A DNA stretch of 64,000 nucleotides, from the NCBI GenBank assembly GCA_028867595.1, contig JAGWGB010000002.1, positions 1 through 64,000 of the forward strand. Reading direction: 5' to 3'. Source of the DNA: Nitrososphaerota archaeon. GTDB taxonomy: Archaea; Thermoproteota; Nitrososphaeria; Nitrososphaerales; Nitrosopumilaceae. How positions within the stretch are numbered: position 1 is the stretch's first letter; each line of letters begins with the position of its first letter. Positions 1 through 64,000 of the stretch are shown here, in pieces. Made by a program: the position numbers and the translations under genes. A model generated the notes under the pieces. The model was not told the origin of the DNA and did not search any database. It saw only the letters and a list, made by a program, of their open reading frames with translations.

Positions 1-380
1 ATTTTTTTTGGCATTATTTCAATAATGCAATTTGTGTCTTCTAAGAGATATTGAGCCGATTTATTTTTCAAGCTTTTAAAATATCTGAGAAGAATTTTTT
101 TAGCAAATGATTTTACGCGTTTGTTTTCCAAAATTAGTCTTGCCTTGCCTGTGCCCATTATGCCTACTATATCAGGTGATTTTATTCCTATATCTATGCA
201 GAATGAAACCCTTGGATTATGTTTGACATTTCGTGCCTTTGACGTTCTTGTATTGGTACCAATGTAGAATTTGTCATTGATGTAACTGTACCACACAGGT
301 ACAATGTGTGGATTGCCCCTGCTGTCTATTGTAGCCAACCTCAAAATTTTCTGCTTTTTTATGAAATCTTTACTCATCAT
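1..380 (-). CDS. Pyridoxamine 5'-phosphate oxidase-like flavin split-barrel protein (3' end cut by window edge)
   Basis: The reading frame opens on the minus strand at 380 (tandem ATG ATG, so 377 is equally possible) and runs off the left edge after about 125 codons. The visible N-terminus contains LRLATIDSRGNPHIVPVWY, the hallmark opening strand pair of FMN- or F420-binding split-barrel proteins, followed by an FYIGTNTRTSKARNV stretch. Family members are cofactor-dependent oxidoreductases or flavin/F420/heme binders, and substrates cannot be read from sequence. The start overlaps the stop of the upstream small membrane gene, and an F420-dependent reductase lies one gene further upstream, which makes F420 a reasonable cofactor guess (inference). 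Confidence 0.75.
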   Translation of the reverse strand, partial: MMSKDFIKKQKILRLATIDSRGNPHIVPVWYSYINDKFYIGTNTRTSKARNVKHNPRVSFCIDIGIKSPDIVGIMGTGKARLILENKRVKSFAKKILLRYFKSLKNKSAQYLLEDTNCIIEIMPKK

Positions 381-594
381 ACCTTTCACCTCTCAAACCA
401 AGAATGATCAAAAATCCGCCTATTCCAAACATGGCAGTAGATACTTTTTCACTTGTAATGTCTGAGGAGGTAAAAAAGTCTGATACAAAATCAGGTCCAA
501 AGATTAACAGGTCTCTTATGATGGGAATTACCGCCACAACTATGAACAAGATGCCCATTGCTGTAAACCAATTCTTTTTTGGACTGTTTCCCAT
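370..594 (-). CDS. Small two-helix membrane protein, unknown function
   Basis: A 74-residue protein with two hydrophobic segments, roughly residues 10-33 (FTAMGILFIVVAVIPIIRDL region) and 53-67 (TAMFGIGGFLIILGL), separated by a short acidic Ser/Thr-rich linker. I do not recognise the family. It lies 20 nt downstream of the F420:NADP reductase gene and its stop overlaps the start of the split-barrel gene, so the three are probably co-transcribed. Both segments look genuinely membrane-spanning. Nothing catalytic is visible. Confidence 0.6.
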   Translation of the reverse strand: MGNSPKKNWFTAMGILFIVVAVIPIIRDLLIFGPDFVSDFFTSSDITSEKVSTAMFGIGGFLIILGLRGERYDE

Positions 595-614
595 CTTTTA
601 TTCTTGTAAGTACA

Positions 615-1286
615 TTAAATTATCTTTATGCCTGGGTTTTTCATCTTGTTCTTTATCATTGCATTAATGAGAATCGGCGTTGCACTTTCAGCAAGATATG
701 AGAGTGATCCAGGTCCTAACAAAATTGGTCGGAGATTTTTTATTTCTTTAATTAGACCATTTACAACATTTATGGAATTTTCATTGTCTCCACACACAAA
801 TATGTCTGAATCCAGCACAAGCTTTGTGTCAATCAGCTTTTTCTCTGAAATGGTATGAAATGCAGAGACTAGATTAGATTTATTTTTCATATGTCTCTGC
901 ACAAGTTCAAAAGCAGAAGGTTTTCCCTCCCTAAATGAAATCAATTCAAAACCAGCATCTGTCTTAGTGAGTGGAACTATGGGTGATATCACGATGCAAC
1001 TGTCTCTGACGTTTGGAAGCAATTGTGAGCATATTGCATCAATATTCTCATATGGAATAGAGAGCACTAACACATCGCTTTCTTTTGCGACAGAAAGATT
1101 GTCTGTTCCAATTATCTTGCCCTTTGAAGAAGTATTTTCTTTTTGCATATCTGCAATATATTCACGAGCTGCCTCTTCAGCTCGTGCTGCATCTCTAGAA
1201 CCTATCAGTACATCATGATCAACACACCAACGTAAAGCAAATCCCTTTCCCATTCCGCCTGTACCGCCTATTATTCCAATCTTCAT
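615..1286 (-). CDS. npdG: NADPH-dependent F420 reductase (F420H2:NADP+ oxidoreductase)
   Basis: A 223-residue Rossmann protein that begins directly with the dinucleotide motif IGIIGGTGGMGKG and an IGSRD segment after the second strand, which recognises the NADP phosphate. It contains a downstream LSIPYENIDA segment and the family-typical C-terminal LLGPGSL region. The family shuttles hydride between reduced coenzyme F420 and NADP+ in the cytoplasm. Full length compared with archaeal Fno/NpdG (about 210-230 residues). It heads the minus-strand trio at the left edge and diverges from the phosphatase at 1348. Confidence 0.85.
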   Translation of the reverse strand: MKIGIIGGTGGMGKGFALRWCVDHDVLIGSRDAARAEEAAREYIADMQKENTSSKGKIIGTDNLSVAKESDVLVLSIPYENIDAICSQLLPNVRDSCIVISPIVPLTKTDAGFELISFREGKPSAFELVQRHMKNKSNLVSAFHTISEKKLIDTKLVLDSDIFVCGDNENSINVVNGLIKEIKNLRPILLGPGSLSYLAESATPILINAMIKNKMKNPGIKII

Positions 1287-1347
1287 AGCATGAAGCTCTG
1301 ATAATCTTATTATTATCTTTATTCAACAATCTGTCTCAGAATAGATA

Positions 1348-1962
1348 TTGTTTCTTTTTTTACGTCATGGGCAAGCCAGAAATAACGTAGAGAGGGTTCT
1401 AGCAGGACGCGCAACAGGATACCCACTTACAGATCTGGGCATAAAGCAAGCAGAAAATATAGCTGATTTTCTTAAACCATTTAGCATATCGACCATATAT
1501 TCAAGCCCCGTTGAAAGAGCTGAACAAACTGCTAGTATAGTAGCAAAAAAACTGGATCTTGATTATAAAGTAGATGAGAGACTTACAGAAATCGATATGG
1601 GACTTTTGTCAGGTATGCCATATGAACAAATGTTTGCAAAACATGGAAATATTTTTCTCAAGTTTTATGAAGGACATCCTGTAATAGAAGAAAATAAAAT
1701 AGAAACGTTTGCCAGTATTAAAAAAAGAGTTCTTGACTTAGTAGAACATTGTAACACAAAACACGATGAGAAAGATGTGTTGTTTGTAACGCATATGGAT
1801 CCAATAAAATCTATACTTTCAACCATAATGCAATTGAGGCCTGAATCTTTATACGAATTAATAATTAGAAACGCATCTCTAACCATGTTCAAAAAAGAAC
1901 AAACCAATCTTTCAATAATATCAATTAATTCTATGTGTCCAGAACGCTATCTACAAGAATAA
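1348..1962 (+). CDS. Histidine phosphatase family protein (phosphoglycerate mutase-like)
   Basis: A 204-residue single-domain protein with the RHGQ catalytic motif at residues 6-9 (His7 is the phospho-acceptor). An SSPVERAEQTA segment supplies the second phosphate-binding Arg, a conserved acidic EIDMG stretch follows, and VTHMDP supplies the second catalytic His. This is the bacterial/archaeal cofactor-dependent PGM or alpha-ribazole phosphatase fold. The substrate is not predictable, although CobC-like phosphatases share the pattern. The start codon is TTG, forced by the catalytic motif lying only five codons in. No Shine-Dalgarno is visible, and an AT-rich element near 1314-1323 would suit leaderless transcription. 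Confidence 0.8.
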   Translation: MFLFLRHGQARNNVERVLAGRATGYPLTDLGIKQAENIADFLKPFSISTIYSSPVERAEQTASIVAKKLDLDYKVDERLTEIDMGLLSGMPYEQMFAKHGNIFLKFYEGHPVIEENKIETFASIKKRVLDLVEHCNTKHDEKDVLFVTHMDPIKSILSTIMQLRPESLYELIIRNASLTMFKKEQTNLSIISINSMCPERYLQE

Positions 1963-2018
1963 AAAACAATTATCTTACATGTTGAATTGTGTATTGTGAG
2001 ATGTTTTAACTAACTAAC

Positions 2019-3074
2019 GTGATTCTTTCTAACAGAACCAATATCTATAGGTTATATCATTTCCTGAATAGATTGAAATTACTAGTATCAGGTCTCATGT
2101 TTTTTGCTATCTTGAGTAGTTTTTTGTCTCAAGCTTATGCCATTTCAGTGCCACTAGAATTGTATACTGATTCTCAAGTATATTCTGAGAACCAACCGCT
2201 TCTTGTATATGGTAAAACTGCTTCTGCAAATGAGACTGTAATTCTTAGATTGTTTGCACCTGATGGAACCATTAAACAATTTAACCAAATTGAATCTGAT
2301 AGCCATGGGGATTTTAATCAAATATTGATAAGATGGCCTAGTGCAACAACAAACTATCCATATGGGACATATTCAGTGGAGGCAATTGTTCCAAAAGAGC
2401 AGGGCTTTTCACAAAAAGTCGACGTAGCATTTACGTCATCTTCCTCATTAGTACATACTCAAATAAAAAGACAAGTACTAGTCTCAGTTTACGCTCCGCA
2501 AACTGCAGCTGTCAATCAAACATTCCGGGTATTCGTTCAAGTAACAAGTGACGGTTTGTTGGTAGCTGGTGATCCATCAAAACTCTTGGCTACCTCACAC
2601 GTACATCTACCAAATGGGGATGTAATGGATCTTACAAATTCTTTTACCACTCTCCATCAGGGATTGTATTATGTAGATTTTACACCCACACAAGAGGGCA
2701 CTTATGTCTTTCACATAACAGCGCTTAGCCAAGGTACTGAATCCAATGGATCTGTTGCCACTCTAGTACTAAAACAAAGCATAGAAGGAATATCGCAGCA
2801 GATTATAAAATTAAATTCTGTGATAAATACAACATCCAATGAACTTGATAAGATGAAGACAGAAGTTCAAACCTTTGGATATGTTTTAAACGCAAGCCAA
2901 AATTCTATGGCTGAGGCAAATTCAAACATAAACAAAAGTGTCACATCAATGTCAGATTCAGTTAAAAATATGGAATCAGCCTCAGGCCAGATTAACTCGC
3001 TGCTTTTACCATTCGTTGCTTTGATTGCTGTGATGATTGCTTTACAACTAGCCATTCTTGCTAGGCGAAGATAA
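2019..3074 (+). CDS. Secreted beta-sandwich (MG2-like) protein with coiled coil and C-terminal membrane anchor
   Basis: A 351-residue protein with a GTG start, an N-terminal hydrophobic segment (about residues 18-42, ending QAYA, a plausible signal-peptidase site), and an extracellular domain whose opening (ELYTDSQVYSENQPLLVYG) has the pattern of MG2/macroglobulin-like strands. A second beta-rich region follows. Then comes a helical heptad-like region (about 255-320, many Asn/Ser/Met) and a C-terminal transmembrane helix ending in ARRR. This topology places the domain outside the membrane. The subtilisin gene starts 5 nt after its stop, so the pair is almost certainly one transcript and may form one surface complex (inference). 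The same sandwich pattern recurs in the PEFG proteins at 56498-59686. Confidence 0.7.
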   Translation: MILSNRTNIYRLYHFLNRLKLLVSGLMFFAILSSFLSQAYAISVPLELYTDSQVYSENQPLLVYGKTASANETVILRLFAPDGTIKQFNQIESDSHGDFNQILIRWPSATTNYPYGTYSVEAIVPKEQGFSQKVDVAFTSSSSLVHTQIKRQVLVSVYAPQTAAVNQTFRVFVQVTSDGLLVAGDPSKLLATSHVHLPNGDVMDLTNSFTTLHQGLYYVDFTPTQEGTYVFHITALSQGTESNGSVATLVLKQSIEGISQQIIKLNSVINTTSNELDKMKTEVQTFGYVLNASQNSMAEANSNINKSVTSMSDSVKNMESASGQINSLLLPFVALIAVMIALQLAILARRR

Positions 3075-3079
3075 CCATC

Positions 3080-6000
3080 ATGGTAAACACCAAATTTGCC
3101 ATGTCAATGGTTTCATTTTTTCTTATATCCCTTCTTCTGGTATCCATAATTCCAAAACCAGTTAGTGCATACTACGACGTGGACGTTCCAAGACAAACAC
3201 AAATTTCTGCACCAGAACAAACATCTGGTCTGATAACCTTTCAGCCTACTTTATCTGAAAATTCAGCAAAGAGATATCTAGTTTTTGGCTCAGGTACCGT
3301 CTCAGATATATCTGCAAAATCTGATAATATAATTTACGGATTAAACTCTGATCATGGGTCTTTTGCAGTAGGCACATTTGATCAAAATCAGATCTCAAGC
3401 CTGAAACTTGATGGCTATAATGTAATTGAGGATCTACCGCTAGAATTTGATTCTGTACAAACAAATTCTCACGCGCCTACTGATGTTTCTAGGATTGATG
3501 ATATACTTGGTTCAAGCAAAGTAATTCAACAGTATAACTATACTGGTGATGGTATCAAGGTAGGTATAGTTGATACCGGAACAGATTTTTCAAATCCTGA
3601 CGTACAAAACTCTCTTGCAAGGGACAAAAATAACATTCCAATCATGATTGATGCAGATGGGCAAGGGCTTGTACTGACAAATGCGACATTTATCGCACAA
3701 ATCAGTAGCTACGGAGTAATTCAAAACTACACCCATCCAATTCCCAAAAATGTAACCTCATCTGTATATGTAAACTCAAAGGGAGTTTTTCTTAATCTAA
3801 ATAATAATGGACAGGGAACCACTATCTCTGTATACAACTCACAATATCCAAAAGGCGGTACTCCTATCATAAATGGGACAGTGTCAGACGATTACAAAAT
3901 AGGAAAAGATACCAGACATTTCATCAGGTCAAAAAGCGGAATGTATCACTTTGGTATGATATATGAAAGTGTATCTCAAGGCCAACTTTCAATATTACAG
4001 CTAGTTCCGGTTCTTGTAGTTGATACAAAGGTGGCAGGAGTTTATGATACCATAATACCTGATATGTCTGATTCGTACAAAGATTTTATAAGAATTACCA
4101 GTCCCATACCTCCCAAATACGATTTTGATTTTACAACTCAGACTCCTATCACATTAGGTAATGGGAAAGAACTTCTTGTTTATGATAAAAATAAAGATGG
4201 AAATCCTGTATATAGTGCAGGCACAGTAGGTGCACGCGTTCTTGACTTGTATGGCGTAATCACACACTCGGCTAAAATTGATAAAAAAATTGGAGCGATA
4301 AACGGTACATTACTTCCACCATTTGACCCACATGGAAACTTTTTTGGCGTAATGTATGACTACCAAGGACATGGAACTGCTACTGCTGCTTCAATAACAT
4401 CACAAGGAAAACAGCAGTATGATGTCTATGGAAACTCTACAAAATACGTAATAAATGGCATTGCTCCTGGCTCCAAGATAGTTCCAATAAAGGCATTGTG
4501 GCTTGGGGATGCAATATATGGATGGCTATGGGCCGCAGGATTTGATCAGGACGAAAACTATTGGAAATTTTCAGGAACTCCTAGAGTTGACATATTATCT
4601 AACAGCTGGGGAATCTCCACTTTTCCTGCACTTGAATCAGTACCAGGTCTTGATGTGGGTTCTCTTTTACTTAGCGCACTCAATGTACCAGGCTCGCTAG
4701 ATCCAAAATATCCTGGAATACTTACAGTAAGCAGCTCGGGCAACGCTGGACCGGGTTATGGTACAATTGGCAGTCCTGACGCTGCACCTTTTGGTCTTAC
4801 TGTGGGGGCTGCAACTGATAATGTATTTGTGGGCTATGGTCCGTTTAAAGGACAACCAAGATTTGGTAATAGCACCACATATTTTGGTGACGTGTCTGGC
4901 TTTTCAAGCAAAGGTCCATCATTGATAGGAGATCCAAAACCAGACATAATGGCAGTGGGTGAATATGGCTTTACCCCGACTTCTGTTACAAAATACAACA
5001 AAAATTCAACAGGTCCGTTTTCTCTATTTGGGGGTACAAGCCTTGCTGCTCCCTTAACAGCTGGCGCGGCTTCAATTGTAATGCAGGCTTTACATGAAAA
5101 AGGAATTCCGTACAATCCATTTACAATAAAAAACATACTAATGTCCACTGCAAATGATTTAGGAAATGATCCTTTTGCTCAAGGCTCTGGACTAGTTAAT
5201 GTAACAAGCGCAATTGACTATGTACTGGGAAATAAAAATTCCTTTGCAGTTTACAACAATGCTACATATTCTAACGTAAAGAAAGTACTGGATCCTTCAA
5301 TTAGCTCAATGAATTCCTCATCATTTGGATTAAAGACATTTCATCTAGGAAATGATTCCCTTCCAGAGACTCCTTGGTTTGCTGGAAGGCTATATCCAGG
5401 AGACCGAACTACTGCAGCCTTTACCATTGAAAATCCGACTGATAATAACATTGCAGTAAAAATAGAACCGCAAAAACTTGATTTGATAAAAGTTTCTCAA
5501 TATAATGGGACCACGCAACCTCGCCTACACGACTCTCTAATTAAAAAACAAGGGGTTTACAGACCTGATTATGTACCGCTTGCCCAAATAACAAATCACA
5601 CCAATCTTCTGTCATTTTTCCAAAAAACAAACTCTATACCAACTGACGCATCTCTAATGGTGCTTGATCTCACGTTTCCATTTTCAGAATTTATGAATTC
5701 TTCTGCAAAAACATATGCCGACGATATGAAAATCTCCTCGCTTTATCTGTATGATTGGAATGACAAACATGATGCTACGCCAACATATGTGGACCTCTCG
5801 CTTGTAAATCGAGGAGGCTCTTGGGGCACAGCTCAAGAGGTAAGAGTTTCTGATCCAAGCTCAAAATTTGAACATGTACCTTTGGTAGGCGTATATCCAG
5901 TTCCAACTAGATATTCATATTGGTCTGGAGATACCAAGAAAAATTCTACCTCGATTAATTACACCATTACTACAAGCTATTTCGAAAAAACCAAATGGAA

Positions 6001-7330
6001 TGAAATGTGGCTTGATTCAAATGATATACAAATAAAACCACATAGCAAAACTACAATATTCGCGACACTTGTTATACCGTCTGACCAAAAACCTGGAAAC
6101 TATCAGGGATTCATTTCATTTACGGATAATTCTCATAAAGTAAACGTACCAGTATCGTATGTTGTATTAAAAAAATTACAACCAAAGGATTTACCAACCG
6201 TCATACAAGGATCAGCAGGAAATAGCCTTTTTGGAAACGGATATGTGAGTGGAGGCTTTGACATGTCTAATAGATATAATGCAGGTGACTGGAGAGAATA
6301 TTCATTTGATATCAACGATAAAACGATAAACGCAGCAACAACTATTATTTCTTGGAAAGATACCAATACCAATCTGTCTGTCTTTGTAATTGATCCTCAA
6401 GGAAGGATAATTCAAACAAATGTTCCTGCTGGAATACTAGGACAATTCCAAGGATGGCCAAGTGGGGACTGGTTAGGACCAAGCACACCATTTGGTGAAG
6501 GTGGAGGATTTTATCCTGTAAAAAATAAGGATGATACATCGACAGAAGTCTATGCTCCAATTAATCAAACTGGAGTATACTCTGTACTAATCCATACTAC
6601 ACTATTTGGAGGTAAATCAGTCACAGAACCGATAACCGTAACAACAAAATTCTCAACAATTTTGCCAAATGAGACACCCCCGCAAATAAACCTGAAAATA
6701 CCGCAATTCATCAATAACACCTATAATGTAATCCCTACCATAATTGGCACTGACATACAAGACCAAAAATATTCCATAGACTCTTCAGGCTTGAAAGAAT
6801 TCAATGAAACCGAATTTCAAAATTCTGTTGGAAATCTCTCAGAAGGACTTCATGATGTGAAAATTATTGCATCAGACACAGTTGGCCATACAGTTTCAAA
6901 GGATTTTAAATTTACAGTGGACAACACTCCTCCATCAATCGTTTTTGAATCTCCGATAAATGGTTCTACTGTTTCAGGAATAGCCAAAGTCAATTTGAAT
7001 GTAAATGAAAATAATCTATTGGAAAAAAACTGGCTTACAGTAAAACTTCCAGGCAAGACAGTTTTTGATAACGCAACATTCCAATATGATACTAGAACAT
7101 TACAAAATGGTCAGTATTACATTGAGGCCATAGCTGAAGATAAGGCAGGAAACACTGCAGACAAAAAAATCATGATTAACGTAGATAACTCCTTTTCAGG
7201 TTATGGCTCCATTCAAAATATGGGCGATCAGAATTTTATAACTTTAATTGAAATATTGGTTGGAATTGCAATCGCGTCTTTGATATCTGTTATTACTTTT
7301 AAAAAATTTAGATTTTTAGGAAGAACTTAG
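3080..7330 (+). CDS. Giant membrane-anchored subtilisin-like serine protease (S8 family)
   Basis: A 1416-residue protein with a signal peptide (about residues 1-30, ending SAYY). The catalytic triad is visible as Asp165 (VGIVDTGTDF), His431 (GHGTATAAS) and Ser654 (GTSLAAPLTAG), with oxyanion Asn555 (SSSGNAGPG). The Asp-His spacing of 266 residues is far beyond the roughly 30-60 of classical subtilisins, so a domain of about 200 residues is inserted there. Residues about 700-1370 are beta-rich and include Ig-like repeats (TVDNTPPSIVFESP), and a C-terminal transmembrane helix precedes a short basic tail. This implies an extracellular, membrane-tethered protease, perhaps for surface-protein turnover or peptide scavenging. 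It is co-transcribed with the preceding gene. Confidence 0.9.
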   Translation: MVNTKFAMSMVSFFLISLLLVSIIPKPVSAYYDVDVPRQTQISAPEQTSGLITFQPTLSENSAKRYLVFGSGTVSDISAKSDNIIYGLNSDHGSFAVGTFDQNQISSLKLDGYNVIEDLPLEFDSVQTNSHAPTDVSRIDDILGSSKVIQQYNYTGDGIKVGIVDTGTDFSNPDVQNSLARDKNNIPIMIDADGQGLVLTNATFIAQISSYGVIQNYTHPIPKNVTSSVYVNSKGVFLNLNNNGQGTTISVYNSQYPKGGTPIINGTVSDDYKIGKDTRHFIRSKSGMYHFGMIYESVSQGQLSILQLVPVLVVDTKVAGVYDTIIPDMSDSYKDFIRITSPIPPKYDFDFTTQTPITLGNGKELLVYDKNKDGNPVYSAGTVGARVLDLYGVITHSAKIDKKIGAINGTLLPPFDPHGNFFGVMYDYQGHGTATAASITSQGKQQYDVYGNSTKYVINGIAPGSKIVPIKALWLGDAIYGWLWAAGFDQDENYWKFSGTPRVDILSNSWGISTFPALESVPGLDVGSLLLSALNVPGSLDPKYPGILTVSSSGNAGPGYGTIGSPDAAPFGLTVGAATDNVFVGYGPFKGQPRFGNSTTYFGDVSGFSSKGPSLIGDPKPDIMAVGEYGFTPTSVTKYNKNSTGPFSLFGGTSLAAPLTAGAASIVMQALHEKGIPYNPFTIKNILMSTANDLGNDPFAQGSGLVNVTSAIDYVLGNKNSFAVYNNATYSNVKKVLDPSISSMNSSSFGLKTFHLGNDSLPETPWFAGRLYPGDRTTAAFTIENPTDNNIAVKIEPQKLDLIKVSQYNGTTQPRLHDSLIKKQGVYRPDYVPLAQITNHTNLLSFFQKTNSIPTDASLMVLDLTFPFSEFMNSSAKTYADDMKISSLYLYDWNDKHDATPTYVDLSLVNRGGSWGTAQEVRVSDPSSKFEHVPLVGVYPVPTRYSYWSGDTKKNSTSINYTITTSYFEKTKWNEMWLDSNDIQIKPHSKTTIFATLVIPSDQKPGNYQGFISFTDNSHKVNVPVSYVVLKKLQPKDLPTVIQGSAGNSLFGNGYVSGGFDMSNRYNAGDWREYSFDINDKTINAATTIISWKDTNTNLSVFVIDPQGRIIQTNVPAGILGQFQGWPSGDWLGPSTPFGEGGGFYPVKNKDDTSTEVYAPINQTGVYSVLIHTTLFGGKSVTEPITVTTKFSTILPNETPPQINLKIPQFINNTYNVIPTIIGTDIQDQKYSIDSSGLKEFNETEFQNSVGNLSEGLHDVKIIASDTVGHTVSKDFKFTVDNTPPSIVFESPINGSTVSGIAKVNLNVNENNLLEKNWLTVKLPGKTVFDNATFQYDTRTLQNGQYYIEAIAEDKAGNTADKKIMINVDNSFSGYGSIQNMGDQNFITLIEILVGIAIASLISVITFKKFRFLGRT

Positions 7331-7334
7331 ACAA

Positions 7335-7345
7335 GGTTTATATGC
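7335..7345 (+). promoter_or_regulatory. TATA element of the complex III operon
   Basis: A TTTATATG core lies about 29 nt before the ATG of the Rieske gene at 7370. That is the spacing expected for a leaderless archaeal transcript, with initiation at or next to the start codon. No Shine-Dalgarno is present. Confidence 0.6.
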
Positions 7346-7369
7346 AATTTTTCAATCACGAAGCTTTGG

Positions 7370-7975
7370 ATGTCTGAGCAAGATACTAGGGGTACAGTAA
7401 CTAGGCGAGACTTTCTTAAACTTCTAGGCGCTGCAGGCGTTGCAACTACTTTTGCACCTTTTGTTCCGTGGGGAAAATTCATGCCAAATCCATCAAACAT
7501 AGTACCTGCTAAAGTTCAGGTAATATTGCCAGATGGAACAGTGGCAAACGTTAAGACTTTTCCATTAAATAGTTCTGAAGTCATAACATATCCATCTACT
7601 GGAGATCCGGTTCTTGATCAGGAGGCATTTAAAAAATGGCAGTTTATCAGATTACCTTCAGAATTAGGTGGCGATGCACAGGATGTCAGTGCTTTTCGTG
7701 TATACAGTATGGTATGTTTACATTTATGGTGTTTATGGAAATACTGGCCTCAGGATGGCAGAAAAAGAGGAGAATGCCCCTGTCATGGCAGTATGTACAA
7801 TCCATTAACTGGCAAGGCATTTGCAGGTCCTGCATCCCTTCAAGCTCCGCCGTCAAACGTATTGGCAACACTTTATCTTGAAGCTGATGACAAGGGTGAT
7901 CTGTGGATAAAGCCAGCTGTGTGGAACGTTAACGAAAATGGAGTAGTGGGATATGGTCGTTTCCTTAAAGCGTAG
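7370..7975 (+). CDS. Rieske iron-sulfur subunit of a cytochrome bc-type complex
   Basis: A 201-residue protein with a twin-arginine signal anchor (TRRDFLKLLGAAG, residues 11-23). Its 2Fe-2S site matches the respiratory Rieske pattern: Cys116-x-His118 and Cys136-x-x-His139 as ligands, with Cys121 and Cys138 placed for the stabilising disulfide (CPCHGS motif). The usual CTHLGC loop reads CLHLWC, with Trp in place of Gly. It would oxidise quinol at the outer face with the adjacent cytochrome b, whose gene overlaps this stop by 23 nt. In ammonia oxidisers this complex passes electrons on to blue-copper carriers (family knowledge). Confidence 0.93.
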   Translation: MSEQDTRGTVTRRDFLKLLGAAGVATTFAPFVPWGKFMPNPSNIVPAKVQVILPDGTVANVKTFPLNSSEVITYPSTGDPVLDQEAFKKWQFIRLPSELGGDAQDVSAFRVYSMVCLHLWCLWKYWPQDGRKRGECPCHGSMYNPLTGKAFAGPASLQAPPSNVLATLYLEADDKGDLWIKPAVWNVNENGVVGYGRFLKA

Positions 7976-9515
7976 AAACGGATTTGTAGATTTCTGTTAC
8001 TGGATATGGGATGGATTAGAGAGAACTGTATTCATTGGTACCAAGTTCTCATTTCCTGCAAGATTCGTAAGTCCATTTGGATTTTTAGGAATGTTGACTT
8101 TTGTTGTATTTATCATACTGGGAGTTTCTGGAGCTCTGCTAATGTTCTATTACGAACCAATATTGGATAGAGCGTGGGACAGTGTTGCTAAAATCAATAA
8201 TACAGTTCCATACGGGTTTATGATTAGGAATATTCATTACCATGCGTCAAATGCAATGGTCCTTCTTGCAGTGCTTCACATGTATTATCAATACTTTAGT
8301 GGACGATACAAAATAAGAAATGAAATCATATGGGTAACGGGAGTTGTACTTGGTACAGTAACTATTCTGGAAGCCTTTACTGGTTATGATATAATTTTCA
8401 GTGAACGTGCAGAACTTGCAATTAGTATTGCAGCTTCGCTAACTAACTCCATGCCTGTAGTGGGACCTACTATACGTGACGCTATGTTTGGTTCTGGCTT
8501 TGCAGACTTTATACTGCGATTCTATACACTGCATGTCTTCATTCTTCCAATAGTGATGCTGGGACTAATGGCAGTGCACTTGCCTAGGTTCTTAGTGTTT
8601 GATGTTCCTATGGTGATGGCAATCTCCGGAGCCATCTTTATCACAGGTGGTGTATTCCCCGTAGATTTGGGTTCAAAGTTTCAACCTACTGTACCGCCAG
8701 GCATTACTGTACCCGAATGGTATCTTACAGGAATCTATGCATTCCTAAGAACGCAATATGATAAATTTGTAACCGGGGTCTTGTGGCCTGGAATATTCAT
8801 AGTAGCGATAGCTATGACACCCTTTATTGATAGATACAAAAAGTTCTCTTGGAAAGATAGGCCAATAGTCACAGCCTTTGGAATAACTGGCATAGCCCAA
8901 GTCATGGTTACCACATACTGGGGATTCTACATTACGCCAGATACCACAAAACCGCTTGTTGCCAGGCTTGTGATAGATCCAGTCTTCTTCTATCTGATAA
9001 TGTTGCTCCTTGTACCGATAGGTTTTGGATTCTCATACATGATGATATTGCTTGCCAAGGAGGCAGAGAGAAAGGCAAAACTAGCTGCATCAAAAAGACC
9101 CCATAAATCAGCACAGATAAACTTCTCAGGCAAATGGATAAACTGGCTAATTGTTGCCTTGTTGATATTCCAAGTATACATCAATATTGCAGCCTACAAT
9201 GCGGCACTAGCTGGCATGAAGAACTTTTCGCTGTTCCTAGTGGGACTAGGTCTAATGGTATTTGCTGGCATGTTCCATCTCTATAGGCATGGGCTAAATG
9301 AAGCAAAGAAGGCACCACAACCGCCCCCACAACCAGAATCTGAAACTCCAAAACCATTGGAAGGCCCAGAATCATCAGGAAAAGTTCCACCAAAAGAGGA
9401 ACCTGGAAAACTAACGCCACCTAAACCGCAAGAAACTGTACCAGAAATTAAAGCGGCTGGACTGGAAGATTTGAAAGATCCGGTCATTGGCAAGTATGAC
9501 CTTAAAAATCCTTAA
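7953..9515 (+). CDS. Cytochrome b subunit of complex III (b6/subunit IV type, C-terminally extended)
   Basis: A 520-residue polytopic membrane protein. The b-heme His pairs are seen in HYHASNAMVLLAVLHMYYQY and TLHVFILPIVMLGLMAVHL, and the quinol-oxidation motif PEWY occurs in the second half (TVPEWYLTGIYAF), so the b6-like and subunit IV-like parts are fused. After the usual helices there are about two extra transmembrane segments (IVALLIFQVYINIAAY, FLVGLGLMVFAGMF) and then a Pro/Glu-rich tail of about 85 residues. The start is inside the Rieske gene, giving translational coupling. Length and tail exceed a canonical cytochrome b (about 380-430). Confidence 0.93.
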   Translation: MVVSLKRRNGFVDFCYWIWDGLERTVFIGTKFSFPARFVSPFGFLGMLTFVVFIILGVSGALLMFYYEPILDRAWDSVAKINNTVPYGFMIRNIHYHASNAMVLLAVLHMYYQYFSGRYKIRNEIIWVTGVVLGTVTILEAFTGYDIIFSERAELAISIAASLTNSMPVVGPTIRDAMFGSGFADFILRFYTLHVFILPIVMLGLMAVHLPRFLVFDVPMVMAISGAIFITGGVFPVDLGSKFQPTVPPGITVPEWYLTGIYAFLRTQYDKFVTGVLWPGIFIVAIAMTPFIDRYKKFSWKDRPIVTAFGITGIAQVMVTTYWGFYITPDTTKPLVARLVIDPVFFYLIMLLLVPIGFGFSYMMILLAKEAERKAKLAASKRPHKSAQINFSGKWINWLIVALLIFQVYINIAAYNAALAGMKNFSLFLVGLGLMVFAGMFHLYRHGLNEAKKAPQPPPQPESETPKPLEGPESSGKVPPKEEPGKLTPPKPQETVPEIKAAGLEDLKDPVIGKYDLKNP

Positions 9516-9538
9516 GGCGTTCGTATCTATTCGTATAA

Positions 9539-9547
9539 CTTTATAAG
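9539..9547 (+). promoter_or_regulatory. TATA element of the blue-copper gene
   Basis: A CTTTATAAG core is centred about 29 nt before the TTG start at 9572. The blue-copper gene therefore seems able to be transcribed separately from the complex III genes, as a leaderless message. Confidence 0.55.
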
Positions 9548-9571
9548 ACTAGTAAAAAAATCAACGACTAG

Positions 9572-10045
9572 TTGAGTGTTCCTACCTCAAGTCATGCATA
9601 TGGAATAGCGCTAATCGCAGTTATAGTGGGAGCAGCTGTTGGAATATCATACTATCAACAATACTATATTCCAGAACTTAATGCTAAGCCAATCATTCCA
9701 GAAAAAGTTCTTGAACCTGGTAGCAGTACGAATATAATCATAGTTCCAGGAGCTGAAAATCCTCAACAACAACAAAACTTTGTACCAAAAAAGATTGAAG
9801 CTCAACTTGGTGTAAGCAACCTAGTAATATGGAAAAATACCAGCGATTCAGCAGCACATACGGTAACTCCTGACAAGCCATTTAAGGATCTTTACAGTGG
9901 TGATTTTGGTTCCAACGGTGTAATATTGCCTGGTAAAACATACCAGTTCCTATTTACTCAAGAAGCTCAAATCACATACCATTGTGATCCTCACCCATGG
10001 ATGAAAGGAGAAATTGATGTAGTTCACGGAGCTCTTACTTCTTAG
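9572..10045 (+). CDS. Membrane-anchored blue-copper (plastocyanin-like) protein
   Basis: A 157-residue protein with an N-terminal transmembrane/signal segment (about residues 9-27) and one cupredoxin domain. The type 1 copper ligands are visible: His96 (AAHTV), Cys138, His141 and Met144 in the YHCDPHPWM loop. It would carry electrons outside the membrane, and its position directly after Rieske and cytochrome b suggests it accepts electrons from complex III or donates to the terminal oxidase, as copper proteins replace cytochrome c in Nitrososphaerota. The start is TTG, supported by the TATA spacing and by the absence of a suitable ATG before the signal anchor. Confidence 0.88.
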   Translation: MSVPTSSHAYGIALIAVIVGAAVGISYYQQYYIPELNAKPIIPEKVLEPGSSTNIIIVPGAENPQQQQNFVPKKIEAQLGVSNLVIWKNTSDSAAHTVTPDKPFKDLYSGDFGSNGVILPGKTYQFLFTQEAQITYHCDPHPWMKGEIDVVHGALTS

Positions 10046-10052
10046 TAAAAAA

Positions 10053-10403
10053 CTAGACAATTAATTTTGCAAACAAGATGTCGCTTTCAATTTCTTTATG
10101 TTCTTGTATTATTGAGGCTCTGAACTTTACATCATGTGTCTCTTTTGGCTCAAACTCAATTGAAGCTGTAAATTCAGCAGAATTTTGAGGCATATCATTT
10201 TTGTTGATAAATAATCGTGAAACATTTTGTGATATTGTCTTGTTGTTGTATGATCTGTATACAATTAACTGATTAGAATTCAATATTTGTGTATTTACAA
10301 CCACGCCGTCGTATCTTCCAGGATAATTTACCTGTATTTTGGCTTTGATTATTTCATGTGGTTTTATGTTTGAATTTTCTAGTTTTAATTCAATGTCTTT
10401 CAT
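10053..10403 (-). CDS. Conserved-looking beta-rich protein, unknown function
   Basis: A 116-residue soluble protein without a signal peptide. It alternates short hydrophobic strands and polar turns (IELKLENSNIKPHEII, AKIQVNYPGRYDGVVVNTQI), a pattern compatible with a single beta-sandwich of the arrestin/SpoOM type, but I cannot assign a family. It is convergent with the blue-copper gene (7 nt gap) and faces away from the GXGXG gene. The clear start and tight spacing argue that it is real. No catalytic residues stand out. Confidence 0.6.
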   Translation of the reverse strand: MKDIELKLENSNIKPHEIIKAKIQVNYPGRYDGVVVNTQILNSNQLIVYRSYNNKTISQNVSRLFINKNDMPQNSAEFTASIEFEPKETHDVKFRASIIQEHKEIESDILFAKLIV

Positions 10404-10486
10404 ATTATGAATCGGATAATTGTTGATAATAAATTATGGCATGACACACTTTTTTAAAACAACACTGTAAAGGCAAATTCAGAGGT

Positions 10487-11113
10487 TTGTACAAAAACTA
10501 CAAAAGGAAACAAAACATTTTACGATGTATGGACAGAGTAGATTCTAATAATACTGTATTTGCTATTGCCAAAGTTTTCCGAGAATACATTGATTATGCC
10601 AATTATCTAACTTCTGAAAATTCTTACAAATCCGCATTGTCAAAACTTGAAAACCTCAAGTTTACCATGAACGATGTGTCAACTTTTGCAGGCTTGATAG
10701 ACCGAGAACAATTCACAGCCAAGGCAAATTACTGGACAGTGGGCCTCTTCATCTCAGCAGCAATAAACAAAGTAATAACAAAAGGTGATGTTATGATGTT
10801 GGATTTTGCTATCTTGGACTATCCCGTTGATTGCATAGGCTACAGACTTGAACAAGGCAATATTACCTTACAGGGAGATGCTGGGGACTATCTTGGAGAA
10901 AACATGTCAGGCGGTGAGATAACAATACGAGGAAATGCAGGAAATTATGTCGGATATGCCATGTCAGGCGGCGAGATAACAATACAAGGAAATGCAATGG
11001 ATCACATTGGTACATACATGTCAGGTGGCATCATACATGTAAAAGGCGAAATTAGTTCCATATCTGAATCTTGTAAAGGCAGAATCTATCGTGGTATTAC
11101 ATCACTTCGATAA
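10487..11113 (+). CDS. Stand-alone GXGXG-motif protein
   Basis: A 208-residue protein with a helical N-terminal part (about 1-115) of unknown type and a C-terminal right-handed beta-helix built from about three 19-residue repeats with the signature MSGGEITI(R/Q)GNA (residues about 125-185). This GXGXG domain otherwise occurs at the end of glutamate synthase large subunits and in formylmethanofuran dehydrogenase subunit C. Neither enzyme is encoded nearby, so the role is unknown, perhaps structural or as a subunit of an unseen complex. The start is TTG at 10487 with an AT-rich TTTTTTAAAAC element about 31 nt upstream. ATG at 10529 is an alternative. Confidence 0.7.
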   Translation: MYKNYKRKQNILRCMDRVDSNNTVFAIAKVFREYIDYANYLTSENSYKSALSKLENLKFTMNDVSTFAGLIDREQFTAKANYWTVGLFISAAINKVITKGDVMMLDFAILDYPVDCIGYRLEQGNITLQGDAGDYLGENMSGGEITIRGNAGNYVGYAMSGGEITIQGNAMDHIGTYMSGGIIHVKGEISSISESCKGRIYRGITSLR

Positions 11114-11133
11114 TTTCTACAAAACAGATAAAG

Positions 11134-11208
11134 CGGGCCCGAAGGGCTTCGATCCCTTGACCACTGGATTAGAAGTCCAGCACTCTATCCATGCTGAGCT
11201 ACAGGCCC
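11134..11208 (-). tRNA. tRNA-Arg (anticodon UCU)
   Basis: Read on the minus strand, the cloverleaf closes with acceptor GGGCCTG/CGGGCCC, a D arm GTAGCTCAGC, an anticodon loop CTTCTAA giving UCU, and a T arm AAGGG-ATCGAAG-CCCTT. The discriminator is G and CCA is not encoded. No intron is seen. An AAATAAATATG element about 27 nt upstream (near 11228-11240) is a fitting TATA box. It decodes AGA/AGG. Confidence 0.95.
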
Positions 11209-11330
11209 ATGTGCACTCTAACAGGGGCATATTTATTTCTGCAAGATGACCTAAAGAACAACAACTCTATACTGGATAAGCCAAAGACCTTTTTGATGAT
11301 TTAAAATTGAACTATGCGTGATATAATTTG

Positions 11331-12314
11331 CTAAACTTGTAGAATATTCGTTTTGTTTAATTTGGGTGGAACTTTGATGTCTAGTAATCCCCGTAATCCT
11401 TTGTATCTGTTCCTTATTGTAACCTCTGTCACTCCAGCTGCCATCGCAATGACTTTTTGTGTTGTACCGTCGTTGTTTATTACACATGAGAGATACAATG
11501 CCGATGCCGCAAATCCCATTGGATCTTTTCCTGCTGTAATTTCTTTCTCGTTCGCATCTTCTAAAATTGTGAGAGCTAATCGTTTTACTTTTTCACTTAG
11601 GCCAGCCTGGCTTGATATTCTAGACATGCATTTTATTGGATCTAAAACGGGCATTGTTAAATCGAGTTCTTTTAAAAGTAACCTATAGCATCTTGATACG
11701 TCTTTTCTTTTTACGTTGACTTGGCGCGCTATCTCATTTAATGTTCTTGGCGTACCGGTATCTCTACATGCTAGATACATTGCAGCGGCAATTAATCCAG
11801 TAATCGATCTTCCTCTTGCAAGATTTTTCTCCAATGCCTTTCTGTAAATGTAGGCGGTCTTTTCTACCACTGAATAAGGTAATGCAAGTTTGTCTTTCAT
11901 TCTGTCAAGTTCGCTAAATGCCTGTCTGAAATTCCTCTCCTGAGATCCATGAGCCTGACTTCTACTATCCCATGTCCTAAGACGCGTAATGGTACTCTTC
12001 ATTGATGCTGAAAGCGGCTTACCTGTAGCATCTTTGTTATCATATCCTATTATTGTTGCAAGTCCCATGTCATGCATTGCAAGAGACATTGGTACACCAG
12101 TTCTTGTCCTATTCTCATGCTCCTCTTTTGAGAATGAATGTCTCTCTGGACCTGAATCTTCCACTTTCTCATTGATGACAAACCCGCATACTCCACAAAA
12201 TCTTTCCCCGGTCGAATCGTCAGTTACCATCGTGTTCTTTCCACAGCGAATACAACGCCTATCAATCTCATAATCTTGAAAAACCACTAAGATACGTACA
12301 AGTATAGTTCTCAT
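11331..12314 (-). CDS. tfb: Transcription initiation factor B (TFIIB homologue)
   Basis: About 327 residues. It has an N-terminal zinc ribbon (CIRCGKN and FCGVCGFV), a B-reader/linker region with ERHSFSKEEHENRTRTG, then two cyclin-like repeats (AYIYRKALEKNLARGRSITGL; LTILEDANEKEITAGKDPMG). TFB bridges TBP at the TATA box and RNA polymerase and sets the start site. The open frame extends further upstream, but the ATG at 12314 leaves a short lead before the ribbon as in other TFBs. Several TFBs usually coexist in these archaea, so this may be one of a set (family knowledge). Confidence 0.92.
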   Translation of the reverse strand: MRTILVRILVVFQDYEIDRRCIRCGKNTMVTDDSTGERFCGVCGFVINEKVEDSGPERHSFSKEEHENRTRTGVPMSLAMHDMGLATIIGYDNKDATGKPLSASMKSTITRLRTWDSRSQAHGSQERNFRQAFSELDRMKDKLALPYSVVEKTAYIYRKALEKNLARGRSITGLIAAAMYLACRDTGTPRTLNEIARQVNVKRKDVSRCYRLLLKELDLTMPVLDPIKCMSRISSQAGLSEKVKRLALTILEDANEKEITAGKDPMGFAASALYLSCVINNDGTTQKVIAMAAGVTEVTIRNRYKGLRGLLDIKVPPKLNKTNILQV

Positions 12315-12381
12315 GCAATAAGAACTGTCGTATTTCAACAAATTTCTGATTTTGATAACAACAGATAGTAAGGATAAATCT

Positions 12382-12633
12382 ATGATATTGCATAACATGA
12401 AAAACGGAAGCAGTTCTGTTGACTTGGTATGGATATCAACTAATTACTCAAGTGTCTTTTTTTCTGAAAAAGAGATAAAACGCTTCATAGGTTCATTTGT
12501 ACCAAAAAATGGAGTCATTCCAATGGGGCTAAACATAGAATTCATTGAAATGCATTTGAATAAAAAATATAGTAAAAAAGAGATTCTAAGCGCCACCCCA
12601 GACCAGCTTAAAAAAATGACTGTTTTGCCTTAA
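12382..12633 (+). CDS. Small protein of unknown function
   Basis: About 83 residues from an ATG at 12382 (a TTG at 12352 or an ATG at 12397 are alternatives). It contains a C-terminal amphipathic helix-rich segment with FIEMHLNKKYSKKEILSATP. Basic and soluble, with no signal peptide. I do not recognise the family. It is divergent from TFB and would be read from the same intergenic region. Its start is uncertain, so the 5' boundary should be treated as approximate. Confidence 0.5.
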   Translation: MILHNMKNGSSSVDLVWISTNYSSVFFSEKEIKRFIGSFVPKNGVIPMGLNIEFIEMHLNKKYSKKEILSATPDQLKKMTVLP

Positions 12634-12684
12634 GATACTTGTTCGTTTTTTGCTCTACCATAGGTATCTTAATTCTCACGCAAT

Positions 12685-12903
12685 CTATTTTTTGACTTTA
12701 TCAATTGCTTTTCTTATGATCTCTTTGAGCTCACTACGCGTCATACTTTCTACATTCTTGCCTAGGCTTGCTTCTATCTGACTAGTTAGTTCCTTCCTAA
12801 TATCGCTAAAAATACTCTGTTGAAGGCTATAATCTGATATTCCTGATTCCTTAACTGTTTGAGTAAAGACTTGCTCAATCACATCCCATGCAATTTCCTC
12901 CAT
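12685..12903 (-). CDS. Small helical protein, unknown function
   Basis: A 72-residue, entirely soluble protein predicted to be alpha-helical. It has an acidic N-terminus (MEEIAWDVIEQVF), a Ser/Glu-rich middle and a basic C-terminus ending KAIDKVKK. No known motif. It sits alone between the convergent gene at 12382 and a gene-poor stretch. Frame quality and a clean ATG support it. Confidence 0.55.
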   Translation of the reverse strand: MEEIAWDVIEQVFTQTVKESGISDYSLQQSIFSDIRKELTSQIEASLGKNVESMTRSELKEIIRKAIDKVKK

Positions 12904-13230
12904 TCTTTATAATATCCTAAGCCAAACTCACTGGCTTCAAAGTAATTAGTACAAATGTTGTGTTCTTTGTGTATTCTCTGATCTTTTTGTCATGACCAAT
13001 ATCAAAATAATTTGTAACTATCTCTTGGCTTATCTAGAATCACTCTGTTTATACAATGTTACAGTCTCTAATAAAGTGGCATAATTTGATGTTTAGTAGA
13101 AGTGCATGCAGTTGTACAGTCTAATCAATAAATTGTTTATCAAACATACCAAATTAACCAAGATCAGAACATTTGCTACTGTAAATGACCACGTGCGTCG
13201 GTTTATTAGAAACACTGGTGTAGAATTAGC
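12904..13230. other. Gene-poor intergenic stretch
   Basis: About 327 bases with no frame longer than some fifteen codons on either strand. The only element I can support is the TATA-like sequence at its right end (13201-13208), which serves the small membrane ORF. I see no tRNA, clear hairpin or repeat here. Confidence 0.5.
13201..13208 (+). promoter_or_regulatory. TATA-like element for the 38-residue membrane ORF
   Basis: GTTTATTA lies about 26 nt before the ATG at 13231, the spacing for a leaderless archaeal transcript. It supports that short frame being expressed. Confidence 0.45.
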
Positions 13231-13347
13231 ATGTCACCAACTGTAATCATCGCTGGAATGGCTGCCGTTTCAATTGCTACACTCTTATACATAAGGAGTA
13301 GAAGAGGAAAAATTTCCAAAGTAGACGCTAACACATTAAGCAAATAG
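13231..13347 (+). CDS. 38-residue single-helix membrane protein
   Basis: A short frame from ATG to TAG: an N-terminal hydrophobic helix (SPTVIIAGMAAVSIATLLYI) followed by a strongly basic RSRRGKISK stop-transfer and a short polar tail, i.e. a classic N-out/C-in single-pass microprotein. The TATA element 26 nt upstream and the textbook topology make expression likely. Function unknown; it could be a small subunit of a membrane complex (inference). Confidence 0.5.
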   Translation: MSPTVIIAGMAAVSIATLLYIRSRRGKISKVDANTLSK

Positions 13348-13479
13348 TCCTTGTCGCAAGTTTGTTTAAAATCCACTTTTTACACAAAACTAAATTGAAA
13401 AAAGCCAATGAAAAGACCTTTAATCGTATGAGTAGTGTGAGTTTGCACATCTCTTGGATTTTCTAGATCTGAGAAAGAC

Positions 13480-13553
13480 TGGAGTAACTAACCAGCTCTA
13501 CGCTATTGGTTAATTTCCTCCACCTGTGATCAGGCTTAATCATTATGTGATTA
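13480..13553 (+). other. Run of three hairpins, candidate structured RNA or convergent 3' UTR
   Basis: Three adjacent inverted repeats. An outer TGGAG/CTCCA (13480-13484 with 13518-13522) encloses TAACCA/TGGTTA (13489-13494 with 13507-13512). CCTG/CAGG (13523-13526 with 13531-13534) follows, and then TAATCA/TGATTA (13537-13542 with 13548-13553). The region lies between two convergent genes, so it could simply be overlapping terminators. An RNA gene is possible because a TTTAAAA element occurs upstream near 13364. Confidence 0.3.
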
Positions 13554-13570
13554 GATATACATATTGGTGA

Positions 13571-14416
13571 TTACAACCAATTTTTTTTATTAAGGTCTCT
13601 TTCCAACTTGAAAAGAAATTGCTGTGAATATCCTGCATAGGGCCCGAAATGATCTACTATTTTTTCATGAAGAATTGCATATTTTTTTTCCGTCAGTGAT
13701 TTACCTCCAGCACTATCAAATATTTTTGGATAGTATTTTTGTAAAATTCTATTGGTCCATCTGTCTATTGGAAAAGATTCTAGCTTGTCAAGTGAAAATA
13801 AAAGTATGCAATCCGCAATTTTATTGCCAATTCCTTTTACAGTTTTGAGAGTTTCTAAAGATGTTTTATAGTCTGTTTTTCTTATAGATTCGAATTCTAT
13901 CCTTCCAGAATTTACTGCCTTTACTGCATCTCTTACATATTTTGCTCTAAAACCAAGTCCACATGAGAGCAAGTCCTTGGTTGTTACATTCGCCAATTTT
14001 TCTGCACTTGGAAAAGTAAAAAACTCATGATTTTCAAATTCGATCTTATTTCCAAATTTGACACAAAGCCTTGTTAGCATATTTCTGATATTTCGTATTG
14101 ATGAGTTGGACGAGCATATAAAAGAGATGTAACACTGGAATGGGTCTTGTCTCAACAATCTCAAACCGGGAAACTGTCTTACTGCCTTGCCTACAAGACT
14201 ATCTTTGCTAATGGCTGATAATGTTTTTGTTATGTTATCATCTAGCCTGAAAAAATGACTGGCTTTTTTTTGGGATGATATTATTTGGAAAGGATCTTTG
14301 ATGACAAGTAGATCATCACCATTTATTCCTGCCCACATGTCTCCAATTTTATCCCATAGAAATACTTGGCCACTGTTTATGGTGTAATTCAGATTAATTG
14401 TTGAGCTAGTTTGCAT
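13571..14416 (-). CDS. ogg: 8-oxoguanine DNA glycosylase/AP lyase (OGG1-like, HhH-GPD)
   Basis: A 281-residue protein with an N-terminal OGG-type beta domain (SGQVFLWDKIGDMWAGINGD) and a C-terminal helix-hairpin-helix GPD core. The hairpin reads TVKGIGNKIADCILLFSLDK and is followed by FPIDRW, whose Asp corresponds to the conserved catalytic aspartate of the superfamily. It excises 8-oxo-dG and cleaves the abasic site. It starts 2 nt before the beta-CASP gene's stop, so the two share a transcript. Length fits archaeal Ogg proteins of the OGG1 type rather than the shorter AGOG type. Confidence 0.85.
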   Translation of the reverse strand: MQTSSTINLNYTINSGQVFLWDKIGDMWAGINGDDLLVIKDPFQIISSQKKASHFFRLDDNITKTLSAISKDSLVGKAVRQFPGLRLLRQDPFQCYISFICSSNSSIRNIRNMLTRLCVKFGNKIEFENHEFFTFPSAEKLANVTTKDLLSCGLGFRAKYVRDAVKAVNSGRIEFESIRKTDYKTSLETLKTVKGIGNKIADCILLFSLDKLESFPIDRWTNRILQKYYPKIFDSAGGKSLTEKKYAILHEKIVDHFGPYAGYSQQFLFKLERDLNKKNWL

Positions 14417-14417
14417 G

Positions 14418-15674
14418 TCATATGGATATTACATCGCCAATATTAGGCGCATGTGCATCTAATCCAAATTTTTCATGAATCTCTTCAGCAAACTTTGTAC
14501 ACGATTCGTTATCGCCATGAATTGTTAGAACTTTGGGGTTTCCTTTGATCTTTTTTATTAAATCAAATAATGAAGTTCTATCTGCATGACCTGAAAACTC
14601 AAATTGTCTTACTTCAGCTTCAGCTTTAAACTCTTTACCACGAATATTTGTCTTGCCTGTTTCCAAAAGTTTTCTTCCAGGAGTTCCCTCTCCTTGATAT
14701 GATACCAACGCTATGCCATTTTTTTTATCAAGGGAAAGATTTTGCAAGTAAAATACTGCAGAGCCGCCAACCAACATGCCTGCAGGCGAAATTATGACTG
14801 CAGGTTCGTTTAACATGCTCTTTCTTTCCTTTTCTCCCTTGACCCAAACTGCATGATTCACAGAATCTGCAAAAACCTTTGCGTCTCGTAGATATTCTGG
14901 ATATCTTAACATTATTTCATTTACCTTGACAGCCATGCCGTCCATGACAACTTTATGTTTGAATTTTGCATTCTTTAGGACGACCGCAATTTCCTGTGAT
15001 CTTTCAACTGAAAAAGCAGGAACAAAGAGCGAACCCTTTCTATCAAGCACCTCATACGCAAACTCGATAAACTTTTCCTCTGATTCTGTACGAGGCATCT
15101 GGTCTGTTTGTGAATATGTACTTTCTGTAATCAATAAATCAATTTCACCAAAATCCAAATCCGCCTCTCTTAGCATGCGTGAACCTCTGGGATTAATGTC
15201 TGCTGTATAGAATAATTTCTTATTTTGAGATTCTACAAGGACAGAAGCACCACCAAGTACATGGCCCGACTCTCGGAGCTCAAAGGAAGCATTTCCACGT
15301 TTTATTTTCTCTCTATATCCTATCTCCTTTGAATGCATCATCATCTTGGATACATCAGACAAATCATAGGTAAGACCGCTTTTTTCAAGCCGTACCATGT
15401 CCTCTATTAACAATCTTGAAAGGTCAAATGTCGGAGGAGTCGCATAAACATCTGTACTACCATTTACAAAAAGTGATGGCATGTAACCTGAGTGATCCAA
15501 GTGGGCGTGGGTTATGATCGCAGCGTTAATCTCTTGGGGGGTTACCTTAAGGGGGTAAGATGGCTCTTTCCCAAGTTCTACTCCATAATCGAGCAGAAAG
15601 CTTGCTCCGTCGCAATTGACTTGAAAGGCAGATCGGCCCACCTCTTTTGCCGCGCCTAGAACTTTAACCTGCAA
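14418..15674 (-). CDS. Beta-CASP metallo-beta-lactamase ribonuclease (aCPSF2/RNase J-like)
   Basis: A 418-residue protein with the metal-binding motif THAHLDHSG (His56, His58, Asp60, His61), a further ligand in SGHVLGG, and beta-CASP motifs toward the C-terminus (SGHADRTSLF, TIHGDNES). There are no N-terminal KH domains, which separates it from the termination factor FttA/aCPSF1 (about 630 residues). It is thus closer to aCPSF2 or archaeal RNase J, which process or degrade RNA. It is co-directional with the OGG gene, 1 nt apart. Confidence 0.88.
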   Translation of the reverse strand: MQVKVLGAAKEVGRSAFQVNCDGASFLLDYGVELGKEPSYPLKVTPQEINAAIITHAHLDHSGYMPSLFVNGSTDVYATPPTFDLSRLLIEDMVRLEKSGLTYDLSDVSKMMMHSKEIGYREKIKRGNASFELRESGHVLGGASVLVESQNKKLFYTADINPRGSRMLREADLDFGEIDLLITESTYSQTDQMPRTESEEKFIEFAYEVLDRKGSLFVPAFSVERSQEIAVVLKNAKFKHKVVMDGMAVKVNEIMLRYPEYLRDAKVFADSVNHAVWVKGEKERKSMLNEPAVIISPAGMLVGGSAVFYLQNLSLDKKNGIALVSYQGEGTPGRKLLETGKTNIRGKEFKAEAEVRQFEFSGHADRTSLFDLIKKIKGNPKVLTIHGDNESCTKFAEEIHEKFGLDAHAPNIGDVISI

Positions 15675-15761
15675 GAATTGAAAATCTTTTCAGAGTACCT
15701 TTAAACGTTTAGCGTTTGGGGGCACTGACCTGTTATATCATCCGTTAAATTTACAAAAGAC

Positions 15762-15771
15762 TTAATTATAT
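15762..15771 (+). promoter_or_regulatory. TATA element of the 73-residue gene
   Basis: TTAATTATAT is centred about 25 nt before the ATG at 15792, consistent with leaderless transcription. Confidence 0.5.
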
Positions 15772-15791
15772 CAACCAAAAATGATCTGAAC

Positions 15792-16013
15792 ATGGGTAGA
15801 ACCTTTGAACAATGGTGGAGTACTATCCCAAAAGATCTTCGAGACAAAGTCCGAAGAGGCGATGAGGGAAACAAACCATTATTGAATCAGATAAACTGGA
15901 TTTGGGTTCATAATATGATGAATCAAAAAGGTGATCTAAATCCTACATCGGCAGAATTGCTTGATTGGGTAACTTCAGGCCAGATCGAGGCAATGCGCCA
16001 AATAAAGAAGTAA
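15792..16013 (+). CDS. Small Trp-rich conserved-type protein, unknown function
   Basis: A 73-residue soluble protein, unusually rich in Trp for its size (EQWWSTIPKDLRDKVRRGD, NQINWIWVHNMMNQ, LLDWV). No signal or metal motif. It has its own TATA box and a T-rich run after the stop (about 16030-16050) that could end the transcript, so it appears to be a monocistronic, real gene. I cannot assign a function. Confidence 0.65.
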   Translation: MGRTFEQWWSTIPKDLRDKVRRGDEGNKPLLNQINWIWVHNMMNQKGDLNPTSAELLDWVTSGQIEAMRQIKK

Positions 16014-16101
16014 AAATTTCAAATTATACTTTCTTTTTGTTTTTCTTTTATCTTACAACAACAAAATAATTCTATAACTCTGTTATGAAAATTGCAGATT
16101 G

Positions 16102-16109
16102 TTTAAATA
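16102..16109 (+). promoter_or_regulatory. TATA element of the ferredoxin gene
   Basis: TTTAAATAT lies about 32 nt upstream of the ferredoxin ATG at 16137. Confidence 0.5.
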
Positions 16110-16136
16110 TCGTACCATGATTGATCAAAAGCAGAA

Positions 16137-16439
16137 ATGCCAATAGCAATACTTCCGGACGTCGATGAACAAAGATGTATAGGCTGTGCGCTATGCGTAG
16201 AGATCTGTACTTCTCTTGGCCCAGACGTTCTTCGTGTAAAGCCTGTTGAAGGCTGGAAGAGAGGTAAAGCATTCGTATTCTATCCAGAAAGATGCATCTC
16301 AGACGGTGCATGCATCGGTGTTTGCCCAACAAAGGCAATCTTTTGGATGAGACCAATGACTTACACACCTGGACAACCAGTTCCTCTCCACAAGAATGGT
16401 ATCTTCGTAAAAGGCTGGGCAGAAGACGCCGCACTTTAA
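16137..16439 (+). CDS. Dicluster ferredoxin
   Basis: A 100-residue protein with two Cys-rich cluster motifs: CIGCALCVEIC (residues about 16-26) and CISDGACIGVCPTKA, in which the spacing C-x5-C-x3-CP differs from the standard CxxCxxCxxxCP. One 4Fe-4S cluster is secure; the other may be 3Fe-4S or 4Fe-4S. It is a soluble electron carrier, in this lineage plausibly a partner of 2-oxoacid:ferredoxin oxidoreductases. Monocistronic, with its own TATA box and a T-rich terminator after the stop. Confidence 0.88.
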   Translation: MPIAILPDVDEQRCIGCALCVEICTSLGPDVLRVKPVEGWKRGKAFVFYPERCISDGACIGVCPTKAIFWMRPMTYTPGQPVPLHKNGIFVKGWAEDAAL

Positions 16440-16456
16440 ACGAAGACGTTCTACCA

Positions 16457-16476
16457 TTTTTTCTTATTTTTTATTT
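16457..16476 (+). terminator. Poly-T terminator after the ferredoxin gene
   Basis: Two runs of T (TTTTTTCTTATTTTTTATTT) begin 18 nt after the stop without a preceding GC-rich hairpin, the usual archaeal termination signal. Confidence 0.5.
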
Positions 16477-16580
16477 CAATAACTAATCTGAATTAAATTT
16501 CAAACATGAATTGTAGTTACATAATCTGTTAACAAACTAATTTTTTCTAAAGACTTCTTGACTTGAAATGAATTTCTCAA

Positions 16581-18116
16581 CTATCTTCTAGCTCTTCCAG
16601 TAGATGTTTTAAAATTGAAGAACTTGATCTTCTTCTTGGTTGATCTAGCGTGATGTCTTAGAAAATCATTGCTTGCAGCATGAATTGTCTTGAATTTGTT
16701 CTGCTTTAGAAATATGTTCCATGTGGTAACAAACTCGGTAAAGTCATCTTGATCATGTTGCGAATCTGACATTACATAGTGAGCTGCAGGGTAAACATCG
16801 GAGAGCTCAAGCGGTATTATTCCAAGATATGGGTTGTACTGGCAGAATTGCGTATCCTCGAAGACTTTTGCAAACTTCTTTTTTAATTTATTATATTCTG
16901 AAGACAGGTAAAATGGTTTCATTGCTCCGTCTGGAACAACTACGAGGTTCTTCTTGTCTGTCTTGAACTTGCGTACCATGTTGTGAAACCTTGTCACCTC
17001 CGGTCTGAACTGATCATCTCTTGAGAACAAAAAGATGGCGTTTTCCTTGAATCTGGGAGTGCCTTGGGATAGAAATGAAGTATTTGAGGTGAAAACTGAT
17101 GTAGATTCAAAGAGTTTTGGGTGAGCTCGTGCCTTCTTTAGGGCATATTCCCATAAACGACCCTCATCGATAGCCTGCTTTACCCTGTCCACCTCTGCCT
17201 TTATTGAATAGAGGTTATGAAGGGCTAGGTTGTTTATCTTATCATCCCTTGAAAGAGAGAGGATCTCCTTTGGCTTGAATTTGGTGCACACCTCACACGT
17301 ACAAGAAAAATACGATATCTCATCAAGATGGGTTGTGCCGTCTTCTGTAATGTATCTGTCATGCTTTGCGTACAGCATGTATGACGCAGAATCGAATGTA
17401 TCACAACCGAGTGCAACCGCAAGAGGAATTGTAAGGGGATGGCCTGCCCCAAAGAGATGAAGCGGAATTGAATCTGGCATCTCTTTTTTTGCAGTAATTA
17501 TCATCTGCGCCAAAAGCCTGTACTCATATGATTCCATAAACTCAACCGGACTTCCTAATGCTAGCATTTGAAAACCATGTTCTACAAGAGCTCTTGTTGA
17601 CTTTCTAACAAGATCGGAATATTCACTTCCCTGAATTGGACCAACCCATATCTGACCATTGTTGTCTCTTGCATCAAGCGTCTCTTTTGAGACCTTGAGT
17701 GTATGGTTGACGTATTCTATTGCTCTTTTCTTTGGTAGGCCAAAACCGGTTGGCTTGTCAAGAGGAATTGCAAAATCTGTTGCGATCTTTTTCTCAAACT
17801 CTGCCATTGCTTTGTAGTTTGTGTCGATATCCCCATATTCCAGAACTTGGTATCCGCCTGAATCTGTCATGACTGCACCATCGTAATTAATTATACTGTG
17901 GATTCCATTTTTCGTTACTTCATCATCATACTGTTTTAGTGTAATGTAGGCATTTGTTATGACAAGATCAAAACCCATCTCTCTAATTTTTTTGGCAGGA
18001 ATTGATTGCTTGACAGGATGTATTACTGGTACATACGCTGGTGTCTCCACCTTGCCATGATTTGTATGCAGTATTCCTATTCTTCCTGCAAGGTCTGACT
18101 TTTTTATCTCAAACAT
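16581..18116 (-). CDS. tgtA: Archaeosine tRNA-guanine transglycosylase (ArcTGT)
   Basis: A 511-residue enzyme. The catalytic TIM-barrel (about 1-345) carries the nucleophile-region motif TDSGGYQVLEYGDID and the zinc motif CTCEVC with a downstream His. It replaces guanine 15 in tRNA D-loops with preQ0, the first step to archaeosine. After residue 345 there is one additional domain (LGIIPLELSDVYPAAHYV) resembling that of archaeosine synthase ArcS, but I see no C-terminal PUA domain, and the protein is shorter than the roughly 580-650 residues of euryarchaeal ArcTGT. It precedes the Fap7-like gene's stop by 34 nt, probably co-transcribed. Confidence 0.92.
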   Translation of the reverse strand: MFEIKKSDLAGRIGILHTNHGKVETPAYVPVIHPVKQSIPAKKIREMGFDLVITNAYITLKQYDDEVTKNGIHSIINYDGAVMTDSGGYQVLEYGDIDTNYKAMAEFEKKIATDFAIPLDKPTGFGLPKKRAIEYVNHTLKVSKETLDARDNNGQIWVGPIQGSEYSDLVRKSTRALVEHGFQMLALGSPVEFMESYEYRLLAQMIITAKKEMPDSIPLHLFGAGHPLTIPLAVALGCDTFDSASYMLYAKHDRYITEDGTTHLDEISYFSCTCEVCTKFKPKEILSLSRDDKINNLALHNLYSIKAEVDRVKQAIDEGRLWEYALKKARAHPKLFESTSVFTSNTSFLSQGTPRFKENAIFLFSRDDQFRPEVTRFHNMVRKFKTDKKNLVVVPDGAMKPFYLSSEYNKLKKKFAKVFEDTQFCQYNPYLGIIPLELSDVYPAAHYVMSDSQHDQDDFTEFVTTWNIFLKQNKFKTIHAASNDFLRHHARSTKKKIKFFNFKTSTGRARR

Positions 18117-18150
18117 TTCATATCTTCATTTTATTCAACGTAATTTGAAC

Positions 18151-18702
18151 CTAGTATGGGAAAAATCGCTTGAGGTCACCTTTTTTTGAAACTACCTTTA
18201 GCCAGTCAACACTATCTTCTCTTGTTTTGCCTTTTGCAAAAAGCAGTTCAATTCTTTTCACCGTTTCTGTAATGGATCTGTTTGTAGTATCAAACTGGAA
18301 TGTCTTTTTTCTTCCAATGTTTTTTATGGTATCATAATATGTGATTCCTAGAATCTCAGAACCAAGATTTTCGATCGTTTTTTTCTTAGTATATCTCCTT
18401 TTCTTATATGATCTTTCTAAGCTGTAGGGACTACGTCTCAATACTATGGCATATTTCACCTTGTTCTTTGAGACTACGTATGGAGCTAAATGTCCTACAA
18501 GAAGCGCATTTTCTGGCATCTTTTTATCAAGAACCTTCTTTAGTTTCTTAACATCTACGTCGAACGCATCTGTGTTTTTTTTAGCTATTCCTTCATCTAT
18601 TGCGATCCTATTTACGTCAACTATCTCTAGTCTGTGTTTTTTTGCAAGTATTCTTGCTACTGTGTGTTTTCCAGTTCCCGGATTTCCAGTTATTACATTC
18701 AA
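18151..18702 (-). CDS. Adenylate kinase 6/Fap7-like NTPase
   Basis: A 183-residue P-loop protein (ITGNPGTGKHTVARIL, residues 4-19) with short lid and AMP-site features (LLVGHLAPYVV, LRRSPYSLERSYKKRRY). The AK6/Fap7 family combines adenylate kinase and ATPase activity and assists final maturation of the small ribosomal subunit with uS11. No separate LID zinc motif, as expected. It is divergent from YchF and upstream of tgtA. Confidence 0.82.
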   Translation of the reverse strand: MNVITGNPGTGKHTVARILAKKHRLEIVDVNRIAIDEGIAKKNTDAFDVDVKKLKKVLDKKMPENALLVGHLAPYVVSKNKVKYAIVLRRSPYSLERSYKKRRYTKKKTIENLGSEILGITYYDTIKNIGRKKTFQFDTTNRSITETVKRIELLFAKGKTREDSVDWLKVVSKKGDLKRFFPY

Positions 18703-18812
18703 TGAATGGAATGAAATTGAAATTTAATTAAACACTTCTGATATCGCCCTTCCCGTTCCCTTTATTATTTCCTCATCAATACTAATAAGAGCAATTCTTA
18801 GACTGAAATTAC

Positions 18813-20006
18813 ATGCAGATAGGACTGTTGGGTAAAACAAATGTGGGAAAATCTACCTTCTTTTCAGCCGCTACCCAGACAACTGCTCAGATTGGAAATT
18901 ATCCATTTACTACAATTGAACCAAACGTTGGCATCGCCTATGTCAAAGCAGACTGTGCATGCAAACATTTTGGCATAAATCACATTCATCAATTCTGTAT
19001 AAAGGGTACTAGGTACATTCCAGTTAAACTAATAGATGTTGCAGGCCTTGTGCCAGGAGCCCATGAAGGAAAGGGACTGGGAAACAAGTTTCTTGATGAT
19101 GCAAGACAAGCCGAAGTACTGATTCACGTTGTGGATGCATCAGGATCAACTGACATACAAGGCCAACCAGTTCCTCCAGGCACCCACAAACCGCTTGAGG
19201 ATGTAAAGTTTGTAGAAGAAGAATTTGATCAATGGATGAAACAGATACTTCATAGAGAATGGCCAAAGCTTACAAGAGAACTTGAAAGCAAGAGCGGCAA
19301 GATTATTCAATCAATCACCCAAAGATTCAGCGGGCTTGGAATATCTGAATATGATATTGAGGTAGTAATGCATCACCTGAATCTGCAAACAAAAAAACCA
19401 CTAGAGTGGGGTGAAGATGATATTCTTTCATTTGTTAGAGAATTAAGAAAGAGAACAAAACCGATCTTAATTGCTGCAAACAAGGCAGATCTATGTCATG
19501 ATCTTGGAGTCTTGGGTGACCTAAAAAAAATACACAGTACCACTGCATGTAGTGCAGAAACTGAACTTTTGCTAAGAAAGGCTGCAAAGGCAGGACTTAT
19601 AGAGTATCTTCCAGGTGAAAAAACTTTCAAGATCAAAGATGGAGTTAGCCTCAACCCGCAGCAGCAAAAGGCGCTAGACCTTGCCCAAAAGGTTATGGAA
19701 AAGATCGGAGGAACTGGAATCCAAGAAAGTTTGGATTCCGCATGTTTTGATCTATTGAAGTTAATTGTGGTCTTCCCAGTTGAAGACGAATCAAAACTAT
19801 CAAACAAGAATGGTGTGGTGCTTCCAGACGCAAGGCTACTTCCCACAGGTTCTACTGCAAGAGACTTGGCAAGAACCATTCATGAGGATCTTGCAAAAGG
19901 ATTTCTATATGCGGTGGACGCCAAGACAAAACAGCGGGTTGGCGCAGAGCATCAATTAAAAAACGGTGATGTGTTGAAGATAATGTCAACACTAAGTAGG
20001 GGATAG
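18813..20006 (+). CDS. YchF/OLA1-type Obg-related NTPase
   Basis: A 397-residue protein with G1 ([14 protein letters not shown], residues 4-17), G3 ([16 protein letters not shown]), G4 (ANKADL) and a C-terminal TGS domain ending in a KNGDVLKI-type strand. The G4 is NKAD, as in archaeal members. An extra [15 protein letters not shown] segment near residue 50 is a Cys/His-rich insertion. The role is ribosome-associated translation or stress control, with guanine or adenine nucleotide preference not readable here. Kae1 follows after a single base. Confidence 0.88.
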
Positions 20007-20007
20007 A

Positions 20008-20991
20008 ATGCTTTGTCTTGGAATCGAGAGTACAGCTCACACATTTTCGTGTGCCGTTATTGAGAAAAAAGGAAAAAACGGCAAGATTCTCTCCGATGTT
20101 AGGAAGATCTACCGACCTCCTGATGGTGAAGGGATACATCCACGAGAGGCATCAAGACATCACGCTGAACATTCTCCACAAGTGCTCTCAGAATGTCTTG
20201 AAAAGGCTAATGTGAAAATTGCCAACCTTGATATGGTTTCATATGCAGCAGGTCCAGGTCTTGGACCATGTCTTAGAATTGGAGCAGTTGTAGCAAGATC
20301 TCTTGCCTCATACTATGACATACCTGTCTATCCTGTAAACCATGCATTGGGACACATTGAACTTGGCAAAATGCTAACGGGAGCACGAGATCCACTTGTC
20401 TTACTCGTATCAGGGGGCCATACAATGATTCTTGCATTTCTAGGCAAAAAATGGCGAGTATTTGGAGAGACACTTGATATCACACTCGGACAACTGTTGG
20501 ACCAGATTGGTAGACATGCTGGATTTGCATCACCTTGCGGTCAAAAGATCGAGGAACTTGCATCAAAATCATCGAGTTATGAGCCTTTGCCATACGTTGT
20601 AAAAGGAAACGATGTTTCCTTTTCAGGACTTTTTTCCGCCACGAAACAAATAATGTCAAAGGGGTTGGAGACTGCATGTTTTTCTCTACAGGAAACAGCA
20701 TTTTCAATGGTTGGCGAAGCAGTGGAAAGAGCACTTTCTTTTACGGGAAAGAAAGAATTTCTAATTGTTGGGGGAGTAGCAGCAAACAAAAGGCTATCCG
20801 AGATACTTCAAAGTATATGCAAAAGGCATAATTGCAAATTCTATGTCTCCCCAAAGGAGTATGCGGGCGATTGTGGCTCGCAGATTTCATGGGTCGGGTT
20901 GCTAGAATCTTCAAAAAAGGACGGGGCTAGGCTAGAAAATACGTTTGTAAGACAATCGTGGAGAATAGATTCTGTAGAAATTCCTTACTGA
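20008..20991 (+). CDS. kae1: Kae1, tRNA threonylcarbamoyladenosine (t6A37) synthase subunit
   Basis: A 327-residue ASKHA-fold protein beginning LGIESTAHTFSCAV, with the metal-binding HHAEH segment (ASRHHAEHSP), the nucleotide-binding LVSGGHTMIL and a C-terminal CGSQISWVG containing an acidic/amide metal ligand. It transfers threonylcarbamoyl to A37 of ANN-decoding tRNAs in the KEOPS complex. Bud32, its regulator kinase, is encoded as a separate gene at 21362, not fused as in many Euryarchaeota. The gene is 1 nt after YchF. Confidence 0.95.
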   Translation: MLCLGIESTAHTFSCAVIEKKGKNGKILSDVRKIYRPPDGEGIHPREASRHHAEHSPQVLSECLEKANVKIANLDMVSYAAGPGLGPCLRIGAVVARSLASYYDIPVYPVNHALGHIELGKMLTGARDPLVLLVSGGHTMILAFLGKKWRVFGETLDITLGQLLDQIGRHAGFASPCGQKIEELASKSSSYEPLPYVVKGNDVSFSGLFSATKQIMSKGLETACFSLQETAFSMVGEAVERALSFTGKKEFLIVGGVAANKRLSEILQSICKRHNCKFYVSPKEYAGDCGSQISWVGLLESSKKDGARLENTFVRQSWRIDSVEIPY

Positions 20992-21314
20992 TCTTTGTAA
21001 TTTGACATGGCTTCATGCACTGCCTTTTCCCATTTTCCGTTGCTAAAGACCCCAAACTTGAAAGTCTTCTCGCCCTCATCTGTCTTTATCGTTATTCGAA
21101 GTTTTTTGATAAATCTCCCCTCCTTGGATACCTCGATTATCTGATTAAGCTTCGATTCCATTACAGTATCGCCAAACTTTTTAGAAAAATCTGCAATTCT
21201 TCCCTCCGTTTTGTCAAAGGCAATTCTCATGTTTGTCAGCGTAAGAATTCCCGGACCTAATTTGTCCTCAGAACAATCTTCCTGCATGATTTTTTTCTCG
21301 TTTGGTAGCAGCAT
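20985..21314 (-). CDS. GRAM/PH-like domain protein, unknown function
   Basis: A 109-residue, mainly beta protein with the pattern GPGILTLTNMRIAFD followed by further strands and a final helix (WEKAVHEAMSNYKDQ), which resembles GRAM or bacterial PH domains that bind lipid or protein surfaces. Family assignment is tentative. It is inserted, antisense, between kae1 and bud32, overlapping the 3' end of kae1 by 7 nt. Confidence 0.6.
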   Translation of the reverse strand: MLLPNEKKIMQEDCSEDKLGPGILTLTNMRIAFDKTEGRIADFSKKFGDTVMESKLNQIIEVSKEGRFIKKLRITIKTDEGEKTFKFGVFSNGKWEKAVHEAMSNYKDQ

Positions 21315-21361
21315 TGGGTTTCGTCTCTCACTCTGTGTTATAATTGTAACTTAAATTATGA

Positions 21362-22003
21362 GTGGGAATATCTGCAATATTGTTGAGACTTGTAAAGAAG
21401 GGGGCAGAAGCTGATATATATCTAACAACATGGGACAAAAAAAAATCTATTCTAAAAATTAGAAAAAGAAAAGAATATCGCAATGAGATACTTGACAATA
21501 GAATTCGTACATTGAGGACTGTACGAGAAGCAAAGATGATCTCAGAGGTTAAACAGTTTGGAATCAGTACACCGCTTGTTTATTTTGTAGATCCAAAAAA
21601 ATTTGAAATATATCTACAATTCATCAAGGGAAGACTTGTGCGAGATCTCTCAAACAAAATGATAATAAAAACATGTGAAAAAATTGGAAGAATAGTTGCC
21701 ACTTTACATAAGAATGGTGTCATGCATGGCGATCTTACTACATCGAATTTTATACTTTCACATAATAAATTGGTGATTCTGGATTTTGGGTTATCGCAAA
21801 GAACCGAAAGAATAGAAGATCATGCCATTGATCTTAGGCTATTCAAGGAGGTGTTAAACAGCGCTCATGTTGAGATAGTGGAGCCTTCATGGTCATCATT
21901 TTTGAAAGGTTATGGCAAAATTATAGGAATGCAAAGAAAAGAACAGGTTGTCATGCAAGTCTCAGTTATAGAAAAGAGAGGTAGATACGCAAATGTTGTC
22001 TAG
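21362..22003 (+). CDS. bud32: Bud32 (PRPK-like) atypical kinase/ATPase of KEOPS
   Basis: A 213-residue minimal kinase: an N-lobe with KKGAEADIYLT and a Lys in a KIRKRKEYR stretch, a catalytic loop HGDLTTSNFI and metal-binding ILDFGLSQ. It lacks a large C-lobe, as the family does. It regulates Kae1 in t6A synthesis. The start is GTG at 21362. It overlaps the ITPase gene by 11 nt and so is translationally coupled with it. Confidence 0.93.
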   Translation: MGISAILLRLVKKGAEADIYLTTWDKKKSILKIRKRKEYRNEILDNRIRTLRTVREAKMISEVKQFGISTPLVYFVDPKKFEIYLQFIKGRLVRDLSNKMIIKTCEKIGRIVATLHKNGVMHGDLTTSNFILSHNKLVILDFGLSQRTERIEDHAIDLRLFKEVLNSAHVEIVEPSWSSFLKGYGKIIGMQRKEQVVMQVSVIEKRGRYANVV

Positions 22004-22556
22004 TCTTTATTTTGCTTCATCAAATCAAAACAAGTTTGAGGAAGCAAAATCAATTCTATCAGAATTTGGAATATCTCTCAAGTTTTTCAAATGTAGCCTT
22101 GAGGAGATTCAGGCAGATACCTTGGAAGAGATAGCACAATACAAGGCAAATCTTGCATATCGCCTTTGTTCAAAACCTGTCATAGTGGAGGATGCTGGAT
22201 TGTTTATTACTGCACTGAAAGGTTTTCCGGGGCCATATTCATCATTTGTATTTGACACCATAGGAAACAAGGGGATCCTCAAGATGTTATCAAAACAAAG
22301 ACGTGCCCTTTTCCAATCTGTTATTGCATATTGTGAAAGAAAACAAGATGTCATGCTGTTTGAGGCCAGTGTACAAGGAAAGATATCTAAAAAATTGCAG
22401 GGTAAAAGATGGGGATATGATCCAATATTTATCCCAGAGGGACAGACAGTGACATATTCTCAACTAAAAAACAAGAATAAAGTTTCACACAGATATCTTG
22501 CGCTAAGAAAATTTGCTAATTGGTATCTGCATAAGCAGATATCCAGCGGTCGATGA
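21993..22556 (+). CDS. XTP/dITP pyrophosphatase (HAM1/RdgB)
   Basis: A 187-residue protein with the HAM1 nucleotide motif FASSNQNKFEEAKSIL (residues 7-22) and the EDAGLFITALKGFPGPYSS active-site segment. It hydrolyses deaminated purine triphosphates such as dITP and XTP, keeping them out of nucleic acids. Full length for the family. The 3' end overlaps the convergent TYW1 gene by 41 nt. Confidence 0.93.
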   Translation: MLSSLYFASSNQNKFEEAKSILSEFGISLKFFKCSLEEIQADTLEEIAQYKANLAYRLCSKPVIVEDAGLFITALKGFPGPYSSFVFDTIGNKGILKMLSKQRRALFQSVIAYCERKQDVMLFEASVQGKISKKLQGKRWGYDPIFIPEGQTVTYSQLKNKNKVSHRYLALRKFANWYLHKQISSGR

Positions 22557-23547
22557 ATCGCTTTTTGTTCTGCAAAATAACAATTTTTGAAATATCACTT
22601 TCATCCATTACTGAATACATGCCGCTCTGATTTGCTAATTCGCTTGAAAAATGTCTTACCTCTGACATGTACAACATGTCTGAATACGCTAGTCTGTTGG
22701 CTGAACGCCCCACGTGCATGTAAGATTTTATTTCTATAAAGTGAACATTGCCACGATTTACCATCTCAGTATATTGTGGAATTAATTGATCAGTTTCATT
22801 ATGTCCTCTGATCAAAGTGATGCGTAGAACTGATCTAGTATTATCAAGTTTTGATAGTATGTCAAGACTAGCATTCCATCTCTCCCATGCATCTTTGTAT
22901 TTTGGTCTATTGACAAGCTTGAATACCTCTTCGTTAGGAGCGTTTGTGGATAGGTACAACTGTGTTGGCAGTGCATCCTCATCACGCAACCTTTCAAGCA
23001 TATCAGGCTCTTGTCCATTTGTGACCAAGAATATGGATTTTGTGGCGGGAAGCTGTTTGAGATATTTTATCAATTCCGGCAGTTGAGGGTACATCGTGGG
23101 TTCACCTGAAAGAGATATTGCATAATGGCTTGGAAGGAGTGACTCGTCAATCTTTTTCTTGTCACTTTTAACATCTCCATAATGGCCCATTATCAATCTC
23201 TCACGCTCCTCCATTAATTTTGAAAGAATCACTTCAGGTGGAGCAACTTTTTCAGATGGCATCTGCATTGCACTGTAAAATTCCATAGGGCGCCAACAAT
23301 AGACACATCTGTTTTCACAAAACATGCCTGCAGGAGAAAATTCCATGCATCTATGAGTTGATATGCCGTAAAACTTGTGCTTATAACAATCGCCTTCATT
23401 TCTGAAAGATTTTTTTGTCCAATGGCACAGTTCTACAGTACCATGATCAGCAACACCATATTTTGCCTTTTTTAGTTGATTTAAAATCATTGGTTTTATC
23501 TGGATAAACTCATCATTTGCTTCGATAGTCTCCCCAGAACAACTCAT
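22516..23547 (-). CDS. taw1: 4-demethylwyosine synthase TYW1/Taw1
   Basis: A 343-residue radical SAM enzyme with the cluster motif Cys77-x3-Cys81-x2-Cys84 (FCENRCVYC) and three further cysteines, Cys41, Cys54 and Cys67, spaced 13 and 13 as in the second cluster of Pyrococcus Taw1. It converts N1-methylguanosine 37 of tRNA-Phe to 4-demethylwyosine using pyruvate, the first wyosine step. No N-terminal flavodoxin domain, as in archaea. Confidence 0.95.
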   Translation of the reverse strand: MSCSGETIEANDEFIQIKPMILNQLKKAKYGVADHGTVELCHWTKKSFRNEGDCYKHKFYGISTHRCMEFSPAGMFCENRCVYCWRPMEFYSAMQMPSEKVAPPEVILSKLMEERERLIMGHYGDVKSDKKKIDESLLPSHYAISLSGEPTMYPQLPELIKYLKQLPATKSIFLVTNGQEPDMLERLRDEDALPTQLYLSTNAPNEEVFKLVNRPKYKDAWERWNASLDILSKLDNTRSVLRITLIRGHNETDQLIPQYTEMVNRGNVHFIEIKSYMHVGRSANRLAYSDMLYMSEVRHFSSELANQSGMYSVMDESDISKIVILQNKKRFIDRWISAYADTN

Positions 23548-23578
23548 GCTAAAATCTTCTACTTGGTTTTAATTAAAT

Positions 23579-23713
23579 CTACGTAGAATTTAGCATTGAG
23601 ACACATGGTGCGTTTTCCATCGGAACACAAAGTACGTGTCCTAGATAGATCATACTGTAGAAGATCACAGCTGCTGTGATTCCCATCGCAACATACCACA
23701 TTCTGAACTTCAT
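23579..23713 (-). CDS. 44-residue single-helix membrane protein
   Basis: The frame runs from ATG at 23713 to TAG. It has a short basic N-terminus (MKFRM), one hydrophobic helix (YVAMGITAAVIFYSMIYLG), then an outside tail with two cysteines (LCVPMENAPC). A TATA-like GTTTATTA on the minus strand (23738-23745) is about 28 nt upstream. Too short for routine gene finders. The paired cysteines and membrane anchor suggest a small subunit of a respiratory or transport complex (inference). Confidence 0.5.
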   Translation of the reverse strand: MKFRMWYVAMGITAAVIFYSMIYLGHVLCVPMENAPCVSMLNST

Positions 23714-23737
23714 ATTTGCGAATATTTTTTCTGTTAG

Positions 23738-23745
23738 TAATAAAC
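23738..23745 (-). promoter_or_regulatory. TATA element for the 44-residue membrane ORF
   Basis: On the minus strand GTTTATTA lies about 28 nt before the ATG at 23713. Confidence 0.4.
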
Positions 23746-23878
23746 TTACGGGTAATTGTCAGTAAAAGTACTAAATCTTTAAAGATCAGTTGATTTGTTT
23801 TTCAAATTAAATATCTATTGCGAATCTAAAACCTACTTGGTAAATACATGGCATAGGCACAAGAATCACAAAAACTAT

Positions 23879-23886
23879 CTTATATG
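23879..23886 (+). promoter_or_regulatory. TATA element of the alcohol dehydrogenase gene
   Basis: TTATATGA lies about 25 nt before the ATG at 23907, fitting a leaderless transcript. Confidence 0.55.
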
Positions 23887-23906
23887 ACATGTTACTATGT
23901 TGAGGC

Positions 23907-24959
23907 ATGCAGGCAGCAAGAATTGTTAAGATCAAAGAACCTCTAGAAGTTCAAAATCTCGAAACTCCAAAACCTAAAGGATCTCAAGTACTCATCAAAG
24001 TAGAATCTGCCGGCGTGTGTCACAGTGATATCCATCTTTGGGATGGGGGTTATGAAGGTCCAGGGGGCCAAATAATGAAGACGACTGATAGAGGCGTCAA
24101 GTATCCACTAACTCCAGGTCATGAAGTTGCAGGTGTTATAGAAAGCATGGGCGAAGAGGTAGAGGGATTTGCAAAAAATGACAAAGTTCTAGTGTTTCCA
24201 TGGATTGGTGAGGGACTATGCCCTGCTTGTAGAGTGGGCGAGGAAAACTTGTGTGACAAGCCAAGATCTCTTGGAGTTTATAATGATGGTGGTTATGCAG
24301 AATATGTTCTAGTTCCAAGCTACAAATATCTTGCAAAGATTCATGATTTGAGTACTGACATTAGTGCACCATTGTCATGTTCAGCTCTAACTGCATATGG
24401 TGCAGTTAAAAATGCGCAGTTGAAACCTAACGATAACGTTGTGATTGTAGGGGCCGGAGGGCTAGGATTGATGGGAATGCAATTGGCAAAAGCAATTACT
24501 GGTGCAAGAATAATTGCGATGGATATTAGTGACGATAAACTAAAGATAGCAAAACAAAATGGTGCGGATCTTACTGTTAATTCAAAAAACGAAGATCCTG
24601 TAAAGGCTATAATGGAATTGACCGGAAATCTCGGCGCTGATGCAGTAATAGACTTTGTTAACGGAAGCAAGACTGTTGAAACAGACATGCAGATACTCAG
24701 ACGACGAGCACGTGTGGTTCTTGTTGGGTTGTTTGGAGGTGCATTACAACTAAATCTCGTATCTATGCCTACAAGAGCATACAAGCTAATTGGTTCTTAC
24801 ACTGGTTCTATGCCTGACATGTTAGAGCTAGTGTCACTTGCACGACGAGATATCATAAAACCTGTAATCTCAAATAAATTCAAGCTAAATCAGGCAACAG
24901 AGGCATTAACAATGCTAAAAGAAGGAAAAATAATTGGACGCGGAATCATAAATCCGTAG
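23907..24959 (+). CDS. Zinc-dependent alcohol dehydrogenase (MDR family, Sulfolobus ADH type)
   Basis: A 350-residue MDR enzyme. The catalytic zinc site is seen in GVCHSDIHLW and GHEVAG. The structural zinc site reads GEGLCPACRVGEENLC, i.e. Glu plus three Cys in place of four Cys, the pattern known from Sulfolobus ADH. The cofactor fold is VIVGAGGLGLMGMQ, and the acidic MDIS after the second strand favours NAD over NADP. It interconverts alcohols and aldehydes or ketones; the physiological substrate is unknown. Monocistronic. Confidence 0.9.
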   Translation: MQAARIVKIKEPLEVQNLETPKPKGSQVLIKVESAGVCHSDIHLWDGGYEGPGGQIMKTTDRGVKYPLTPGHEVAGVIESMGEEVEGFAKNDKVLVFPWIGEGLCPACRVGEENLCDKPRSLGVYNDGGYAEYVLVPSYKYLAKIHDLSTDISAPLSCSALTAYGAVKNAQLKPNDNVVIVGAGGLGLMGMQLAKAITGARIIAMDISDDKLKIAKQNGADLTVNSKNEDPVKAIMELTGNLGADAVIDFVNGSKTVETDMQILRRRARVVLVGLFGGALQLNLVSMPTRAYKLIGSYTGSMPDMLELVSLARRDIIKPVISNKFKLNQATEALTMLKEGKIIGRGIINP

Positions 24960-25066
24960 GGCCTTTTTTGCTGCAAATCTTATACCAGTTATCCAAAATC
25001 AATCTATACAAGAAGATGGAATTCAGTTAAGATTAATACTGGATTGAAAAGGACTTGATTTTATGT

Positions 25067-25139
25067 GGCCCTTGTAGTACAGTGGCGAGTATAGGGGACT
25101 GTGGATCCCCGGACAGGGGTTCGATTCCCCTCAAGGGCC
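25067..25139 (+). tRNA. tRNA-His (anticodon GUG) with encoded G-1
   Basis: Acceptor GCCCTTG/CAAGGGC, anticodon stem-loop GGGGA-CTGTGGA-TCCCC giving GUG, T arm AGGGG-TTCGATT-CCCCT. The base before the acceptor is G (25067) and the base after it is C (25139), which is the G-1:C73 pair that is the histidine identity element, so G-1 is genome-encoded. CCA is not encoded. Flanked by a perfect 10-base inverted repeat (see findings). Confidence 0.95.
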
Positions 25140-25194
25140 TTTAATCTTAATTCAGAATATAATTCTGGAATGGTTGAAAACGTGCCGTTATTTG

Positions 25195-25542
25195 TCAGAA
25201 TATGCCAAACTTGCTAGATTCCATTTCTTCTTTTATTGCAAGTTTTATCCTACAATCGTCACGAATGACTTTTTGATCAAGCCAGTTCAAAAACTTGTGT
25301 TCTATGGTCTTTCCTTTTATTTTTTCAAAGTCTGGTCCCAACTGATCAGACAATTTTCTTACAAGTGACATATTAACACATACAACATAAAAATGCCAGC
25401 CAAAGGCAAATTCTGAATCCGTCACAATAAAATCATTTTCTCCATGAACCATCTGTTCAAGTTTACTTAGTGTTGTTATGATTGCTTTACTGGTCGTTTC
25501 ATAATCCGTTGCAGAAACATTGATGTTTAATCTATCTTCCAT
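25195..25542 (-). CDS. Protein of unknown function
   Basis: A 115-residue soluble protein with mixed alpha/beta character: a helix in ETTSKAIITTLSKLEQM, a strand-rich centre around FAFGWHFYVVCVN and a charged C-terminal helix. No motif I recognise. A TATA-like TTTATAAATA on the minus strand (near 25558-25567) sits about 20 nt before its ATG, so it may start its own transcript downstream of the methyltransferase gene. Confidence 0.6.
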   Translation of the reverse strand: MEDRLNINVSATDYETTSKAIITTLSKLEQMVHGENDFIVTDSEFAFGWHFYVVCVNMSLVRKLSDQLGPDFEKIKGKTIEHKFLNWLDQKVIRDDCRIKLAIKEEMESSKFGIF

Positions 25543-25579
25543 ATTCGCCTATACTATGTTTATAAATAAAAAGATGACT

Positions 25580-26353
25580 CTACAAAGAGTCATGATTTAG
25601 TAAATGTTCCACTTCAATATCGAAATAAGTCTTGAGTATTCCTATGTAGTTCTTTATGGGTGGTGGAATATCATCTTCACACGCCATTCCAAGATTTTTT
25701 GCGTTTATCCAAATGACAAGAGTTTGTAATATTGTTAGAAACCTATCATTTTCTGCATTTTTAGATGCGATTGCTTTCGAGTATCTACCTGCAAATTCCC
25801 ATGCAGTGACAAAGTCTATGCAATCAGTTCCAAATACTGCAATAATTTGTTCCTTCAAACTGTTTGCTTTCTTAAATGGAACTTTATTCATGATGTAAGG
25901 AAAGTCTACCTTATCAGGCAGGTTGCCAGGCAGTGGTCCCCAAATGGTTATAATTCTACAATCTTTTTTCAACATTGAAAATTTCTGAGCCATTTTTTCC
26001 GTAATGGTGTAGTCTGAAAACCAGAATAGAATAACTGTTGCATCACTCATGTCTGACTCTAAAACATCTTCGCACTTTAAAGTAAATCCTGAGAGGCCTT
26101 TGCCTTCTAACATTTTTTTTGCAGCCAGAATCTTTTCGTTGTTGTTATCTATTCCTACAGCTTTTTTTACGCCAAATTCTTCTAATGCAATAGATAATCC
26201 GTGACCATTTCCACATCCCAAGTGATAAAAAATATCGTTTTTGCCAAATGACGCAAACTCAAAAATCTCTCGAAGCGTATTATCTTGCAAATCGACATCC
26301 TCGCCTGTAATAATCGACTTGGGAAGTGTATTCAGATATTCTTCTATTTTCAC
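25580..26353 (-). CDS. Class I SAM-dependent methyltransferase
   Basis: A 257-residue protein whose residues about 35-125 form the SAM-binding half: FYHLGCGNGHGLSIAL (motif I), AVGIDNNNEKI (acidic post-I), EDVLESD and VILFWFSDYTI (motif IV region). The C-terminal half is specific to this group and helical. Substrate unknown; the motif IV lacks the NPPY/DPPY of DNA and glutamine methylases. It lies downstream of UPF0147 on the same strand. Confidence 0.8.
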   Translation of the reverse strand: MKIEEYLNTLPKSIITGEDVDLQDNTLREIFEFASFGKNDIFYHLGCGNGHGLSIALEEFGVKKAVGIDNNNEKILAAKKMLEGKGLSGFTLKCEDVLESDMSDATVILFWFSDYTITEKMAQKFSMLKKDCRIITIWGPLPGNLPDKVDFPYIMNKVPFKKANSLKEQIIAVFGTDCIDFVTAWEFAGRYSKAIASKNAENDRFLTILQTLVIWINAKNLGMACEDDIPPPIKNYIGILKTYFDIEVEHLLNHDSL

Positions 26354-26378
26354 AAGGAATTGATGTTCTACACTAAAT

Positions 26379-26651
26379 TTATTCTCTTATTCTTTCGAGG
26401 GTAGATACAGCCTGCCATAACGTAACTCTCACATATGATGGCATGTTGGGATCTTGCGTTACCTCGTCGAGCGCACTTATGGCATTAGCAGCTCGTACAG
26501 AAACAGAATAATCAGGCTTTTTTAATTCAACCACTAGATCTGCTAGACTTTTTTTGATATTTTTTGGAGTTGAGGGATTTGCGGCTATTTCTTCTAGTGT
26601 TACAATTGCCGCATTGAGAGTTTCTGAGTTTTGGTTTTTCTTTTCTGCCAT
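26379..26651 (-). CDS. UPF0147 family protein
   Basis: About 90 residues, an all-helical protein with the conserved segments LEEIAANPSTPKNIKKS and RAANAISALDEVTQDPNMP of the archaeal UPF0147 family, whose role is not established. The ATG at 26651 is preferred to an upstream in-frame TTG because a TATA element (CTTATAAAATAAG, near 26680-26690) lies about 32 nt before it. Confidence 0.85.
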   Translation of the reverse strand: MAEKKNQNSETLNAAIVTLEEIAANPSTPKNIKKSLADLVVELKKPDYSVSVRAANAISALDEVTQDPNMPSYVRVTLWQAVSTLERIRE

Positions 26652-26695
26652 ATGGATCAAGCTAAACTAATTGCGCTTATTTTATAAGGTTTGCA

Positions 26696-27004
26696 TCATA
26701 CTTCCAAAAAGATGTTATCTGATTCTACTATTACTTTGTATGACTGTAAATCCTTAATTTTGGCGGGAAATGCCGAGAGTTTTCCTGTTTTACAATCAAA
26801 TTTTGCTCCATGCCAACCGCATGTTATGATACATTCATCCAAAGTTCCTTCTGAAAGACTAGCTCCTGCATGAGTACAAGTATCATTTATTGCATAAAAG
26901 TTGCCGTTTGTATTGATTATTAGTATCTCCTTTCCGTCTGCTGTTACCTTGTGCATCTTGCCGGAAGGTATATCTGAAATTTTGCCAACAATTATCTTTC
27001 CCAT
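26696..27004 (-). CDS. Soluble Rieske-type 2Fe-2S ferredoxin
   Basis: A 102-residue single-domain protein with the cluster ligands Cys43-x-His45 (DTCTHAG) and Cys62-x-x-His65 (TCGWHGAKFD). It lacks the disulfide cysteines of the respiratory Rieske at 7370, so it is of the low-potential oxygenase/nitrite-reductase small-component type. It would donate electrons to an unseen enzyme. Single gene. Confidence 0.88.
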   Translation of the reverse strand: MGKIIVGKISDIPSGKMHKVTADGKEILIINTNGNFYAINDTCTHAGASLSEGTLDECIITCGWHGAKFDCKTGKLSAFPAKIKDLQSYKVIVESDNIFLEV

Positions 27005-27067
27005 ACGAGGATTGATTTTGCAACGCTTAATAATTTTAATGCTAAATGGTTATTTGAAATGGATTTT

Positions 27068-27928
27068 TTAAACAAATTTTACGGTATTTTCTAATCTTCC
27101 TAGTCGCTCTATTTCCATCTCTATCTTGTCATTGTTTTTCAAAAACACGGCATCGGGCTTGTTTAGCATTACTCCAGCGGGAGTGCCGGTTGATATGATA
27201 TCACCCTTTTCAAGTGTCATAACTTTGCTTAAGATGGAAACTATGGAATTTACTTTAAGATGCATATTTGATGTCGAAGAATTCTGTCTAATGGTACCAT
27301 TTACCTTGGTCATCATCTTGAGATTTTGTGGATCTGGTATCTCATCAGCACTAGTTATCCACGGTCCACACGGTGCAAATGTATCAAATCCTTTGGCACG
27401 AGTAAATTGTTTGTCCTTGGCTTGAATGTCACGTGCTGACGCATCATTTAGTATCATATATCCAAATATGGCTTTTTTTGCTTCCTCCTCAGAAATATTT
27501 TTGCAGTCCTTTCCAATTATCAAGGCAAGCTCTATTTCATAATCAAGTTTTGATACAAATGATGGACAGATAATATCTGATGTTGCTCCGTTCAGAGTAG
27601 AACGTGGTTTTATTATTATTGCAGGCTCGTCTGGAGGTATTAGATTTTGTTCTTTTGCATGGTCTTTGTAGTTGAAAGCAAGGCAAATTATTTTTGATGG
27701 ATTAGGAATAGGTGCAAGAATCTTAAAATCAGATAGTTTGCTATCAAAATTCATCTGAGAAACCTTTTGTTTTATTTCATCATACCACCCATCAAATAAA
27801 AAATCCTTGATGTTCTGTGGTATTGGAATCCCAGTTTGAAAAGTCATGCTCTCCCGTGTTAGGACCTTGTCTCCATCAACAAATCCATATGTTTCCATAT
27901 TTTCTTTTAGCAATCTAGCAATTTTCAT
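27068..27928 (-). CDS. Fumarylacetoacetate hydrolase family protein
   Basis: About 286 residues. The catalytic domain carries ICLAFNYKDHAKEQ, the acidic metal-binding pattern LDYEIELALIIGKD and the C-terminal GDIISTGTPAGV signature. Members are Mg2+-dependent C-C hydrolases, isomerases or decarboxylases such as acylpyruvate hydrolase and oxaloacetate decarboxylase; the substrate cannot be chosen here. The start at 27928 is taken because it falls 5 nt after the GluRS stop. It is the last gene of the long minus-strand array. Confidence 0.85.
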   Translation of the reverse strand: MKIARLLKENMETYGFVDGDKVLTRESMTFQTGIPIPQNIKDFLFDGWYDEIKQKVSQMNFDSKLSDFKILAPIPNPSKIICLAFNYKDHAKEQNLIPPDEPAIIIKPRSTLNGATSDIICPSFVSKLDYEIELALIIGKDCKNISEEEAKKAIFGYMILNDASARDIQAKDKQFTRAKGFDTFAPCGPWITSADEIPDPQNLKMMTKVNGTIRQNSSTSNMHLKVNSIVSILSKVMTLEKGDIISTGTPAGVMLNKPDAVFLKNNDKIEMEIERLGRLENTVKFV

Positions 27929-27933
27929 TTTAT

Positions 27934-29640
27934 TCACTTGTGTGTGTATATCACTTGATTTGCAGAATCCTTTCTGCAATATCCGTTCCTTACGAATTGA
28001 ATTTCTGCGCCCACATTTAATTCTAAGTAGTATGGTTCAACTAATGCTTGTTTGATTTCCAAGCTATTTTCATTGAATTGTTCATTTACAAAAAGAATTT
28101 TTGGAATTAAAACCTCAATTTTTACAGCATTTCGTACAGGAACCCATTGAATTTTTGGAATTTCTGACTTGAATTTGTTATCAGTTATTTCTGCTTCTAT
28201 TTCTGAACCCGTCTTAGTTATTCTGGCATTGTATAGCTCTAGCAATCTTATCTCATCTCCCGACTTGAGAGATTTTGCATCATCCCCTGATACATAAAAC
28301 GATCCGTCAATCTGAAGATTCCTCTTACCCATGTCTTTCTGTGGATGATTTGAAATTTCTATTTTCTCTACATTGTTGTTCTTTACTATTAGCTTTACAG
28401 GATCAGTTACCATGAATAGTCGTATGCTTGTTGAATCGATAATCTTTCTATTGAAAGACTCCAAAGTGTCAAAAGGTGCTAAGGTATCAGATTTTGTAAA
28501 GCTCAACGAAAGCACAAATTTCCTAATTGCTTCAGGAACAATGCCTCTTCTGCGCATCGCCTCAAGAGTTGGTAATCTAGGATCATCATAACCTGAAACT
28601 TTGCCCTCTTGAACAAGAGGTTTGAGTATTCTCTTGGACACGGGCATTCCGTCAAACTCTAATCGGGCAAATTCAAGAACTTTCGGTTTTCTCATTTTTA
28701 GCTTGTCTAGAATTTCATAATACAGATCATTTCTCAGTTCATATTCTTTTGTTCTAAATGCATGTGTTATTCCGTCAATGCTATCCTCTATGGCTACTGC
28801 AAAATCATAATTTGGCCACACGCGATATTTGCTTTTGTGGATTGGATGTGGTTCGTCAATTATTCTCAATAATGTAGGATCTCGCATAACTGTGTTCTCT
28901 GAATGCATGTCTCCACGATATCTTACAATTGCATCTCCTTGTTTGTATTTTCCAAACATGTCTTTCCAGCGCTTTGTATTCTGTGAAAGATCTCCTGCAC
29001 GACATTTGCAATCTGTCATCTCTCTTCTGTTTTTACTGATGGTTTCCTTGCTGCAGGTGCAGACATATGCATATCCGGATTGGATGAATTCTTCTGCCTT
29101 TTTGTAAATTAATTCAATATCATCCGACGTATTTTTGATTTGATCATATTTTATACCAAGCCAGTCAAGCCCTACTTTTATTGCCGCATAATATTCTAGT
29201 CTCTCATTTTCGGGATTTGTATCGTCAAACCTGAAGATGAGTTTTCCTCCGTACATTTTTGCATATTCTTCATCTATTATTGCAGCCTTTGCGTGTCCAA
29301 TGTGTGGATATCCGTTTGGCTCTGGTGGAAATCTAGTGACTACTTTGCCCTGTTCTGCTCCCTCAAGAGGAGGCAAACCAGTTCTATCCTGTTTTGGCTT
29401 TACCACAAGTAATTCAGGAAAATTAGATTCTAACTCTGACTTTTGCGTTGATAATGGAATTGTATTTACTTCAGCCACTATTTCAGAAATGGCGGGTATT
29501 AGTTCCTTTATTTTATTTCTAAGATCAGGCTTGAATCCTACCACTTTGGGAATTATTGCATCATTTCTTGTTTTTCCGCCGTGTTCAGAAGCATTTAACA
29601 GGGCAATTCCTCGTATTGCCTTTTTTATATCATCATCCAA
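27934..29640 (-). CDS. gltX: Glutamyl-tRNA synthetase (archaeal, class Ib)
   Basis: 568 residues. The catalytic core begins VTRFPPEPNGYPHIGHAKAA (HIGH at 113-116), with a Cys-rich CTCSKETISKNRREM...CKC insert, the KMSKS equivalent as MPVSKRIL, and a GlnRS-like beta-barrel anticodon domain instead of a bacterial helical one. It charges tRNA-Glu and, in archaea, also tRNA-Gln for later transamidation. The first codon is TTG, directly abutting the GGPP synthase stop. Confidence 0.95.
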   Translation of the reverse strand: MDDDIKKAIRGIALLNASEHGGKTRNDAIIPKVVGFKPDLRNKIKELIPAISEIVAEVNTIPLSTQKSELESNFPELLVVKPKQDRTGLPPLEGAEQGKVVTRFPPEPNGYPHIGHAKAAIIDEEYAKMYGGKLIFRFDDTNPENERLEYYAAIKVGLDWLGIKYDQIKNTSDDIELIYKKAEEFIQSGYAYVCTCSKETISKNRREMTDCKCRAGDLSQNTKRWKDMFGKYKQGDAIVRYRGDMHSENTVMRDPTLLRIIDEPHPIHKSKYRVWPNYDFAVAIEDSIDGITHAFRTKEYELRNDLYYEILDKLKMRKPKVLEFARLEFDGMPVSKRILKPLVQEGKVSGYDDPRLPTLEAMRRRGIVPEAIRKFVLSLSFTKSDTLAPFDTLESFNRKIIDSTSIRLFMVTDPVKLIVKNNNVEKIEISNHPQKDMGKRNLQIDGSFYVSGDDAKSLKSGDEIRLLELYNARITKTGSEIEAEITDNKFKSEIPKIQWVPVRNAVKIEVLIPKILFVNEQFNENSLEIKQALVEPYYLELNVGAEIQFVRNGYCRKDSANQVIYTHK

Positions 29641-30624
29641 TTATAGACTCCTCTCTACCACAAAATCCAACAAACCGAGCATATCTTCTCTTACAGAATT
29701 ATCGTATCTGGCGATAGATTTTCTTGCTGTGTTCAAGTGATGAGAAGCTTTCTTTCGAACTGTTTCTTCTATGCCTAGTGCCGATATTGCTTCTACTGCC
29801 TTCTCCATTTCTCGCTTTGATATGGATGAATTGCCAAATGCATTGAGTATTATTTTCTTCTCTTTCCCTCTTGCCATCTTTATAGCTAAAAGAATTGGCA
29901 GAGATTTTTTTCCTTCTCTTATGTCATTTCCTACTGGCTTTTTTGTAATTTTGGGATCTCCTATTATGCCAATTAAATCGTCAATTATCTGAAATGATAT
30001 TCCGAGGTTTTTACCATATGCGGAGAGTCTACTAACATCTGATTTCGTGGTGTTTGCAGAAATAGCTCCCATAGCACAAGACGCCACAAATAAAGACGAT
30101 GTCTTTTTTTCGATCATCTTTATGTATTGTGATTCTGTAGGAATTTTCTTTGACTGGGCCATGCTTATGTCTAATGCTTGACCCTCGCATACCTCACTAC
30201 ACGCTTTTGAAAGGGTATCGATAAGTGATATTGCTACACTCTTTGGAATCTTGTTGCTAGACCTTGAAATAGTTTCAAAAGCTTTTGAAAAAAGAATATC
30301 CCCAGCTAGGATTCCAACTGGAATGCCAAATTTCATATGCGTAGTGGGCACTCCATGTCTTACTTCGTCATTATCCATTATGTCATCGTGAACCAATGTG
30401 AAATTGTGTATCATCTCAATGGCGGCAGCTGCTGGAATTGCCTGTTTTGCAGATCCATCTAAAAGTTCACAACTTTTTAAAACCAAAAATGGTCTCAGCC
30501 GTTTCCCGCCATGCTCTATGAGATAACTTGCGGCTTTGTACAAATCCGTGGGCTCTCCCTTTAATCTTGACAAAAGGAATGAGTCTATCTTTCTTGCATT
30601 TTTTACAACATTATCTATTTTCAT
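29641..30624 (-). CDS. Geranylgeranyl diphosphate synthase (polyprenyl synthase)
   Basis: About 327 residues with both aspartate-rich motifs, DDIMDND (first) and IIDDLIG (second), plus the GGKRLRP substrate-binding segment. It condenses IPP with allylic diphosphates to the C20 chain for archaeal lipids. The start at 30624 gives an ATGA overlap with the IPP isomerase stop, more convincing than the ATG 18 nt upstream. The upstream genes supply its substrates. Confidence 0.92.
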   Translation of the reverse strand: MKIDNVVKNARKIDSFLLSRLKGEPTDLYKAASYLIEHGGKRLRPFLVLKSCELLDGSAKQAIPAAAAIEMIHNFTLVHDDIMDNDEVRHGVPTTHMKFGIPVGILAGDILFSKAFETISRSSNKIPKSVAISLIDTLSKACSEVCEGQALDISMAQSKKIPTESQYIKMIEKKTSSLFVASCAMGAISANTTKSDVSRLSAYGKNLGISFQIIDDLIGIIGDPKITKKPVGNDIREGKKSLPILLAIKMARGKEKKIILNAFGNSSISKREMEKAVEAISALGIEETVRKKASHHLNTARKSIARYDNSVREDMLGLLDFVVERSL

Positions 30625-31259
30625 TCCTTTTTCAACTCCCATTGGTGATCTGGAAAATGATATTTCAATGATGTCTCCAGACGATTCCTAAGTCCATCCT
30701 TATTCCACATTTTAAGAATTTTTTTGTTTTCTTCAGTCGTGTTATCTTTTGATTCTGGAAGAAAATATAGTGCAACAATCATCCAAGGGCAGAAAATTCG
30801 TGGCGATTTCTCAATTTCAGATAAAAGTTCATCAAATGTAACCCATCTGATTGCAGAGATTTCGTCTTCTACAAGTTTTATTTTGTCAGCGTTCTCTATT
30901 ATGCCCATCAACGTGCCACAAACTTCATTCTCAGAACCGATGTTTTTGTAGGGAACGTGGTATTCGAATTTGTACAAGTATTCTAGCGTACAGGTTATTC
31001 CGAGTTCTTCGGGGAGTCTTCTTTCTGCTGAGGATACATAGGTTTCGGACTGTCTAGGATGACTTGCAACTGTTCCATCCCAATCGCCTGGCCAAAGCAT
31101 TTTGCTCATGCTTCGTTGCGTTAGCAAAAGCTTTCCCTCCTTATTGAATAGCAAAATTGTAAATGCTCTATGTAACTTTCCCTGAGGCAAATGACATGTT
31201 ACTTTTTCTTCCGTTCCTACAGGCTTGTCATTACCATCTACCAAAATTAGATATTCCAT
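30621..31259 (-). CDS. idi: Isopentenyl-diphosphate delta-isomerase, type 1 (Nudix)
   Basis: About 212 residues. A Nudix-fold IDI-1: the N-terminal strand YLILVDGNDKPVGTEEK, TILLFNKEGKLLLTQRS, the catalytic Cys region replaced by the variant WDGTVASHP, and the Nudix helix AERRLPEELGI. It interconverts IPP and DMAPP. Many archaea use the flavin-dependent type 2 enzyme instead. The canonical TSCCSHP-like Cys of bacterial IDI-1 appears as TVASHP, i.e. without Cys (visible directly). Between IPK and GGPPS with 1 nt and ATGA junctions. Confidence 0.88.
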   Translation of the reverse strand: MEYLILVDGNDKPVGTEEKVTCHLPQGKLHRAFTILLFNKEGKLLLTQRSMSKMLWPGDWDGTVASHPRQSETYVSSAERRLPEELGITCTLEYLYKFEYHVPYKNIGSENEVCGTLMGIIENADKIKLVEDEISAIRWVTFDELLSEIEKSPRIFCPWMIVALYFLPESKDNTTEENKKILKMWNKDGLRNRLETSLKYHFPDHQWELKKE

Positions 31260-31260
31260 T

Positions 31261-32004
31261 TTAATGTCTCCTAAATAACGTACCCTCAAATTCTTTACCC
31301 TTTATTGCATCTGTTATTCTCTGAGGCACTTTTCCATTAACAAAAAAAACATCTGTATTGTTTTTGGACATGTTTATGGCTTCATCTATTTTGCGTTTCA
31401 TTCCGCCGGTTACATCCATCTTGACATCTGTAATTGTTGGCCTCTCTGTTGTTATCTCTCGAATTAGTTTTTTATTTTTAATATCGGAATATACCCCATC
31501 TACATTTGTTACAAAAATCGCAAGTCTAGGCTTTAGAATTCTAGTCAGCATTCCCATTATTCTGTCTCCGGAAAGTATGTAGAATTTGTTTTTGCCAAAC
31601 CACATGACATCCCCATATGATACGGGAATTAATCCAGTTTTGGCAATTTTTGTAATTTCTTGTGATTTCTTTGTTATTGGTTTATCCCCAAAAACAAAGT
31701 CAGTTGGAGGTAAGCAATAGGGATAAAGATTTGATTGAAGAAATATTTGAAGAACCAATTTGTTCAACTCTACCATCGAGTTTTTAACTACTGCAACTCC
31801 CTTGATACTATATTTATCAGGTTTTGTATGCATGTCATACTTGACAGACCAATAATGTCCAAAAGAACCTCCTCCGTGAATAACCATGTATGGCTCATTT
31901 ACTTTTTTCAGTTGAGTCGCAATTTTCTTAATTGCAGAATTATTGGCTGTTAATGGTTTTTGCTTATTTGTAATTATTGATCCGCCTAGTTTGATCAAAA
32001 TCAT
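31261..32004 (-). CDS. ipk: Isopentenyl phosphate kinase
   Basis: About 247 residues of the amino acid kinase fold: ILIKLGGSIITNKQKP at the N-terminus, the IPK-diagnostic His in VIHGGGSFGHYW, and a C-terminal MDVTGGMKRKIDEA. It phosphorylates isopentenyl phosphate to IPP, the last step of the archaeal alternative mevalonate route. The ATG at 32004 is chosen because a TATA box sits 29 nt upstream inside the longer open frame. Confidence 0.92.
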   Translation of the reverse strand: MILIKLGGSIITNKQKPLTANNSAIKKIATQLKKVNEPYMVIHGGGSFGHYWSVKYDMHTKPDKYSIKGVAVVKNSMVELNKLVLQIFLQSNLYPYCLPPTDFVFGDKPITKKSQEITKIAKTGLIPVSYGDVMWFGKNKFYILSGDRIMGMLTRILKPRLAIFVTNVDGVYSDIKNKKLIREITTERPTITDVKMDVTGGMKRKIDEAINMSKNNTDVFFVNGKVPQRITDAIKGKEFEGTLFRRH

Positions 32005-32028
32005 GATTTTTATCAATGATATTGTCGG

Positions 32029-32037
32029 TTTTAAAAA
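32029..32037 (-). promoter_or_regulatory. Internal TATA element before isopentenyl phosphate kinase
   Basis: On the minus strand, TTTTTAAAA is centred about 29 nt before the IPK ATG at 32004 in the 74-nt gap after mevalonate kinase. It suggests an internal promoter dividing the array. Confidence 0.45.
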
Positions 32038-32078
32038 GTCTCTCCCCATCTTTTGCTATGGCAACAGAGTGAACTTGT

Positions 32079-33032
32079 TTATCGTGAATATCTTAGTCCG
32101 TCAAAATCTATCTTTGCTACAAAACAATCGCTTATTTTTTTCAAATTCTCAAGAGTATTTGATAGGTTGGATTTGTCCACTAAAGAAATTATGCAACCGC
32201 CTCCGCCAGCCCCCGTTATTTTTGCTCCATAGGAAGTCTTGACTGCTTCTTTTATTAACAAATCAAGCTTGTCTGTTGACACATTTATTTTCTCTAACAT
32301 TTCTTGATTTTTTAACATTAGGGAACCAAGTTTGTTTAGATCATTTTCTTTTATTGCGGATAATGCATCTTTTACCAATTTGTTTTCTTGTTCACACATT
32401 TCAGCAAACAGCCTTTCATTTTTCTTTTTGAATTCTCTAACCTTCAAAACAACCTCCTTTGTATTATGAATCTGATTTGAATTTGCTATTATCAAACTAA
32501 TGTCATTTTTAGAATTTATTTTTTCATAGCCATCTTTACTATATGACATCAATCCACCAAATGTAGAGATGGAAGAATCTGCGCCTGAAACATCTTCAAA
32601 CACTGTTCGCTCTGATTCAATGGATCTACTTAGAATCTCTTCCTTGGATCTTTTACTGAATAAACCAGCAACAGATGCTGCCGTAGCAACGCATGCTGCA
32701 GAAGATGAACCAAGCCCTATTCCAGCAAGTATGTCTGATTCCAAAGTTATCTCTATGCCTCTATTTTCGTTAAACTCTTGCAGTGCTTCTTTTGCAATAT
32801 GCAAAAACGGTTTCATGAACTTGTTTGATATAAACTCTGGATTAGTTGATGTATCCAGATCAAATTCAGCATCTCCTAACTTTGACTTTATGCGTATCTT
32901 TCTTTCATCTAAAAATTGTGATGTTGCAGTAATTCTCTTGTCTATGGCACAAAGTATTGCCTTGGTACCATATACTACAAAATGTTCTCCAAATAGAATT
33001 ACCTTGCCTGGTGCAGAGGCTACCGATCTCAT
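32079..33032 (-). CDS. mvk: Mevalonate kinase (GHMP family)
   Basis: About 317 residues. It starts SVASAPGKVILFGEHFVVYG, has the phosphate-binding GIGLGSSSAACVA and the C-terminal KITGAGGGGCIISL. It converts mevalonate to 5-phosphomevalonate. The open frame continues about 48 codons upstream, but those codons overlap the MEMO gene and carry no homology to the family; the ATG at 33032 overlaps the MEMO stop as ATGA, so it is the start. Confidence 0.94.
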   Translation of the reverse strand: MRSVASAPGKVILFGEHFVVYGTKAILCAIDKRITATSQFLDERKIRIKSKLGDAEFDLDTSTNPEFISNKFMKPFLHIAKEALQEFNENRGIEITLESDILAGIGLGSSSAACVATAASVAGLFSKRSKEEILSRSIESERTVFEDVSGADSSISTFGGLMSYSKDGYEKINSKNDISLIIANSNQIHNTKEVVLKVREFKKKNERLFAEMCEQENKLVKDALSAIKENDLNKLGSLMLKNQEMLEKINVSTDKLDLLIKEAVKTSYGAKITGAGGGGCIISLVDKSNLSNTLENLKKISDCFVAKIDFDGLRYSR

Positions 33033-33865
33033 GAAAAAACAATCGATGCATACCCTACCACTGATGCCTTTTCTCCTGTTACATCTCCACTGGTGGCATA
33101 CTTGACCAGTGTGCCTTTTCTTGCACCCATTTCTTTGCATGCTATCATGGTAGAAGCTATCGCTCCATATCCGCAAGCGCTTACTTGTTTTTCCTGCAAA
33201 ACTCTATAGAATTTATCCACATCCATTTCCAATATTGGTTCAATCAAAGATTTGTCTTGTTCATGTGCATATTCATTTTCTTCGTAATGTGTAAAATCAG
33301 ACGAACCTATTATCATAGTTTTTTTATCTCTTGATATTCTTGATATGGCCATGCCTATCTCCTTTGCAGCATTGTAGCTCTGGTCTATCAAAATTATGGG
33401 AAGTATCTTAAATTTATGAGAATAGATTTCTTGTAGCATTGGAATCTGTACTTCTAAACTATGATCTCTTGTATGTGAAAAAAAATCCAATTCTACAAGA
33501 CTTGTTATGCTATTAATCTCAAGTGCTGCACTGGCATCTACTTCAACGTCTCCAAGCGGTGTTCTCCATATTCCTTCTTTCATTGCAGCTACATCGCAAC
33601 CAATCCCCCAGTGGTTTGGTCCTATGATTATCACGAGGTCTGGCTTTAGTGGTGATATGGCATAATACGAGTTTGCAGCAATTGGGCCGGAATACATGTA
33701 TCCGGCATGGGGACAAATGATTCCAACTATGTTTTCTTTATTTGTTGCAGGATACATTTTGCCAGGACCAAATTCATGTAAAAAACAGTTTTTGATTGAT
33801 GATCTTGTCTCTTGTTGGGTTTTTGGATAGAACATACCAGCTACAGCTGGTGTTCTTATCTGCAT
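33029..33865 (-). CDS. MEMO1/AmmeMemoRadiSam system protein B
   Basis: A 278-residue member of the MEMO family: RTPAVAGMFYP at the start, GIICPHAGYMYSGPIAANSY, VIIGPNHWG and SSDFTHYE, which carry the conserved His and Asp residues of an extradiol dioxygenase-like fold. The biochemical role in archaea is unclear. The position between uS2 and mevalonate kinase recurs in many archaea (family knowledge). It is linked to mvk by an ATGA overlap. Confidence 0.9.
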   Translation of the reverse strand: MQIRTPAVAGMFYPKTQQETRSSIKNCFLHEFGPGKMYPATNKENIVGIICPHAGYMYSGPIAANSYYAISPLKPDLVIIIGPNHWGIGCDVAAMKEGIWRTPLGDVEVDASAALEINSITSLVELDFFSHTRDHSLEVQIPMLQEIYSHKFKILPIILIDQSYNAAKEIGMAISRISRDKKTMIIGSSDFTHYEENEYAHEQDKSLIEPILEMDVDKFYRVLQEKQVSACGYGAIASTMIACKEMGARKGTLVKYATSGDVTGEKASVVGYASIVFS

Positions 33866-33869
33866 TGTG

Positions 33870-34538
33870 TTATTGCCTCTTACTTCTCATTCTCATCGGA
33901 GGGGCTCTTTCAGCCTCTTCTTCTAGTTCTTCTTCTGTTATCTTTGTCTCAAAGTCATCTATCTCGTACTTCATTGATTCTTCTGTCTTTAGACTTCCTT
34001 TCTGTAACAGTATTTCTCTAGCTAATAACCAATAGATTGCAGCAAGCGATTTTCTACCTCTGTTGTTTGCAGGTATGACTAAATCAACCTTGGATGTAAC
34101 ATTGTCTGTGTTGGCAATTGCAATAACTGGTATTCCAGCATTTGTTGCTTCCAAGATTGCTTGTTCGTCAACTTGAGGGTCTGACACCACAACCAACTCT
34201 GGTTCAATATAGTAGGGCAAAAGTGGATTTGTTAAAGTACCTGGCATAAATCTGCCAAGCATAGGTGTTGCACCTGTTAACTCACAGAATTTTTCAATTG
34301 GAGTGCTGGCATATTCTCTGCCTGAACATATGAATACCTTTGAAATTGCAGATCTGTTGATAAATTTTGATGCTGTCTGAATACGAGATAATGTTTTTTT
34401 GCTATCAATAATGTAAAGTCCCTCGTTTGTGGCCTTGGTAATGAATGGTATCATGAATTTTGTCTTTACCTGAGTTCCAACTCTTATGCCTGTAGACAAA
34501 ACATACTTTTCCATATGTTCGAATTCTTCTTTACTCAT
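33870..34538 (-). CDS. rps2: 30S ribosomal protein uS2
   Basis: A 222-residue uS2/SA homologue with GTQVKTKFMIPFI, the central FMPGTLTNP and the highly conserved EPELVVVSDPQVDEQAILEA and IPVIAIANTDN segments. The C-terminus is acidic then basic (EEELEEEAERAPPMRMRSKR). Between enolase (9 nt) and MEMO (4 nt), in the conserved archaeal cluster. Confidence 0.96.
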   Translation of the reverse strand: MSKEEFEHMEKYVLSTGIRVGTQVKTKFMIPFITKATNEGLYIIDSKKTLSRIQTASKFINRSAISKVFICSGREYASTPIEKFCELTGATPMLGRFMPGTLTNPLLPYYIEPELVVVSDPQVDEQAILEATNAGIPVIAIANTDNVTSKVDLVIPANNRGRKSLAAIYWLLAREILLQKGSLKTEESMKYEIDDFETKITEEELEEEAERAPPMRMRSKRQ

Positions 34539-34547
34539 GACGTGTTC

Positions 34548-35786
34548 TTAAATCTCGACCATTCCACGTATTAAATCATACTCTGAAATACGCAGCAATT
34601 CATTTAGTTTGGCTACTCTCTCCCCTCCTACAACTCCAACCTTTAGCATCTTGGATTTTGTAGCTATTCCAATGTGTGATATATGAGAGTCAGAAGACTC
34701 ACCTGATCTATGTGATGTAATTATCTTTATGTTATTTTTGGAAGATTCTTTTGCAAATTCAAGAGCATCATAAAGACTTCCTGCTTGGTTTACTTTTAAA
34801 ATTGCTGCATTGCAGGCCTTTTTTGCTGCCGCCTTTTTTAAAATCTCGGTATTAGTTACTAAGAGATCATCTCCTGTTATTAACACGTTGGGAAATTTTT
34901 TGGTCAAAACAGCCATGTCATCAAAGGCTTCCTCATGAACCGTATCTTCAGCATATATCAACTTGTACTTTTTTATTATATCTGAGGCGAACTCAATCTG
35001 TTCTTCTGGTGAATTCTCAAAACCTGCTCTATCATAAACATATTTTTTCTTCTTTTCATTCCATTGTGTTGTTGAAGCAAAATCTACTCCAAGTGATACC
35101 TCTTTCCCTAATGTAAATCCCAGTTGTTCACATGCTTTAGCAGAAATTTCTAGCGCTTGATCATTGTCAAGTTTTGGAGCCCAGCCGCCCTCATCTCCTC
35201 TTCCGTTTGTGAACTCTGGATCTTTCTTTGCAAGGATCTTTCCAAGTTCTTTATGTACTGCAAAATTAACTTCAATGGACTCCCTTATGGTTTTTGAACC
35301 CGTTGCACAAATCAATATCTCCTGAATGTCTGGTGTGCCAGGACCAGCATGAGCCCCTCCGCCCAAAATATTGCCAAGAGGAAATGGAAATCTCAGATTG
35401 GAATCTTTGGTCAGCATCTTAAACATTGGAATTTTTTCTGATTTTGCAGCACATTCGACTGATGCTATTGTAAGAGAGAACGCAACAGAGCCGCCAACCT
35501 TTGAATATCCTGGAGTAGGATCTATTGTTTTTAATGTTTCATGAATGGATTTGAGGTCAGACGGGTCCAACCCAATGAATTTTTTTTCATTTGCTTTTAA
35601 AATTTCAAGACTTTTCTCAGGTTTGTTGTCTGGAAAACTTATGGCCTCATATTTTCCAACACTTGCTCCCGACGGTGCACAAACTCTACCCGTGTATTGA
35701 TTATCTGCTACAACATCTACTTCGATTGTCTTACTTCCTCTACTGTTGTATAGTACTCTACTTTCAATTGAGGTAATCCGTGCCAT
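34548..35786 (-). CDS. eno: Enolase (phosphopyruvate hydratase)
   Basis: 412 residues. Diagnostic segments are RGSKTIEVDV, GAHAGPGTPDIQE, the metal-binding acidic residues in GVDFAST, YAEDTVHEEAFDD and TGDDLL, and the C-terminal SHRSGESSDSHISHIG with the catalytic His. It interconverts 2-phosphoglycerate and phosphoenolpyruvate in glycolysis and gluconeogenesis. It lies 1 nt after the Rpo10 stop. Confidence 0.97.
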   Translation of the reverse strand: MARITSIESRVLYNSRGSKTIEVDVVADNQYTGRVCAPSGASVGKYEAISFPDNKPEKSLEILKANEKKFIGLDPSDLKSIHETLKTIDPTPGYSKVGGSVAFSLTIASVECAAKSEKIPMFKMLTKDSNLRFPFPLGNILGGGAHAGPGTPDIQEILICATGSKTIRESIEVNFAVHKELGKILAKKDPEFTNGRGDEGGWAPKLDNDQALEISAKACEQLGFTLGKEVSLGVDFASTTQWNEKKKKYVYDRAGFENSPEEQIEFASDIIKKYKLIYAEDTVHEEAFDDMAVLTKKFPNVLITGDDLLVTNTEILKKAAAKKACNAAILKVNQAGSLYDALEFAKESSKNNIKIITSHRSGESSDSHISHIGIATKSKMLKVGVVGGERVAKLNELLRISEYDLIRGMVEI

Positions 35787-35787
35787 C

Positions 35788-36024
35788 CTACTCTAGCTCG
35801 GATTGAACTTCTTGCTCCCTTCTCCTAATTGCTTCGTAAAATGGAATGACTTGATGAATTGTTTCAACTGATGTTAACATCATAGTTCTACAACAATATC
35901 TTTTCAATCCAAAAGAATTTAGAACTTTGGCTGGATCTTCGCCACTTTTTACACGATTCTGATATTCCTTAAATTTGTCTGCGATTAAATTTCCACAAGT
36001 AAAACACCTGACAGGAATTAGCAC
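35788..36024 (-). CDS. rpo10: DNA-directed RNA polymerase subunit Rpo10 (RpoN)
   Basis: A 78-residue zinc-bundle subunit: IPVRCFTCG at the start and LKRYCCRTMML, giving the four Cys ligands of the family. It stabilises the Rpo3-Rpo2 interface. The start is GTG at 36024, supported by the MLIPVRCFTCG alignment and a TATA element 26 nt upstream, so the operon of rpo10-eno-rps2 and onward is probably leaderless. Confidence 0.95.
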   Translation of the reverse strand: MLIPVRCFTCGNLIADKFKEYQNRVKSGEDPAKVLNSFGLKRYCCRTMMLTSVETIHQVIPFYEAIRRREQEVQSELE

Positions 36025-36046
36025 GTTTCAAAAAGTAATCAAGGCT

Positions 36047-36054
36047 TATAAAAA
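36047..36054. promoter_or_regulatory. Bidirectional TATA element between rpo10 and tRNA-Leu
   Basis: TTATAAAA is centred at about 36050, almost the same distance (26 nt) from the first base of tRNA-Leu at 36076 on the plus strand and from the GTG of rpo10 at 36024 on the minus strand. The near-palindromic core could serve either direction. Confidence 0.5.
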
Positions 36055-36075
36055 CCATACATGGGTATTGCAAAT

Positions 36076-36160
36076 GCGGGAGTCGCCCAGCCTGGTCAAA
36101 GGCGCTAGCTTGAGGGGCTAGTATCTTAGGATTTCGAGGGTTCAAATCCCTTCTCCCGCA
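36076..36160 (+). tRNA. tRNA-Leu (anticodon GAG)
   Basis: 85 nt, class II with a long variable arm. Acceptor GCGGGAG/CTCCCGC, anticodon stem CTAGC/GCTAG with loop TTGAGGG giving GAG, T loop TTCAAAT, discriminator A. CCA is not encoded, and there is no intron. It decodes CUC/CUU. Confidence 0.95.
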
Positions 36161-36276
36161 TCTGATGCTTGTCTTAACATGAATTTGCTTATTCAATGAA
36201 ATCTGTACTATCGTTTACTGCGAACAATAAATCAAATTTGGTAAAGCCCTTATTTGACATGAATTTCTGAAAATAT

Positions 36277-36927
36277 ATGGAGATCACAGTAAAACAAATG
36301 ATGCAAATTGAAGAGAACGGACATCAAATGGGATTTCCAAGAAAGCTTATGATGGAAAATGCAGGAGCCGTAACTGCTATGAGACTACTGGAAAAATATT
36401 CTGACCTAAAAGAAAAAAAAGTAACTGTATTTGCAGGGCTGGGAAATAATGGTGGAGATGCATTTGTGATTGCAAGACACCTTGCAGGTTTTGGATGCAG
36501 ACCTACTGTAGTTTTACTTGGAAGCCCATCTAAAATAAAAACAGAAGAGTCTATCTCTAACTGGAATCTTTTGGAAAAAATGAATTCAGTAAATCTTGTT
36601 ATTACTTCTGATCCTAGTCAGATTGTTCTTGATGCCGATATCATAGTTGATGGTATCTTGGGAACTGGAATTTCAGGTAAAATAAGAGAACCGTATTCTA
36701 CTGCAATAGATTTGATAAACAAATATCCCTGTTTCAAGATTGCAGTGGATATACCATCTGGCCTTGATCCAGATTCAGGCATTGTGATAGATAAATGCGT
36801 AAAAGCGGATCTAACTGTTACCTATCATAAGATGAAGATTGGCATGCCAAAAAAAATGGAAATGTGTGGGGAGATACTGGTTGAAAAAATAGGAATTCCA
36901 CCAGAAGCAGAGGTAGGAGTACTATGA
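36277..36927 (+). CDS. nnrE: NAD(P)H-hydrate epimerase (YjeF N-terminal domain)
   Basis: A 216-residue protein with ENAGAVTAMRLL, FAGLGNNGGDAFVIAR and GILGTGISGKIREP, which match the epimerase domain of NnrE. It lacks the C-terminal ADP-dependent dehydratase (NnrD) domain that most prokaryotes fuse to it. It repairs the R-form of hydrated NAD(P)H. The stop overlaps the next start as ATGA, so nnrE and the MBL hydrolase are translationally coupled. Confidence 0.88.
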   Translation: MEITVKQMMQIEENGHQMGFPRKLMMENAGAVTAMRLLEKYSDLKEKKVTVFAGLGNNGGDAFVIARHLAGFGCRPTVVLLGSPSKIKTEESISNWNLLEKMNSVNLVITSDPSQIVLDADIIVDGILGTGISGKIREPYSTAIDLINKYPCFKIAVDIPSGLDPDSGIVIDKCVKADLTVTYHKMKIGMPKKMEMCGEILVEKIGIPPEAEVGVL

Positions 36928-37538
36928 AAGTCCATCAGCTAGAAGTAGGAAACATGCAAAACTTTACTTACATATTAGAGGATGAACAAACGAACGAAGC
37001 TGTAATACTTGATCCTTCTTGGGATCTAGATCTTGTGTTGGATATAATTGAAAAAAATGGTCTGAAAATAAAATACATAATAAATACACATCATCACTTT
37101 GATCATACCATAGGCAATGACGCTATAGTTAAGAAGACTGGAGCCAAGATCTTACAGCATAAATCTTCAACTCTGAAAAATGATGTTACCGTATCAGATG
37201 GAGATAAAATTCTATTTGGAAACTCGGAACTTGCTGTATTTCACACCCCAGGACACTCCAAGGATAGCATGTGTCTTGTTGGGGATGGCAAAGTTTTCTC
37301 AGGTGATACACTATTTGTAGGAAATTGTGGACGAGTAGATCTTCCTGGAGGTAGTGCAAAAGAGCTTTACCATAGCTTATTTGATATCGTTTCTAAGATG
37401 GATGACAACCTCACTCTTTATCCAGGGCATAATTATGGAAATTCGTTAACCTCTACTATAGGAAAAGAAAAGAAAACCAATTTTGTACTTCAGCCACGTA
37501 CAGAAAAGGAATTTCTAGAATTTATGAGCAGTGATTAG
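36924..37538 (+). CDS. Metallo-beta-lactamase-fold hydrolase (glyoxalase II-like)
   Basis: A 204-residue protein with the dinuclear metal motif THHHFDHTIGN and later ligands in FHTPGHSKDS and SGDTLFVGNCGRVDL, followed by YPGHNYG. This is the glyoxalase II/persulfide dioxygenase-like group; the NCGRVDLPGG signature is common in hydroxyacylglutathione hydrolase-type proteins. The substrate in archaea is not predictable. Translationally coupled to nnrE, and the CobT-like gene follows 3 nt after the stop. Confidence 0.85.
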   Translation: MKVHQLEVGNMQNFTYILEDEQTNEAVILDPSWDLDLVLDIIEKNGLKIKYIINTHHHFDHTIGNDAIVKKTGAKILQHKSSTLKNDVTVSDGDKILFGNSELAVFHTPGHSKDSMCLVGDGKVFSGDTLFVGNCGRVDLPGGSAKELYHSLFDIVSKMDDNLTLYPGHNYGNSLTSTIGKEKKTNFVLQPRTEKEFLEFMSSD

Positions 37539-37541
37539 TTA

Positions 37542-38597
37542 TTGCAAGACATTGAAATTCTAGGAAACAAAAATGCAGGACTAGATTTCATCAATAAAAC
37601 AAAACAAAAACGATTTGCTTTTTCTCTAGTGATATCATATACTGCAACTTCTGAAATTCCAGGAATTACAGTTGCAGGAGAACATCCTGACTTGATAAAA
37701 TATACTGGTCCTGCTGACGCTGAATTCATTCACTATGGATATTGCAAAAGTATATCTGTCATACCTATGACTCCTGACGGAAAACCCACTCCTGCACTTT
37801 TGACAAAAACAGCGCTAGAAGCAGCTAGTATACCAAGCATAGTAATTAATGCTGGAAGCAAGATATCGCCAAAACTTCCATTCATAGACATGAATCTTGA
37901 ATATGGAAAAAATATTTCAAATGAATCTGCACTAAGCCAAGACGATATAAGAAAAGCAATAGAGTATGGAAGAATAATCGGCAGATTCCTTGGCACTTCA
38001 ACTGATTGCCTTGTAATTGGAGAAAGTATTCCAGGAGGTACCACTACAGCTCTTGGCGTGCTTGAAGGTCTTGGTCAAAAAGCATTGGTAAGTAGCAGTA
38101 TGCCAAATAATCCTGTTTCTCTCAAGACTGATACTGTAAAAAATGCGTTGAAGAGAATACAATCAAACGATCCTCTTGACATTGTTGCGGAGATTGGTGA
38201 TCCAATGATACCTACAGTAGCAGGAATACTCAGCACTGCATCTGAAATTACTAATGTACTGTTAGCAGGAGGAACCCAAATGGCTGCAGTTCTATGTTTT
38301 GCAAAAAGTATAGGATTTGATGGCAAAAATACTGCAATAGGAACTACTTCATATGTTGCAAATGACAAATCTGCAAACTTGGTCAGTACAATTGAGCAGA
38401 TATTTGATATTCCTATACTTATTGCCAATCTCAAGCTTGGGCAATCAAAGATTTCAGGTCTTCGTGCTTATGCCGAAGGATTTGTTAAAGAAGGAGCGGG
38501 AGCAGGCGGCGCATCTATTGCATGCATGTTAAAGACCGGAATTGATACGGAAAAACTACTTTCTCTTACAGAAAAAGAATATCAAAGAATTACTTGA
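37542..38597 (+). CDS. CobT-like nicotinate-nucleotide phosphoribosyltransferase family protein (UPF0284)
   Basis: A 351-residue protein with a TTG start. Segments ITVAGEHPDLIKYTGPADAE, IGESIPGGTTTALGVLEGLG and LLAGGTQMAAVLCFAKS match the archaeal group related to bacterial CobT, which activates the lower-ligand base of cobalamin with nicotinate mononucleotide. This is plausibly a cobamide nucleotide-loop gene (family knowledge). It overlaps the convergent glmS 3' end by 8 nt. Confidence 0.85.
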   Translation: MQDIEILGNKNAGLDFINKTKQKRFAFSLVISYTATSEIPGITVAGEHPDLIKYTGPADAEFIHYGYCKSISVIPMTPDGKPTPALLTKTALEAASIPSIVINAGSKISPKLPFIDMNLEYGKNISNESALSQDDIRKAIEYGRIIGRFLGTSTDCLVIGESIPGGTTTALGVLEGLGQKALVSSSMPNNPVSLKTDTVKNALKRIQSNDPLDIVAEIGDPMIPTVAGILSTASEITNVLLAGGTQMAAVLCFAKSIGFDGKNTAIGTTSYVANDKSANLVSTIEQIFDIPILIANLKLGQSKISGLRAYAEGFVKEGAGAGGASIACMLKTGIDTEKLLSLTEKEYQRIT

Positions 38598-40356
38598 CTG
38601 TCACAGATTTTGCCAAGTTTCTTGGATAGTCAGGGTCTGTGTCTTTTTCAATAGCTGCATAATATGCCAAAAGTTGTATTGGTATTATTTCTACCAGTGG
38701 ATACATCACTTCCTCTATTTTCGGTATTTCTATCCAATGATCATAAACATCACTAGGCTTGTCTGATATTCCTATTATCTTTGCACCTCTGGCCTTTATT
38801 TCTCGTGCGCTGGTCAGAGTATCAGAATATGTCGAGTCTTCTGGATTGATCATAATTACATATGTGTTAGAATCCATCAATGCAAGGGGGCCATGCTTTA
38901 ATTCTCCTCCTGGAAGGCCCTCTGCATGTATATACGTCAACTCCTTTAGCTTTAGCGATGATTCTGATGCTATTGGGTAGTGAATTCCTCTTCCAAGTAC
39001 GTAAATATCTGAAACATCTTTGAGCTTCTTTGCTATTTCCTGAATCTTGGCCTTGGAGTCATCTGACAAGCTTTTCTTTATCGCCTCTGAAACCTTTACA
39101 AGATCTAGACCTAAACTGCCCTCTGATATCTTGTCTACTATCTTGTATAGCGTAGCAAGTTGTGCAGTGAAGCTCTTTGTAGCAGCTACTCCTATTTCGG
39201 GACCGCATCCCAATCCTATGGATATGGATGACAAATGAGCAAGAGATGAGGTCATTATGTTTACAATTGAAATTATCTTGGAACCCGCCTTCTTTGCAAT
39301 ATTTGCAGCTTCCAAGACATCGGCACTTTCTCCACTTTGAGATAGTGCTATTAGGATAGACTGTTGCTCAAAAATGTCAGGTGAAAAATGCGCTTCGCTT
39401 GATATTATGGGCTCTATTTTGATCTTGGCATATTTTGAAAAAAGAAACTTGGCCACAAGTGCTGCATTATAGCTTGTTCCGCTTCCAGTTATGTAAAGAG
39501 ATTTTGCATGTCGAATAAAGTCGGTCGCTAAATCCAGTTCAAGTTTAGTGTTGTTTCCAGAATTTAGGATGGTAGTTGGCTGTTCTGATATTTCTTTGAG
39601 TGTAAAATGAGCATACTCTCCCTTGTATACGTCAGCAAATTCTTTTGATACTTTGGTAATCTGATGTTGTACTGGATTTGCATTAAAATCAAAAATTTGA
39701 ATTCCAGAGTTTCCAATTATGACAAATTCCATGTTGTCCAAATAAATGACCTCATCTGTATGCTCTACAAATCCAAGAACATCACTAGAAATGAAATATC
39801 CTTGTTTTCCAATTCCAATTATGAGTGGTTCGTGAAATCTTGCTGCAGCCAATGTACCATCCTCAAAAACAGCAACAAAAGCATAATCTCCCTTAAGATC
39901 AGCTACGGTATCAACTATTGATTGTTTTATGTTTCTGCTTTTGTCATAGTGGTACTGAAGAAGGTTTGCAATTACCTCGCTATCTGTTTGACTCTTGAAA
40001 GCGTAACCTTTCTGTTGTAGATCTTTTTTCAATTCCTCGTGATTTTGTATTATTCCATTATGTACTATGGCAACTTCTCCGGTACTGGATGGATGAGGGT
40101 GCGCATTTGTATCTGTGACCATGCCGTGTGTTGCCCATCTTGTATGTCCTATGCCAACAGTTCCAGAAAGCTCATCCAGCCTTACTGACTTGTTTACTTC
40201 AATTACTTTGCCTACACCTTTTCTTACTAAAATTTGATTATTGGAAAATGTGGCTACTCCAACACTATCATATCCACGATATTCCATTCTCTTTAACCCC
40301 TTTACTATTATGGGAGCAGCTTGGTTGAGACCTAGATATCCTATGATTGAACACAT
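38590..40356 (-). CDS. glmS: Glutamine-fructose-6-phosphate aminotransferase (isomerizing)
   Basis: 588 residues. Cys2 (MCSIIGY) is the N-terminal nucleophile of the glutaminase domain, which includes GHTRWATHG and HNGIIQNHEEL. Two SIS domains follow (SGTSYNAALVA, LSQSGESADVL, GRGIHYPIASE) and the C-terminus ends KSVTVK. It makes glucosamine-6-phosphate, the entry to amino-sugar synthesis for surface glycans. Convergent with the CobT-like gene. Confidence 0.97.
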   Translation of the reverse strand: MCSIIGYLGLNQAAPIIVKGLKRMEYRGYDSVGVATFSNNQILVRKGVGKVIEVNKSVRLDELSGTVGIGHTRWATHGMVTDTNAHPHPSSTGEVAIVHNGIIQNHEELKKDLQQKGYAFKSQTDSEVIANLLQYHYDKSRNIKQSIVDTVADLKGDYAFVAVFEDGTLAAARFHEPLIIGIGKQGYFISSDVLGFVEHTDEVIYLDNMEFVIIGNSGIQIFDFNANPVQHQITKVSKEFADVYKGEYAHFTLKEISEQPTTILNSGNNTKLELDLATDFIRHAKSLYITGSGTSYNAALVAKFLFSKYAKIKIEPIISSEAHFSPDIFEQQSILIALSQSGESADVLEAANIAKKAGSKIISIVNIMTSSLAHLSSISIGLGCGPEIGVAATKSFTAQLATLYKIVDKISEGSLGLDLVKVSEAIKKSLSDDSKAKIQEIAKKLKDVSDIYVLGRGIHYPIASESSLKLKELTYIHAEGLPGGELKHGPLALMDSNTYVIMINPEDSTYSDTLTSAREIKARGAKIIGISDKPSDVYDHWIEIPKIEEVMYPLVEIIPIQLLAYYAAIEKDTDPDYPRNLAKSVTVK

Positions 40357-40402
40357 GTCTATTCTATATACTTCTGGATAAATAATAATTGTGTGCTTTT
40401 CA

Positions 40403-40936
40403 CTATGTCTGTTCTGGAGTTACTTCTTCAACCTGTGGCTGTTTTGTTTTGCCAAGAACAATCTTAGGTGACAAATTTACCTGACTTTCTTCTTCAACAG
40501 TGACCGTATATGATGGAATGTTAACTATTCTTTCTCCTATCATCACATGTCCATGCACAACAGCTTGTCTTGCAAGATAAGGACTCTTTATGTTAGCTTT
40601 TTTCTGGACTACAGTCTGTAATCTGCGTGCCAATAAATCAGTTACCTTAAGGTTCAACACATCATCTAAAGTTGAGTTTTCTTTTACCAAGCCAGTTCTT
40701 GTCAATGATTTCATAAGAGTTGGTTCTTTCTCATTTCTTACATCTTGTGTTAAAGCCAAAAGAGATCTCGCTTGATTTCTTATTCTAGAAAGTTCAGTAT
40801 GAGCTTTCCATAACTCTCTCTTATTCTTAAGACCATAAGTTCCAAGAACGTAGAGTTCTTCATTTAGTAAATCATAATTTAGAGGTCGCTTTGGCTTTCT
40901 CCACATTTTGCGAGAATTTTTTGGATGATCTCCCAT
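40403..40936 (-). CDS. rps4: 30S ribosomal protein uS4
   Basis: A 177-residue uS4/S9 homologue: YDLLNEELYVLGTYGLKNKRELW, the S4 domain with DLLARRLQTVV and ARQAVVHGHVMIGERIVNIP. A short Thr/Glu/Gln-rich tail. It lies 10 nt downstream of uS13. The other genes that often accompany this pair (uS11, rpo3) are not in the window. Confidence 0.95.
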   Translation of the reverse strand: MGDHPKNSRKMWRKPKRPLNYDLLNEELYVLGTYGLKNKRELWKAHTELSRIRNQARSLLALTQDVRNEKEPTLMKSLTRTGLVKENSTLDDVLNLKVTDLLARRLQTVVQKKANIKSPYLARQAVVHGHVMIGERIVNIPSYTVTVEEESQVNLSPKIVLGKTKQPQVEEVTPEQT

Positions 40937-40946
40937 CTACTATCAC

Positions 40947-41621
40947 CTATTTTGCCTTCTTTTCTGCAGCAGCTGGTTTTGCAGCAGCAGGTTTTGTGTC
41001 TTTTGCAGGAGCCGCAGCACCTTTTGCGGCAGCTGCAGGAGCTGCTGCACCTTTGTCAGCTGGTGCAGCTGCAGGAGCTGCTCCAGCGGCTGCAGGAGCT
41101 GCTGCGCCCTCAGCTGGAGCACCAGCAGGTAATACTTTACCACCTTTGCGGACTCCAACTGCACCGCCTTTTCTTCCTGTAGTGCGGGTTCTTTGGCCTC
41201 TGACTTTTAATCCATAAGTGTGACGAAATCCTCTCCAGCTGTTCATTCCTTTCTCTCTCTCAATATCATTTCTTACGTTGAAATCTATATCTGAAGTAAT
41301 CAAATGCAAATCACTTCCTGAATCGATGTCTTTTCTTCTATTAAGAAACCATGAAGGTATATTGACTGATGATGGATTTCTCATTGCCTTTTCGATTTCT
41401 TCAACTTGAGATTCAGTAAGAAAACCTACATTACTATTGGGATTTATTTTTAATATGTCTAAGATAGATTTTGCAAAATTGTAACCCATTCCCTTTACTT
41501 GACTTATTCCTATTATCGTCTTTTTAGTACCGGGTATATCTTTACCCGCAATCCTAACAATGTGTCTGAATTCCTGTGAAGACAAGTATTGAAAAACCCC
41601 TTTATCCCCGATAAAAACCAT
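40947..41621 (-). CDS. rps13: 30S ribosomal protein uS13 with Ala/Pro-rich C-terminal extension
   Basis: 224 residues. The first ~150 are a normal archaeal uS13 ([55 protein letters not shown]). About 65 further residues are low complexity, almost only Ala, Pro, Gly and Lys ([19 protein letters not shown]), ending in a Lys-rich AAEKKAK. The tail is likely disordered and positive at its end, possibly contacting rRNA or partners (inference). The DNA of the tail is repetitive and locally GC-rich. Confidence 0.95.
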
Positions 41622-41637
41622 GCTAAAACAAATAATA

Positions 41638-41645
41638 CTTTAAAT
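41638..41645. promoter_or_regulatory. TTTAAA element between uS13 and the MoxR operon
   Basis: CTTTAAAT is centred about 28 nt before the TTG of the MoxR gene (41670) and about 20 nt before the uS13 ATG (41621, minus). Only the plus-strand spacing is ideal. Confidence 0.35.
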
Positions 41646-41669
41646 CAGAATTAGATTGTATTTAGCATA

Positions 41670-43304
41670 TTGGAACAGGATTTTGAAAATTTTGTTAATC
41701 GCAGTTATTCTTCAGAACCAAAATATACTGAAATAATGGCAGGAGTTCCTGAGGACTATAAACAGATCAAGACGCTGGGCGCTCTACTGGAAATTAACTA
41801 CAAGATAGTAGGAGCTAAAGACCAACTACGCAGAAATTTGACCTCCAAAATGAAGACTAATAGCACAAAATATCCAGGCATAATAGGATTCGATGACGAT
41901 GTCATACCTGCACTAGATCGTGCCATCTTATCACGCCATGACATTATGTTGATTGGTCAAATCGGTCAGGCCAAAACAAAAATTGCTCAGACAATTGCAG
42001 AAAATCTGCTTTCTCCAATGCCTGTTATACGGGGAAGCATCACAAATGACTGTCCTATGGACATGCCTGCTAGTGAACTGACTCTTTTGTTGCAAGACAA
42101 ACAAAATGCATTCTCAAGTCCTAGGTTTTACATGGATTCTGATAGCATGGAAAAAATTCGTAACAATAAACTTGAAACACCAATAGAATGGATATCTGGC
42201 AAGGACAGATTCAAGTATGTTCTTGCAACACCAGACATCTCTGTAAAAGATCTAGTAGGACAGATTGATGCAATAAAAGTAACAAAAAAAGGAACAGAGA
42301 TGTATGAAATTGAATCCTATTCTCCTGGACAATTAATGCAGGCAAAACATGGATTGTTTTGCATCGATGAACTGCCAGTTCTTGACACGAGAAAACAAGT
42401 TGCACTTCTTTCAGTATTACAGGAGGGAAGATTCACTACAGGATCATATCCAGTAATTTTTGAACCAAAAACTGTGTTTTTTGCTACTGCTAATCCAATA
42501 GATTACACCCATGCTGGAAAGATAATTGAGCCTCTCTATGACAGATTGAAGAGTCATATACATACACACTATCCAAAAACATTAAACGATGAAATGCTTA
42601 TAGTTGCTCAAGAATCAAAGATACCAAAGTCACTCATTCCAATTTTCATGCTCAAGGTTTTGATAAGAGTAACACAAAATGCCCGCTCAAGCCAAGAAAT
42701 TAATCAAGACAAAGGAGTTAGCGTTAGAATGAGCGTACATGGACTTGAACTGTTGGTTGGAGAAGCAGAGAGAACAAGAGCATTATCTCATAACATATTG
42801 CCACTGCCTAGACCCGATGATATTTTCTGTATCGGGCAATGTGCTAAATTTGAACTTGCTGAGTTGGATGATACTGCAGAAAATCGCCAAAAAACTCTAA
42901 AGAGTTTGATTGATAGTGCAATGAAAGATACTTCCCTAGAATATGTCAAAACAATAGATCAGGATGTTTTTGAGATAATCAAAAAGGAATTTGTAGGTAA
43001 AAATTTCATAGTATCTCAAGCAATTCTGGGCTCTAATAGCATGGAATCCTCATATGAAAATCAACTCAAAAATTTTAAATCTCTATCAGACTTGGTGGAT
43101 AAAATCTACCAAAAGGTGTTATCAGAACAAACTGAATTTGTAAACCAAGCTAAAAAACACGGTATATCGTCAGAGTCTTTAGAGTTTTCTGATAATAATC
43201 GCCATGAGCTTAGAGCAGCAACACTAGAGTTAATCCTTGAAGGTCTATGTTCTGTAGAACCTAAGGTTCTAGACAAGAAAGAGGGCTCGTACGTTGCCGC
43301 CTAG
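41670..43304 (+). CDS. MoxR-type AAA+ ATPase
   Basis: A 544-residue protein with Walker A GQIGQAKTK (Gly96 to Lys102; the Ala before Lys is normal for MoxR), Walker B in LFCIDELPVL (about residue 232) and sensor 1 in FFATANPIDY. C-terminal ~180 residues are helical and specific to this group. MoxR ATPases act with VWA proteins to insert metals or remodel protein complexes. The start is TTG, and the gene overlaps the VWA gene by 11 nt, so the two are partners. Confidence 0.88.
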   Translation: MEQDFENFVNRSYSSEPKYTEIMAGVPEDYKQIKTLGALLEINYKIVGAKDQLRRNLTSKMKTNSTKYPGIIGFDDDVIPALDRAILSRHDIMLIGQIGQAKTKIAQTIAENLLSPMPVIRGSITNDCPMDMPASELTLLLQDKQNAFSSPRFYMDSDSMEKIRNNKLETPIEWISGKDRFKYVLATPDISVKDLVGQIDAIKVTKKGTEMYEIESYSPGQLMQAKHGLFCIDELPVLDTRKQVALLSVLQEGRFTTGSYPVIFEPKTVFFATANPIDYTHAGKIIEPLYDRLKSHIHTHYPKTLNDEMLIVAQESKIPKSLIPIFMLKVLIRVTQNARSSQEINQDKGVSVRMSVHGLELLVGEAERTRALSHNILPLPRPDDIFCIGQCAKFELAELDDTAENRQKTLKSLIDSAMKDTSLEYVKTIDQDVFEIIKKEFVGKNFIVSQAILGSNSMESSYENQLKNFKSLSDLVDKIYQKVLSEQTEFVNQAKKHGISSESLEFSDNNRHELRAATLELILEGLCSVEPKVLDKKEGSYVAA

Positions 43305-44637
43305 TACGACACACCACATCTATTTTCTGAACGAAGAAAAAAATTCAAAAGGCTCTGAAGATTCTGAGATATCCAATGAGCAACTAAGTAAAGTCCTAAA
43401 AATGATGGCAAAACAAGTGTTAAAAGAAAAAACTCCTTCTGTGCAGGATTTAGAAAAAATACTTCAAGGAGTAACACGAGAACAGACATCACAATCACAA
43501 GTTAATGAAGAGAAAAACGATCTTGATATTCATGGTAACAATGAACCCATAACAAAATATCTTCAACAGAAAGGTTACATAAAAGACGATAAAAAATGGC
43601 TTACTAACAAAGGATTTTTCGAAATTGGCCAGAGAATGTTAGAAGACATCATAAAAGCAATAAATGAAGGAGGGTTTGGACTTCATGAAACAAAAAACAT
43701 CGGTTCTGGTAATACAATACTTGACACCACAAAAAAACTGGAGTATGGCGATGACATCAAAAATATTGATATTCCAAAAACAATATTGAATTCTGTACAA
43801 AGATCCAAAACCAAAAAACTAACAAAGGATTTTCCAATTCAAATAGAACTTGATGATTTTGAAAAATTTGAAACACGAGAGGAAGTAAAGGTGGGAGTTG
43901 TATATTGTATTGATCTAAGCTCTACAATGAAATACTCTTTGAATTCTGGTGAGGGAAGTAGGATAGAAGCTGCAAAGAAAGCATTATGGGCATTATACGT
44001 GTTGAACAAGAAATTCTTTCCTAATGATTCCATCTATATTGTAGGATTTGGATCCTTAGCATCCGAAGTCAAACCACATGACATTCCATATCTTAAGACA
44101 TATGACGCAAATGACAATTTCTTACATTATACAAATTACCAAGCCGCCTTTCGCCTAGCTCTGAAGATCTTAAAAAAAGACGGCTCACACAATAAAAGAA
44201 TAGTTCTCATTACGGATGGACAACCTTCCGCGTGTTTCGTAGATGATGAATCGCAAAAATCTGCCATCTTATCGGATAAACCATATTCTCATTTCTACAG
44301 GCCGGATGATGCAACTCTTAATAAAATGAAAATAGAGAGAGAAACAAAATTGGATATTAGAAACGAAATGGTTTACCTCTGCTACAGGTATAAGCAAGTA
44401 GATCCTGCCATTGATGCAAAAACATTACAAGAAGCAAAAAAATGTAAGCGAGAAGGAATTGAGATTGATACTATAATGGTAAGCGAAGAAGAAGAGCTTC
44501 TAAGTTATGTTGAAAACTTGGAAAAGCATCTAAAAGGAAGAGCGTATTATATCAACCCTGAAAAAATTGACAAAATCCTCATAAGCGATTTTATTTCAAA
44601 CAAGAAGAAAATACTTGGCTCAAAACGTGGTTGGTAA
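43294..44637 (+). CDS. VWA-domain protein, partner of the MoxR ATPase
   Basis: A 447-residue protein. The N-terminal ~195 residues are charged and helical. The VWA domain follows, with a MIDAS motif in YCIDLSSTMKYS (Asp near residue 207) and VLITDGQPSA. The usual DxSxS reads DLSST, which retains the Asp and both Ser positions. No signal peptide, so it is cytoplasmic. By analogy with MoxR-VWA and chelatase I-D pairs it would present a client to the ATPase. TTG start within the preceding gene. Confidence 0.85.
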   Translation: MPPSTTHHIYFLNEEKNSKGSEDSEISNEQLSKVLKMMAKQVLKEKTPSVQDLEKILQGVTREQTSQSQVNEEKNDLDIHGNNEPITKYLQQKGYIKDDKKWLTNKGFFEIGQRMLEDIIKAINEGGFGLHETKNIGSGNTILDTTKKLEYGDDIKNIDIPKTILNSVQRSKTKKLTKDFPIQIELDDFEKFETREEVKVGVVYCIDLSSTMKYSLNSGEGSRIEAAKKALWALYVLNKKFFPNDSIYIVGFGSLASEVKPHDIPYLKTYDANDNFLHYTNYQAAFRLALKILKKDGSHNKRIVLITDGQPSACFVDDESQKSAILSDKPYSHFYRPDDATLNKMKIERETKLDIRNEMVYLCYRYKQVDPAIDAKTLQEAKKCKREGIEIDTIMVSEEEELLSYVENLEKHLKGRAYYINPEKIDKILISDFISNKKKILGSKRGW

Positions 44638-44642
44638 ATGTG

Positions 44643-44951
44643 ATGGATAATTTTGACAAACGAAAAATGTTAGATGTTCTCATAGATCCTGGCGTCTCTA
44701 TAATTCTGGCTGAATTAGAAGATGGTGAAAAGGATTCTGACCATCTTACTAAAAAACTGCAAATATCTGAAAATGAGATAAAAGATCGCCTTGCATATCC
44801 TATTGAACATGGATTTGTCATCGTAAAACAAAATGAACAAAATGTCACCTTTGGTGTAGACACCGACAAGCTCAACAAAATTATGGAGTCTGATGAAAAC
44901 TTTGATGGCGTTGTCGATGGATTGACAGAGCTAGACCAATTTCTCAATTAG
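44643..44951 (+). CDS. Small winged-helix-like protein in the MoxR/VWA operon
   Basis: About 102 residues: an N-terminal helix, then a likely winged helix (ILAELEDGEKDSDHLTKKLQISENEIKDRLAYPIEHGFV) ending with a strand pair. ArsR-like proteins show the same helix-turn-helix pattern. Starting at ATG 44643, 5 nt after the VWA stop (a TTG at 44631 is possible). It could regulate the operon or act as an adaptor (inference). The 3' end overlaps the convergent gene by 8 nt. Confidence 0.65.
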   Translation: MDNFDKRKMLDVLIDPGVSIILAELEDGEKDSDHLTKKLQISENEIKDRLAYPIEHGFVIVKQNEQNVTFGVDTDKLNKIMESDENFDGVVDGLTELDQFLN

Positions 44952-45450
44952 CTCTTTTGCTGCGATTTTTTATGAAATACATCATACCTATGGCAAGACC
45001 GCTCAAACCTGCTATCAAAATTATCACGCTGAATACGTCAAGCAATGTTGCCCCTTCTGGATAATATCCGATAATTCCAAGTACTTGCATGTCTCCTTGT
45101 GCAGTGTTTTGTATCTTCAACTCATACGTACCTGTTGAAGATATTGTAAAATTTTCCTGAAATGGACTTTTTGTTATTGATTTTGTAACGATGAAATTTC
45201 CATTAGGATCAACAACGTTGGCACTCAAGATATCTCCATCTTTAAAATCTGATATTTGAATTGAATAAACCCCATCTTTACTCTTTATTGGATCTAAGCT
45301 ATTGGTGACATTCATAGATGAACCCGGTGATAGATCTTGCTGTGATGAAGCAAGATTACTTGTTTCAGTTTCAGATTGAAAAAACGAAATTAATATTCCA
45401 GCTATCACAAGTATTCCGCTAATTATGAGTATGGCTTTTGAATTTACCAT
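44944..45450 (-). CDS. Two-helix membrane protein with extracellular beta domain
   Basis: A 168-residue protein: an N-terminal transmembrane segment (about 5-23, AILIISGILVIAGILI), a beta-rich extracytoplasmic domain of about 95 residues (KDGVYSIQISDFKDGDIL, TGTYELKIQNTAQGD), and a C-terminal transmembrane segment (VFSVIILIAGLSGLAIGM) with a basic KNRSKR end. Function unknown; the domain resembles an Ig-like or pre-peptidase C-type sandwich. Confidence 0.6.
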   Translation of the reverse strand: MVNSKAILIISGILVIAGILISFFQSETETSNLASSQQDLSPGSSMNVTNSLDPIKSKDGVYSIQISDFKDGDILSANVVDPNGNFIVTKSITKSPFQENFTISSTGTYELKIQNTAQGDMQVLGIIGYYPEGATLLDVFSVIILIAGLSGLAIGMMYFIKNRSKRAN

Positions 45451-45577
45451 GTTTGAAGCTCCTGTAAACCTTAGTTAAAACTTAGCTATTGCTATGTATC
45501 TTGCAATCTGATGAGATTATAGAATATGCATAAATCATTCGACAAGGTTAATTCCAAGAAGAAATTATTGGAACACA

Positions 45578-48500
45578 TTGTACAAAATATATGCTATTCT
45601 GTTATTTGTGCTTCTTATTTTTCCACAAGTGCTAACACCTGATGCTAAAGGATATTCCGATCATCCTAACCTATTTGTGTCAGCTGAAAACAGCATTTTC
45701 CAAAATCACTTTTCTGGAGCAATGGTGATCGAAGTGATAGTTAAGGGAAACAATGTACAATTAGATCAAGCCCAAGGTGAACCAAATGTTAATGTAAACG
45801 GACGACAACTCCGTATGGCACAGGCGTCTGATGGTTATTGGTACGCATTTTTTGCTGATACAAACGCCGCTAAACAAGCAGATCAGATAGCACTGGGTGG
45901 TCAAGCTGGGCAAAATATGGACTTTGGAGTTTTCTGTTCATCTTCCACTCCGTCCTCTGTACTAGGAGCAGATTTTTCACAAACTGATGGTATTGCGATT
46001 CCAGACTCTAATGGACTTTCAGGAACCACTCAAGGACTAGCGTCGTTTGGTATGTGCAGTGGTACGCCACAACCTCCAACTGTAAATCAGAACAATGTTG
46101 TCAAAAATCCTCCTTCATTGAATACAAATTCCAATTTGCCCCCAGGACAAATTGGAGTCAGTCCAAACATATGGCCTGTAATTCAGCTTTTCTCATTTAG
46201 TAATGATGTAAACATAGAATACAATGGTGCGGCAGGAACACAAAGTGTTGATCTTACATACTTTGATATCCCAAATATCTCTATAAAACTCGACAGAGGT
46301 GCATATTCTGCAGGCTCTGAGGTCTTTGCAACAATAAACGATATTCAATTAGATGAAGATCCGACTGCAGCAGACTCGTGGACATTTAATGTCGATAATC
46401 CTGAAGCAACTTTCTACCAAGCATTTCCAGAATCTGGTGGCGGTAGTACTACCGGACTTGTAAATCTCTCACCATTTCTTAGCAGCTTGGGTTTTAGAGA
46501 TAATGGCAAAGTTGAGATGAATCTAGGCAATGTTATAAATCTGAAGACAAACTCTCTTCAAACCAGTTCATCTATAACTGCAAACGGAATAACTTATGAC
46601 AAATTAGTAACATTTGTAGAAACTGGTCCAAACACTGGAATCTTTGAAAGTGATTATGGCAGTATTTCTACAATCGGCATATCGCAAAACGCTCCTAGGT
46701 CACAATCTGGTACAATTGAATATAATCTTCAATCCACATCTATTGTTTCTGGTGTTACAACTGCAGGTCTTGTTCTTGGCACTGGGCAGAGTCAATTCGG
46801 ACCAGGACAAAGAGAAACTATTTCACTAACTGATCCAAACCAAGTTCTAAACTCTGGAACTATTGAAACATTAAACATTTTTCGAAGTTCAGCCATAGTC
46901 CCCACACTGAAGATTGGAAACCCAGTTACACTGGTTGGTGCATCTGACGTGAATTTTTATTCAACTCAAAACAGCCTTTCAAATCCGATCTCTGTTTCTT
47001 CCAGTGTTCCTGACTCTAATTCTGCCAGGCTAGTGATAGATACAAGGCCAACTCCGTCTGCCAATTTTTATGAAATGACTGTAAATCTTGGAATCACAGC
47101 TGGTACGCTTCAAGGCTTATTGATTGATCCTAGTCAACCCAATTCCGGCGGAACAAACTGGATCAATTATGATCTGAGATCATTTCAACAGCAGTTGGGT
47201 ATCAACTCGTTTTCAAGCACTGGCATGACTCTTCATTTTGGCAGTGCGTCTAGTAGCTCATCTGTTGAGATATTGTCTCCGGGAACCATTTCGGCTGGCA
47301 ATGGCCTTGTACAGATCAGTAATTCTGTAGTATCTTCAATTAAATCCCAATCTTCCTCATCTCCAGTGTATCTGGAGATCAACTTTGGTAGTTCAAATGG
47401 TGTTATTTCGCATGAAACAGATACACAACCAATAGTTTTTGATATGTTTTCCTTTGGAATGAAAAACAGTCAAACAGTAAACAATGCTGTGTATCGCGCT
47501 GAACTACAAGAAACATCTCCAGGATCAGGTATTTTCACAGGTACTATTGAATACGTAGTGGCAAACCAATTAAATCAATTTGATCCAAATTTCATAAAAA
47601 CTCTGGCTACATTTGGTAGCAACATAATATTTTTTGTAAATGGGCAATTGGTAAATGAAAACGGAATTAATTTTTCCATTACAGGTTCTTCGCCTGGAGG
47701 TCAACCAACTACCGTTACCTCAAAAAATAGTCTACCCACACATACAGGAGTAGTAACACTTGATTCGGGAAATTACAGAATTGGTTCACCTGTAACTATA
47801 ACAGTTTATGATCCTGATCTTGCCTCGTCTGCTGACACTATACAGTCTTTTTCGACAGTAAATGATCCCAATTCACCTGCAGTGGATACAGTAGGAGACG
47901 CTAGTGGAAATATACTACTTGAGGTGTGGATAAAGGGATTCAGATTTCATCAATGTACCGTAAATGGAGTGTTTCATGGCGGACTTGCTGCTACTGGATT
48001 TACCCTTACTGAAACCGCGCCTGGTTCAGGTGTATTTCAGGGAATATTCAAAATGCCATCTTGGATATGCAGCGAGGATGGTACTTCATTGATATCCCCT
48101 ATAGGTGGGATAGTACAGGCTTGGTATCACGACTATGCTGACGCATCAGGAAGATCTGTTGTAATAGGATCTACAATTGCCTCTCAATCATCTCAATCTA
48201 CTACAACGTCTCCGCCAGCCACTCCGCCTACTCAATCATACACATCTGGTACTACTCAAGTTTATGCTTCGAAGATTACACATGTTACGCAAATGAGTAA
48301 TGAAAATGGAATGCCTTTATTGCAAAACCCCACAGTTGGTCAAACAATATCATTTAACGATATAATTTCAAACGGTGATTACCAAAACGACCAAAAAATT
48401 TCTTATATTGTTCAAATAAAAGATAGTCAAGGTAAAGTTGTCTATTTGAAATGGATAAATGACTCCATTAGTCCATCAAACGAGGCAACAGAAAAACTAT

Positions 48501-48619
48501 CGTGGATTCCCACGAGTCCTGGAAGTTATTCTGCTGAAATCTATGTTTGGAACGGCATGGACTCTCTGGTACCATTGACTATAAAAAACGGATATCAATT
48601 TCAGGTATTGCCTCAGTAA
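45578..48619 (+). CDS. Large secreted S-layer-like surface protein
   Basis: A 1013-residue exported protein with TTG start and signal peptide (IYAILLFVLLIFPQVL). It is beta-rich, Ser/Thr/Asn/Gln-rich and low in Lys. Ig-like modules are marked by strand pairs such as LDRGAYSAGSEVFATI and LDSGNYRIGSPVTITVYDPD, each followed by an E-T-x-P-x-x-G-x-F motif: near residue 347 (ETGPNTGIFE), 644 (ETSPGSGIFTG) and 811 (ETAPGSGVFQG). This module type occurs in archaeal S-layer proteins. No C-terminal anchor or PEFG signal, so it is held by other surface proteins or released. Between 870 and 900 a Ser/Thr/Pro linker. Confidence 0.8.
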   Translation: MYKIYAILLFVLLIFPQVLTPDAKGYSDHPNLFVSAENSIFQNHFSGAMVIEVIVKGNNVQLDQAQGEPNVNVNGRQLRMAQASDGYWYAFFADTNAAKQADQIALGGQAGQNMDFGVFCSSSTPSSVLGADFSQTDGIAIPDSNGLSGTTQGLASFGMCSGTPQPPTVNQNNVVKNPPSLNTNSNLPPGQIGVSPNIWPVIQLFSFSNDVNIEYNGAAGTQSVDLTYFDIPNISIKLDRGAYSAGSEVFATINDIQLDEDPTAADSWTFNVDNPEATFYQAFPESGGGSTTGLVNLSPFLSSLGFRDNGKVEMNLGNVINLKTNSLQTSSSITANGITYDKLVTFVETGPNTGIFESDYGSISTIGISQNAPRSQSGTIEYNLQSTSIVSGVTTAGLVLGTGQSQFGPGQRETISLTDPNQVLNSGTIETLNIFRSSAIVPTLKIGNPVTLVGASDVNFYSTQNSLSNPISVSSSVPDSNSARLVIDTRPTPSANFYEMTVNLGITAGTLQGLLIDPSQPNSGGTNWINYDLRSFQQQLGINSFSSTGMTLHFGSASSSSSVEILSPGTISAGNGLVQISNSVVSSIKSQSSSSPVYLEINFGSSNGVISHETDTQPIVFDMFSFGMKNSQTVNNAVYRAELQETSPGSGIFTGTIEYVVANQLNQFDPNFIKTLATFGSNIIFFVNGQLVNENGINFSITGSSPGGQPTTVTSKNSLPTHTGVVTLDSGNYRIGSPVTITVYDPDLASSADTIQSFSTVNDPNSPAVDTVGDASGNILLEVWIKGFRFHQCTVNGVFHGGLAATGFTLTETAPGSGVFQGIFKMPSWICSEDGTSLISPIGGIVQAWYHDYADASGRSVVIGSTIASQSSQSTTTSPPATPPTQSYTSGTTQVYASKITHVTQMSNENGMPLLQNPTVGQTISFNDIISNGDYQNDQKISYIVQIKDSQGKVVYLKWINDSISPSNEATEKLSWIPTSPGSYSAEIYVWNGMDSLVPLTIKNGYQFQVLPQ

Positions 48620-48643
48620 TCAATAGCTGAATATCATCAAACT

Positions 48644-49801
48644 CTAGAAATTATATTTTGTCTTATACGGTGACACGATACGTAGCTCTTGTACCACCTT
48701 TTTCAATACATCCACGGTCTGGTCAATCTCTTCCTCAGTATTTGTAATTCCTACAGTCAAACGTAGAGAACCGGCTATTTGTTCATGTGAAAAACCCATT
48801 GACCTAAGTACGTGTGATGCCTTTTGTATGCGCACCGAACATGCAGATCCTGTGGATGCCGCAATTTTATTTTCGTCAAGCTTAATGATCAGGTCCTCCC
48901 CATTGACCCCAAGAAATGTAAAATGCGCATTGTTTGGGATTCTTTTCTCAACATGTCCGTTAAGGCTAGTTTGCGGTATCTCAGATAGGATTCGTGTAAT
49001 CAGTTTAGAAGTGAGCTTCTTAAAATGAATGATATTTTGATTCATGTCTTCCTTTGCTAACTTGCAGGCCATTCCAAATCCCACTATGCTTGCAACGTTT
49101 TCAGTGCCTGACCTCAAACCATTTTCCTGTCCACCGCCAAGTATGAGAGGAGATATGTTGATTCCTTTTCTTATGTATAAAGCGCCCACTCCTTTTGGGC
49201 CGTTTAATTTATGGGATGATATGGAAAGCAAATCAACTCCAATATCATTTACATTGATTGGAACTTTACCAACCGCCTGTACTGCATCTGTATGAAAAAC
49301 TATGTTATTCTTATGCGCCACATCTGCAATTTCTTTTATTGGTTGAATAGTCCCAACTTCATTATTTGCAAACATTATGGTAATAAGGCAAGTATCATGT
49401 GAAATTTCATTTTGTAAATCGTCTACATTTACAAGGCCATGTTTGTCCACTGGTAGATATGATATTCTATATCCTTCTTTTTCAAGTCGTTTACAGGGTT
49501 CTAGTATGGCATCATGTTCTATGGATGATGTGATTATGTGCTTGCCTTTTCTTTGTAAAACTGTCCCGTAGATTGCCGTATTATTTGATTCTGTACCTCC
49601 TGATGTCAAAAGAATCTCTTTACTATCTGCGTTGATCAGCTCAGCTATTCTTTTTCTCGAATTTTGTATGGCTGTATTTGCGAATCTGCCAAGTTTATGT
49701 ATGGAAGATGGATTCCCATATTGCTCTCTAAAATAAGGAATCATTTCATCAATTACTTTTTGATGAACTGGTGTTGATGCTGCGTTATCTAAATAGATCA
49801 A
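48644..49801 (-). CDS. Cysteine desulfurase (NifS/IscS-type)
   Basis: 385 residues, a class V PLP enzyme: IYLDNAASTPV at the start, Lys198 for PLP (SSHKLNGPKG) and the active-site Cys321 in STGSACSV, a group-I IscS/NifS-like loop. It releases sulfur from cysteine as a persulfide. The start overlaps the LarE stop by 4 nt (ATGA), and this strict coupling suggests that sulfur is delivered to LarE, rather than only to general Fe-S assembly (inference). Confidence 0.93.
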   Translation of the reverse strand: MIYLDNAASTPVHQKVIDEMIPYFREQYGNPSSIHKLGRFANTAIQNSRKRIAELINADSKEILLTSGGTESNNTAIYGTVLQRKGKHIITSSIEHDAILEPCKRLEKEGYRISYLPVDKHGLVNVDDLQNEISHDTCLITIMFANNEVGTIQPIKEIADVAHKNNIVFHTDAVQAVGKVPINVNDIGVDLLSISSHKLNGPKGVGALYIRKGINISPLILGGGQENGLRSGTENVASIVGFGMACKLAKEDMNQNIIHFKKLTSKLITRILSEIPQTSLNGHVEKRIPNNAHFTFLGVNGEDLIIKLDENKIAASTGSACSVRIQKASHVLRSMGFSHEQIAGSLRLTVGITNTEEEIDQTVDVLKKVVQELRIVSPYKTKYNF

Positions 49802-50598
49802 TCTGCTATCACATTTAGCTTGCCAGGACGATATCCGTCTTGGTCAATCAATACCGATTCAAACCCGAGATCCTTGAGGCGTTCAGTCAATATGGAAATC
49901 TTTTGCAAATCTGCAAGTAGGTATAGTTCATTTTGCCCAATTTCAATTCTTGCATCTTTTCCCAAATCGCGTACTCTGACCTGTTTTGCTCCTAAAAGGT
50001 GTTTTACTATATTTTCTCCTTTTTCAATTCTTGCTAATTTTTCAGCGGTGACTTTGTGGCCCCACGGAATACGTGAGGCAAGGCATGAATTTGATGGTCT
50101 GTCATAGACTGAGAGACCAACTTCTTTTGCAAAATCCCTCACCTCAGTTTTAGTCAGGCCTATCTCAACTAGAGGACTACGAACGCCATTTTCTCGTAAT
50201 GCAACTATTCCTGGTCGATATTCTCCTAGGTCGTCAAGATTAGTGCCATCAACTATTATGCTGTTGGCATAGTTCTTTGACAACTCAATTAAATGAGTAG
50301 CTAACTGTGTCCTACAATGAAAACATCGGTCCTTGTCATTTTTAACAAAATCTGGATTGTCAAGTTCATTATATTCCGTTATGATGTGCTGTATTCCTAT
50401 TTCTGAACATATCTTCTTCGCAGAATTCAATTCTTCTTGGGCCAAAGTCTTGTAATCTGCAGTAACTGCTATTGCAAGATGACCAAGTGATCTATATGAT
50501 GCATATGCTACCAGAGCACTATCTACGCCGCCTGACAGTGCTACCAAAACCTTATTTTTTCCATCAAACCAATTGATTAGCTGTTCTAACTTGTTCAT
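49798..50598 (-). CDS. larE: LarE, ATP-dependent sulfur transferase of nickel-pincer cofactor synthesis
   Basis: A 266-residue PP-loop enzyme (SGGVDS, residues 22-27). It carries the conserved Cys172 in NSCLASR, equivalent to the sulfur-carrying cysteine of LarE, and a CxxC pair at Cys92/Cys95 (RCFHC). LarE adenylates and thiolates the carboxylates of pyridinium-3,5-dicarboxylic acid mononucleotide. ATGA overlaps on both sides tie it to larC and to the desulfurase. Confidence 0.9.
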   Translation of the reverse strand: MNKLEQLINWFDGKNKVLVALSGGVDSALVAYASYRSLGHLAIAVTADYKTLAQEELNSAKKICSEIGIQHIITEYNELDNPDFVKNDKDRCFHCRTQLATHLIELSKNYANSIIVDGTNLDDLGEYRPGIVALRENGVRSPLVEIGLTKTEVRDFAKEVGLSVYDRPSNSCLASRIPWGHKVTAEKLARIEKGENIVKHLLGAKQVRVRDLGKDARIEIGQNELYLLADLQKISILTERLKDLGFESVLIDQDGYRPGKLNVIAD

Positions 50599-51827
50599 TT
50601 CAGATGTAACTTTTGTCTTACTTCTGTAATAATCAATGCGTTTGCGTCTATAAAAGAAATTCCTAATGTTTCTGAAATTAATTTTATGTCGTTTGCTTCC
50701 ACTTTGAAATTCTTCATCTCTTTGTTATTTTTAGCAACTTTGCATTGCACCGTGAAATTCTTACCTTGAATTGTTATTGGTATTGAAATAATGGTTCTTG
50801 GAACAATATATCGATTAGATGTTCTAACCCTCACCCCTAGCGTTCCTGTTTCGGCGATAATCGTGTTGATCATGTCGTTAAGATTAGACAGATCGCATAT
50901 GACAGAAACAAGATTAGTTGGCCTGCTCTTCTTTGTAATGGCTTGGGTTACAGTAACGTCTTTTGCCCCAATTGAAATCAACTTGTCAATCATTTGACCA
51001 ATGACTTCTCCAGAAATATCATCAACGTTTGTTTCGATAATTTGAACCGAATCTTGCTCTAATTGGTGGGTCTGCTCTCCTCTGACTATTTTCAGTACAT
51101 TTGGAAATCCCTCATAATCTTTGGTGCCTGCACCATACCCAATTGATTTGATTTTCATTGGAGGGTAAAACTCCGAACATCTGTCTGCAAGATTGACCAG
51201 TAAACTTGCTCCCGTTGGAGTTGTGAGTTCTTCTTTAGCCATGCCTCCACTAACTATTATGTCAGAATGAGAAAATATTTCTAGAATGGCACTAGCGGGA
51301 TTTGATGTAATACCATGAGAAAAATTCAAAGTTCCACCTCCTACTGAAACCGGAGTAGCAACAATCTCTTCTGAAAAAAACTTCAAATCGTCAAGGGCTA
51401 TTGCTGAACCAATTATATCAACAACGGTGTCTATGCTTGATGCTTCATGAAAATGGACAGATTCTACAGGTTCTCCATGAATTTTGGATTCTGCCATGAT
51501 TAGAGATCTGATGCTTTCTTTTGCAAAGACTTTGGCCTTTTCAGATAATCCGATCTTATCTGATGTTTGTAATATGCAATCTTGTATCTCGATTCCTTTT
51601 CTTTCATGAGTTTCTTCTTTTACATCCAAAAATAATTTAGTCGCTTCGGTTCCATGTTTTATTATTTTTCCAAAATCCATCTTTTGAATTTTAGAGCCTT
51701 TTAGATAATTTTCTGACGTGTAGACACCATCCATAACCTTGGATTTACTGGCTCCAATATTTACAAGAGCAGAAAGTAGCATATCACCAGAAATGCCAGC
51801 TACCTGTGCGTCAATCATAAGAACCAT
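50595..51827 (-). CDS. larC: LarC, nickel chelatase for the pincer cofactor
   Basis: A 410-residue protein, start ATG at 51827 (a Met three codons in is possible): MIDAQVAGISGDMLLSAL, the His-rich VHFHEASSIDTVVDIIG and the C-terminal metal-binding NVDDISGEVIG and TRTS-like core. LarC inserts nickel into the thiolated cofactor. It is a single uninterrupted frame, unlike the frameshift-dependent LarC1/LarC2 of Lactiplantibacillus. First gene of a three-gene minus-strand operon, divergent from mdh. Confidence 0.9.
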   Translation of the reverse strand: MVLMIDAQVAGISGDMLLSALVNIGASKSKVMDGVYTSENYLKGSKIQKMDFGKIIKHGTEATKLFLDVKEETHERKGIEIQDCILQTSDKIGLSEKAKVFAKESIRSLIMAESKIHGEPVESVHFHEASSIDTVVDIIGSAIALDDLKFFSEEIVATPVSVGGGTLNFSHGITSNPASAILEIFSHSDIIVSGGMAKEELTTPTGASLLVNLADRCSEFYPPMKIKSIGYGAGTKDYEGFPNVLKIVRGEQTHQLEQDSVQIIETNVDDISGEVIGQMIDKLISIGAKDVTVTQAITKKSRPTNLVSVICDLSNLNDMINTIIAETGTLGVRVRTSNRYIVPRTIISIPITIQGKNFTVQCKVAKNNKEMKNFKVEANDIKLISETLGISFIDANALIITEVRQKLHLK

Positions 51828-51911
51828 GTTTCTGTGAATCGTTTTGAATGCATATAAATTGTAATTTCATTTAAAGCATTTTCATTGTACTTCTATTGAA
51901 AAAATAGTGAG

Positions 51912-51920
51912 GTTTAATTA
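51912..51920 (+). promoter_or_regulatory. TATA element of the mdh-larB operon
   Basis: GTTTAATTA is centred about 27 nt before the ATG at 51943, as expected for leaderless transcription. Confidence 0.5.
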
Positions 51921-51942
51921 GTGAATAAATGGACGCCAGAAT

Positions 51943-52857
51943 ATGATTACAATCATTGGTTCCGGTAAAGTGGGCGGTGCTGCCGCACTTTTTACTGCAT
52001 TACGAAAAGTAACCGATGAAATTCTTCTACTTGATGTTGTACAAGGCCTTCCACAGGGAGAAGCCATGGATCTTAATCACATGTTATCTGAAAAGGGAAT
52101 AGATGTGAATGTCAGAGGTTCAAACGACTATTCAGAGATGAAAGGATCTGATATCGTGGTTGTTGTAGCTGGGTCTGGGCGAAAACCTGGTATGACAAGA
52201 ATGGACCTATTGAAAATCAACGCATCAATCGTAAAAGGTGTAGTGGAAAACATCAAGAAATTTGCAAAAGATGCTATGATAATTCCTGTAACAAATCCTC
52301 TTGATCCAATGGCATATCTAACATACAAAATTTCAGGATTTCAAAAAAATAGAGTGTTTGGTATGGGAAACATGCTTGATCTATCACGATTTGTTCAGTT
52401 TATCCATGAGTCAACCGGTTATTCTCGTAGTTCCATTCGTGGTCTAGTCATAGGAGAGCACGGGGAAAACATGTTGCCTCTTCCACGATATTCAACAGTA
52501 TCGGGAGTTCCTCTCACTTCGCTATTGCCAAAACCGAAAACAGACGAACTTGTGCAAAATACAAGACAAGTTGCTGCTAAAGTGATTGAACTCAAAGGTG
52601 CAACAGTTCACGCGCCAGGAAACGCGATATCTGCTATTGTAGAAGCAGTAGTGAGGGATACAAAGCAAGTCATTCCAGTGGCAACCTATCTTGATGGAGA
52701 GTATGGCTATTCAGATGTTTCAATTGGAGTGCCTGTAGTATTAGGCAAAAATGGCGTAGAGAAAATCATAGAACTAGATCTAGATGCTAATGAAAAGGAA
52801 TGGTTCAAGAAGGGAGTAGAAAGCGTCAAGACGGCCATTTCAGGTCTTGAACTTTAA
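51943..52857 (+). CDS. mdh: Malate dehydrogenase (LDH-like MDH family)
   Basis: A 304-residue NAD(P)-binding enzyme: [12 protein letters not shown] at the N-terminus, the substrate loop [12 protein letters not shown] with Arg at the specificity position that selects malate/oxaloacetate, the NPLDPMAY segment and the catalytic His in GEHGEN. It would reversibly oxidise L-malate. It shares a transcript with larB (31 nt apart), which is unexpected for a TCA-cycle gene. Confidence 0.93.
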
Positions 52858-52888
52858 ATTTTTAACCTCAGGCTAAATACCTATACCA

Positions 52889-53668
52889 TTGGAACTTTTA
52901 CAGATACTCAAATCACTCGAACTAGGAAAAATTAGTACATCCAAGGCAAAAAAACTACTTGCTCTTTATTCTGTAAAAAAAATAGAAGATCTTGCCAAAT
53001 TTGATGTAGGGCGAAAAATTCGAAGAGGAGTCCCAGAAGTAGTATTTGCACAAAACAAACAACTCGTTGACCTGAAAAAGATCTTGCTGTCGGTATTTCC
53101 TAAATCTGATTGTATTGTAGTTTCAAGAATTAACAAGGATCACTACAAAAAGATCATAACTTTCTCTAAAAAAAATAAAATCAAGATAAAAACAGGAAGG
53201 AATACCACTTCAATTCTATTCTTTAAAAAACTCCAAATGTTGGGTGGCAAAGTAGGTATACTGACAGCAGGTACATCTGATATTGGTATTGCAGAGGAAG
53301 CAAGGCTGATGTGTGAAGCAATGGGTTGTAAATGCATTACAAGTTATGATGTAGGCATAGCTGGATTACACCGAGTTTTTCCAATAATTAAGAAAATGAT
53401 AAGTGAAGAAGTTGACGTGATTATTGTTGTAGCAGGAATGGAAGGAGCACTCGCATCTGTTGTTTCATCATTGGTTGATATTCCTGTGATTGGCGTTCCG
53501 TCTTCTGTAGGATACGGATATGGTGCAAAAGGTGTAGCTGCACTTGCATCAATGCTTCAGAGCTGTACCCTGGGACTTTCAGTTGTAAATATAGATAATG
53601 GAATAGGTGCAGGCGCGTTTGCTGCAAACGTTGCAAATAGAGTTGCTATGGGAAGAGCTATGTCTTGA
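52889..53668 (+). CDS. larB: LarB, nickel-pincer cofactor biosynthesis carboxylase
   Basis: A 259-residue protein of the AIR carboxylase-like superfamily. Its C-terminal half has the LarB signature TAGTSDIGIAEEA and the conserved VAGMEGALASVVSSLVD and PSSVGYGYG stretches. LarB carboxylates and hydrolyses nicotinic acid adenine dinucleotide to pyridinium-3,5-dicarboxylic acid mononucleotide, the first committed step. The start is TTG. It is 31 nt after mdh and overlaps the convergent VIT-family gene by 11 nt. Confidence 0.93.
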   Translation: MELLQILKSLELGKISTSKAKKLLALYSVKKIEDLAKFDVGRKIRRGVPEVVFAQNKQLVDLKKILLSVFPKSDCIVVSRINKDHYKKIITFSKKNKIKIKTGRNTTSILFFKKLQMLGGKVGILTAGTSDIGIAEEARLMCEAMGCKCITSYDVGIAGLHRVFPIIKKMISEEVDVIIVVAGMEGALASVVSSLVDIPVIGVPSSVGYGYGAKGVAALASMLQSCTLGLSVVNIDNGIGAGAFAANVANRVAMGRAMS

Positions 53669-54377
53669 TTATTCCAATATGACCAAGTTCTGAACCTATT
53701 CCATATCCAATAAGTGCAATACCTGTTCCAAGTCCTGCCATTTCTAATCCGCCCCAAAATATGTTTAGATTTGCCATCTTTGATTTGATTGCTCCGATGA
53801 CAAATGATGCTGACAAGCTTGTACCAACTGCTATTAGCAGTGGTTCGTATCCGCTTGCAAAAAAATATGGAATGATTGGTAAAATGCCTCCAACTAGAAA
53901 TGCACCAAACATGCGAAACGCACTCTTTAACGGACTGCCTACTATTTCCATATTCATTTTCAATTCTTCTGTAAGCATAGTATCAAGCCATACTTTTTTA
54001 TCGGAAGTGATTTTGTTAACTATGTTTTCTAGTTCAATTCCAGTAAATCCTTTTGCTTTGTAAATGTCTCTTATCTCTGATCTTTCTGCTTCTGGGACAT
54101 TCTCCATTTCCCACTTTTCTCGTTCAATTTCTGATTGCAAAATCTGTCTCTGAGATCTGACTGCTAAATAATTCTGGACCGCCATTGCTTTTGCGCCAGT
54201 AAACATCGCTACTATTGCAGCAAGGATAATTACACTTGAGGCTTGATCAGCCCCCCCAACTCCTGCTACCAATCCCAATGATGTATTTATCCCGTCTCCG
54301 AAACCAAACACAAAGTCTCTTATCGAACTGCTTTCCTTCTGATGTCTTTCAACATGTCTTGGCTCGGATATGCTCAT
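53658..54377 (-). CDS. VIT1/CCC1-type Fe2+/Mn2+ transporter
   Basis: A 239-residue membrane protein. It opens with IRDFVFGFGDGINTSLGLVAG, the family helix 1, then a helix with VAMFTGAKAMAVQNYLAV. A long charged cytoplasmic region rich in Glu (about 95-150) follows, matching the metal-binding segment of VIT proteins, then three more membrane helices. It would export or store Fe2+ or Mn2+. Downstream of larB in the opposite direction. Confidence 0.88.
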   Translation of the reverse strand: MSISEPRHVERHQKESSSIRDFVFGFGDGINTSLGLVAGVGGADQASSVIILAAIVAMFTGAKAMAVQNYLAVRSQRQILQSEIEREKWEMENVPEAERSEIRDIYKAKGFTGIELENIVNKITSDKKVWLDTMLTEELKMNMEIVGSPLKSAFRMFGAFLVGGILPIIPYFFASGYEPLLIAVGTSLSASFVIGAIKSKMANLNIFWGGLEMAGLGTGIALIGYGIGSELGHIGIIKT

Positions 54378-54451
54378 ATTTTATAGATTGTACAACACTA
54401 ATTTATATGTCAAAAGTGAAAATTTATCAAAACAAGACTATAAGGTAAACG

Positions 54452-54459
54452 ATTTATAT
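54452..54459 (+). promoter_or_regulatory. TATA element of the radical SAM gene
   Basis: ATTTATAT is centred about 28 nt before the ATG at 54483, a leaderless arrangement. Confidence 0.55.
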
Positions 54460-54482
54460 CGTAGTACAAAAGAGTTACAGGA

Positions 54483-56048
54483 ATGGCAGGCAAGAGAATA
54501 GTTCTTACCGCAGATCGTAGCCTGATGACTAATTATCGTGGTAATTTTCTCTATGGATTTATTGCATGTGGACCATATGAGGTTATTCCAGAATGGGTTT
54601 TTGATAAGGTGTTTTGTCCTCCAGTGGAGACAAATATAGCTACTGGTGAAGCAAAGGTAGCTCAAGTTGGTTTACGAAGAGTAGAAGCATCGTTATTACA
54701 AGGTTATAGTCGCGATGATGTATTTGTTGCAAATCCAGATTATCTTGAAAAATGTATAGGCCCAGATACCAAAGTTGTAGGAATTAATGTAATGGATCCA
54801 CTTGGAATGGCTCCAGTCACCACTACAATGTCTCCTGAAAAACTCTCATACGTTGCAATGAAGTTCAAGAGGATGTGTGCTAAAATTATTCAACTCAAGA
54901 AAAAATACAATTTCCATGTAGCTGTTGGCGGAAATGGGGCTTGGGAACTTGCAAAAACTGAAAGAATGAAAATTCATGGTATTGATACTGTCGTAGTTGG
55001 AGAAGCCGATGAACTTGCACTAGATCTATTCCATGATCTGGAAAAAGGCGATGCCCCAGAATTGATGCATTGCTTTGTGAAAAATATTCAAAACATCCCG
55101 ATAATTCAAGGTCCAACCGTTAACTCACTTATTGAAGCTATGAGGGGATGTGGAAGAGGATGTGACTTTTGTGATGTCAATAAACGTTCAAAGAAAGATC
55201 TGCCGCTTGAAAGATTACAAAAAGAAGCAAAAATAAATCTAGACTATGGATTTGATTCGATTTGGTTACACTCTGATGAGATGCTGCTTTATGGATGTGA
55301 CAACCGCGAATTTCGACCAAACTATGACGCAATAACTGAACTATGGAAAGGACTCAAATCTCTTGGAGCTAGGTTTGTTGGAACTACTCACATGACATTC
55401 TCTGCTGTATGTGCTGACCCAAAATTATTCCATGATATATCTGAGATTAATGGTATGAGTAATGAAAAATGGTTGGCGACTAACCTTGGAATAGAAACAG
55501 TAGCACCAAGAATGGTAAAGAAACACCTTGGAGTCAAGACAAAACCATTTTCCACTGATGAATGGGGATGGGTAGTTCGAGAGGGAGCTAAGATAATGAA
55601 TCAAAATCATTGGTTCCCAGCAGCAACGTTGATCATAGGCTGGCCTGATGAAACCCCTGATGAAACACAATATACCATAGATCTAATTGATGATTTTAAA
55701 CGCATGAACATGAGAGGCATTGTTGCACCATTGCTATACCAGGACTTTAACGAGAAGAACTCGATGCATTTTGGAAACTTGAATGAGGCACAATTCACAC
55801 TATTCTGGAAATGCTGGGAACACAATCTGCGAGTAATTAATGACATAATTCCTATCATACTTAGAAACAAGTCATACGGCATTCTGATGAAGCCTGTAAT
55901 GTATGGTATGATCAAGGCCGGAACTTGGGCAATAATGCGTTATCTAAGAGGCCTATGTAAGGAACTGTTCAATGGAAAACTTCCTGAAGATATGATGGAT
56001 AAATACGCACGAAGCAAATCGGTTAATGCTCCTGCTTATACTATCTAG
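54483..56048 (+). CDS. B12-binding-type radical SAM protein (possible lipid-modifying, Grs-like)
   Basis: 521 residues. Radical SAM cluster at Cys223, Cys227 and Cys230 (GCGRGCDFC), preceded by a Rossmann-like region (about 60-190) with VVGINVMDPLG and VAVGGNGAW, which matches the B12-binding position of BchE/Grs-like proteins although the DxHxxG cobalamin motif is not seen. In these archaea such proteins include the GDGT ring synthases that make cyclopentane rings in tetraether lipids; I propose this only as a candidate role. Monocistronic, with the VIT gene divergent. Confidence 0.75.
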   Translation: MAGKRIVLTADRSLMTNYRGNFLYGFIACGPYEVIPEWVFDKVFCPPVETNIATGEAKVAQVGLRRVEASLLQGYSRDDVFVANPDYLEKCIGPDTKVVGINVMDPLGMAPVTTTMSPEKLSYVAMKFKRMCAKIIQLKKKYNFHVAVGGNGAWELAKTERMKIHGIDTVVVGEADELALDLFHDLEKGDAPELMHCFVKNIQNIPIIQGPTVNSLIEAMRGCGRGCDFCDVNKRSKKDLPLERLQKEAKINLDYGFDSIWLHSDEMLLYGCDNREFRPNYDAITELWKGLKSLGARFVGTTHMTFSAVCADPKLFHDISEINGMSNEKWLATNLGIETVAPRMVKKHLGVKTKPFSTDEWGWVVREGAKIMNQNHWFPAATLIIGWPDETPDETQYTIDLIDDFKRMNMRGIVAPLLYQDFNEKNSMHFGNLNEAQFTLFWKCWEHNLRVINDIIPIILRNKSYGILMKPVMYGMIKAGTWAIMRYLRGLCKELFNGKLPEDMMDKYARSKSVNAPAYTI

Positions 56049-56391
56049 ATTTTTCTAATTCTTTTAGTGCGGCATCTGCAATTGTGTTTCTTTTTGGAGT
56101 AAGAACCACAAAATAGATCTTGTCTGCTCGTTCTGCTGTCTCTACTGCTCTATATTTTTTCAGATTCATATCAAACTCTAGCATTTTTCCATTGAGTGTG
56201 CCTTTTGTGTATATGAGAAGATACGAGTCTCCTGTAGTAGGATTCAGGGGAATCATAGAAAATATGTAGCCTTTGTAGGAGTTTATTGGCAGCATGCTTT
56301 TCATTGGTGGGGCCATGGTGGACATGTATACAAATATGTCTTCTGGCGACTCGAATTCTTCAAATTCAAAATTCATTATTTGATTTTTCAT
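56041..56391 (-). CDS. Protein of unknown function
   Basis: A 116-residue soluble protein with an N-terminal acidic stretch (NFEFEEFESPEDIF) and beta-rich middle (SYLLIYTKGTLNGKMLEFDM) leading to a C-terminal helix. No known motif. It overlaps the convergent radical SAM gene by 8 nt. It reads well as a gene, and its function is not apparent. Confidence 0.6.
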   Translation of the reverse strand: MKNQIMNFEFEEFESPEDIFVYMSTMAPPMKSMLPINSYKGYIFSMIPLNPTTGDSYLLIYTKGTLNGKMLEFDMNLKKYRAVETAERADKIYFVVLTPKRNTIADAALKELEKSR

Positions 56392-56475
56392 TTAGTTGTA
56401 TAATAATCTAAGTATAATTATACACAGCGAATTTGGTTGAAGGTGTTTGTATTGCTTTTTGTTTTGGGATTGTTG

Positions 56476-56603
56476 AAAAATGAAAAAGTAGAGTGTTCTA
56501 GTATTTTGGCATAAATCTTAGTCCAGTCTTTGCAGATACTGCAATTATTGATACTATTGCAATTGCAAGTACTAGAGCTGCGATCGGACCAAATTCTGGA
56601 ACT
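56476..56603. repeat. PEFG 3'-end repeat, copy 1
   Basis: A 128-bp copy: the poly-A/TGAAAAAGTAGAGT tail after the gene plus the C-terminal coding block. The core from GTTCTAG onward is identical base for base to copies 2, 3 and 4. It includes the stop codon of the 422-residue protein. Confidence 0.9.
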
Positions 56604-57766
56604 GACACTGTTCCCATGATGTTGATTGTCGTGTCTCCTTTGTGGAATGATATTCCGAGTGTTCTGGAGTTTGGATCTTTTGTTTCTGTAACTTGGGCGT
56701 TTTGTCCTCCAACTTGTACAGTGAATGCTTGATCTGGTAATTCTGATTGACTTATCTGTGTCGTTGATGTCTGGTTAGGTCCTGTTGGTACTGTTAACTG
56801 TTGTTTGGAATCTATCATAGCTCGTGGAATATCTATGCTCAATGAACCATCTGATGGGGCATTGATGGTAACTGTCAATATGTGATTTTGTCCATCAAGC
56901 TGCATGTTTTGCACTGTTCCTCCACGAATTGTGTATGGTATGTTGAAGCTTCCTGCGCTTGTTTGCAATGTGAAAGTGCTAGATGTTGGTGGTGATGAAA
57001 GTTTTGACGAACCGTCTCCTCCACCATAACTAAAACTAGTTGTAGCATTTGTAGTTGGACCATATTGTGCAATTACGGTATAATTGCCTGCTTTGGTCCA
57101 TAGTGGGCCTGTGGCCACAACCATTTTAGAAAAGCTACCATCTGAACCAGGAATAAGTTGTGCTATTGAGACAAGATTTTTTAATGAATTGATGACCCTT
57201 AAAGTTACTGCAGTTTGGTTTGATACATTTTTCACTACGCCATGGATGGTTATTGTATCGCCTTGGTTATACGACAAAGCATCAGTTTGTACTGAGAGAG
57301 GGGGAAGACTTGATGATATTAAACTACCATTGTGTTCTTGTTGTAGGTATTGGTATGCTGTGATGGCACCGTTGTTATCTGGATTTATGCTACTGACATT
57401 GCCCACATTGGCACCGATGGTTCCTGTAACTGATATTCTAAAACTCTCTGATGCCGTTTGATGATCCGAAGTGGTTACCTCTACCGTGCCAGTATAATTC
57501 CCAGCACTTTGGTATACGTGAGTTGCATTTAGTGATGTATTGGTTGTAGTACCGCTTCCATCACCAAAATTCCATTCCACTGTGTTTACCTTACCTGTAC
57601 TTGTCACTTGGAAAAATACTGATAGTGGAGAATCACCTGTAGTTGGTGTAAAGGTAAAATTTGTAATGTCAGCTGACGCATTTTGAGGAATTAAAACCAA
57701 TAATGAAAATCCAAAAACTGTTATTATTGTGACTAGTGTTGCACAAAAGGTGCTCGATATTCTCAT
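56498..57766 (-). CDS. PEFG-CTERM surface protein with PKD domain
   Basis: A 422-residue exported protein: signal peptide (about 1-31, with LVTIITVFGFSLLVLIP), a PKD domain (about 35-112, VEWNFGDGSG), an MG2-like strand pair (SYNQGDTITIHGVVKNV), a second beta domain (about 270-385), and at the C-terminus the PEFG sorting signal: PEFGPIAALVLAIAI, a helix, then the short basic LRFMPKY. PEFG-type tails are processed by an archaeosortase (family knowledge), and none is encoded in the window. First gene transcribed from the array's left end. Confidence 0.88.
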   Translation of the reverse strand: MRISSTFCATLVTIITVFGFSLLVLIPQNASADITNFTFTPTTGDSPLSVFFQVTSTGKVNTVEWNFGDGSGTTTNTSLNATHVYQSAGNYTGTVEVTTSDHQTASESFRISVTGTIGANVGNVSSINPDNNGAITAYQYLQQEHNGSLISSSLPPLSVQTDALSYNQGDTITIHGVVKNVSNQTAVTLRVINSLKNLVSIAQLIPGSDGSFSKMVVATGPLWTKAGNYTVIAQYGPTTNATTSFSYGGGDGSSKLSSPPTSSTFTLQTSAGSFNIPYTIRGGTVQNMQLDGQNHILTVTINAPSDGSLSIDIPRAMIDSKQQLTVPTGPNQTSTTQISQSELPDQAFTVQVGGQNAQVTETKDPNSRTLGISFHKGDTTINIMGTVSVPEFGPIAALVLAIAIVSIIAVSAKTGLRFMPKY

Positions 57767-57828
57767 TTGCTAGCCAATACTCAAGGATCTTGAGTATTTA
57801 TGTATTGATAAAAGAAAATTTGACTTCT

Positions 57829-57960
57829 AGTTCTAGTATTTTGGCATAAATCTTAGTCCAGTCTTTGCAGATACTGCAATTATTGATACTATTGCAATTG
57901 CAAGTACTAGAGCTGCGATCGGACCAAATTCTGGAACTACTTGCGTACCTATGATCTCTA
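57829..57960. repeat. PEFG 3'-end repeat, copy 2
   Basis: A 132-bp copy. The first 109 bp match copies 1, 3 and 4 exactly, and the following 23 bp (ACTTGCGTACCTATGATCTC part) match only copy 3. Copy 2 lacks the AAAATGAAAAAGTAGAGT leader after the stop that the other three share. Confidence 0.9.
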
Positions 57961-58690
57961 TGTCTTGATCACCTTGCAAGAATGGTATTGTTAATGTTCT
58001 ATAGTCTGAATTTGATGACTCACTTTGAGATTTGACCTCTGCTCCATCTATGAGAATTATGAAAGAGTCATCTTGACCTGAGCTAGTTTTTGCATCAATT
58101 AATGTTCTTGGCATTTGTAGGGTAATGGTACCATCGCTTGTGGAATTGACTGAAACGATAAGCGATATACTCTGAGCATCTATCGTCATGTCTTTTATGT
58201 TTCCGCCTGTTATGGTATAATTGACACTAAATGTTTGCTGGCTGTTAGGATCTTTTACTTGGAAAATATTGCTTATTGGTGTAATTGAACTCTTGAAGGT
58301 AAATGTGGCCTGCGCAGTTACATTTGGCAAGCCATATTGCACCTTTACTGTGTAAATCCCGTTTGATTTCCACAGTGGTCCTGACGCCGGGAATGATTTT
58401 GTGAACTTACCATCTGAGGATACATCAATCTGGGCTACTTGGATCAAATTTGTATTGGAATCTAATATTTGCACCGTAAGAGGTGTACCGGGCACAACTG
58501 CTTGTACTTGACCTGAAATAACTATGGTATCGCCTATGGTATAGGAATTCTTGTCTGTGCTAACTGTAATTGATGGAGCTGTTGGCGTGGTGGCTGCTGT
58601 AGTAGGCAGATTTGTGGATTGAGCAAATGCATGTAGTGAAAACAGAGACAAAGCGAAAAAAGAAACTGCTAATAATACTCCTAAGCGCAT
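57833..58690 (-). CDS. PEFG-CTERM surface protein with MG2-like domain
   Basis: A 285-residue exported protein with a signal peptide (about 5-23), a long Thr/Ala-rich start of the mature chain (TTAATTPTAPS), an MG2-like domain (TDKNSYTIGDTIVISG, residues about 40-130) and a second beta domain ending DQDIEIIGTQV, followed by the PEFG tail. Same layout as the 308-residue neighbour at 58760, with about the same domain spacing. Lies 66 nt downstream of the ATG of the 422-residue gene. Confidence 0.85.
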   Translation of the reverse strand: MRLGVLLAVSFFALSLFSLHAFAQSTNLPTTAATTPTAPSITVSTDKNSYTIGDTIVISGQVQAVVPGTPLTVQILDSNTNLIQVAQIDVSSDGKFTKSFPASGPLWKSNGIYTVKVQYGLPNVTAQATFTFKSSITPISNIFQVKDPNSQQTFSVNYTITGGNIKDMTIDAQSISLIVSVNSTSDGTITLQMPRTLIDAKTSSGQDDSFIILIDGAEVKSQSESSNSDYRTLTIPFLQGDQDIEIIGTQVVPEFGPIAALVLAIAIVSIIAVSAKTGLRFMPKY

Positions 58691-58737
58691 AGTCGATTTG
58701 TCTTTATGTCGTATATTTCCTTTACTATGGGTAGTAA

Positions 58738-58888
58738 AAAAATGAAAAAGTAGAGTGTTCTAGTATTTTGGCATAAATCTTAGTCCAGTCTTTGCAGATA
58801 CTGCAATTATTGATACTATTGCAATTGCAAGTACTAGAGCTGCGATCGGACCAAATTCTGGAACTACTTGCGTACCTATGATCTCTAT
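58738..58888. repeat. PEFG 3'-end repeat, copy 3
   Basis: A 151-bp union: the leader shared with copies 1 and 4 plus the core plus the 23-bp extension shared with copy 2. It is the only copy carrying both flanks, which makes it the most complete one. Confidence 0.9.
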
Positions 58889-59686
58889 TTGTCCAGTTCC
58901 TGCGCTAAATGGTATTACGAGTGTTCTTGTGTCAGCACTTGGTGTATCTGTGAAGCTGTCTTTTTCTTGACCATCGACTAGCACAAAGAAGCTGTCATCT
59001 TTGGCACCAGCTTTTGCATCTAGTACTGATCTTGGTATCTTGAGGGTTATCTGGCCATCACTGGTTGATTGTAAGTTTACAGTGAGTGCTTTAGATGAAG
59101 TGCTAAGAGTCGCCCCTGTAGCTGTTCCTCCGCTAATACTATAATCGATACAGTACATTTCGCTATTTACCGTAGCTGCGAGCTGATTTGATTGGCAACT
59201 TGATGCTCCGCCACCACCGCCGATACTGAATTGTATTTGTGCCATGCGCATACCTTGTTGTACTCCATACTGAGCATATATGGTGTATACACCACCTCTT
59301 GTCCACAGTGGGCTTGATGTGTTAATCTTTGTTTCAAAGTTTCCGCTGTTGTCAATAGTTAATTGACTGACTTGAACAACATTGCCTAACGAATCTGAGA
59401 TTCGAAGTGTGACTGGTAATCCAGATATTACATTCTGGACATGTCCTGTAACATCTATCACAGATTGTCTGTCGTATGTTGTCTTGTCTGTTGATAAACT
59501 AAGTGGTAATGTTGCAGGAATTATGATTGGTTGAACATTTGCTGCATTACTACCTGTCATCAAACCCTCTGTGTAATTTGCTTTTGGAGTACAATCTGGT
59601 GGGCAGAATCCGAATGCAGGGCCAACACCTACAATGGCTGCCGTTGCAAGAATAGCGATCAACGCGTATTCTTTATGAGTACTCAT
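58760..59686 (-). CDS. PEFG-CTERM surface protein with MG2-like domain
   Basis: A 308-residue exported protein: signal peptide (ALIAILATAAIVGVGPAFG) and a mature start with a Cys pair (FCPPDC), the MG2-like domain (TDKTTYDRQSVIDVTG) and a Gly-rich linker (GGGGASSC) before a second beta domain (TVNSEMYCIDYSISGG), then the PEFG tail. Four cysteines outside the membrane could form disulfides. Paralogous to the 285-residue gene next to it. Confidence 0.85.
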   Translation of the reverse strand: MSTHKEYALIAILATAAIVGVGPAFGFCPPDCTPKANYTEGLMTGSNAANVQPIIIPATLPLSLSTDKTTYDRQSVIDVTGHVQNVISGLPVTLRISDSLGNVVQVSQLTIDNSGNFETKINTSSPLWTRGGVYTIYAQYGVQQGMRMAQIQFSIGGGGGASSCQSNQLAATVNSEMYCIDYSISGGTATGATLSTSSKALTVNLQSTSDGQITLKIPRSVLDAKAGAKDDSFFVLVDGQEKDSFTDTPSADTRTLVIPFSAGTGQIEIIGTQVVPEFGPIAALVLAIAIVSIIAVSAKTGLRFMPKY

Positions 59687-59754
59687 CTTGCCTGCGATTA
59701 AGTAGAATGGGTATTTATGTATATTTAAAAAATGCCACTTGGTGGCAGGACTTA

Positions 59755-59880
59755 AAAAATGAAAAAGTAGAGTGTTCTAGTATTTTGGCATAAATCTTAG
59801 TCCAGTCTTTGCAGATACTGCAATTATTGATACTATTGCAATTGCAAGTACTAGAGCTGCGATCGGACCAAATTCTGGAA
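59755..59880. repeat. PEFG 3'-end repeat, copy 4
   Basis: A 126-bp copy with the same leader and core as copies 1 and 3. It ends at GGAA, where copies 1 to 3 read GGAACT. It forms the C-terminal part of the 70-residue ORF. Confidence 0.9.
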
Positions 59881-59989
59881 TTAATGTAATGACTAGGTCA
59901 GAATCTGAATCGCTGTAGATATTCCAAAGTCCTCTTTTGATAATGCAAAACGGACGCGATCCATCAGATGCATAGACACTAGTCAACAT
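59777..59989 (-). CDS. Short PEFG-tailed ORF (70 residues), possible gene remnant
   Basis: Residues 38-70 are the complete PEFG tail, identical at DNA level to its three neighbours. The upstream 37 residues (DGSRPFCIIKRGLWNIYS) have no signal peptide and no beta domain. Without a signal peptide the tail could not be used for sorting, so it looks like the remains of a truncated fourth gene. A TTTAAA element about 24 nt upstream (60010-60015) may still give a transcript. Start at 59989. Confidence 0.4.
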   Translation of the reverse strand: MLTSVYASDGSRPFCIIKRGLWNIYSDSDSDLVITLIPEFGPIAALVLAIAIVSIIAVSAKTGLRFMPKY

Positions 59990-60066
59990 CCATTCCTAGT
60001 TTTTTACTATTTAAAGTTCTAAAAAACTGCTGACAAAATATAGTTAATTGGAAACGGCGTAGATTA

Positions 60067-60078
60067 GATATATATTAA
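60067..60078 (+). promoter_or_regulatory. TATA element of the RNA polymerase operon
   Basis: GATATATATTAA, with a GGAAACGG stretch before it in the BRE position. Initiation about 25 nt downstream would leave a 5' leader of roughly 50 nt before the ATG at 60151, unlike the leaderless genes in the rest of the window. Confidence 0.55.
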
Positions 60079-60136
60079 CCTCTCGGTGGAAACATCGTAG
60101 TTTGTGGATTAATTATCTATTTACAGCTAATGTTCC

Positions 60137-60144
60137 AAGGAGGT
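60137..60144 (+). promoter_or_regulatory. Shine-Dalgarno sequence that fixes the rpo5 start
   Basis: AAGGAGGT with 6 nt to the ATG at 60151. It rules out the upstream ATG at 60130 and is one of the few strong Shine-Dalgarno sites in the window. Confidence 0.75.
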
Positions 60145-60150
60145 TTTAGT

Positions 60151-60402
60151 ATGGCAGGTAAGAAAGAAAAAGTTCTCATTCCAGATCATATCTATGTTCC
60201 AAAACATGAAATAATGACAAAAGAAGAAGCAGAAAAAGTGCTAGAAAAATATCACACCAAGCCAACTGAGATGCCGTTGATATATGTCAGTGATCCTGCA
60301 ATCAGAAGCTTAGGAGTAAAACCTGGCGACATGATAAGAATAACAAGAAAAAGTCCAACAGCCGGCGAGAGCATATACTATAGGTACGTGGTGGAAGAAT
60401 AA
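60151..60402 (+). CDS. rpo5: DNA-directed RNA polymerase subunit Rpo5 (RpoH)
   Basis: An 83-residue protein with the family core (IPDHIYVPKHEIMTKEEAE, then the conserved LIYVSDPAIRSLGVKPGDMI and ending YYRYVVEE). Rpo5 matches the C-terminal domain of eukaryotic Rpb5 and binds the polymerase jaw. The stop overlaps the rpo2 start by one base (TAATG). Confidence 0.95.
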   Translation: MAGKKEKVLIPDHIYVPKHEIMTKEEAEKVLEKYHTKPTEMPLIYVSDPAIRSLGVKPGDMIRITRKSPTAGESIYYRYVVEE

Positions 60403-63400
60403 TGACACACATTTCACATAAAAGATGGCCAATAGTTCAGGACATTCTAAAAAGAGAAGGAATTGCAAGACAACACTTGAACTCCTATGATGAATTTCTT
60501 GAAAGAGGACTTCAAAGCATAATTGATGAAGTAGGACAAATTGAAATTGAGAGTGCAGAATATCCATACAAAATTCAACTTGGCAAAGTAAAACTCCAAC
60601 AACCTCGCATGATGGAGTTAGACGGATCAATAACCCATATTGCTCCAATGGAAGCTCGATTGAGAAATGTAACTTATGCTTCTCCTATAATGTTGGAAGC
60701 AAGCGTTGTTGAAGATGGAAAAATTCTAGAGTCAAGATATGTCCATATCGGCGATATGCCAGTGATGGTAAGATCTAATGCTTGTATACTGCACAATCTT
60801 TCTGATCAAAAACTTGTAGAATACGGCGAGGATCCAAATGATCCTGGCGGATATTTTATCATCAACGGTTCTGAACGTGTGATTGTAGGTCTTGAGGATC
60901 TTTCTTACAACAAAATTATAGTTGACAAAGAAATTGTTGGTGGTAATACTGTATTCAAAGCTAAAGTGTATTCGTCAATTGTTGGTTATCGCGCAAAACT
61001 AGAACTTGTGATGAAAAACGATGGACTAATTGTAGCAAAGATTCCAGGTTCTCCTGTTGACATTCCTGTAGTCACTTTGATGCGTGCATTAGGACTCGAG
61101 TCTGACAGAGAAATTGCAGCGGCAGTATCTCTAGTTGACGAGATTCAGGATGAGCTTGAAGCTTCATTTGAAAAGTCTGGCGATGTGCCAACTGCAAAAG
61201 ATGCCATAGTCTACATCAGCAAAAGAATTGCACCTGGTATGCTAGAAGAATTCCAAATAAAGAGAGCAGAGACTTTGCTTGACTGGGGACTCTTACCACA
61301 TCTTGGAAAACATCCTGATAACAGAAAGGAAAAATCTCTCTTTCTTGGAGAAGCCACTTGTAAATTAATTGAATTAAAACTAGGATGGGTCACTCCTGAT
61401 GACAAAGACCATTATGGAAACAAGGTCATAAAATTTGCAGGCCAAATGCTTGCTGACCTCTTCAGAACTGCTTTTAGAAACCTAGTCAGAGACATGAAAT
61501 ATCAGCTAGAAAGATCAGGACAAAAACGAGGAATAAATGCAGTAGCAGCAGCAGTTAGGCCAGGTATAGTTACAGACAAGCTAAACAATGCAATTGCAAC
61601 AGGAAATTGGGGAAGAGGCCGTGTTGGTGTTACGCAGCTTTTGGATAGAACAAACTATCTATCAACAATTAGCCATCTTAGAAGGATCCAGTCACCACTT
61701 AGCAGAAGCCAGCCAAACTTTGAGGCAAGAGATCTTCATGCAACACACTTTGGAAGAATATGTCCAAGTGAAACTCCTGAAGGCTCTAACTGTGGCCTAG
61801 TAAAGAACTTGGCACTGTCAGCTATCATATCAGTAAATGTAGCATCAGAAGACATCATTGAGAAACTTTACGATTTAGGTGCAACTTATGTTTCTGATGC
61901 AAAAGATGATCTGAAAAAAGAGGGAACTAGAGTTTTCGTAGATGGGAGACTGATTGGATATTATAGAGATGGTCAGAAACTTGTAGACTCTTTAAGAGAT
62001 CTAAGAAGGAACTTTAAGATTCATCCACACGTTGGAATTTTCTTGTATCAGTCTAGTGTAGAAGGTTCTACTAAGCGACTCTATGTCAACTGCAATGCAG
62101 GTAGAGTTTTGAGACCATTGATTGTAATCAAGGACAACAAATTACTGTTAACACAAGAACTCATCGACAAAGTTAGCAAAAAGTTTCTGTCTTGGACAGA
62201 TCTCTTGCACATGGGAGTAATTGAGCTAGTTGATGCAAATGAAGAAGAAAATTGTTACATTGCAATAGATGAGACTGACATGAAAAAGCACACTCACATG
62301 GAAATATTTCCATCTGCAATTCTTGGAGCAGGCGCATCAATCATTCCGTATCCAGAACACAACCAGTCTCCTAGAAATACATACGAGTCAGCCATGGCAA
62401 AACAAAGTCTTGGCTTTTCAACACCATTGATGAATGCAAGTACATACGTGAGACAACATCTTATGTTATATCCACAAACACCGATTGTTACAACAAAAGC
62501 AATGGGCCTTTTGGGGTTGGAAGATAGACCAGCAGGACAAAACTGTGTTGTAGCAGTATTACCTTTTGACGGTTACAATATCGAAGATGCCATAGTATTG
62601 AGCAAGTCATCTGTAGAAAGAGGACTTGGTAGGACATTCTTCTATAGAATTTACGAAGCAGAAGCTAAACAATATCCCGGTGGGATGAGAGATAATTTCG
62701 AAATTCCAACTGCTGAAGGAAACATTCGAGGATTTCGAGGAGATAAAGCGTATAGATTGTTGGAAGAAGATGGTGTCATCGCAACCGAGTCAACAGTACA
62801 GGGTGGAGACATATTAATTGGAAAAACAAGTCCGCCTAGATTTATGGAAGAATATCGTGAGTTTGAAGTAAAGGGACCATATCGAAGAGATACATCGATA
62901 GGTGTTAGACCGTCCGAAAATGGAGTTGTTGACACTGTTGTTATGACACAATCCCATGACGGTGGAAGAATGTATAAGATTAGAGTACGAGACTTGAGAA
63001 TTCCAGAGATTGGAGACAAGTTTGCATCACGACACGGACAGAAAGGAGTAGTCGGTCTGCTTGTAAACCATGAAGACTTGCCATATACAGCTGATGGTGT
63101 AGTGCCAGACGTTATGATTAATCCTCATGCATTCCCGTCAAGAATGACAGTGGGAATGTTTCTTGAATCTGTAACAGGAAAGGCTGCAGCTTTGCGTGGA
63201 TCAAAGATGGATGGCTCTGCATTTGTTGGCGAAAAATTAGAAGATGTCAAAGGTGTTTTGGAATCTGCGGGATTCAAGTATTCTGGAAAGGAAGTTATGT
63301 ATGACGGCAGAACAGGAAAAGCATTTCCAGTTGATGTCTTTGTAGGAGTTGTATATTATCAAAAACTTCACCACATGGTTGCAGATAAAATTCATGCAAG

Positions 63401-63749
63401 AGCAAGAGGTCAGGTACAAATGCTCACAAAGCAACCAACAGAAGGACGTGCAAGAGGTGGTGGTCTGAGATTTGGTGAAATGGAAAGAGACTGTCTTATT
63501 GCATATGGTGCATCGATGATGCTAAAGGACAGACTCCTCGAAGAATCTGACAAGGCAGAAATCTATGTCTGTGAGAGATGTGGCTTGGTGTCATATTATG
63601 ATATTAAACAAAGAAGATTTGTCTGCAGAGTATGTGGGGACAAGGCAAAGGTTACTTCGATATCAGTTGCATATGCTTTCAAGCTATTGTTGCAGGAAAT
63701 GATGAGTCTTGATGTTGCTCCTAGACTTTTGATAAAGGAGAGAGTGTAA
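60402..63749 (+). CDS. rpo2: DNA-directed RNA polymerase subunit Rpo2 (RpoB), unsplit
   Basis: 1115 residues in one frame, so it is not split into Rpo2' and Rpo2''. Landmarks: SEPGGYF-type start region (EDPNDPGGYFIINGSERV), PSETPEGSNCGLVKNL, the active-site region GQNCVVAVLPFDGYNIEDAI, RHGQKGV and a C-terminal zinc ribbon CERCGLV...CRVCG. It forms the second-largest subunit and half of the active centre. Directly followed by Rpo1'. Confidence 0.97.
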   Translation: MTHISHKRWPIVQDILKREGIARQHLNSYDEFLERGLQSIIDEVGQIEIESAEYPYKIQLGKVKLQQPRMMELDGSITHIAPMEARLRNVTYASPIMLEASVVEDGKILESRYVHIGDMPVMVRSNACILHNLSDQKLVEYGEDPNDPGGYFIINGSERVIVGLEDLSYNKIIVDKEIVGGNTVFKAKVYSSIVGYRAKLELVMKNDGLIVAKIPGSPVDIPVVTLMRALGLESDREIAAAVSLVDEIQDELEASFEKSGDVPTAKDAIVYISKRIAPGMLEEFQIKRAETLLDWGLLPHLGKHPDNRKEKSLFLGEATCKLIELKLGWVTPDDKDHYGNKVIKFAGQMLADLFRTAFRNLVRDMKYQLERSGQKRGINAVAAAVRPGIVTDKLNNAIATGNWGRGRVGVTQLLDRTNYLSTISHLRRIQSPLSRSQPNFEARDLHATHFGRICPSETPEGSNCGLVKNLALSAIISVNVASEDIIEKLYDLGATYVSDAKDDLKKEGTRVFVDGRLIGYYRDGQKLVDSLRDLRRNFKIHPHVGIFLYQSSVEGSTKRLYVNCNAGRVLRPLIVIKDNKLLLTQELIDKVSKKFLSWTDLLHMGVIELVDANEEENCYIAIDETDMKKHTHMEIFPSAILGAGASIIPYPEHNQSPRNTYESAMAKQSLGFSTPLMNASTYVRQHLMLYPQTPIVTTKAMGLLGLEDRPAGQNCVVAVLPFDGYNIEDAIVLSKSSVERGLGRTFFYRIYEAEAKQYPGGMRDNFEIPTAEGNIRGFRGDKAYRLLEEDGVIATESTVQGGDILIGKTSPPRFMEEYREFEVKGPYRRDTSIGVRPSENGVVDTVVMTQSHDGGRMYKIRVRDLRIPEIGDKFASRHGQKGVVGLLVNHEDLPYTADGVVPDVMINPHAFPSRMTVGMFLESVTGKAAALRGSKMDGSAFVGEKLEDVKGVLESAGFKYSGKEVMYDGRTGKAFPVDVFVGVVYYQKLHHMVADKIHARARGQVQMLTKQPTEGRARGGGLRFGEMERDCLIAYGASMMLKDRLLEESDKAEIYVCERCGLVSYYDIKQRRFVCRVCGDKAKVTSISVAYAFKLLLQEMMSLDVAPRLLIKERV

Positions 63750-64000
63750 ATGGCATCTGAAACAATCAAAGTAATCGATGGAATCAAATTTTCTGTCTGG
63801 TCTCCAACTGAGATAAGAAAATACTCTGTTGCAGAGATCACCGCGCCTGAAACATATGATGAAGATGGTATGTCTGTTCAGGGTGGACTTATGGATGGAA
63901 GACTTGGGACACTTGAACCGGGCCAGAAATGTCTTACATGTGGAAACACTGCAGCAAGATGTCCTGGACACTTTGGACACATCGAACTTGCAGAACCAGT
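63750..64000 (+). CDS. rpo1: DNA-directed RNA polymerase subunit Rpo1 (RpoA'), N-terminal part
   Basis: Starts ATG immediately after the rpo2 stop and runs off the right edge after 83 codons. The visible N-terminus has [22 protein letters not shown] and the clamp zinc motif [18 protein letters not shown], both universal to the largest subunit. Whether the subunit is split further cannot be seen in this window. Confidence 0.95.

Follow-up and report, generated by a model that had tools for sequence, protein, structure and literature searches.

A conserved gene pair for a SlaB-like anchor and a subtilisin-type protease in Nitrosopumilaceae: a probable S-layer-associated proteolytic unit

The window, a 64,000-nucleotide stretch of DNA from a genome of the Nitrosotalea group (genome G000), contains two adjacent genes for predicted surface proteins.

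2019..3074, + strand, gene for a SlaB-like anchor protein of 351 aa (ORF with GTG start; NCBIfam NF040788 match and family profile)
3080..7330, + strand, gene for an S8 (subtilisin-type) surface protease of 1416 aa (ORF with ATG start; Pfam PF00082, E = 1.3e-29)

The stop codon of the first gene and the start codon of the second are separated by 5 nt, and both this spacing and the coordinates agree with the original prediction, in which the locus was read as a two-gene surface protease unit. Each protein has an export-type N-terminal hydrophobic segment and a C-terminal hydrophobic segment. Respiratory genes for a Rieske protein and cytochrome b lie directly after the protease gene. The true start of the anchor gene is probably a TTG at 2073, because relatives begin there (residue 19) and the family profile match, which spans 2073–3071, starts at the same position.

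Four segments were placed on the anchor protein.

2151..2435, + strand, first beta-sandwich domain, MG2-like, residues 45–139 (predicted model; Z = 11.0, rmsd 2.2 Å, 91 aligned residues with C3, 9qk2_F)
2472..2771, + strand, second beta domain, residues 152–251 (model strands; weak Filamin/Ig-like Pfam match at 163–235, E = 0.005, below cut-off)
2772..2999, + strand, coiled-coil segment, residues 252–327 (99-residue single helix in the model; hydropathy period)
3000..3059, + strand, C-terminal membrane helix, residues 328–347 (hydropathy maximum 2.71)

The predicted model of this protein is of moderate confidence (pLDDT 61.7, pTM 0.34) and has two beta domains followed by one helix that continues into the membrane segment. 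A heptad-like hydropathy period of 3.50–3.55 occurs in the helix across the protein family. The SlaB profile NF040788 matches residues 49–149 of the window protein with 41.4 bits (E = 8.2e-11), far below its equivalog cut-off of 700 bits. The same profile matched six of seven partner proteins tested from other genera and families, all far below 700 bits, and the seventh, from locus L082, is SlaB-like in architecture only. On these profile matches, the window protein is a distant relative of SlaB outside the NF040788 equivalog. A Foldseek search with the model ranked SlaB (8qox_B) third (E = 6e-5), over the whole length and with poor overall superposition; complement C3/C5 and adhesin domains were also among the matches. 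VIA-align superposed 268 residues on 8qox_B with a Z-score of 8.9; the rmsd of 35 Å probably reflects a different domain arrangement. The first domain aligned to complement C3/C5 with Z-scores of 10–11 and an rmsd of ~2.2 Å over 91 residues, and we take the aligned C3/C5 region to be MG2. The membrane anchoring and the MG2-like domain that had been proposed from the sequence are both supported, the latter at the level of fold.

Features shared with the SlaB of Sulfolobales (8qox, NF040788) are an export signal, beta-sandwich domains, a coiled coil, and a C-terminal membrane helix, all predicted for the window protein. Sulfolobus SlaB is described in the available part of PMC10903991 as a trimer with beta domains on a coiled coil. 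Compared with that account, the window protein has two beta domains rather than three and 351 aa rather than 475, and its gene is followed by a protease gene. According to the available text of PMC11153153, most Nitrososphaerota have a gene for a minor SlaB homologue that ends in a membrane domain, and the window protein is likened to it by description. The same text reports that in N. maritimus the SlaB homologue is considerably less abundant than the S-layer protein.

The protease carries its catalytic residues in widely spaced segments, with further domains toward the C terminus.

3572..3574, + strand, catalytic Asp165 (IVDTGTD; D in 69/69 aligned relatives)
3605..4354, + strand, Asp-His insertion domain, about residues 176–425 (alignment; purifying selection; without significant Pfam or PDB match)
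4184..4201, + strand, DKNKDG, a calcium-site-like motif within the insertion (sequence; DxDGDG-type letters in relatives)
4370..4372, + strand, catalytic His431 (QGHGTA; H in 69/69 aligned relatives)
5039..5041, + strand, catalytic Ser654 (GGTSLAA; S in 69/69 aligned relatives)
6812..7186, + strand, Ig-like domains, residues 1245–1369 (Pfam Big_13, E = 1.3e-7, above cut-off; Big_3_3, E = 5.2e-6, just below)
7229..7309, + strand, C-terminal membrane helix, residues 1384–1410 (hydropathy maximum 2.56)

Asp, His, and Ser occur in subtilisin order with the DTG, GHGT, and GTS motifs of family S8, and the Pfam S8 profile covers residues 427–704. The triad is exactly the one first read from the sequence, and the Asp-His distance, given there as about 266, is 266 positions with 265 residues between. 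The triad is kept in all 69 aligned archaeal members of the subfamily, an alignment that leaves out L134 (gene broken by stops), and Asp-His spacing in these members ranges from 188 to 302 positions. The catalytic part aligns with solved TPP2 (3lxu, E = 9e-31). Counted from this alignment, the corresponding Asp and His of TPP2 are 228 positions apart, so long spacing of this order has a precedent among these enzymes. The large domain inside the catalytic fold, first read from the sequence, is real, and it is common to the subfamily. The stretch just before the protease His may also resemble the same place in TPP2. Unlike TPP2, the window protease is predicted to be exported and membrane anchored, and a profile of the insertion alone matched no TPP2 chain. 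From its archaeal relatives and the long insertion, we infer that the enzyme is a pyrolysin/TPP2-like subtilase.

Twenty-seven other members have insertions 21%–78% identical to that of the window. Values of dN/dS are about 0.05–0.10 for the insertion and 0.04–0.08 for the catalytic part, with synonymous sites near saturation in most pairs and L007/L008 the cleanest. The insertion is under purifying selection similar to that on the catalytic part. A known domain common in the subfamily would have spoken against the original prediction, and this is so in part, the insertion being common and the spacing in TPP2 also long. An insertion-only profile gave nothing significant against Pfam or against PDB, TPP2 chains included. 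The best Pfam matches of the insertions were FG-GAP in 6 of 28 members (best E = 3.6e-4) and GEVED in 2 of 28, which hint at calcium-binding loops, and the DxDxDG-like stretch suggests calcium binding. A model of the protease, built from an alignment of the window and eight close loci, had a pLDDT of 26, too low for use.

Conservation of the gene pair was examined in the window's genus, its family, and the phylum. A strong match to the anchor protein is present in 28 of 37 genomes of the genus (own genome included), and a protease match adjoins it in all 28 (coordinates compared by eye). The remaining nine genomes are assemblies 54%–88% complete, with loci not individually inspected. Of 24 genus loci with both genes, 22 have an intergenic gap of +5 nt and two have one of −17 nt. 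The protease was detected, at an E threshold of 1e-40, in 111 of 398 genomes drawn from the phylum, and by hand count its carriers comprise 58/63 genomes within the family, 6/11 elsewhere in the order, and 47/324 beyond. Of the 58 Nitrosopumilaceae genomes with the protease, all but G362 have a SlaB-like gene immediately before it on the same strand (57/58). Conservation of the pair across the lineage, on which the original prediction depended, was thus confirmed, and the locus is a real two-gene surface protease unit. The protease gene lies away from the SlaB-like gene in G057, G437, G042, and G362, and two Nitrosopumilaceae genomes (G260 and G414) have a strong SlaB-like gene without the protease. 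Of 30 genomes from other families, eight have both genes, five the protease only, two SlaB only, and 15 neither (Fisher P = 0.007, shared ancestry ignored); "protease only" here means without a strong SlaB match, and one of these five (G325) is truncated at the end of a contig. Co-occurrence in these 30 genomes is weak support for the pair.

In other genera of the family, the usual gene order is a long S-layer gene, the SlaB-like gene, the protease gene, and, as a rule, the Rieske and cytochrome b genes. An S-layer gene precedes both members of the pair in 15 of 17 inspected Nitrosopumilaceae loci outside the window's genus, a count that includes two loci whose S-layer ORF is partial; no S-layer gene occupies this place in L126 or L135. 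When complete, the encoded S-layer protein is about 1600–1980 aa long. Its putative identity is suggested by this length, its position, a weak NCBIfam match to an anammox S-layer glycoprotein (E = 1e-9, below cut-off), and its start, which presumably resembles that of the Nitrosopumilus S-layer protein. Three loci from other families (L074, L075, and L076) have the same order of S-layer, SlaB-like, and protease genes; L076 has one additional gene. In G057 and G042, the S-layer gene and the SlaB-like gene lie together and the protease is elsewhere. In Nitrosotalea, the S-layer gene lies outside the operon; S-layer-like genes occur elsewhere in the window's genome, one of them within this window at 45578–48619. 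In ammonia-oxidising archaea, a proposed function of the S-layer is to concentrate ammonium at the cell. The gene pair adjoins a coat-protein gene in many relatives, so the coat is the probable site of action of the protease.

Distant Thermoproteota were searched for stalk-like neighbours of the protease gene, defined as same-strand ORFs within 1.5 kb whose products combine an export segment with a long stretch free of proline and a membrane helix at the C terminus. The first form of this criterion missed most SlaB-like proteins because proline precedes their membrane helix; it was relaxed once, and the relaxed form was applied to loci and background alike. It still misses the profile-matched SlaB-like proteins of L074 and L075, as well as L125, where the overlap of the ORF with the protease is above the limit. 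Stalk-like neighbours are present in 9 of 32 distant loci (drawn from 31 of the 47 distant protease-bearing genomes) and absent in 23; the background, taken from ORFs further away in the examined loci, was 0/237. The nine neighbours are 865–1621 aa long, and one more such pair occurs within the order, at L082. Loci with a stalk-like neighbour fall in separate branches of the FastTree protease tree (support values not considered). Neighbours at L153, L154, and L164 have about 300 residues with a coiled-coil period, an architecture of the kind described for tetrabrachion. Two neighbour proteins compared with PDB gave weak coiled-coil matches only, and the solved tetrabrachion coiled coil was not among them. 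A C-terminal membrane helix (hydropathy at least 1.9) was found in 5 of 32 distant-locus proteases versus 13 of 16 from other Nitrosopumilaceae genera. The L167 protease is without a stalk-like neighbour and is only 31% identical to that of L148 from the same genus, so the gene pair is probably not universal there.

We consider it probable, with moderate confidence, that the two genes encode an S-layer-associated proteolytic unit, which in ammonia-oxidising archaea would correspond to STABLE on tetrabrachion. STABLE is a subtilase bound to tetrabrachion, the coiled-coil S-layer stalk of Staphylothermus marinus, and its proposed roles are processing of the S-layer (tetrabrachion) precursor or peptide supply (PMC5744192, available part). 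It has been placed in the pyrolysin group (PMC9549277, available part). The original prediction did not recognise the arrangement of protease and partner, for which STABLE is a described precedent. The likeness, in that a protease of the subtilisin family is paired with a coiled-coil stalk of the surface layer, was drawn from gene linkage and published descriptions. The window stalk differs in being a short SlaB-like anchor and not the lattice protein itself, the window protease has its own membrane helix, and the window's relatives are ammonia-oxidising archaea rather than hyperthermophiles. Thaumarchaeal S08A proteases (PMC6790972) and the Nitrososphaerota SlaB homologue (PMC11153153) are already known, as far as the available parts of these sources go. 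A prior report of linkage between SlaB and protease genes was not found in the literature searched, a scope outside which most subscription journals and supplements fall.

The S-layer-associated unit would work as follows. The first gene would produce a SlaB-type stalk, exported, with two beta domains on a coiled coil and its C-terminal helix in the membrane, as predicted from sequence and model. By analogy with SlaB, the stalk may form a trimer and contact the S-layer. The second gene would produce the exported pyrolysin/TPP2-like subtilase, held by its C-terminal helix in the same membrane. Co-translation could bring both proteins side by side under the S-layer lattice, where stalk and protease are predicted to bind. 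It is possible that the partner presents the protease as a stalk or scaffold, as had been suggested. Substrates could be S-layer or other envelope proteins, in maturation and turnover, or foreign proteins cut to peptides for uptake. The most likely role of the insertion would be to restrict access to the active site, as a domain stabilised by calcium and placed above or next to it.

Support for this unit comes from the SlaB profile matches, the whole-length alignment with 8qox_B, and the coiled-coil period of 3.5, together with the 57/58 adjacency, the gaps of +5 and −17 nt in the window's genus, and S-layer gene order in 15/17 loci and L074–L076. It is further supported by the distant stalk-like neighbours (9/32 versus 0/237) in separate branches, the STABLE precedent, and an insertion whose rate of evolution is nearly as low as that of the catalytic part. 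The Nitrosotalea S-layer gene outside the operon, the 23 of 32 distant loci without such a neighbour, and a SlaB score of 41 versus 700 bits weaken it. The other-family genomes with SlaB only (two) or the protease only (five) also speak against it. A tight functional tie is further weakened by genes that are apart in some families, by G260 and G414 without the protease, and by the protease's own anchor; with its own membrane helix, the enzyme can remain at the cell independently of SlaB. If the protease is a regular coat part, S-layer turnover, processing, and peptide use become testable from the conserved order of S-layer, SlaB-like, and protease genes. STABLE, the one S-layer-bound protease described in the available part of the review PMC5744192, would gain a likely genomic counterpart over much of Thermoproteota.

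The protease could instead be a nutritional membrane-anchored surface endopeptidase whose SlaB-like neighbour is merely co-transcribed, both being envelope genes in an S-layer/complex III region, with no cooperation between the proteins. Thaumarchaeal S08A proteases are mostly membrane anchored and linked to peptide use in the available part of PMC6790972, which makes them the closest description of such S8 enzymes in ammonia-oxidising archaea; linkage to a SlaB or S-layer gene is not mentioned in that part. The membrane helix on the protease, the separation of the genes in some families, and the Rieske and cytochrome b genes directly downstream fit this account, but adjacency kept in all but one of the 58 genomes and similar stalk-like neighbours in separate branches of the protease tree do not, and we regard it as unlikely, though to be taken seriously. 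We put forward only tentatively, as a doubtful extension of the S-layer-associated unit, that the main role of the SlaB-like protein of ammonia-oxidising archaea is to dock this protease specifically, rather than to anchor the lattice in general. This would explain a SlaB homologue considerably scarcer than the S-layer protein (PMC11153153, available part), and it would make the tethered protease a permanent part of these coats, where it would remodel the lattice or process proteins caught underneath. In a narrower form of the unit, the protease would serve solely to mature the S-layer or SlaB protein, a role like that proposed for STABLE, namely cutting of the tetrabrachion precursor (PMC5744192, available part). 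The gene order in 15 of 17 loci agrees with such a role, but the strong SlaB-like genes of G260 and G414 show that SlaB is not strictly dependent on the protease, and no cut site was identified; this form seems improbable.

Macroglobulins are built from a ring of MG domains with a bait, and in thioester proteins the internal thioester cysteine sits in a CGEQ-type motif. The suggestion that the partner is a macroglobulin-like regulator trapping or inhibiting the protease, prompted by the coupled genes and by an MG2-like fold of the first domain, as in alpha-2-macroglobulin and C3, is very improbable, since the partner has no cysteine and so no thioester, is too small at 351 aa and two beta domains for a ring and bait, and has SlaB as its annotated relative and whole-chain structural match, with the coiled coil and membrane helix of a SlaB-like architecture.

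Immediately downstream of the S8 subtilisin-type protease gene in the window lies a set of genes whose names (Rieske, cytochrome b, cupredoxin-like) rest on sequence features and are presumptive. Among the loci inspected, the order protease, Rieske, cytochrome b is common to most other Nitrososphaeria loci.

7370-10045, Rieske protein, cytochrome b and cupredoxin-like gene, immediately 3' of the protease gene

Family f3 has an additional exported protein of ~250 aa, encoded immediately 5' of the protease at two loci (L076 and L079).

8016-8762 (locus L076), extra exported-protein gene, between the SlaB-like (S-layer-anchor-like) gene and the protease
13393-14145 (locus L079), extra exported-protein gene, immediately 5' of the protease

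At two loci of family f8 (L077 and L138), the protease adjoins what looks like a ribosomal protein L11 gene rather than the SlaB-like gene. Four genomes of this family (G043, G377, G402, and G335) have neither protease nor SlaB-like gene. One genome, G373, carries two complete units of S-layer, SlaB-like, and protease genes (L136 and L137). The window itself encodes an S-layer-like protein of 1013 aa at 45578-48619, away from the SlaB-like gene.

Beyond Nitrososphaeria, a conserved set of two small genes recurs 3' of the protease at five distant Thermoproteota loci (L148, L153, L154, L158, and L164), with products of ~255-271 aa and 186-197 aa.
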